A stretch of DNA of 32,049 nucleotides, from assembly GCA_902806075.1 (NCBI GenBank), contig CADCVG010000061.1:1-32049 (forward strand). The letters run 5' to 3'. This document shows positions 1-32,049 of this stretch, piece after piece. The stretch is from an uncultured Rubrobacteraceae bacterium (GTDB taxonomy: Bacteria; Actinomycetota; Rubrobacteria; Rubrobacterales; Rubrobacteraceae). Below the pieces are notes generated by a model, which saw only the letters and a program-made list of their open reading frames with translations, was not told where the DNA came from and searched no databases. The position numbers were made by a program, and so were the translations under genes. How positions within the stretch are numbered: position 1 is the stretch's first letter; the number at the start of each line of letters is the position of its first letter.

Positions 1-5
1 CAGGC

Positions 6-1322
6 GTGGTGCTCGGCGGGCTGTATGGTCTGCTCTTTGCGCTGTTGGTAGCGCGGCGGGCGGTCAGTCCGGGTGCGGGGTTGCTCTGGGGCTTAGGCTA
101 CGCATTCCTGCTCTGGCTGGCCGGTCCTGCGGGGCTGTTCCCGTTGCTGGGTGACTCAGGTGAACCCCCGGCGATGGGAATGATCGACACTGCCCGCGCC
201 CATTTCCCCGAACTGGTCGCGTATATTCTCTGTCTCGGCTTGCCGCTTGGGCTGGCGCTGGGAACATTGGGTAGCCTGCATTCGCCACCAGAGCAGGAGC
301 GCTTCAGCTTGCCGCGAGCGCTGGTCGTCGGCGGGGTGGCGGGTATCGTGGGCGGCTGGGTCTTCGGCAGGTGGATGGCGCAGGTCGACTTCTTCCCGCT
401 CATCGCGGGCCTGGTCGGCTCCGACTCTCCCACGGTAGGTATGACGCTTCACTTCGCAATTGCGGTCTTTATCGGCGTGAGCTTCGGCATGCTGTTTCAG
501 CGCGACGTGCGTGGCTTCGGGTCGTCTCTGGGCTGGGGGATGGGCTACGGCGTCCTCTGGTGGTTTCTGGGGCCGCTCACGCTCCTGCCCATCTTGGGGG
601 TTAGTGTGCCCGACTGGTCGTACGAGCGGGGTGACGCGTTGTTCGGCTCGCTGGTGGGGCACGTGTTCTACGGCCTGCTGTTGGGCCTGGTCTACGCGGT
701 GCTCGACCGGCTCTGGATAGGCTTCTTCCACGACTCCGACCCAATCAACCGTGAGGTCGAGGGGCCGGGGACGCGCACGCTGCGTTCGTTGGGCTGGGGC
801 GCACTGGCGAGCCTAGTGGGAGGGCTGCTGTTCAGTCTGGTGATGGTCGCCACCGGCGTGCTACCCACGATAGCCAACCTGGTGGGCGGCTCGTCGCCGG
901 TGCTTGGTTTCGTGGTCCACATGGGGATCAGCACCCTGATCGGCATGAGTTACGGCTTGCTGTTCAGCTACGAAGCACCCGACGCCGGGTCGAGCGTAGT
1001 CTGGGGCATGCTCTACGGGCTGGTCTGGTGGTTCGTGGGCCACCTGACGTTGTTGCCGGTCCTGCTCGGCGGCACGTTCGTCTGGACCACCGAAGCCGCC
1101 GCCGACGGATTGCCATCGCTGATCGGGCACCTGATCTACGGCGCGGCGCTGGCACTCTTGTTCCTGCTGCTGGAGCGCCGCCACACCGGCTGGGCGCGCC
1201 TCGATCCCCGTGTCGCCGCCCGTGAGGAGCGCCGGCAACGCCCGGTGGGAACGCCCGCGCCCGCGCTGTGGCTCTTCGTGCTGGGGCTTGGGGTGCTGCT
1301 GCCGACGATGTTGGGGCAGTAA
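6..1322 (+). CDS. Multi-pass membrane protein with three tandem copies of a ~140-aa module; probably truncated at the window's left edge
   Basis: Hydrophobic ORF; repeated motifs 'GxxxGLLF...GxxWGxxYGxxWWxxGxLTLLPxL...LxGHxxYGxxLxLxxxLL'; first copy starts abruptly at the window edge with no RBS visible. Confidence 0.7.
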
Positions 1323-1363
1323 GACCCGTCGCGGCAGGCCCCGGAGCCAACTGTTCACCAACG

Positions 1364-1407
1364 CGTAAGATGCGGATAATCGTTTCGTAAGGTTCATAGC
1401 CTAAGCT
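1364..1407 (+). promoter_or_regulatory. Candidate OmpR/PhoB-type regulator site: 11-bp units CGTAAGATGCG|GATAATCGTTT|CGTAAGGTTCA|TAGCCTAAGCT
   Basis: CGTAAG repeats exactly 22 bp apart, 116 bp upstream of the 1523 start; the 22-bp core is shared with 11907-11928 (17/22 identical). Confidence 0.5.
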
Positions 1408-1522
1408 TTGAACGGTAAGCTCGCGAGTCGCGACGCGCCGGGCGGCGCCGATAGGATTCGGAGGCGAGGGTGGGAGCGGTGGAACGGCGGCAGTACATCG
1501 AGGGTAGAAAGGAGCTGCGTGT

Positions 1523-2887
1523 ATGACGGCGCGGATGGGATCTTCTGGAGTGTTAGCCACGCGGGCGGAGGAGGTTCTGCGCCAAAACGACATGGGAGAG
1601 TGGACCAAGGCCGGCCCGGACCTCTACCCTCACCAATGGAGCTGGGACAGCGCCTTCATCGCCATCGGCCTGGCCCACCTCGATACCCGGCGCGCCGCGC
1701 AAGAGCTCGTCTCACTCTTTCACTGCCAGTGGGCCACCGGCAAGATCCCCCACATAGTCTTCAACCAGGAGGCCCCGCCGGAGAGCTACTTCCCGGGCGC
1801 AGAGCACTGGGCAACGGCGGCGCCGGAATCCCCCGACGCCCCGCCCATGCCGGCCCTCACAAGCGGCCTGTGCCAACCGCCGGTCCACGCCCTGGCCGTC
1901 CGACGCATCTGGGAAGTCGCCCTTGAGCGAGGCGGGGAACCGCTCGCGGAAGCGCGGGCCTTTCTGGGCGAGATCTACCCCGGACTGTTCGCCTGGCACC
2001 GGTACCTCGCGACCGTCAGAGATCCGGAGGAATCCGGGTTGGTCACCATCTATCATCCCTGGGAGAGCGGCACCGACAACTCCCCGCGATGGAACCGCGC
2101 TTTGGAGAAGCTCGAAGTAGGCGAGCTACCGCCCCATCCCCGCCCCGACCTCCAGTTCGCCGACCCCTCCCAGAGACCCACCCAAGAGAAGTACGATCGC
2201 TACATCTGGCTCGTCGAGCTGATAAAGCGCGTCGGCTGCAACGAGGCCGCCATCTACGAATCCCACCCGTTCCTGGTCAAGGACGTCCTCTTCAGCGCGA
2301 TCCTGGTGAGGGCAAACGAGGCGCTACTGGAGATCGCCGAGGTCGTCGGGGCCTCCGACGAGGAACGTTCGGCTACCCGAGGGTGGATCGAGCGGGGCCT
2401 GCGGGGGTTGGAAAGGTGCTGGGACCCCGAGCTCGGGCTCTGCCTGGATTACGATGTGTGGGCTGCCGAGCCGCTGCCGGCTCGCACCGTGGGCGGCTTC
2501 GCGCCGCTCATAGCGGGCACCGGAAACCCCGACCATCTCAAAGCCCTCCTCGAGGTCCTCGACTCGCCCGCGTTTCTCGGGAATCCGGAATTACGCTGGT
2601 CGCTGCCGCCGAGCACCAGCCCGCAAGATCCCGAATTCGATCCCCGTCGGTACTGGCGGGGACCCGTCTGGCCGGTCTTCAATTGGCTCTTGTGGTGGTC
2701 CCTGATCCAGGCCGGCGAGCCAGAGAGAGCCGAACGGCTGCGGAATACCTCGCTAGAGCAGCTCGAGAGCGGGGGCTTCGGGGAGTACTTCGAGCCCTTC
2801 ACCGGCGAACTCTTGGGCTCCGACGACCAATCCTGGACCGCAGCCGTCGCTCTAGATTGGCTGGCGAACGGGGCGAGATCCGAATGA
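1523..2887 (+). CDS. GH63-type glycoside hydrolase, mannosylglycerate/glucosylglycerate hydrolase-like
   Basis: Motifs '[20 protein letters not shown]', '[13 protein letters not shown]', '[14 protein letters not shown]' typical of GH63/(alpha/alpha)6 hydrolases of the MgH/GgH type. Confidence 0.75.
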
Positions 2888-2897
2888 GGAGTACGCC

Positions 2898-4724
2898 ATG
2901 ACCTATCAGCCGATAGAGGACTATGGAATCATTGGAGACATGCACAGCGTGGCCCTGGTGGGGATGGACGGCTCTATCGACTGGCTATGCTTCCCGCACT
3001 TCGACTCGCCGAGCGTCTTCGCAGCGATCCTCGACGACGAGAAGGGCGGGCGGTTCAAGGTCTCTCCCACGTCCGAAGGTTTCACCACCAAGCAGCTCTA
3101 CTGGCCGGATACTAACGTCCTTGTTACGCGTTTCTTCTCGCCCGCCGGGGTCGGGGAGGTGATCGACTACATGCCGGTAGACAATCCCGAAGACGGCCAC
3201 GGGCGTCACCAGTTGATCCGCCGGGTTAAGGTAGTCCGGGGGGAGATAACCTTCCGCATGGAGTGCTCCCCCGCCTTCGACTACGCCCGCGAGGAGCATG
3301 AGACCGTAATCGTCGCCGGAGGTGCAAGCTTCCGCTCGTCGCAGCTCGGCCTGGGGCTGGCGACGCGCGTTCCTTTGGAGCAGCGCGGTAGTGGAGCCGT
3401 CGCCGAGTTTACGCTGCAAGAAGAGCAGACCGCAGTGTTCGCGCTACGGGAGATCGAAGCCGGGTACGATTCTGACATCTCTCTCCCCGATCAGGAGGAA
3501 GAGGAGCTTCTCAGGCGGACGGTGGATTACTGGCGGTGGTGGCTCTCGAAGTGTACCTATACAGGTCGCTGGCGCGAGATGGTAAACCGCTCGGCGCTGG
3601 CGCTGAAGCTGTTGACGTACGAGCCGACGGGGGCGATCGTGGCGGCGCCAACGTGCAGTCTGCCGGAGTCTTTAGGCGGCGAGCGCAACTGGGACTACCG
3701 GTACACCTGGCTCCGGGATGCCGCCTTCACCCTCTACGGTTTCCTGCGCATCGGGTTCACCGAGGAGGCCGCCAGGTTCATGGACTGGCTGGAGTCCCGC
3801 TGCCAGCACTCCAGCCCCGACGGCTCGCTGCAGTTAATGTACGGGATAGACGGGCAGAGCAACCTGACCGAGGAGACCCTGGATCATCTGGAGGGCTATC
3901 GCGGCTCGCGTCCGGTCCGGATCGGGAACGGCGCCTACGATCAGCTACAGCTCGACGTCTACGGTGAGTTGATGGACGCGGTCTACCTCTACAACAAGTA
4001 CGGCGACCCCATCTCCTACGACCTGTGGACCCGTCTGCGGGCGTTAATCAACTGGGTCTGCGACAACTGGCGGCGCGAGGACGAGGGGATCTGGGAGACC
4101 CGCGGCGGCCGCAAGCAGTTCGTGTACTCAAAGCTAATGTGCTGGGTTGCCCTGGACCGGGGCCTGAGACTGGCCGAGAAGCGCTCCCTCCCCGCCGACC
4201 GCGAACGGTGGTTGGAGGTGCGTGACGAGATCTACGAAGAGATCATGGAAAAGGGCTGGAACGAGAGACACCAGACGTTCGTTCAAGCTTACGGCGACGA
4301 CACTTTAGACGCCTCGAACCTCATGATGCCCCTCGTCTTCTTCCTCTCCGCCAAAGACCCAAGGATGCTCAGTACCCTGGAGGCTATCAACCGCTCGCCG
4401 AGAGAAGGCGGGCTGGTCTCCAACAGCCTCGTCTACCGCTACGACGTGGAGAAGTCGCCGGACGGCCTCGCGGGAGAGGAGGGTACGTTCAACCTCTGCA
4501 CGTTCTGGCTCGTTGAGACGCTAACGAGGTCGGGGAGGGTCAAGGAGGCCCGGCTCATCTTCGAGCAGATGCTTGGCTACGCGAACCACCTGGGGCTCTA
4601 CGCGGAAGAGACGGGACCTTCCGGCGAGGCATTGGGCAACTTCCCCCAGGCCTTTACTCACCTCACCCTCATTAGCGCCGCCTTCAACCTCGACCGGGCG
4701 CTCGGAACCGGGAGCCCGGGATAA
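2898..4724 (+). CDS. Glycoside hydrolase family 15 protein (glucoamylase/trehalase-like)
   Basis: '[36 protein letters not shown]' N-terminus and '[29 protein letters not shown]' are GH15 hallmarks. Confidence 0.9.
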
Positions 4725-4778
4725 CAGCAACTCGCCAAGGCGATCTAGCCGGAAGAACGAGAAACGAGGAGGAGCTAC

Positions 4779-5741
4779 ATGACGGAAGCAAAGAACGAGT
4801 TCGGAGTGGTCGGGCTGGGCCGGATGGGCGGCGACCTTGTCCTTCAGGCCCTGGAGCGAGGTATGCGGGTGGTCGGCTTCACGCGCAAGGGCGCCCCGGA
4901 CGACATGCTCGGAGCTGGACTCGTCGAGGTTAGCTCCCTTGAGGATTTTAAGGCGCAGCTCGCTCCCCTGAGGGTGATCTTTATCTACATCCCGGCGGGA
5001 CCGCCGGTAGATCAGGTCCTCGACGACCTCGCGGCACGGCTCGACGAGGGCGACATCCTCATCGACGGCGGCAACTCCTACTGGGGCGACTCGATCCGAC
5101 GTCACCACCGGCTTAAGGAGCGGGGCATCCACTTCGTGGACCTGGGGACGAGCGGCGGCATAGAGGGCGCGCGCAACGGGGCCTGCTTCATGGCCGGTGG
5201 CGAGGAGGAGGATATCGCTAAGGTCGAACCGATCGTGCGCAAACTGGCGGTGGAGGGCGGCTACGTCCACGCAGGTCCCCCGGGAGCGGGGCACTTCGCC
5301 AAACTGGTCCACAACGGCATCGAGTTCGGGATGCTCCAGGCCATCGGGGAAGGCGTGGACCTCCTGGAGCATTACCGCGACAAACTGGACGTAGCCGAAG
5401 TCCTGCGCTGCTACCGTCACGGGTCGGTCATACGCTCGTGGTTGATGGATCTGATGGAGGCGGCCTACCGCTCTGACAACGGCACGAAGAGTACCCCCGC
5501 CTACGTCGAGGACACGGGTGAGGTGAACTGGCTTGTCGACGACGCCCTCCACATGGAGGTGCCGGTCCCCGTTATCTCGCAGTCCGTGATGCAGCTCTTC
5601 GCCTCGCGCGACGACGAGAAGAACTGGGCCCGCGCCATCGCTATGATGCGCCATGGGTTCGGCGGCCACGCCTACGGAGCCGACGAAGGGGCAGCCCGCG
5701 AACGCCGGGAGGGACGTATAGGAGGTTTCCCAAATGAGTAG
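4779..5741 (+). CDS. gnd: 6-phosphogluconate dehydrogenase, decarboxylating (YqeC-type short form)
   Basis: 'GVVGLGRMGGDLVLQALERG', 'DGGNSYWGDSIRRH', 'GPPGAGHFAKLVHNGIEFGMLQAIGEG'; RBS GGAGG before ATG. Confidence 0.9.
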   Translation: MTEAKNEFGVVGLGRMGGDLVLQALERGMRVVGFTRKGAPDDMLGAGLVEVSSLEDFKAQLAPLRVIFIYIPAGPPVDQVLDDLAARLDEGDILIDGGNSYWGDSIRRHHRLKERGIHFVDLGTSGGIEGARNGACFMAGGEEEDIAKVEPIVRKLAVEGGYVHAGPPGAGHFAKLVHNGIEFGMLQAIGEGVDLLEHYRDKLDVAEVLRCYRHGSVIRSWLMDLMEAAYRSDNGTKSTPAYVEDTGEVNWLVDDALHMEVPVPVISQSVMQLFASRDDEKNWARAIAMMRHGFGGHAYGADEGAARERREGRIGGFPNE

Positions 5742-5777
5742 CACGACGCACCCAATAACAGAGAGAAGCTCTTCTTC

Positions 5778-7172
5778 ATGACTACGAAACAGCACTACGA
5801 CGCTATCGTGATCGGCTCGGGCCAGGGTGGGAAACCGCTCGCGGGCGCACTGGCCTGGGCAGGGCGCAAGACCGCTATCATCGAGCGTGAACACTTGGGT
5901 GGAAGCTGCGTAAACGTAGGCTGTACGCCGACAAAGACGATGATCGCCAGTGCCCGGGCAGCCTACATAGACCGCCGTTCGGCTGATTACGGAGTCCACA
6001 ACGGCCCGATAACCGTGGACATGACCGAGGTGCGGCAGCGCAAGCGGGACATAGTGAACACCTTCCGCGACGGCGTCCGGCAGGGCATCGAGAGCACCAA
6101 GGGCCTGGATCTCCTCTTCGGTGAGGCCCGCTTCACCGGCCCGAAGGAGCTAGAGGTGAGCCTCAACGACGGCGAGACGGTCCGGCTGACCGCCGATAGC
6201 ATCTTCATCAACGTCGGCGCCCGCCCCCTGGACCCTCCTATCGAGGGGTTGGACAGCGTACCCGCCCTGGACTCCACCTCGATCATGGAGCTGGACGAGG
6301 TCCCGGAGCATCTGCTGGTGCTCGGCGGCGGCTACGTGGGGCTCGAGTTTGCCCAGATGTTTTGCCGGTTCGGCAGCGAGGTGACGATCGTGCAACGCGG
6401 CGAGCAACTCCTGACCCGCGAAGACGAGGACATCGCTGGAGAGGTGGCGAAAATCTTGCGCGAGGACGGCATCGAGGTTCTGCTCGGGACCGAGGCGCTG
6501 GGTGCGGAGCAGGACGGCGACGGCAGAGTACAACTAACCGTTAGCACACCAGATGGAGAGCGCACGCTGGCCGGATCGCACCTCCTGGTGGCCATAGGCC
6601 GGCCACCAAACACCGACAGCCTCGACCTCGACGCAGCCGGCGTGCAGGCCGACAAGCGTGGTTTCGTCGAGATAAACGAGCGGCTGGAGACGAATGTACC
6701 GGGCGTCTACGCTATCGGCGATGCAAAGGGCGGACCCGCCTTCACCCACATCTCCTACGACGACTTCCGCATCATCAGCGCCAACTTGCTAGAGGACGGT
6801 GACGCCACCACCACCGGTAGACTCGTATCTTACACCGTCTACATCGACCCACAACTGGGCCGGGTGGGGATGAGTGAAAGGGAGGCCCGGGAAGAGGGCC
6901 GCGACATCCTGGTGGCGAAGATGCCCATGAGCCACGTTCCCCGGGCACTGGAGATGGACGAGACCCGCGGCATGATGAAGGCCGTGGTGGACGCCGACAC
7001 GGGTCAGATCCTGGGGTGCACAATCCTGGGTATTGAAGGCGGCGAGATCATGTCGATGGTACATATAGCCATGATGGGGGAACTGCATTACACGGCCCTC
7101 CGGGACGCCCCCTTCGCCCACCCGACGCTCGCCGAGTCGTTGAACAAGCTGTTCGCTACCCTCGACGGATGA
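5778..7172 (+). CDS. FAD-dependent pyridine nucleotide-disulfide oxidoreductase (mercuric reductase/dihydrolipoamide dehydrogenase-like)
   Basis: '[43 protein letters not shown]' redox disulfide CVNVGC; C-terminal dimerization '[31 protein letters not shown]'. Confidence 0.9.
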
Positions 7173-7187
7173 GAGGAGAGTCAGAGA

Positions 7188-8027
7188 GTGACCACCCACC
7201 TGCGCGTCGGCGACGTCTTTCCCGACTTCGAACTGCCGGATCACCGCAACAATCCGCGCCGTCTCAGTAAGTTCACTAAACCCAGCCCCATGGACGAGAA
7301 GCTCGGTTTCGAGGACGGCTACCCGCTTATCCTGATCTTCGGACGCGGCTTCTTCTGCCCGCGCGACCAGCAGCACATGCGCCAGTTGATCCAGTTCCAG
7401 TCCGAGCTGGCGGTGAACTTCGGCAAGCTCGCGACGGTCAGTACCGACGCGCCACTGACGGGAGCGGCCTTTCGCGCCGGGCTGGGAGCAGAGTGGCCTT
7501 TCCTATCGGACGAGAAACGGGAGGTCACCGAGCGCATCGGCATCCTCGACGAGACCGAAGGGGAGTACGCCTACGTCGCACAGCCTTACACCTTCGTGCT
7601 GCGCCCCGACCTGACGATACACAGTATCTACGATGGCTGGTTCTTCGTGGGGCGACCGACGCTCGAAGAGTTGCGGCACGACCTGCGGACGATTATGGAG
7701 ACCCGGTCGGACTATCACTACGAAGCGCACAACACGCTGGAGGTCAAAAAGATCCGCATCCCGCAGCAGGAGTGGATCGATGGCACGCCACCGCTCGGTG
7801 ATAACAGCCTGCCGGTGACAGAAGGCGTGGTGCGCTGGTTCGATGTCGAAGCGGGCGTAGGGATGCTCCAGAGCGACACCTCGGACGATGACGTATTCTT
7901 CAACTTCACAGCTATCCCGGGCGAGGGTTACCGAACCTTGAGACCTGATACTCCGGTGAGGTTCGAAGTCGTAAAGAGTGAGGCGGGGCTGACGGCCCGC
8001 AACGTCCAGAAAAAAGAGGAAGCGTAG
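7188..8027 (+). CDS. Peroxiredoxin/redoxin domain fused to a C-terminal cold-shock-like domain
   Basis: N-terminal 'VGDVFPDFELPDHRN...IFGRGFFCPRDQQHMRQL' (AhpC/TSA-like); C-terminal 'GVVRWFDVEAGVGMLQSDTSDDDVFFNFTAIPGEGYRTLRPDTPVRFEVVKSEAGLTARNV' aligns with CspA-type domains. Confidence 0.8.
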   Translation: MTTHLRVGDVFPDFELPDHRNNPRRLSKFTKPSPMDEKLGFEDGYPLILIFGRGFFCPRDQQHMRQLIQFQSELAVNFGKLATVSTDAPLTGAAFRAGLGAEWPFLSDEKREVTERIGILDETEGEYAYVAQPYTFVLRPDLTIHSIYDGWFFVGRPTLEELRHDLRTIMETRSDYHYEAHNTLEVKKIRIPQQEWIDGTPPLGDNSLPVTEGVVRWFDVEAGVGMLQSDTSDDDVFFNFTAIPGEGYRTLRPDTPVRFEVVKSEAGLTARNVQKKEEA

Positions 8028-8028
8028 G

Positions 8029-8700
8029 ATGAAGCTACTCTCCGTGAACGTCTCGTTACCCAGGGAAGTTGAGCACGGGAGCGAAACAGTATCGACGGGT
8101 ATCTTCAAAGAACCGGTCGGGGACAGGGTCATGTTACGGACGACGAACCTCGATGGGGATGAGCAGGCAGACCTCGAGAACCACGGGGGCATCTACCGGG
8201 CAGCCTACGCGTACTCGATCGAGAACTACGACTACTGGCGGCGCGAGCTTGGCCGGGCTGATTTCACCTTCGGTCAGTTCGGCGAAAACCTTACCGTCGA
8301 GGGAATGATGGAGGACGACGTCCATATCGGCGACGTCTTCCGCGTGGGACAAGCGCTGGTCGAAGTCACTCAGCCGCGGCCCCCATGCTTCAAGCTCGGC
8401 ATCAAGATGGGCATGGCTCGATTTCCAAAGATGTTCCTGGCGAGTGGCCGCGTCGGATTCTACTTGCGCGTATTAGAAGAGGGAGAGATCGGCGCGGGAG
8501 AGGCGTTCGAGCTCGTCAAGAGCGACCCCGAGCGGGTGTCGGTGCGGGAGATGAGCCACCTGCTCTTCTTCGATCGGGAGAACCTGGAGAGTGCAAAGCG
8601 GGCGCTGCGCGTCACGGCGCTCTCACCCGGATGGCGAGATTCGTTTGAAGAACGCCTGAGCAAGGCCGGCGTCATCAATGGGCACGACGCAGCGTCGTGA
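8029..8700 (+). CDS. MOSC domain-containing protein (YiiM-like)
   Basis: 'VSLPREVEHGSETVSTGIFKEPV', 'NHGGIYRAAYAYSIENYDYWRRELGR...FGQFGENLTVEG', 'QPRPPCFKLGIKMG'. Confidence 0.9.
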   Translation: MKLLSVNVSLPREVEHGSETVSTGIFKEPVGDRVMLRTTNLDGDEQADLENHGGIYRAAYAYSIENYDYWRRELGRADFTFGQFGENLTVEGMMEDDVHIGDVFRVGQALVEVTQPRPPCFKLGIKMGMARFPKMFLASGRVGFYLRVLEEGEIGAGEAFELVKSDPERVSVREMSHLLFFDRENLESAKRALRVTALSPGWRDSFEERLSKAGVINGHDAAS

Positions 8701-8714
8701 GAGAGGAGTCCTAG

Positions 8715-9818
8715 ATGAAGGCGATCAGCGTCTTACCCGGCAAACCCGATAGCATCCACCTGGCCGATCTGCCGGAGCCGGACGTTGACGACGTACCCGG
8801 GGGGCGGGGCGTGCTCGTCGAAGTGTTGCGCGTCGGCGTAGACGGAACAGACAAGGAGATCAACGACGCCGAGTACGGCGCTGCCCCGGACGGCTACAAC
8901 TTCCTGGTCATCGGCCACGAGTCGTTGGGGCGGGTGCTGGAGGTTGGACCAAACGTGCGCGACCTCGCGCCCGGCGACTACGTGGTGGCGACGGTACGGC
9001 GGCCAGGCAGCAGCATCTACGATCTCATCGGCGCCTACGACATGACCATCGACGATACGTATTACGAGCGTGGCATAAGCCTGCTGCACGGCTACCTGAC
9101 AGAGCGTTACGTGGACGATCTGGAGTACATAGTCAAGGTACCCGCCGCCTTGAAGGAGGTTGGCGTGCTGCTGGAGCCAATAAGCGTCGTGGAGAAGGGC
9201 ATTGAGCAAGCCTACGAGATTCAACGACGTCTAGGGATCTGGCGGCCGGCGCGTGCCGCAGTGGTCGGCGCCGGGTCACTAGGGCTCCTTGCAACGCTTA
9301 TTCTTCGGCTGCGCGGTCTGGAAGTAACGACGCTGGCCCTGGCTGACCCGCCCACACTGAACAGCGAGCTGGTGGAGGCGCTGGATGCGCGCTACGAGAG
9401 CGCGCGCAAACTGTCGCTCTTGCAGGCCGCCGAAAGGTACGGTCCGTTCGACATCATCTTGGAGGCGACGGGGGCTAGCAACGTGGTCTTCGAGGGCATG
9501 GAGGCACTGGGGCCAAACGGTGTTCTGGTGCTGACCGGCATTAGCAGCGGAGATCGCACGGTCGAGGTCCCGGGAGATCGCATCATGCTGAGCTTCGTGC
9601 TTGGCAACAAGGTCGCGGTGGGCACGGTGAACGCCAACCGCCGCTACTTCGAACGCGGCGTGCAGGATATGGCGCTGGCGGAGGCGCAGTGTCCTGGGTG
9701 GCTCGAGCGTCTATTAACCCACCCTGTATGCGAGCTTGAGAACTACGCTGAGATGATGCGACTCCTGATCGAGGAGAAGTCTGCGATCAAGGTGTTCGTG
9801 GAGGTAGGAGAGCTTTAA
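8715..9818 (+). CDS. Glucose 1-dehydrogenase-like zinc-type MDR family dehydrogenase
   Basis: '[41 protein letters not shown]', '[19 protein letters not shown]', Rossmann '[21 protein letters not shown]'. Confidence 0.85.
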
Positions 9819-9896
9819 GAGATGCCTAGATGAGCAACGGGTCTGTTTGGTACTCGCGCTGGCGAAGCGCTTTCGCGGCGGCGGTCGCGCTCCGCG

Positions 9897-9902
9897 TATA
9901 AT
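9897..9902 (+). promoter_or_regulatory. -10 element TATAAT upstream of the response-regulator gene
   Basis: Perfect TATAAT 34 nt before the GTG at 9937; no convincing -35 seen. Confidence 0.45.
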
Positions 9903-9936
9903 CAAGTTGCGAGAAAGATCGGGGACGGAGACTTCA

Positions 9937-10617
9937 GTGATAAAGATCCTGGTCGTGGACGACGAACCCAACATTCGGGAGGTCGTGGGCCGGTACCTGC
10001 GGCGAGAAGGTTACGCAGTCGTCCCGGCCGCCGACGGCGAGGAGGCGCTGCGGTTGTACAGGCGCGAGAGGCCCGGCCTGGTCGTGCTCGACCTGATGCT
10101 GCCGAAGGTAAGCGGCATTGAGGTGTGCCGCCGGATCCAGGCTGAGGATCGGATACCCCTGATCATGTTGACCGCTCGGGGCGAGGAGGAGGATAGGATC
10201 TTGGGACTTGGCCTCGGCGCGGACGACTACATGGTCAAGCCTTTCTCTCCGCGCGAGCTGGTCGCCAGGGTCGGGGCGGTACTCCGGCGGACAGGCGAGG
10301 CCCGGGAGGCGAACGGGAGTGTGCTCGCCTTCGACGATCTGCGGATAGACCCGAACACGCGGGAGGTGACGGTCCGGGGTGAGCTCGCGACCCTCACGGC
10401 GCGGGAGTTCGACCTGCTCTACCATCTGGCCTCTCACCCCAAACGAGTGTTCACCCGAGACCAGCTAATGGAGGCAGTGTGGGGCTACACCTTCGCCGCC
10501 GAGACCAGCACCGTCACCGTGCATATGCGCCGCCTACGCGAGAAGATAGAGCCCGATGCCGCCGATCCACGCTACCTCCAGACCGTGTGGGGCGTCGGCT
10601 ACAGGTTCGGTGGGTAG
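9937..10617 (+). CDS. OmpR-family two-component response regulator
   Basis: 'IKILVVDDEPNIREVVGRYLRREGY...VLDLMLP...LTARGEEEDRILGLGLGADDYMVKPFSPRELVARV' plus winged helix '...VWGYTFAAETSTVTVHMRRLREKIEPDAADPRYLQTVWGVGYRF'; GTG start chosen internal to the ORF. Confidence 0.93.
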   Translation: MIKILVVDDEPNIREVVGRYLRREGYAVVPAADGEEALRLYRRERPGLVVLDLMLPKVSGIEVCRRIQAEDRIPLIMLTARGEEEDRILGLGLGADDYMVKPFSPRELVARVGAVLRRTGEAREANGSVLAFDDLRIDPNTREVTVRGELATLTAREFDLLYHLASHPKRVFTRDQLMEAVWGYTFAAETSTVTVHMRRLREKIEPDAADPRYLQTVWGVGYRFGG

Positions 10618-10622
10618 AGCCG

Positions 10623-11858
10623 GTGCTTCGCACCGTAGGTATCTCTCTGCTGTTCCTCGCAGGCGCGCTGGCGATCGCCATCCTGGTCGGCGGAACGTTG
10701 TTGGGACTACCATCCTCGGACCTGCCGGACGTGGCGCTCCTGCTCGCCGGCGCGGGCGGTGGGGTCGGACTGGTCGCGCTGGTGGTGGTGCGGCCCGCCG
10801 TGCTCGGACGGTTGGGCGGCGTGCGGGCGCAGCTCGTTGGGGCCGGCCTTATCGGGAGCCTCCTCCTCCTCGGGATGGTGCTCGCGGGGTCCCGGGCGAT
10901 GTTCATCTCGGGCCACGATTTCGCGATCGTGCTGACCATGCTGCTCTTCGCAGCGGTGCTGTCCGTCGGCTTCAGCCTGCTCTGCGCGGCGCCGATGGCT
11001 GACCGCATCGAGAGGGTGAGAAGGGGTGCCACGCGGCTCAAGGAGGGCGAGTTGGGTTCCGATATCCCCGTCGAGGGGTGGGACGAGATAGCCGACCTCG
11101 CGAGAGACTTCAACCGCATGGCCCACTCACTCGAGGAGGCAGCGGAGCGCGAGCGCGAGATGGAGGAGGCCCGCAGAGACCTCATCGCCGCCGTCTCGCA
11201 CGACCTGCGCACGCCGCTCGCCTCTACCCGGGCCCTGATCGAAGCCCTCGCCGACGGCATAGCCGACAACCCCGAAACGGAGGCCCGCTACCTGGACTCC
11301 GCCAGCAAGGAGCTGGCGCACCTGAGCTATCTGATAGACGACCTCTTCGAGCTAGCCCGCATAGACGCCGGGGCGCTCGATCTGAAAATGGAGCTCGCCT
11401 CGTTGCACGATCTGATCTCCGACACGCTCTCGGGCTTCCGGCCGCAGGCAGAGCGGCTGGGCGTGCGGCTGGTAGGAGAGGTCTCCGGAGACGTAGACCC
11501 GGTGCTGATGAACCCCCCAAAGCTCCAGCGCGTGCTCCAGAACCTTATCTCCAACGCCCTGCGCCATACCCCCGCCGACGGCACCGTCCTGCTGCGGGCC
11601 GAGCCCCGGGGAGAGATGGTACACGTAGAGGTCGCCGACACAGGAGAAGGCATCGCCCCGCAGGACCTCCCGCGCGTCTTCGAGCGCTCGTTCCGTGCTG
11701 AGAGGTCCCGCACCCTCGCGGAGAAGGAGCACGACTCGGGCGCCGGACTGGGGCTCGCCATCGCGCGCGGCCTTATCGAAGCTCACGGCGGCAAGATCGA
11801 CGCCGTGAGCCACCCCGGCAGAGGCGCACTCTTCTACTTCACGCTACCCCGGGCGTAG
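10623..11858 (+). CDS. Sensor histidine kinase (TM + HAMP + HisKA + HATPase)
   Basis: 'AAVSHDLRTPLASTRALIEAL' H-box, 'NLISNALRHTP' N-box, 'VADTGEGIAPQDLPRVFE', 'GAGLGLAIARGLIEAHGG'; start placed after the RR stop. Confidence 0.93.
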   Translation: MLRTVGISLLFLAGALAIAILVGGTLLGLPSSDLPDVALLLAGAGGGVGLVALVVVRPAVLGRLGGVRAQLVGAGLIGSLLLLGMVLAGSRAMFISGHDFAIVLTMLLFAAVLSVGFSLLCAAPMADRIERVRRGATRLKEGELGSDIPVEGWDEIADLARDFNRMAHSLEEAAEREREMEEARRDLIAAVSHDLRTPLASTRALIEALADGIADNPETEARYLDSASKELAHLSYLIDDLFELARIDAGALDLKMELASLHDLISDTLSGFRPQAERLGVRLVGEVSGDVDPVLMNPPKLQRVLQNLISNALRHTPADGTVLLRAEPRGEMVHVEVADTGEGIAPQDLPRVFERSFRAERSRTLAEKEHDSGAGLGLAIARGLIEAHGGKIDAVSHPGRGALFYFTLPRA

Positions 11859-11895
11859 GTACTCTCGCCTCTCGTTCAACGTCCCACAAGGGGCA

Positions 11896-11928
11896 GGTAA
11901 GAGTTCCGTAAGATTCAAGGCTTAAACT
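11896..11928 (+). promoter_or_regulatory. Candidate OmpR/PhoB-type regulator site: GGTAAGAGTTC|CGTAAGATTCA|AGGCTTAAACT
   Basis: 11-bp direct repeats; shares a 22-bp core with 1386-1407. Confidence 0.5.
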
Positions 11929-11980
11929 GCATCCGGAGACTGCAAAAAGAGATCTACCCGGGGCCAGTACTCGTAGCTCT

Positions 11981-12009
11981 TTGAGAGTACGGGCAGCGGA
12001 GGTTATATA
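11981..12009 (+). promoter_or_regulatory. Candidate sigma-A promoter TTGAGA-N17-TATATA, with GTACTC...GAGTAC dyad over the -35
   Basis: Hexamers at 11981-11986 and 12004-12009; inverted repeat 11967-11972/11985-11990. Confidence 0.4.
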
Positions 12010-12312
12010 CTGCCACCGGGATGGATCATCGCGGTAATGTTCCGAAGGGAGAACAGTGAGAGAGAGCTAGCTTTGCCAGATCGTCGCCGTTGCGGGCGCT
12101 CGCCACCTCTCCCTTGTGCTGCAGGGGGGTCAGGGTCTCGTCGGTCGTAGTCTTCATCCGACTCGCCGAGGTCGTGGCCCGGGAACTGGGCGCCGCCGCG
12201 ATGGTGCTCTGGGCGCGAAGCAGCGAACCGGAGGGGGCGAAAGCCCCGCTCGAACACCTCGAACCCGGCCTCCAAGGGAGACTCACCTGATGCATACAAA
12301 AAAAGGTCTGGT

Positions 12313-13566
12313 ATGAGGCTGAGAGATACCCGTTGTGCGGTGATCGGCGCAGGCCCCATCGGCCTCGAAGCCGCCCTCTACGCCGCCAGGCTCGGCGCAG
12401 ATGTGACCCTCTACGAGCGGGGAGAGGAAGTCTCCGCCAACGTCCGTGACTGGGGACACGTCTCGATGTTCTCCCCCTTCGCCATGAACCACTCACCTTT
12501 GGGCGCCGACCTCCTCGCCGAGGCCGGCCACGCCCTGCCCGACGACGGAGCCTATCAAAGCGGCGCTGAATACGTCGAGACCTATCTCGAACCGCTCGCG
12601 GGCCTGTCCCTCCTGGAGGGGAGGGTAGAGCTTGGCACGCACGTCGTCTCCGTCGGCAAGGACGGGCTCGCCAAGGGGGACCTTATCGGGCAAGAGGCGC
12701 GACTGGGGAGGCCGTTCAGGCTGCTCGTCCAGGAATCCAACGGGGAGGAGCGTATACGCCTCGCCGACATCGTGTTGGATTGCGCGGGCATGTACGGCAA
12801 CCCGAACGCTTTAGGCAACGGCGGCATCCCGGCACCCGGCGAACGCGCGCTGCGGGGCCGCATCTCTTACCGCCTCCCCGACGTGCTCGGGAGAGAGCGC
12901 CGCGACTTCGCGGGCAAGACGACGCTGCTCGCCGGCGACGGCTACTCGGCCGCCACGACGCTCCTCGGGCTGCTAAAGCTCGCCCGGGAGGAGCCCGGTA
13001 CGCGCGTCATCTGGGTGACGAGCCGGTACCCCTCTCTCCCAACTATCGAAGACGATTCCCTCCCGCGCCGGGCGGCGCTCACCGAAGAGGCCGGTCGAGT
13101 AGCGGTAGAGGGAGACCCGAACCTCGACCATATCTCCGGCGGCCTCGTCGAGGAGGTCCGGGAGACACCGGACGGGGTGTTCCGTATGATCCTCGGAACA
13201 GACCCGGCGCGAGAGATAAGGGCAGACCGGATCGTTGCCAACGTCGGCTACTCGCCCGACAACTCGCTCTATCGGGAGCTACAAATCCACGAGTGCTACG
13301 CCTCGCGCGGGCCGATGAGCCTGTCGGCGGCGCTCTTGGCCGCAGGCGGTGGCGGAGGCGACTGTCTCGCCGTGCCGCTCTTGGGGGCTGCGACGCTCAA
13401 GAACCCCGAGCCGGGCTTCTTCATCCTCGGCAGCAAGAGCTACGGCAAGGGGTTCAACTTCCTGCTGAAGACGGGCCTGGAGCAGATCCACGACGCGTTC
13501 ACCCTTATCACCGGCCGGGCGGAAGGAGACCTCCAGGGCGCGTCCTCGGTAGCCGCCGGCTCGTAA
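12313..13566 (+). CDS. FAD/NAD(P)-binding oxidoreductase
   Basis: N-terminal 'CAVIGAGPIGLEAALYAARLGADVTLYERG' Rossmann motif; 'TTLLAGDGYSAATTLLGL' second nucleotide-binding region. Confidence 0.85.
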   Translation: MRLRDTRCAVIGAGPIGLEAALYAARLGADVTLYERGEEVSANVRDWGHVSMFSPFAMNHSPLGADLLAEAGHALPDDGAYQSGAEYVETYLEPLAGLSLLEGRVELGTHVVSVGKDGLAKGDLIGQEARLGRPFRLLVQESNGEERIRLADIVLDCAGMYGNPNALGNGGIPAPGERALRGRISYRLPDVLGRERRDFAGKTTLLAGDGYSAATTLLGLLKLAREEPGTRVIWVTSRYPSLPTIEDDSLPRRAALTEEAGRVAVEGDPNLDHISGGLVEEVRETPDGVFRMILGTDPAREIRADRIVANVGYSPDNSLYRELQIHECYASRGPMSLSAALLAAGGGGGDCLAVPLLGAATLKNPEPGFFILGSKSYGKGFNFLLKTGLEQIHDAFTLITGRAEGDLQGASSVAAGS

Positions 13567-13609
13567 AGTACGATCGTTTCGATTCAGATCCCGAAGGGAG
13601 GCTCGCTGA

Positions 13610-15310
13610 ATGCGGGTGGTAGAAGAGCAGACCAGTTACAAAACCATCGCGGTCTTCGGCGGCGTATACAACAACGCGCTCGCGCTTGAGGCGGTGATCC
13701 AGGACGCAAAAGAGCGGGGTGCCGAGGCGCTCTACTGTCTGGGGGACCTCGGCGGATACGGGCCGCACCCTGATTCCGTGTGGGCGCCTCTCGTGGAGCA
13801 TGATGTAAAGTGCATAGCCGGGAACTACGACATCTCCATCCGGGAGGACCGCCCGGACTGCGGCTGCGGTTACACCGACGAGCGAGACAACCTCTACGCA
13901 CAGGTAGCCTACGACTACACCCGCGAGAACACCTCCGATGAGTTCAAGGAGTGGATGAACACCTTCCCGGACCAGATCCTCCTCACGATGGGCGAGAAGA
14001 CCATCAGGATGGTCCATGGGAGCCCCTTCGCGGTGAACGAGTTCCTCTGGGAGTCCACCCCGGACGACGTGCTCGGGCTGCGCCTGAACGAGAGCGGCAC
14101 GGACCTACTCCTCTGCACCCACACAGGCCTGCACTGGCAGCGGGAGATAAACGGGCGCAGGTTAGTGAACGTCGGGGCGATAGGACGCCCGGCGAACGAT
14201 GGACGCACAGAGGTCTGGTACGCCATCCTGCGCGAGGCGGGGGGCGAGGTGGAGGCGGAGTTCGTCCCCGTCGCCTACGACCACGAAGCTCTAGCAGATC
14301 AGATGCGCGAGGAGGGCCTGCCCGAGCCGTTCGTCGAGACGATACTCACGGGCTGGTGGACGAGTTGCCTGGAGATCCTCCCCCCTTACGAGCGCTCGAA
14401 GGGGCGCTTCCATCTGTACAGGGAGGCGGCGGAGATCGAGGTTGGCGAGAGCGTCTCCTGGGGAGACGCGGCGGCGCTACCGGACGACGGGCGCGACGTC
14501 GTCTCCATCTTCGGGACCCCGCTCTTCCCGGCACACCTGTGGGTCTACACCAACTACGATTGCAACTATAGCTGTGGCTACTGCTCGGTTGGGTCTAACC
14601 CGCGCGTCGCGCGCCGGTCGATCGGGGTCGAGAGGTTCGAGCGTCTGATCGGGGAGGCCAGCGAGCTCGGCTTCAAGCACCTCTACCTGACCGGCGGGGA
14701 GGCTTTCCTGCTCCCCGAGCTCGACGAGCTGCTTGAGATAGCGGTCCCGAACATACCGACGACCGTGCTGACCAACGCCACCCTCTTCAGAGGCAAGAGG
14801 CGCGAGGTCCTCGAACGCTTTGCGGGAGAACCGAACTTCTCCTTGCAGGTGTCGGTAGACGGCGGTATCCCGGAGCTGCACGATGCGTATCGGGGGCCGG
14901 GGAGCTGGAAGAAGGCGATGGAGGGGATCGAAGTCGCCCGGTCTCTGGGGGTACGGGTCAGGGTCGGGACGACGGAGACGCCGGAGAATAAGGCGGGCGT
15001 TCCGGTGTTGCGGGAGATGCTCGGGGGGCTCGGGGTCGCGCCGGAGGACCATATCGTGCGGCCCCTGATCAAACGCGGAGAGTCCGACGAGGGGATGGAG
15101 ATCGAGGGCTCCATGCTCGTCCCGGAGCTTACGGTCTCCTCAGAGGGCGTGGCCTGGCACCCGGCCGGGGTGAACGTCGCCGGGATAACGGACCTCCTGA
15201 TAAGCCGGGAGATCTTCCCGCTCCGCCGCCCCGTGGAGTACGCCGTGGAGCGCTTCCTGGAGTACCGCCAGCTCGACGGCTCCCTCCCCCGCGCCTACCA
15301 CTGCGCCTGA
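13610..15310 (+). CDS. Fusion of an N-terminal metallophosphoesterase-like domain and a radical SAM domain
   Basis: N-term 'LALEAVIQDAKERGAEALYCLGDLGGYGPHPDSVW...CIAGNYD...VHGSP'; C-term 'NYDCNYSCGYC' (CX3CX2C) and 'LYLTGGEAFLLPEL'; RBS AAGGGAGG. Confidence 0.9.
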   Translation: MRVVEEQTSYKTIAVFGGVYNNALALEAVIQDAKERGAEALYCLGDLGGYGPHPDSVWAPLVEHDVKCIAGNYDISIREDRPDCGCGYTDERDNLYAQVAYDYTRENTSDEFKEWMNTFPDQILLTMGEKTIRMVHGSPFAVNEFLWESTPDDVLGLRLNESGTDLLLCTHTGLHWQREINGRRLVNVGAIGRPANDGRTEVWYAILREAGGEVEAEFVPVAYDHEALADQMREEGLPEPFVETILTGWWTSCLEILPPYERSKGRFHLYREAAEIEVGESVSWGDAAALPDDGRDVVSIFGTPLFPAHLWVYTNYDCNYSCGYCSVGSNPRVARRSIGVERFERLIGEASELGFKHLYLTGGEAFLLPELDELLEIAVPNIPTTVLTNATLFRGKRREVLERFAGEPNFSLQVSVDGGIPELHDAYRGPGSWKKAMEGIEVARSLGVRVRVGTTETPENKAGVPVLREMLGGLGVAPEDHIVRPLIKRGESDEGMEIEGSMLVPELTVSSEGVAWHPAGVNVAGITDLLISREIFPLRRPVEYAVERFLEYRQLDGSLPRAYHCA

Positions 15311-15617
15311 AGGGTAGCGCGCGGGAGATCGGCGGTCTTACGCTCGCCCTCGTCCAACGTCAGTAGATAGCCAAGTGGAACGAATTTGGGCGGCGTTGCA
15401 ACCCGCGTCCGACGAAGCGGTCGGGCCGCTAGCGTTCTTCTCTGACAGCGGCGCTCGTAAAGGTTGATCCTGCTAGCTGAAGAGGCTGCTGGAGAGAATC
15501 GCCAGAGTTCTCCAACCGTTCCACGCGCTCAGAGAGAGCCACACCCAAACCAGGGACCAATACTAACGCGCACCGCTGTGAGATGTGTGCCCGACCGGGG
15601 CTCTGCTAGGCGGAGGG

Positions 15618-16547
15618 TCAGGCCTTTCTGTACTTCGTCGTCACCTTGTGGGTGCCGTCGGGGAGGCTCTGGAGCTGGTAGTCGCCGAAGAGGATCGGGT
15701 CGGTCCTCACTAGGCAGAGGAAGAGCCGTACGGCGAGGGTCCGGATCTCGCTCTCCGCGTGCTCGTCAGCCCGCATCTCGACTATGTGCCGCAAGGCCCT
15801 CACGTTCCCAGTAAACATCATCGGCGCCTCGGTCTCGTTTGGCAACAAAGAGCGCGACGTCTGCTGCACCTTCTTGCGCGCGTCGGTCCGGTACTCGGCG
15901 TCGAGCAGCGCCTCTCCCCTCTCCTGCCGCTCCAGCAATCGTCCCGCCATCTCCTCGTACTCCGCCGCCGCCCTATCCACCCGCTCCTCGAAGAGCCGGT
16001 GCAACTCCCCGTCATCCTGGTACTCGGGCCGCTCCACGAAGCGAAGCACACTCCCCGAAACGTACCGCTGAGAGACCTGCGAGATCCCGACGCCAGCGCG
16101 ATGCCGGACCAACTCGTGCGTGACGCTGCGGCTGATCCCGTAGAGCAAGAAGCTAAAGCTCGCGTGCTCCAACACGCTTCCGTGTCCCGCCGAGGTGAGC
16201 CGCTCGAAGTACGCGGCGGCGTTCTCGTTGGTCGTGCGCCGGGGGCCGAATGACGCATAGCATAACTGCCCCGCCGTCTTGCATAGCTGCGAGGAGTCAG
16301 GCAGCTCGGTCGGGTCGTCGATATACGCCGGGAACCCTAGCTCCGGGTCGAAGCCCTCCAGGAAGTCGCCGAGACCCCGGACGTTGACTTGAGGTTTCGA
16401 GAGCATGACCACACCGGGTGCTTTGAGATACGCGGTCCCGGTCCCCGTTCGGTAGACGGGCGAGTGGATGGCCGGGAAGCCGTCGGCGACGGTCCCTCCC
16501 AGGCTCTCGAACAGCTCTGTCGTGCGCCCGCGCTCGGTGGTCTCCAA
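15618..16547 (-). CDS. thyX: FAD-dependent thymidylate synthase ThyX
   Basis: 'RLTSAGHGSVLEHASFSFLLYGISRSVTHELVRHRAGVGISQVSQRYV' ThyX motif. Confidence 0.92.
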   Translation of the reverse strand: METTERGRTTELFESLGGTVADGFPAIHSPVYRTGTGTAYLKAPGVVMLSKPQVNVRGLGDFLEGFDPELGFPAYIDDPTELPDSSQLCKTAGQLCYASFGPRRTTNENAAAYFERLTSAGHGSVLEHASFSFLLYGISRSVTHELVRHRAGVGISQVSQRYVSGSVLRFVERPEYQDDGELHRLFEERVDRAAAEYEEMAGRLLERQERGEALLDAEYRTDARKKVQQTSRSLLPNETEAPMMFTGNVRALRHIVEMRADEHAESEIRTLAVRLFLCLVRTDPILFGDYQLQSLPDGTHKVTTKYRKA

Positions 16548-16600
16548 GTGGCTCCCTTCTCCGTTCTTTCGAAGGGAAGGTTAGCGCATCCGGCGGCATT

Positions 16601-17443
16601 CTACACGGCTTCGGAGAGGGCGCGCCTTAGGGTGCCGGCGTAGCGTCCGGTGCGGATGGTCCTAAGCGCCTTTATCTCGACCTGCCGCACCCGCTCCTGG
16701 GAGATCCCCAACGCCTCGGAGACCTCGCGCAGGGTGCTGGTCTCGCCGCCGTCGAGTCCGTGGCGCATCTTGAGGATGCTGGCCTCACGCTCGGGCAGGG
16801 ACCTCACGGCCTCGCGCAGGGTACCCTCCCACTGCCCGACCTCGACCTGGGCGTACTCGTCGCCGGATCTCTCGTCGGAGAGTAGATCGCCCATCTCGGC
16901 CCCCTCGTCATCGGCGGTCCCGAGCCTCGCGTTGATGCTGCTGATGGGCTGGCCGACCTCGTGCAACCTCCTCGCCTCCTCGGGCTTTATGCCAAGGCGC
17001 TCGGCTAGCTCATCCTCGGTAGCATCGCGCCCAAGCTCGATGGAGAGCTCGTTCTCGGCGCGCCTGAGACGAAACAGGGCGTCCACGACGTGACCCGGCA
17101 GGCGGACGGTGCGTGCCTGATCCGCGATAGCTCGGGTGATGGCCTGACGGATCCACCACGTGGCATACGTCGAGAAACGGTTGCCCAGAGACGGGTCGAA
17201 GCGCTCGACGGCTTTTATAAGGCCCGCGTTCCCCTCCTGAATGAGGTCCTCGAATAGCACACCCCGTCCCCGGTACTTCTTGGCGATAGAGATCACCAAC
17301 CGCAAGTTGGACTCTACGAGATGCCTTCTGGCGGCCAGATCTCCCTCGCGGGCGCGCCGCGATAGCTCGCGCTCCTCGCCAGCATCGAGCAACCGTCCGC
17401 CCCGTATCCCTGCCAGGTACTGTGTGAGAGTGTCCTGCGCCAT
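16601..17443 (-). CDS. Sigma-70 family RNA polymerase sigma factor (RpoD/SigB-like)
   Basis: '[77 protein letters not shown]' and '[27 protein letters not shown]'. Confidence 0.95.
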
Positions 17444-17495
17444 CCCATCCCCTTTCTTTAGAGTCAGTCCTCTCGTCGGCTGACTGCCTTCTCTG

Positions 17496-17768
17496 CTACG
17501 CCGCCGGATGCTTCCCGCCTACTCGCGGTCCTCCGTGCGTAACGAAACGTTCCAAGATGCGGTCGTCGAGACTACTGGTAACCTGCCAGGCCGAGCCGCA
17601 CACCGGGCACCGCAACTCCAGGAGCCGTCTCTCGCCCCGCTCCACGACCGCCTCTTTGAGAGAATGGAGGCAGCAGGCGGGCAGCCCCCGCACGTACACC
17701 TCGTCCTCCGGCCTCTTCGCGGGGGCGAGGGTGGTGTCCGGCCTCAAAGCCTCTCTCTTCCCAGCCAC
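17496..17768 (-). CDS. Small CC...CPxCG zinc-ribbon-like protein, paralog of the adjacent upstream gene
   Basis: '[35 protein letters not shown]'; GTG start overlaps the upstream TAG by 1 nt (TAGTG). Confidence 0.65.
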
Positions 17769-17977
17769 TACGCGGCCCCCTTCCGCTCTCTATCACTCGC
17801 GCGCTCGGTGAACGCGCACTCCTCGGGCTCCACGGGCAGAGGAGCCTGCCAGGACGCGCCGCAGGCCGGGCAGTCGAAGGAGCTTTCGGCGCTCGCGGCG
17901 TCACGCCGGCAGCATCCCGGGAGGTCCTCCTCGTACAGAGTCTCCCCTCCCAGAGACGCCATCCAGAGGCGCACCAT
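17768..17977 (-). CDS. Small CC...CPxCG zinc-ribbon-like protein
   Basis: 'LPGCCRRDAASAESSFDCPACGASWQAPL'; ATG overlaps the upstream TAA by 1 nt (TAATG), so this start is preferred over the ORF start at 18010. Confidence 0.65.
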   Translation of the reverse strand: MVRLWMASLGGETLYEEDLPGCCRRDAASAESSFDCPACGASWQAPLPVEPEECAFTERASDRERKGAA

Positions 17978-18609
17978 TACGCCGCCCTCCCGGAGAGGCG
18001 TCCGATCCACTCGCTCGCCTCGCCCCGGGTGAGCTCGGAGACCGGCTTCCCAACCATCTCCTCGAACTTCCCGATCCCGTCCTCGACGACGTCCGCGATC
18101 AGGGCCTCCAGATAGTTGAGCTGCTTGCGCGTCGCCGGCAAGGCTTCCTTCGGAAGCTCTTCCTTGCTCTCCCCGGCCTGCGACCCCGGCTGCGTCTGTG
18201 GCACACCCGCCATCTGCGTCGCGGCAGCTCCCCTTGCCTGCTCCGCCCGGTCCCGTGCTGGAGCAGCAGGCTCCTCACCCTCGCCGCCCATCTCCTCCAG
18301 AGCCGCAACACCGACGTTGATCGCATCCCGCAAAGCCCGCGCCTTCGCCCGAGTCTCCGCCATCCTTATGACGTGCGGCGCTATCGCCCTTCCAACGTTC
18401 TGCGGGCTCGCATCCCCAATACCGCTAAACTTCCCGTCCTCCGTCCTTACCACGGCCCTGGCAATGGCGACCTCGCCGTTCTCGGCACTTGGCACCTGCA
18501 AAAGCTCCGTCTCGATGCTCCTCAAACCCCGCGCGTGAGCCTCGTCCAAAAGCCCCGCGTACAACACGAAGCGCTTGCCCTGACGCTCGATCATGTACTC
18601 TTCACGCAT
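17977..18609 (-). CDS. Conserved protein, possibly ssDNA-annealing/recombination-related
   Basis: 'GIGDASPQNVGRAIAPHVIRMAETRAKARALRDAINVG' core and C-terminal 'ATRKQLNYLEALI...SELTRGEASEWIGRL' helix-pair often seen on phage-type recombination proteins; RBS GGAGGAGGT. Family assignment is from memory. Confidence 0.45.
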   Translation of the reverse strand: MREEYMIERQGKRFVLYAGLLDEAHARGLRSIETELLQVPSAENGEVAIARAVVRTEDGKFSGIGDASPQNVGRAIAPHVIRMAETRAKARALRDAINVGVAALEEMGGEGEEPAAPARDRAEQARGAAATQMAGVPQTQPGSQAGESKEELPKEALPATRKQLNYLEALIADVVEDGIGKFEEMVGKPVSELTRGEASEWIGRLSGRAA

Positions 18610-18652
18610 GCCGCTATACCTCCTCCGGTACTATTGCACCGATTCTGCTATC

Positions 18653-18670
18653 TTCACTGAAATGAGTGAG
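18653..18670. promoter_or_regulatory. Candidate operator TTCACT-GAAATG-AGTGAG upstream of the 18609 gene
   Basis: TCACT-N6-AGTGA dyad, 5 bp downstream of TTGACT (-35-like on the minus strand, 18676-18681); 15/18 identical to 19271-19288. Confidence 0.6.
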
Positions 18671-18690
18671 ATCAGAGTCAAAAAAAGACA

Positions 18691-19293
18691 TCAGGCGATC
18701 CCTTCGTAAGAATACTGGCGGCCGCCGGGGGCGGCGGTGTTCTTATGGCGGTGGATCAGGCCGAGCTTCACGAGGCGGGTGGCGCGGTTGTTCATGGCGG
18801 TATGGTTGAGACCGAGTTTGGCGGCGAGGTCAGCGTTGGTAATCGAACCGGCATCGTAGATCGTGCGCAGCGTCTCGACTAGATGCTCGGGCACCTCGCC
18901 CACGATCTCCGGGGCCGCGCCGGGCTCGTCGACCCGGATCATGGCAAGGGCCCGCTGCCGTAAGGACGCCTCGATGTTCTCTAACAACTCCCGGTCCTCC
19001 TCGACCAGCACCACGCGCCTATCCCCGTACTCCCCACCCGCGACCCTAGACGCCAGTATCCCCAACGCCTCGTCCGCAAACGAGTAGTCCATGAGCTCTA
19101 CCCCCCGCGTGTCCACGTACAACACGCCACCCGACGGCAACCCCTCAAGAACCTCCCCGAGCACCTCCCGCACCCGCCGGCCCGTCCCCCGAGTCACCAT
19201 CAGCTTCCCGCCAGCCTCGCCAGAGGTCACGTCAAAGATCTCGCGCCCCTCCTCAACCACCGGCTTTATCCTCACTGTCTTCAGTGAAATCAT
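18691..19293 (-). CDS. STAS-like (DUF4325-type) domain plus C-terminal winged-helix transcriptional regulator
   Basis: 'GVLYVDTRGVELMDYSFADEALGILASR' STAS-like segment; 'IYDAGSITNADLAAKLGLNHTAMNNRATRLVKLGLIHRHKN' HTH. Confidence 0.7.
   Translation of the reverse strand: MISLKTVRIKPVVEEGREIFDVTSGEAGGKLMVTRGTGRRVREVLGEVLEGLPSGGVLYVDTRGVELMDYSFADEALGILASRVAGGEYGDRRVVLVEEDRELLENIEASLRQRALAMIRVDEPGAAPEIVGEVPEHLVETLRTIYDAGSITNADLAAKLGLNHTAMNNRATRLVKLGLIHRHKNTAAPGGRQYSYEGIA
19271..19288. promoter_or_regulatory. Candidate autoregulatory operator, minus-strand TTCACT-GAAGAC-AGTGAG
   Basis: Same dyad as 18653-18670; covers codons 2-8 of the STAS/wHTH gene. Confidence 0.6.
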
Positions 19294-19301
19294 ATAAGGG
19301 G

Positions 19302-19330
19302 ATTATAAAGGCCATGCCATCCGAAAGCAA
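19302..19330 (-). promoter_or_regulatory. Promoter TTGCTT-N17-TATAAT giving a leaderless or near-leaderless transcript
   Basis: Minus strand: -35 at 19325-19330, -10 at 19302-19307, ATG begins at 19293 (8 nt gap). Confidence 0.6.
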
Positions 19331-19353
19331 TAGCTTTTTGGGGCGTCCGGCGG

Positions 19354-20301
19354 TCAGTTTTCCGCCTTCGGCTTCTTGGTTCTTGCAGCCGGCTGATCGC
19401 TGCCAGCTATCCTCGGCAGGGAGACGCGGACGAAGGTGCCGGGGAAGTTGGGGACGTTGCGGGAGTTGGTGCGGTCGCCATAGTAGGTAATGCGGCCGGA
19501 GCCCGAGCGGAGGGAGAGAGAGCCGTCGGCGCGGGCGGAGATCTGGGCTACCACTGCGAGACCGCCGCCGCGTCCGATCTCGCCAGTCCCCGAGACTCCC
19601 ATCTGGAGGGCGTGACGGAGCGCGTCGTTGTCCGTCCCGGTGAACTCGACGTACTTCGGGTTGCGTGAGAGGGTCTCGCGGACGCCCACTCCCCCGTCGG
19701 CGATGGCGACTAGTACCTCCTCGCCCCGGCGTTCGCGGCCGCCACTCACGATGTGCTGGTAGGCCTGGACCGCGGCGTAGGCCCCGAAGGAGGATCGCCC
19801 GTGCTCCACAGCGTTCGCGCAGATCTCCGACAGAGTGGCGCAGATCCCGGCCCGCTCCCGCAGGCGATAGTCCTTGTTCGTAAGGATCTCCGAGATACGG
19901 TTGATGATACCGGGGATCTCCTCCTCCGAATGAAAGTTGATGAGCTCCTGCAGAGTACCCGGATTCCCCCGCCGCCGCTCCTCCAGGGCCGCCACGTCCA
20001 CGTTCGTCTCGATCCTGTGCCCGAAGAGGCGGAAAAAGTCCATCCGCTCCAGGTACGCCGGCACGTTGTGTCCCGAGAGCCTGACCCCGACGAGGCGCGA
20101 GCGCGAGATCAAGAGCTCAAGCAGCGCCGCCAGCCCGCACAGCCCCGCCGGCTCCACGAACTCAACCGGCCGCAGGTCCAGTACGGTCGACCCGCCATCC
20201 ACCTTCTCCGCATCCATGAAAGCCGGGTCGAGGCTCCCGAGGGTCAGAATACCCCGCATTGCCCCCTTACGCCGGATGTTCAACTCTAGCTGGGTTCTCA
20301 C
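19354..20301 (-). CDS. STAS domain plus HATPase_c (GHKL, anti-sigma-like) protein
   Basis: 'VDGGSTVLDLRPVEFVEPAGLCGLAALL' STAS; 'RAGICATLSEICANAVEHG', 'VAIADGGVGVRETL', 'GTGEIGRGGGLAVVAQI' GHKL motifs. Confidence 0.75.
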   Translation of the reverse strand: MRTQLELNIRRKGAMRGILTLGSLDPAFMDAEKVDGGSTVLDLRPVEFVEPAGLCGLAALLELLISRSRLVGVRLSGHNVPAYLERMDFFRLFGHRIETNVDVAALEERRRGNPGTLQELINFHSEEEIPGIINRISEILTNKDYRLRERAGICATLSEICANAVEHGRSSFGAYAAVQAYQHIVSGGRERRGEEVLVAIADGGVGVRETLSRNPKYVEFTGTDNDALRHALQMGVSGTGEIGRGGGLAVVAQISARADGSLSLRSGSGRITYYGDRTNSRNVPNFPGTFVRVSLPRIAGSDQPAARTKKPKAEN

Positions 20302-20308
20302 AGTGGTT

Positions 20309-20336
20309 ATTGTATTAGGCTATTGAACATTGTCGG
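20309..20336 (-). promoter_or_regulatory. Possible promoter CCGACA-N16-TACAAT with GTG start 7 nt downstream (leaderless)
   Basis: Minus strand: -10 at 20309-20314, -35-like at 20331-20336; GTG at 20301. Confidence 0.4.
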
Positions 20337-20835
20337 AGCCGCTCTCAAAGGTTTGCGACCGACAGCCTCACCTCTTCGGAAACCCGTGCCATAAGGTTAC
20401 GGAGATCGAGCATCGCCTGTTCTCCCTCCTGTGACCCACGTTGGCCCAAGCCAACGAGCCCGGACCGTCGAATGCTTCCCCGGCAGAGCCATCTGACTTC
20501 AGCGTCAGCATTTTGGATGCTCTGATTCGCTCCGTGAGCCACCCGTCTTCTCTGTGTGACCTTGACTGTAGTACCGCTTCGAGTCCTGGCGATATGGCGC
20601 TCCGTGGAAGCGGTCAAGAGATCCAGATTGTAACGGTGCGCGGTAAGCACCTCGCCCGGGCTGCCTATAGATGCCCATCGGGCGTGAAGTATCTCTCAGG
20701 GAACCGCTCCTCAAGCTCGTAGACGATCTCGTCCAGGCGTTTCACGAGGTCCGGGACGTGAGATCGGTGAGACGCAACCTTCTCGCTCTCAAACGTCGTC
20801 CTGCCGTCGCCCTCGTGCCACGGATCAATGGACCT

Positions 20836-21603
20836 TCAGGCACGCTCACGAATGGTCTGCGCCAGAGCCTCCCTGATCTCGCTGGGGGTGGCGCTCTCCG
20901 GGACGGTCAGGCTGGCGTAGGACTCGTCGGTGCCCATTGCCTCGCTCAGGAAGCTGCCCAGGCCGCGGGCGCGACGGTCTATCTGGAGGATCAGGTCCAC
21001 CCAGTCCTCGGAGGGGAACATGAGGAGCTCCACCTCGTCGAACCTGCCGCGGAACTCCCCGGAGCCGGCGACGAACTCAAGCTCCTGGCCGAAGGGCAGC
21101 CGGCGCCGGAGGCGATGGGGCAACTCTTCATTCTCCGCTTCCCTAATATGGAAGCCCAGACGCTTCATGGAGTCCAGGATGAACCGCATGGTGTGGTTGG
21201 GCTGTACGGTGACGACGTCGCTGTCGGAAGGGTCAAATGCCATCCTCACGTCGAGGGCCGTCCGGAGCCAGACAGCAGAACGGCCGAGCGTCAACGGTGT
21301 GTCGTAGGGCAGGAGGAAGTTGAACGGGATCTCCTCTTGCGAGTTCGCCTCGATGGTTCGGCGCCCGGAGACGGGGAAACGCTCGATGGTACCTGTCTCG
21401 GTGACGGTGTTGTCTCCCGCTTCGCGCTTGTAGTAGGTCTGGACTTCGAGGCGGATGCCGTTCACCTCCTGCTCGGAGCTACCGCCCTTGACCTCGACGA
21501 CCCCGCGCACCTCCTCGCCGGGCACGAGCTCGTCCCTCTCCAACCTCGTGTCCACCGTCGCCGCCCCGACGCCTATGCTCGAAAGCAATCGCCCAAAACC
21601 CAT
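20836..21603 (-). CDS. Spo0M-family sporulation-control protein
   Basis: 'MGFGRLLSSIGVGAATVDTRLERDELVPGEEVRGVVEVKGGSSEQEVNGIRLEVQTYY'; internal ATG preferred over the ORF start at 21693. Confidence 0.85.
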   Translation of the reverse strand: MGFGRLLSSIGVGAATVDTRLERDELVPGEEVRGVVEVKGGSSEQEVNGIRLEVQTYYKREAGDNTVTETGTIERFPVSGRRTIEANSQEEIPFNFLLPYDTPLTLGRSAVWLRTALDVRMAFDPSDSDVVTVQPNHTMRFILDSMKRLGFHIREAENEELPHRLRRRLPFGQELEFVAGSGEFRGRFDEVELLMFPSEDWVDLILQIDRRARGLGSFLSEAMGTDESYASLTVPESATPSEIREALAQTIRERA

Positions 21604-21698
21604 CGTCTGCGCCCCCTTTTCACGCGAACCCGTACCCCGGATAGTATAGACGGCCGGGGACCGGCGCCGAAACCCAGCCGTTAGGGCCGGCAACCTGT

Positions 21699-22199
21699 TT
21701 AGCCGTCTCGCCGGCGCTCGTAGAAGATCTCGGTGTAGCGTTTATTGTCGAAGCGGCTGATGATGGAGCCGTCGCCACTCTCCTTGAAGCCGCACTTCTC
21801 GAAGACGCGCTGCATGCGGAGGTTGTGGGAGAGGGTCGAGCCGCGCACCACCCGCAGGCCCAGAGTGTCGAAGCAGTAATCGACCAGCAACTCTACGGCC
21901 TCGCTGGCGTAGCCTCTGCCGCGCAGGTCTTTAGAGCCTATCTTTATGCCGAGCTCACATCCCATCCGGCGGAAGTCGTAGAGGGTAGCCAACCCTACGG
22001 CCTCACTGACTTCGCCATCCCTGGCCTCGATGATAAAGGTTTTTACGGACGGATCCTCCCAGCGGGCCAGGTAGTCGCGGCGGGCGGCGGAGAAGGAGAT
22101 CCTGATGGGCGGACGACCGTTCCAGGCGGCGAGTTCGGGGTCGCGGTCCCACTCGTAGGCCACCTCGGCGTCTTCCTCGCGCGGGAGACGCAGGGTCAC
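21699..22199 (-). CDS. GNAT-family (RimJ/RimL-type) N-acetyltransferase
   Basis: 'LRLPREEDAEVAYEWDRDPELAAWNG', 'LGIKIGSKDLRGRGYASEAVELLVDYCFDTLGLRVVRGSTLSHNLRMQRVFEKCGFKESG'. Confidence 0.88.
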   Translation of the reverse strand: MTLRLPREEDAEVAYEWDRDPELAAWNGRPPIRISFSAARRDYLARWEDPSVKTFIIEARDGEVSEAVGLATLYDFRRMGCELGIKIGSKDLRGRGYASEAVELLVDYCFDTLGLRVVRGSTLSHNLRMQRVFEKCGFKESGDGSIISRFDNKRYTEIFYERRRDG

Positions 22200-22359
22200 G
22201 GACCTTCCGTTTATCGCTTCGAGCTCTTCGGCGTAAATCTCCCTCTCCTCTCAGAATGCGCCGCTGGCAGCTACCAGGACTACAAGTATAAAGCTTCTTT
22301 TGGTTAGAATACCCATTGGGGGGACCTGAAGACCGGCAAACTCTTGGGTCGGGGGCGAT

Positions 22360-23706
22360 ATGGTAGGGGAGTTCTTCGGGGGCTCCGTGAGGAGAGTCCG
22401 GGACGGCGTCTGGGGGGACGTCCCGGTGGACAAGGCGGTTCGGACGCTTCTGGAGACCGCCGTTATGTCGCGCTTGAAGGGGATGAGCGCCCTGGGCTTC
22501 ACCCTCTACGCCTTCCCCGCCGCCCGCCACACCCGCTTCGATCACTCCATCGGGGTCTACTACCTAACACGCCTCACCCTCAAGCGCATCATAGACTCGG
22601 GCGCCTACCTCGAAGACCGAGACGTCCGGAGCACCCTCGCCGCGGCCCTCCTCCACGACGTCGGACGCTACCCGTACGCCTCCGCCGTCGAGGGGATAAA
22701 CCTGCCCGGCATGCCGCCTCGCGACGAGGTTACGCGGCGCATGATCGAGGAGGACGACGAGACGGCGGAGGTCCTGCGCTCCGGGTGGAACCTCGAACCA
22801 CACAGCGTCTTCAGGCTCATCGCACACGGTGACGCGAACGGCGCGGACGAGGGCACCCCTCTACGCAACCTGACACCGACCGAACACCTTGCCCGGGACA
22901 TCCTCTCGGGTTCCCTGAACGCGAGCATGCTCGACTCCCTCATACGGGACGCGCGAGGCGCAAAGACCCCATACGGTATCGTGGACGTCGAGACCCTCAT
23001 AAGCTCCCTGCGTATCGTCGGACAGGACAACCGTGCGGTGTTGGCCGTGGACGAGTCGGGGGTCGGACATCTCCAGTCCTTCGTCTTCGCCCGGTACCTG
23101 ATGTACTACAACGTCTACGGTCACCATGCCCTGCGCGTCCCAACCGTGATGTTCCTCCGGGCCGTCCAGGACGCGCTCCAGGCCGAAGAGATCACGCCTG
23201 AAAAGCTCTCCCACCGGGACGATGCAAGCGCCCTCGCCCTCATCATCGAGTCCTCGGACCCCGATGGCTCCTCCGCTACCCTCGTCAAACGCCTCGTCGA
23301 CCGCCGACCCTACAAGAACGCCCTCGAGCTCGACGAGCGCCACCCGAGCTACGCCTCCCTCATAAAGTTGCGCGACGATGCCTCCTGGCGCCGCCGGGTC
23401 GAGGAAGGCTGGGCCCGCTACCTGACCCGCTACCGCAAGGGTACCGCCGGCCCCTTCGACATCCTCATAGACCTCCCCGAACGCAAGAGCTTCGATGTGG
23501 ATCTCCGCCTGATCCGGCGCTCCCCCCTCCCCGGTGAACGCAACCCCGTCAACTGGCAGGACGTCTCCGGATTCTCCAAGGAGGACATGATCCGCTACCA
23601 CGCCCCCCTCCACCGTATCCGCATCGCCACCTCTGGCGACGATCTCGCAACCTCCGTCCGCCGCCACGCTGACGAACTCTTTACCATCGCGGAAGAGGTC
23701 GGGTAG
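22360..23706 (+). CDS. HD-domain phosphohydrolase-like protein
   Basis: 'ALGFTLYAFPAARHTRFDHSIGVYYLTRL' and 'AALLHDVGRYPYAS' (H...HD) as in dGTPase-like HD proteins. Confidence 0.82.
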   Translation: MVGEFFGGSVRRVRDGVWGDVPVDKAVRTLLETAVMSRLKGMSALGFTLYAFPAARHTRFDHSIGVYYLTRLTLKRIIDSGAYLEDRDVRSTLAAALLHDVGRYPYASAVEGINLPGMPPRDEVTRRMIEEDDETAEVLRSGWNLEPHSVFRLIAHGDANGADEGTPLRNLTPTEHLARDILSGSLNASMLDSLIRDARGAKTPYGIVDVETLISSLRIVGQDNRAVLAVDESGVGHLQSFVFARYLMYYNVYGHHALRVPTVMFLRAVQDALQAEEITPEKLSHRDDASALALIIESSDPDGSSATLVKRLVDRRPYKNALELDERHPSYASLIKLRDDASWRRRVEEGWARYLTRYRKGTAGPFDILIDLPERKSFDVDLRLIRRSPLPGERNPVNWQDVSGFSKEDMIRYHAPLHRIRIATSGDDLATSVRRHADELFTIAEEVG

Positions 23707-23741
23707 AGAGGCAGGCCAAGGAGCGCATCCACGCAAAGAGA

Positions 23742-23785
23742 AAGGGCCGGTATTTACAGGAGGGTGAGACCCTCTTCCGGCCCTT
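23742..23785 (+). terminator. Nested hairpin: outer stem AAGGGCCGG/CCGGCCCTT, inner stem GAGGGT-GAG-ACCCTC
   Basis: Perfect 9-bp outer stem (23742-23750/23777-23785) and 6-bp inner stem (23760-23765/23769-23774), 35 nt after the HD gene; weak T-tract. Confidence 0.55.
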
Positions 23786-23913
23786 AGCGGCCCCATGATG
23801 GAACCGCTAGATGATACAGCTATTATAAGAAGCCCCTGCCTGTGACGCAAGTCTGAATAACAAAACTTAATCTCTTTGCAAGACGTCCGCCGATGCTATA
23901 ATCTTGCCTCTAC

Positions 23914-23986
23914 GGGCCGCTAGCTCAATTGGCAGAGCAAGAGACTCTTAATCTCTAGGTTCCAGGTTCGAGTCCTGGGCGGCTCA
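23914..23986 (+). tRNA. tRNA-Lys (anticodon CTT)
   Basis: GGGCCGC acceptor pairs with GCGGCTC; D-arm; anticodon arm AGAGA-CTCTTAA-TCTCT; T-arm CCAGG-TTCGAGT-CCTGG; TATAAT at 23897-23902; no encoded CCA. Confidence 0.93.
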
Positions 23987-24131
23987 CTTTTAGCAGTCAG
24001 CCTTCAGCAGAAGCCTAAAACGGTATCCCGCGCGCCGGCCAAGTGAGTTGAGCCACTCGTGCGATGCGAATGTCCGGATCAGCGCACCTGTCCCTCAAAA
24101 CGCTGACAACTAAAAACCCAAGACACGAAAA

Positions 24132-24165
24132 AGAGACGGAAGAGTGCAGGCTCTCTTCCGTCTCT
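24132..24165 (-). terminator. Intrinsic terminator of the LPXTG-like gene
   Basis: Perfect 13-bp stem AGAGACGGAAGAG/CTCTTCCGTCTCT, 8-nt loop, followed on the minus strand by a T-run (CTCTTTTTCG); second 9-bp hairpin GGGAACGGG/CCCGTTCCC at 24172-24198. Confidence 0.75.
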
Positions 24166-24216
24166 AAGTTTGGGAACGGGACTGGCTGCCCCGTTCCCGG
24201 TTGAGATTGGTTCAGG

Positions 24217-24456
24217 CTACCTGCGCCGCAAAACGGCGAACGCCAGAACGCCCGAGCCCAAGATCAGGGCGGTAGCGGGCAAGAGCACCGACGGGGACGG
24301 ACCACCGCTCTGCGGCAGATCCTCCTCCATCATCATCGTCTCTTCCGTCATCGTGGTCTGTTCCATCATCATCGTATCCTCCTGCGCCATGGCAGTCGGA
24401 ACGAGCATGAGCATGGCCACGAGAGCGGCCGTAGCTAGCAAGATTACTCTCTTCAA
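24217..24456 (-). CDS. Small secreted Met-rich protein with LPXTG-like (LPQSG) wall-anchor signal
   Basis: Signal peptide 'MKRVILLATAALVAMLMLVPTAMAQ', 'EDTMMMEQTTMTEETMMMEE', 'LPQSGG', hydrophobic helix, 'RRR' tail; TTG start with AAAGGGG RBS. Confidence 0.75.
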   Translation of the reverse strand: MKRVILLATAALVAMLMLVPTAMAQEDTMMMEQTTMTEETMMMEEDLPQSGGPSPSVLLPATALILGSGVLAFAVLRRR

Positions 24457-24768
24457 GAGCTTCCCCTTTCTACTACACGGTCTTTCTTTACACGGCCTGC
24501 ACAGCTTCCTATCTATGAGAAGCTACCCGTAGTTTACACACCTGAAACACCAAAGTCTCTATTTGCTTAACCTTTCCTAACAAGTTCTGTGTTCGGGAAA
24601 GCCTCATCCACAAGATGTAGCGGGGTTATTGTATAGAAGCGGAACACCCGGCCGCATCATCCTCTGCTCTTGAAGCCGTTGTTACCGCGCTATTCGCCCG
24701 CTCTGGGACAGTCCTGCTCTTTCGCGACTTCTAATCGACCAGGACAGGCCGGCGGTCTCCTCGATGGG

Positions 24769-24853
24769 CGGGGGCGGTAGGATTCGAACCTACGGGCGTT
24801 TTACCGCCTCTGGTTTTCAAGACCAGCGCATTCGTCCGCTCTGCCACGCCCCC
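24769..24853 (-). tRNA. tRNA-Ser (anticodon TGA)
   Basis: Minus strand GGGGGCGTGGCAGAGCGG...CTGGT-CTTGAAA-ACCAG...long variable arm...GTAGG-TTCGAAT-CCTAC-CGCCCCC. Confidence 0.93.
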
Positions 24854-25382
24854 AGAGGCTAGTCTTCTCGGCAGGGATTATACGACGTTCGTGCCGGGCG
24901 TCCTCCTCCTCTTTGCTTGAGATACAAAGTTCGTTGTAAGCATCCTTTGCCGTAGAGTCGCGGCCCCGGGCGACGTCGCGCCGAGAAGCTCCGCCCGCGT
25001 GAAGGGGAATCTCTACGAGGAGATCCGAAGATGTTGTACTTTGTCCAGATCTAGCTGCGCGGCATTGCTCACTTCGTCACCCTTACAAGTCCTATACGTT
25101 GGCCTTTATGGGGCACTGTTTAACCACTATTCTACCGACGTTGCTGATCTTCGCGACATCTTCGCCCTGCCTGTCGAGTATTGCGAGGCTCCTCTCCATC
25201 TCCGCATCCTTCGGTTGCTTGTTCTTTTTGGCGCTTGAGATCAGCGGTAGCCGATCAAAAAATGAGGCTATGCCCATGAGTATCCACAACTTCTCGGGAC
25301 GCTGATAGAAAGTGGGTCCGCGAGCAAACCTGGATTCGCGCTTATGTCGACCAGAAGCAAGACGAACGTGTGCCTTACCGTA

Positions 25383-26468
25383 CTATCGGCTCCGTATGTC
25401 GCTTCGAGGTTCTACATCGTCGTGCTCCTCCGTTCGACTGCCAGGGGTTTCGGGGGACGTTGTTCGTCTCGTTATGCTCTCCCGGTATTTGTCCTCGCCC
25501 AGGAACTTCTCCGCAGCGGTACGGCCCGATTCGAACAGCTTCAGCGCCCTCTCTTCCGAGAGATCGAACTCCGTAGTGCGTACTCCCAAAGTATCGATAG
25601 CGATAGTACGGTCGAAGTCGGATTCTTCTATGTAGAGGCGGTCGTGGGCCGCCATCATAGTGTCTACCAGGCTCCTCAAGTAAGCGACCACCGACAAGAC
25701 TCCACTGCGGGATCTCTCCGGCTGCGGCGGTCCTCCGGGGATGGGGGATCTCGGATCCTTCTCCACCAGCTTCAGACCGAAGGTGGGCCACTGCGGCTCT
25801 TCGGCATCGAAGAGCCAGACCGGGAAGTTCGATAGCATCCCACCGTCCACGATGAGGTGTTCCCTGCCCGTCTGCGCGTTGGCGAACTTTACCGGCTCGA
25901 AGAAGATCGGGATACTCATGCTCATGCGGACCGCCAGGGCTACGTTGAGGTCGTCCGGGTTTTCGATGCCGAGCTTGGGCGCGTCCCGGGGCAGGACCAG
26001 CAGGCGCCTCTCGGTCACGTCCGAGGCTATTACCTGCGCCTTGTAGCGGTATTTCAATTCGGCGTCTTCACGCCGCACCAGATCCCCAAAGGTTCTGATC
26101 CCCTTGGCCTCCAAGAGGTCGCGCATCCACACGAGGAAAGCCTCGCCTTCATAGATCCCCAGATCCTTCAGGACGCTCAGAGACCTTCCCGCCAGGGGGA
26201 TTCGATCCTCCCAGGCCTCGTCCTTGAAGTGATCGTAATCCAGTTCCCCGATGATCTTACGCAGCTCCGCGGAACTATACCCTGCGGCAATCAGCACGGC
26301 CACGATGGCACCAGCCGAGGCCCCGGCCATATTCTGAGGCTCGTAGCCCCGCTCCTCGAGGACGGAGAAGGCCCCAACCAGGGCGATCCCCTTCACCCCT
26401 CCGCCCTCGAACACCAGGTCCACGTATCTCTCGCGGTTCTCGCCTATCCCGGTCTCTTGTTCCACCAC
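25383..26468 (-). CDS. Patatin-like phospholipase
   Basis: 'LVFEGGGVKGIALVGAFSVLEERG' oxyanion hole, 'GASAGAIVAVL' (GxSxG), 'VDGGMLSNFPVWLFD' (DGG). Confidence 0.92.
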   Translation of the reverse strand: MVEQETGIGENRERYVDLVFEGGGVKGIALVGAFSVLEERGYEPQNMAGASAGAIVAVLIAAGYSSAELRKIIGELDYDHFKDEAWEDRIPLAGRSLSVLKDLGIYEGEAFLVWMRDLLEAKGIRTFGDLVRREDAELKYRYKAQVIASDVTERRLLVLPRDAPKLGIENPDDLNVALAVRMSMSIPIFFEPVKFANAQTGREHLIVDGGMLSNFPVWLFDAEEPQWPTFGLKLVEKDPRSPIPGGPPQPERSRSGVLSVVAYLRSLVDTMMAAHDRLYIEESDFDRTIAIDTLGVRTTEFDLSEERALKLFESGRTAAEKFLGEDKYRESITRRTTSPETPGSRTEEHDDVEPRSDIRSR

Positions 26469-26864
26469 CGTGTCTACTCCTTCCGATGACTCGGGTAGGT
26501 CTCCTGACTCTTCTTCCCGGACAACCCTCGTCTCACCACCGTTCTTCAGAAACTCTTTCTCCCGGGCCGATGGCCCCTTCCAGCTATCCTGGCAGTGCGG
26601 TCCGGAAACGCTTACTATAGACCTCCTCGAAGACGAGTTGCAGTCGGATCAGGTTTAATCTGCCGGCGCAGACCGGACACAGGAAGCTCCCACGTCCTCC
26701 AAGAGGCGGCTCTTGTAGCCTTCCCGGTCGTCGAGGGCGAGGACGCAGCATACCAAGGGCTCGCTGACCGCCAGGTCCAACTCCTCCACCGGAGCCGCTG
26801 ACCGGGCTCGAGAGTACCTCTTGCTCGGAACCCTGCCAGGACTCAAGCGGGAAACCTCACGAAC

Positions 26865-27353
26865 TCACGTTCCAGGTTGTCCCGGGGCTGATCCCGGAGG
26901 CTGTCCTGGAGGTCGCTCCAGAGTTGGTTCCGGAGTTGGTCCTGTAGATTGTCCTGGGGCTGACCCCGGAGCTGGCTCCGCAGGCCGGTCCGGAGCCGGT
27001 CCCGCAGGTCGCTCCGGAGTTGGTCCCGCAGGTTGCCCCGTGATCCGTTTGCCTTCGTGGGGAGGTAGCGCGGCGAGGGCCTTATTGGCTCTATCGTTTG
27101 CTCTCTCTATCGCTCCTTGTGTTTTGTCGGTCGTGTCACTACTAACCTTGATACCGAAATAAGCGCCAAGCACAGTGCCTATAACGGTGAATAGGGAGCT
27201 CAATGCCGTAGTTACCTCCGCGGCCTCCTCAAACAAATCTCTGAAGATCGCCATGGTCGCTACGAAAGCAATCAAGACTACGACAAAAGCAAGTGCCACA
27301 ACGTAGAACGCGTAGGGGCGGCCTGCCGTATCTGCTTCTCCTCTTCGGTCCAC
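26865..27353 (-). CDS. Membrane protein with C-terminal Pro-rich low-complexity tail
   Basis: 'PYAFYVVALAFVVVLIAFVATMAIF' and a second TM, coiled helix, then 'PTPERPAGPAPDRPAEPAPGSAPGQSTGPTPEPTLERPPGQPPGSAPGQ'; RBS AAGGGAG before GTG at 27353. Confidence 0.5.
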   Translation of the reverse strand: MDRRGEADTAGRPYAFYVVALAFVVVLIAFVATMAIFRDLFEEAAEVTTALSSLFTVIGTVLGAYFGIKVSSDTTDKTQGAIERANDRANKALAALPPHEGKRITGQPAGPTPERPAGPAPDRPAEPAPGSAPGQSTGPTPEPTLERPPGQPPGSAPGQPGT

Positions 27354-27489
27354 AGTTGCACTCCCTTCTTTGTCGGTTAAACACTCCAATAGTGCACTCA
27401 CGGCCGTTCGTTGTTCGGCGCGGTTTGTCAGCTGTACCGTAGGGTGTTGTTGGTGCTCCGCACGAAGAGCTTCAGCTTAGAGTCCGTGT

Positions 27490-27541
27490 GGGAGTGGGGA
27501 GTCCCCAGGTAATCTTGCCGCCGTGGGGACTACCCACTCCC
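27490..27541. repeat. Large imperfect inverted repeat (18-bp arms, 1 mismatch, 16-nt loop)
   Basis: GGGAGTGGGGAGTCCCCA / TGGGGACTACCCACTCCC. Confidence 0.8.
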
Positions 27542-27614
27542 GCAAAGTCGTGCCGTCTATAGCTTGCTCAGCACCTCCATTCGTCACTTCCCTCTCACGC
27601 TCTTACTTACTCCT

Positions 27615-29000
27615 TTACAGGAAGGTGATGTGGATGTGGTTGTTATGCTGCGCATCGCTAGCGAGATCGTAATCGTGCCATTTCTCTAAGCCCCTTCCCG
27701 GGGTCCAGAGGTAGCCTTTGGAAAGGTACCAGAGAATATTCGGCGGGTTCGGGTCGTTAAAGAAGCGTTTGAGCACCTCGTCGTGCAGGTACCAATCCAG
27801 CGCATAGCCGCGTCCATCAGAGTCCCACACGTCGAGCGAGACGGCGTCGTATCTGTTGTCGTAGTTATCGGGGATCGGTGGATGGTTCCAGTAGGTGTTG
27901 ATGTAGATATCGTCAAACTCGGCCTCGACTTTATCTACGAGTGCCTTTACATCCTCACGCCAGTCGAAGCGGGTTGGATGTTGGTCCACGTACCATCCCG
28001 AACCGGGATGCCTCAGGCCCTTTTTGACCGGGGCCGGCTCGGCTGTGTTCGGACCGTATAGCCAGTGGCCGCTGTCAGTTCGGAAGACTGCGTCCTTGTA
28101 CGCGTCAGAGCAGAGGTAAGCGCCCGTTCCATCCACGATCCAACCCCGCGAATTACGTGAGACCCGAACCTGGTCGGACTCCTCGCCGTTCTCGGGTGCA
28201 GGACCGTCCTCGATGTCGGGAGCGTAGAACCAGCCTTCGGCGTTGGTATGCAAAGCCGCATCAGGCCGGTTAATGTAGCGGACAAAGGCACCGTTGGGTC
28301 GAGCAACGATCCAACCTTGGGGATCGCGATCCACAAGCAAGGTTTCGTACTCGGTTACGGGCTCCGCCGCGCCTGTTTCCTGAGTGCTCAGATCGAGATC
28401 ATCGGGGAGTACCTCTAGTGCCTTGTTGTAGTACGTAATCCTGTGATCGTAGCCATTCCACCCACCGTTGACGCCAACACACAGCGCATCTATGTCGCGT
28501 TCATCAGCGTAGAGGTTGAGGTTCGTCGGCCAGCCGTACAGCCCCCGATAATCGTTGCCTCGCTTCGTCCAGTACCAACCTGCAGACCTAAATCCGTTTC
28601 TGATCTGGTCGATGGAGAGCGGGTGAGGGCCCCCTATGAGGGTCGGGTTGTTAACTAGGTCGAGACCAAGATCCTCACCACAGGCCGTATGATTGCCTCT
28701 CCCGGTGATCTGTATCGGGCCGTGGCCCTTGAACCATCGGCCGTCGCCCTCATAGATGTTGCCAAGGTCCCGGCGCCACTCGTAGGCTGAGCCGTCAGCC
28801 AGTTCCTCCCAGTAGATAAGCTCACCCGACTCCGCCCCAAGTTGCGAGAGGAAACCTGCCACACGGTGCTTCGTGGTGATGTCGGACTCCTGGCAAGCAG
28901 AGATGAGGTAGGGCAGGTACTTTTCGGCCTGTTCCTTCGTAACCGTGTTGGGATCGGTGTAGATCGCTACGATATGTTCGGCAGTGAGGGTGCTAGCCAC
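27615..29000 (-). CDS. GH19-type lytic enzyme (endolysin/chitinase-like) with two internal repeats and a C-terminal M15-peptidase-like region
   Basis: 'VAGFLSQLGAESGELIYWEE', 'GRWFKGHGPIQITGRGNHTACGEDLGLDLVNNP' GH19 core; C-terminal 'DAVSLDVWDSDGRGYALDWYLHDEV...HNNHIHITFL'; GTG start with AAAGGAG RBS. Confidence 0.8.
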   Translation of the reverse strand: MASTLTAEHIVAIYTDPNTVTKEQAEKYLPYLISACQESDITTKHRVAGFLSQLGAESGELIYWEELADGSAYEWRRDLGNIYEGDGRWFKGHGPIQITGRGNHTACGEDLGLDLVNNPTLIGGPHPLSIDQIRNGFRSAGWYWTKRGNDYRGLYGWPTNLNLYADERDIDALCVGVNGGWNGYDHRITYYNKALEVLPDDLDLSTQETGAAEPVTEYETLLVDRDPQGWIVARPNGAFVRYINRPDAALHTNAEGWFYAPDIEDGPAPENGEESDQVRVSRNSRGWIVDGTGAYLCSDAYKDAVFRTDSGHWLYGPNTAEPAPVKKGLRHPGSGWYVDQHPTRFDWREDVKALVDKVEAEFDDIYINTYWNHPPIPDNYDNRYDAVSLDVWDSDGRGYALDWYLHDEVLKRFFNDPNPPNILWYLSKGYLWTPGRGLEKWHDYDLASDAQHNNHIHITFL

Positions 29001-29103
29001 GGCTAAATCTCCTTTCCTGCACGAGAGCCTGCCCAGTGGTACTGTAGCGCTTCGCGACGCTGATCAGGGGTTTCCCCCCGATGCGGACTACGTAAGTCGT
29101 CAC
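28993..29103 (-). CDS. 36-aa small ORF overlapping the lytic-enzyme start
   Basis: GTG with AAAGGAG RBS; MTTYVVRIGGKPLISVAKRYSTTGQALVQERRFSRG*; its stop overlaps the downstream GTG (GTGGCTAG). Confidence 0.35.
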   Translation of the reverse strand: MTTYVVRIGGKPLISVAKRYSTTGQALVQERRFSRG

Positions 29104-29172
29104 GAGCGTCTCCTTTCTTCTGCTCTAGGGTAGGTACAAGTCGCCGAAGGATACAGCCATCGAATACCGTCG

Positions 29173-29223
29173 TTACGCCACCTTCAGCTCAAGGGTTCCG
29201 CTACGGATTTCCGCTTCAGCCAT
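29173..29223 (-). CDS. 16-aa leader-like ORF MAEAEIRSGTLELKVA*, resembling the start of the 30278 gene (MADAE...)
   Basis: RBS GGAGAGGAG before ATG, within a promoter/leader duplicated from the 30278 gene. Confidence 0.35.
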   Translation of the reverse strand: MAEAEIRSGTLELKVA

Positions 29224-29277
29224 CGCTCCTCTCCAAACCGTTTTGCACGATCTTTCTAATGATTAGAGCAGAGGGCG

Positions 29278-29310
29278 ATGAATTCCTAATGAATTGCCGA
29301 TGAATCGGGC
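29278..29310 (-). promoter_or_regulatory. SARP-box-like array: three ATGAAT units at 11-bp spacing (minus strand NNNNATTCAT)
   Basis: ATGAATTCCTA|ATGAATTGCCG|ATGAATCGGGC; extended -10 TGCTCTAAT begins downstream on the minus strand. Confidence 0.6.
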
Positions 29311-29364
29311 GCAGGTAACACGTCAGAAAACCGCGAAGCGGTGGCTTTGACAACCGTTCGCCCT

Positions 29365-29928
29365 CTACGCGATCTGCACTGCCGCGGCCGCCCGGAAGCT
29401 CGGGGACCTCATCAACCACAAACAATCGGCCTTGGACAGCCAGCACCGTCCGTGATATCCCCACCCGTCGCCCCAAGAGTTGAAGAGCCTCAAGGAGCCC
29501 CACTTCGAGACCCCGCGGCAGAAGATCGCGTGGCCGCCCGTCTGACGCCCCGTGGGCCGGATGAACCCCTGGACGTCCGGACGGTACATGCCCTCATACC
29601 AGTCCATGCCGAGCATGATCCCACCCTTGTAGAGGAGCCACTTGTGGATCTCGTCGAAGGTCCGCGCCCAGGCATACTCCTTTATGAAGCCGCGCTCCCG
29701 AAGCACCTTGCACGCCGCGTTTACCGACGAGCCATCGTAGTTCTCACCCGGCCACTCGTCGAGCTGCTGGGCGCGTTTGTAAACCTCGAAGGCATAGTCG
29801 TTGCCTAACCTGCCCATTATGGGCTCCGCATTGAGGAAGTTGGTGGCCGAAAAACCTGTACAGGCGCCCTCCTGCCCCTGATCTAGAGGGGATCCGGTCC
29901 TCCAATACCTCTCTACCGGCGCCCTCAA
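29365..29928 (-). CDS. Papain-like (C1A) cysteine peptidase lacking signal and propeptide
   Basis: 'LDQGQEGACTGFSATNFL' (Cys), 'GGHAIFCRG' (His), 'LFNSWGDGWGYHGRCWLS' (Asn); TTG start overlaps the upstream stop (TTGA). Confidence 0.78.
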   Translation of the reverse strand: MRAPVERYWRTGSPLDQGQEGACTGFSATNFLNAEPIMGRLGNDYAFEVYKRAQQLDEWPGENYDGSSVNAACKVLRERGFIKEYAWARTFDEIHKWLLYKGGIMLGMDWYEGMYRPDVQGFIRPTGRQTGGHAIFCRGVSKWGSLRLFNSWGDGWGYHGRCWLSKADCLWLMRSPSFRAAAAVQIA

Positions 29929-30278
29929 CTGCGAATCGTTCCCGCGAGCTCGATGGTCCCGCCGAAGTCCGGCAGGTTGAGGCCCTCGACATGCGTGGCC
30001 AACGGGTGCTGCTCGACGGGGTTGTCCGATCCTTCTTCTCTGTCGGACACAAAGCCCAGCGGGTAATCCGATACCTTTAGCAGGTCGACGAGGTTCGAGG
30101 CCTGGCGAAAGCTCTCGACCCACTCCTCGTCCAGATCGACCGAGTAGGTGACCTGCATCCCTACCTGCCCCGGATGCACTTCTTCATAAGTGTCCATGAA
30201 CGGGCTCGCGTGGGCGACGTCCCGTTCCTCATAGGGCAGCTTGTGGCACGTCACCAAATATCTCTCCGCATCGGCCAT
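29925..30278 (-). CDS. Uncharacterized 117-aa protein translationally coupled to the C1A peptidase
   Basis: ATG with GGAGAGGAGGAG RBS; stop TGA overlaps the peptidase TTG. Confidence 0.6.
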   Translation of the reverse strand: MADAERYLVTCHKLPYEERDVAHASPFMDTYEEVHPGQVGMQVTYSVDLDEEWVESFRQASNLVDLLKVSDYPLGFVSDREEGSDNPVEQHPLATHVEGLNLPDFGGTIELAGTIRS

Positions 30279-30334
30279 TGCTCCTCCTCTCCGAACCGCT
30301 TTGCAACACCTTTTGGTGATCAGAGCATAGAGCG

Positions 30335-30378
30335 ATGATTTGCCGATGAATCCGAGATGAATTTTGGATGAGTCGACA
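30335..30378 (-). promoter_or_regulatory. SARP-box-like array: four ATGA(A/T/G)T units at 11-bp spacing
   Basis: ATGATTTGCCG|ATGAATCCGAG|ATGAATTTTGG|ATGAGTCGACA; extended -10 TGCTCTGAT downstream on the minus strand. Confidence 0.65.
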
Positions 30379-30868
30379 TGGTTCTCTCCAAGGCCGTGCC
30401 CCTGCCGGGGCCGGTATCAAAATGCTCCCGTTGAAGGCCGTCGGACGGACCGCCACGAGCCGGGCGCCGATCAGAAATTCGCAGGCTCTCTGGGAGAGCG
30501 TCCGCGAGCGAACCGTGCACGAGCCAAAGGCCTGGATGTGAGAACGGTGGTGGTGGAGTTGGCAGCGGCAGGTACGGAGGACATTGTAAAGGCGAGCGAC
30601 CTGGTAGGAGAGGTGGTAACGGGTCCCGCCTTTATGTTGCGACCCACGACCGCGGACCAGCTCGTAATTATCTCGGTGCTGTCGTTGCGTAGAGGCGAAT
30701 CGTCCGCATAGAGGGGTTTTATGTCTGCCAGGTCGTTGAAGGTGCCTGACTCCACCGCCCTCCGCACCCTGGACATGAAGTCGGCGAGAGAGAAGAAGTC
30801 CTGCGCTTTCGCATGCGCCGGCAGCCCGAGGCCCGACGAATCGGCGCGATTTTCAGAGAATTATGCCT

Positions 30869-32049
30869 CTAGCGGAGGCCGTCCTTTGAAAGGCTCGTGT
30901 AGAAGGCCCGAGTCTCCGGCGAGGGCGTAGCGTCATACTCGTTCCCGAGCGCCTGCTCGCACAACCTGTACTGCCGTAACGCTCGGGCTCGCTGTCCGAG
31001 GCGGACGAAACACTCCATAAGCAGGCGGTGGGTGTCTTCGTCACAGCGGTCTTTCTCCAGGATCCGGTAGCAGGCCCTTATGCTCTCGTGGCACCACCCG
31101 TTCCGCATGTAGTAGATGGCGAGACGCTTTAGCATGTCGGTGTAGGCGGTGACCAAACGTTCACGCTCGATCGCGGTCCACTCTTCGTACAGGTCCTCGA
31201 CGAGGAAGTCGTCCCGGTATAGCTCTATGGCCTTCTCGTACTCGGCGCTGGCTTCCCGGATCCACCCGTCTTTATCGAACTGTTGACCGCTGGCGTAGTG
31301 CATATCGAACGCGTCCCTGTCAGAGTAGACCCTAACGTTTGGAGAGAGGCGATAGTAGCCACCCTCGAGCACGACGCGGATCGGAGAGACCACGAGCGTC
31401 TCCGCGCCGCTCAAGACTTTGCGCAAGGCGCAGACAGCCGAGTTGAGCGACCAGCGGGCTTTCTTGAGGTCGGACTCTGGCCACAGCCACCCCATCAGGT
31501 AGTCCTGTGTCACAGGCCGGGGCACGTTCGCCACTAGATATCTGAGGATGGCCAGCGCTTTGCCGTGATGACCCAGAGGCAAGGCCCTACCGTGGGAAAG
31601 GATTTCGAAGCGCCCGAAGAAACGGACTTCCAGATGATGCGGGGCGGCAAGGACACTATCGGACGGAGTTTTCTGATCATTGGTCGGCGCTGTCCGTTCG
31701 CCCGGGGTTCGAGCTTCGACCGGTGGTGAGACGCTGCGCGCCTTTACTCCTGTTGACCGGTTCGCTGGAGAATCAGAGGGTAGGTAGCTAGCATCGGGGA
31801 CCTGTCCCCCCGTGTAGGCTGCTAGTACCGCCGCGGCAGCGCTCACCTCCTGGTGGCTCAACTGGATCCAGCTCCGGCGCAGCGTTTCGCGGACCTCCCG
31901 CGACTCTTCTCCGTCCAACTGCCCATGGCTCAACGCCACGCACAGTTGCCCGGCCACCCGGGCAGTCTCGATCGAGAAGCGATTGGTGAAGCCCGCGGCA
32001 GAGCGTAAAATTTGCCGGAAACACTCGGCGGCCAGCGCGTACTCTTGCC
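30869..32049 (-). CDS. SARP-like transcriptional regulator (winged helix + BTAD), 5' end beyond the window
   Basis: 'LEVRFFGRFEILSHGRALPLGHHGKALAILRYLVAN...LMGWLWPESDLKKARWSLNSAVCALRKVL' plus BTAD 'EYEKAIELYRDDFLVEDLYEEWTAIERERL...RILEKDRCDEDTHRLLMECFVRLGQRARALRQYRLCEQAL'; frame stays open to the window edge. Confidence 0.85.
   Translation of the reverse strand, partial: QEYALAAECFRQILRSAAGFTNRFSIETARVAGQLCVALSHGQLDGEESREVRETLRRSWIQLSHQEVSAAAAVLAAYTGGQVPDASYLPSDSPANRSTGVKARSVSPPVEARTPGERTAPTNDQKTPSDSVLAAPHHLEVRFFGRFEILSHGRALPLGHHGKALAILRYLVANVPRPVTQDYLMGWLWPESDLKKARWSLNSAVCALRKVLSGAETLVVSPIRVVLEGGYYRLSPNVRVYSDRDAFDMHYASGQQFDKDGWIREASAEYEKAIELYRDDFLVEDLYEEWTAIERERLVTAYTDMLKRLAIYYMRNGWCHESIRACYRILEKDRCDEDTHRLLMECFVRLGQRARALRQYRLCEQALGNEYDATPSPETRAFYTSLSKDGLR

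What the first reader, a model, noticed from the sequence alone, without database searches (positions are those of the whole stretch)
29278..30378. Duplicated promoter with exact 11-bp direct repeats (SARP-box architecture) drives two adjacent operons
Site B (30335-30378) has four units ATGATTTGCCG|ATGAATCCGAG|ATGAATTTTGG|ATGAGTCGACA. Site A (29278-29310) has three: ATGAATTCCTA|ATGAATTGCCG|ATGAATCGGGC. Both are followed on the minus strand, 10 bp later, by TCTRAT with an upstream TG (extended -10), then a similar leader ending GCGGTTCGGAGAGGAG...ATGGC. SARP regulators are known to bind heptameric direct repeats with 11-bp periodicity next to the -10. A BTAD/SARP-like gene lies at 30869-32049. 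The pairing of regulator and boxes looks like an undescribed regulon.
Basis: partly seen in the sequence, partly recalled or inferred. Interest (0 to 1): 0.8.

Follow-up and report, generated by a model that had tools for sequence, protein, structure and literature searches.

The report
SARP-type promoter arrays of Rubrobacter regulon
The two repeat arrays are real switch-like promoters that recur in front of cell-wall-cutting, fat-cutting, protein-cutting and oxidising enzyme genes, and of injection-machine genes, in Rubrobacter relatives; they track a small activator gene that often sits beside them, which points to an undescribed control circuit for an arsenal of lytic enzymes.

Summary
Both arrays exist where stated (3 pattern hits in the window; 0.02 expected). 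On the minus strand they read (ATTCATC-N4)3-4, followed by an extended -10 (TGnTCTRAT). The window comes from a 75%-complete Rubrobacteraceae MAG. Over 40 genomes of this family the repeat pattern gives 52 matches (reversed control 0), and an independent pattern with two repeats plus the -10 gives 88 (control 1). Bases outside the search pattern are conserved, above all the extended -10 at a fixed distance. Repeat, spacing and -10 distance match published SARP (AfsR) boxes. Sites co-occur with the subfamily of small BTAD regulators to which the window gene belongs (Fisher p about 1e-5; 5/5 versus 0/5 inside its genus), and in 8 of 16 regulator-bearing genomes a site lies within about 3.5 kb of the regulator. 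The regulon exceeds two operons: phage-type endolysins, patatins, peptidases, peroxidases, RHS proteins, and every contractile sheath gene found (3/3), one of them in this genome on another contig. Few targets have signal peptides. Binding and activation remain untested; an OmpR/PhoP-type binder is the main rival.

The parts
29278..29310 (-). Array A: three 11-bp direct repeats (minus strand: ATTCATC-GGCA ATTCATT-AGGA ATTCATC-GCCC)
   Evidence: matrix score 55.4 against a shuffled maximum of 18.8
29262..29270 (-). Extended -10 of promoter A (TGCTCTAAT)
   Evidence: sequence; this element is conserved at the same distance in 36 sites
30335..30378 (-). Array B: four 11-bp direct repeats (the unit nearest the -10 is AATCATC)
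   Evidence: matrix score 50.4
30319..30327 (-). Extended -10 of promoter B (TGCTCTGAT)
   Evidence: sequence, logo
29173..29223 (-). 16-codon ORF MAEAEIRSGTLELKVA, first start codon behind promoter A with a strong Shine-Dalgarno; its leader is a copy of leader B
28993..29103 (-). 36-codon ORF overlapping the start of the endolysin-like gene
27615..29000 (-). Endolysin-like GH19 protein without signal peptide
   Evidence: Pfam Glyco_hydro_19 E 1.2e-6; PHROG 181 endolysin E 3.5e-37
26865..27401 (-). Small membrane protein with proline-rich tail, possibly in operon A (inference)
   Evidence: ORF; no family match
25383..26468 (-). Patatin-like phospholipase, possibly in operon A; close relatives in G021 and G022 have their own site next to the regulator
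   Evidence: Pfam Patatin E 2.5e-33
29365..30278 (-). Papain-like (C1-type) peptidase gene behind promoter B, split by a frameshift near 29925-29950
   Evidence: intact relative L078:6310-6990 also has a site 69 bp upstream, PHROG 16701 peptidase
30869..32049 (-). Small SARP/BTAD regulator (cut by the contig end; N-terminal part on contig C27)
   Evidence: Pfam BTAD E 1.4e-19, Trans_reg_C E 7.7e-5; AfsR and EmbR as nearest regulators of known structure; overlap with C27

Best explanation
The two arrays are SARP-type operators and promoters. Two or more protomers of the small BTAD regulator encoded next to them bind side by side on the 11-bp ATTCATCG repeats that replace the -35 element, and recruit RNA polymerase to the extended -10, switching on a dispersed regulon. 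In Rubrobacteraceae this regulon is an arsenal: peptidoglycan hydrolases of phage-endolysin type, phospholipases, peptidases, peroxidases and oxidases, RHS proteins and, in the genomes that have them, the contractile injection (phage-tail-like) sheath operons. Shown: motif, its conservation, its -10, its positions before genes, its targets, and its co-occurrence with and proximity to the regulator. Inferred: that this regulator is the binder, that it activates, and that the products serve antagonism or programmed lysis and leave the cell by lysis or injection rather than by the Sec route.
For: Motif: 52 matches and 0 in the reversed control over 40 genomes; independent pattern 88 and 1; columns not used in the search are conserved, namely C and G after ATTCAT, then TG and TAnnAT at fixed distance. 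Regulator: co-occurrence Fisher p 2e-5 (strict pattern) and 1e-5 (second pattern, all hits counted); a site within about 3.5 kb of the regulator in G000, G002, G021, G022, G023, G030, G032, G038; homologues outside the family show no site near them (best score 16.6, null level). Promoter role: 22 of 59 strong sites have a Shine-Dalgarno start 28-65 bp behind the -10, against 7.1% at random positions, p 3e-11. SARP anatomy from papers: PMC10972967, PMC10936776. AfsR W74, E76, R94 and K95 are kept in the alignment and T88 is replaced by S. Targets. All three sheath genes found in 40 genomes have the site upstream.
Against: No binding or expression data. AfsR R92, which contacts a base, is A or G here, so the contacts differ in part. 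Two genomes (G018, G020) have sites but no regulator found; both are draft MAGs in about 640 contigs. G039 has the most distant regulator and no site. Most regulator-bearing genomes have no contractile system, so the link to it is not general. Some targets (ssb, GntR regulator, metabolic oxidoreductases) do not fit an arsenal. Several lower-scoring sites have no convincing gene behind them.
Confidence: 0.77

Rival explanations
1. The boxes are bound by a PhoP/OmpR-type response regulator (Streptomyces PhoP also reads 11-bp direct repeats and shares the AfsR site), and the BTAD gene is only one member of the regulon or a neighbour.
For: The AfsR box is also bound by PhoP (PMC10972967). A few targets act on phosphate esters (PAP2, exonuclease-endonuclease-phosphatase, patatin).
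Against: Trans_reg_C genes are present in all 40 genomes, motif-bearing or not, while the motif tracks the BTAD subfamily. Most targets have nothing to do with phosphate supply.
Confidence: 0.13
2. The motif is controlled by one of the large AfsR-like BTAD-ATPase proteins rather than by the small one.
For: The genome also holds a large BTAD gene (C56, open frame 1240 codons), and such genes are common in the family.
Against: Large ones occur in most genomes, including those without sites; none was seen adjacent to sites.
Confidence: 0.07
3. The arrays are a lineage-specific interspersed repeat without regulatory role.
For: Array copies in G032 are nearly identical, and leaders A and B look duplicated.
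Against: Sites sit at promoter distance before starts, the -10 is conserved at fixed distance, spacer letters vary while units are kept, and target families recur between genera.
Confidence: 0.03

Closest known systems
AfsR/afsS box and other SARP operators of Streptomyces (ActII-ORF4, DnrI, PimR)
   Same: 11-bp direct repeats replacing the -35 element; unit ATTCATCG against CGTT(T/C)ATCGNN; gap to the -10 of 8 bp; binder with winged helix plus BTAD (PMC10972967, PMC10936776)
   Different: Three to four units rather than two in most strong sites; a conserved extended -10; targets are lytic and oxidising enzymes and tail-sheath genes rather than antibiotic clusters; the close regulator subfamily was found only in Rubrobacteraceae
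BTAD genes near eCIS loci (Geller et al. 2021, PMC8213781)
   Same: That survey lists BTAD as a shell domain of eCIS loci, probably regulatory
   Different: No binding site or dispersed regulon was described in the passages read; here the sheath operon and the regulator lie on different contigs and are linked by the motif
SlpR/SCO4263, LuxR-type regulator of Streptomyces phage-tail-like particles (PMC8505568)
   Same: Dedicated activator of an actinobacterial contractile system
   Different: LuxR-type and encoded in the cluster; no SARP repeats described in the passages read

Membership tests
SARP operator/promoter | Direct repeats with 11-bp (or 22-bp) spacing | tested here: met
SARP operator/promoter | 3' repeat about 8 bp from the -10; repeats overlap the -35 region | tested here: met
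   The 8-bp unit ATTCATCG ends at logo column +1, the -10 begins at +10, so 8 bp between; rule from PMC10936776
SARP operator/promoter | Repeat sequence of a known SARP | tested here: met
   ATTCATCG against AfsR CGTT(T/C)ATCGNN
SARP operator/promoter | Bound and activated by a SARP | not testable with these tools
   Only co-occurrence and proximity to the BTAD gene
Small SARP regulator | Winged-helix DNA-binding domain followed by BTAD | tested here: met
   BTAD and Trans_reg_C in all 15 members (Trans_reg_C in the window protein is 2 bits below Pfam's cut-off); alignment over the whole SARP region of AfsR, E 3.4e-8
Small SARP regulator | DNA-contact residues of AfsR | tested here: inconclusive
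   W74, E76, R94, K95 kept, T88 to S, R92 to A or G
eCIS (contractile injection system) as target | Sheath, tube, baseplate and Pvc16-like genes behind the site | tested here: met
   G000 C52: sheath, gp19 tube, T4-type baseplate; G025 C16: sheath, tube, Pvc16_N. For G020 only a tail sheath is shown, which could be a prophage

The most novel reading that the evidence does not exclude
A single SARP-type activator coordinates a cytoplasmic arsenal (endolysins, phospholipases, peptidases, peroxidases without signal peptides) with a contractile injection machine encoded elsewhere in the genome, so that the arsenal is the cargo of the machine or is released by programmed lysis: a lysis-and-attack regulon in the Rubrobacter lineage of actinobacteria.
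Probability: 0.3. Interest if true: 0.85.

Novelty: new variant of a known kind. Interest (0 to 1): 0.63.

Why it matters
SARPs are known almost entirely as switches of antibiotic clusters. A SARP-type regulon of lytic and oxidising enzymes plus contractile systems, readable from its boxes, would widen what this family controls. It would also give a handle for finding unlinked cargo or accessory genes of injection systems by their promoter rather than by gene neighbourhood, and it makes the question of what triggers such systems testable in a cultured species (Rubrobacter marinus carries the regulator and two sites).

Tried and rejected
Known RNA elements: none at the sites (only tRNAs). Absence of sites in G021, G022 and G030 under the strict pattern proved to be a threshold effect. 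eCIS_core genes as general targets: only one of three in G025 has a site on the held piece. Autoregulation through the same box is not general: the upstream part of the regulator gene on C27 has no site; in G002 the regulator follows a site-bearing gene on the same strand. Prophage origin of the window genes: the endolysin and peptidase are phage-like, but the site also precedes unrelated non-phage genes in many genomes, so a prophage does not explain the motif. Weak single matches in G001, G010 and G012 were judged background.

Full report
What is there. The two arrays are in the sequence as described, and three hits of the repeat pattern in the window compare with 0.02 expected from shuffles. 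Read on the minus strand, the sense of the genes they precede, both are (ATTCATC-N4) repeated three or four times, with TGCTCTAAT (A) or TGCTCTGAT (B), an extended -10 element, at a fixed distance behind the last unit. The leaders from array to start codon are recognisable copies of each other. In the rest of the held genome (2.4 Mb, 75% complete) the pattern occurs once more, on contig C52, in front of a contractile-sheath, tube and baseplate operon.

It is a family-wide motif. The class search returned the same 40 genomes as the family search, and the named close relatives of the regulator are Rubrobacteraceae or unnamed actinobacterial MAGs, including the complete genome of Rubrobacter marinus. 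Over these 40 genomes three ATTCAT units at 11-bp spacing (up to 2 mismatches) give 52 matches in 14 genomes and none for the reversed pattern. Aligned on the last unit, 36 sites show conserved letters that were not part of the search: C after the units, G, C, C, then T-G at +7/+8 and T-A-n-n-A-T at +10 to +15. A second pattern built from two units plus these extra letters gives 88 matches and one control match and extends the motif to R. marinus, G021 and G022. A weight matrix of the sites reaches at most 18.8 in 4.3 Mb of shuffled sequence, while the window sites score 55.4 and 50.4.

It behaves as a promoter. Of 59 sites scoring 30 or more, 22 have a Shine-Dalgarno-preceded start of an open frame 28-65 bp behind the -10, against 7.1% of random positions in the same DNA (p 3e-11).

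It tracks the BTAD regulator. The window gene belongs to a subfamily of small BTAD proteins (46-63% identity over the SARP region) found in 16 of 40 genomes (in G025 as fragments). Sites by the strict pattern occur in 12 of these 16 and in 2 of the 24 others (Fisher p 2e-5). By the second pattern it is 15 of 16 and 5 of 24, weak singles counted (p 1e-5). Inside the window's own genus all five genomes with the close regulator have sites and none of the five without it does, which argues against mere shared ancestry. In G000, G002, G021, G022, G023, G030, G032 and G038 a site lies within about 3.5 kb of the regulator gene; with about five sites per 3.4 Mb genome one would expect this in well under one genome (arithmetic, inference). 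BTAD relatives outside the family have no such sites near them. The two genomes with convincing sites but no regulator found (G018, G020) are draft MAGs of about 640 contigs.

It matches SARP operators. Published rules are 11-bp direct repeats, the 3' repeat 8 bp from the -10, and for AfsR the unit CGTT(T/C)ATCGNN (PMC10936776, PMC10972967). Here the unit is ATTCATCG, and the gap from its end to the -10 is 8 bp. The regulator aligns over the whole SARP region of AfsR. The phosphate-contacting residues R94 and K95, and W74, are kept; T88 is replaced by S and R92 by A or G, so details of recognition must differ.

What it controls. Behind the sites stand, by Pfam and PHROGs: GH19 endolysin-like proteins (window, G038, G021, G022), GH25 lysozymes (G032, G006), an amidase (G025), patatins (G021, G022, G025), C1-type (window, G006), S8 (G018, G024), M28 and M36 (G032) peptidases, vanadium-haloperoxidase-like proteins (G002, G023, G036), animal-type haem peroxidases (G023, G009), DyP, tyrosinase, GMC and copper amine oxidases, RHS proteins (G006, G007), an eCIS-core protein (G025) and the contractile sheath. 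In the 40 genomes two sheath models find three sheath-bearing genomes (G000, G025, G020), and in all three the site lies directly upstream of the sheath gene. For G000 and G025 neighbouring genes confirm an injection system; for G020 a prophage tail cannot be excluded. By a simple hydrophobicity rule, 8 of 42 targets examined have a hydrophobic N-terminal stretch; three of these are the patatin core, not a signal. Hydrolases of families usually secreted (S8, M36, GH19, GH25) lack a signal peptide here. This suggests release by lysis or by an injection machine, but most regulator-bearing genomes have no sheath gene, so lysis or another route must serve there. This step is inference.

In the window. 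Promoter B precedes a papain-like peptidase gene broken by a frameshift near 29925-29950; it may be a pseudogene or an assembly error, since a relative in G006 is intact. Promoter A precedes two tiny ORFs, the endolysin-like gene and possibly, in the same operon, a membrane protein and a patatin. The regulator gene runs off the contig; its N-terminal part is on contig C27, which overlaps the window end by 635 bp at 98% identity.

Verdict. I found no report of it in the open library searched, though BTAD genes near eCIS loci were noted before (PMC8213781). It is a new variant of a known kind: a SARP circuit with an unusual regulon. The main open points are direct binding, the sign of regulation, the trigger and the fate of the signal-less enzymes. 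The strongest rival is a PhoP/OmpR-type binder, as such proteins can share SARP boxes; genes with that DNA-binding domain are present in all 40 genomes and so do not explain the patchy distribution.

Noticed in passing
window 29925-29950 (-): The papain-like gene behind promoter B is frameshifted: the N-terminal frame stops at 29925 while the catalytic part (QGQEGACTGF, GGHAIF, NSWG) continues in another frame; a relative (L078:6310-6990) is intact.
   Followed up: partly
window 31415-32049 and L105 9691-10325: The window's right end and the end of contig C27 overlap over 635 bp at 98% identity with exact ends, probably a strain-variable spot that broke the assembly inside the regulator gene.
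   Followed up: partly
L076 2145, L079 6607, L082 2997: In three genomes of one genus (g5) a site precedes the single-strand-binding protein gene, a target that does not fit the arsenal theme.
   Followed up: no
L107 688 and L204 387: In R. marinus and G022 a site precedes a small protein with a Gmad2 domain (Pfam match in G022, by resemblance in R. marinus), a further recurrent target.
   Followed up: partly
L214 (G025 C158), L217 (G025 C304), L207 (G023 C51 end): G025 and G023 carry many sites each, some divergent pairs between peroxidase, lipase and haloperoxidase genes.
   Followed up: partly
L092:755-2179 (-) and L090:3970-6996 (-): Two large site-preceded proteins of G025 match no Pfam or PHROG family.
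   Followed up: no
window 23914-23986 (+) and 24769-24853 (-): Two tRNA genes border the endolysin-patatin-regulator region; a possible integration spot.
   Followed up: no
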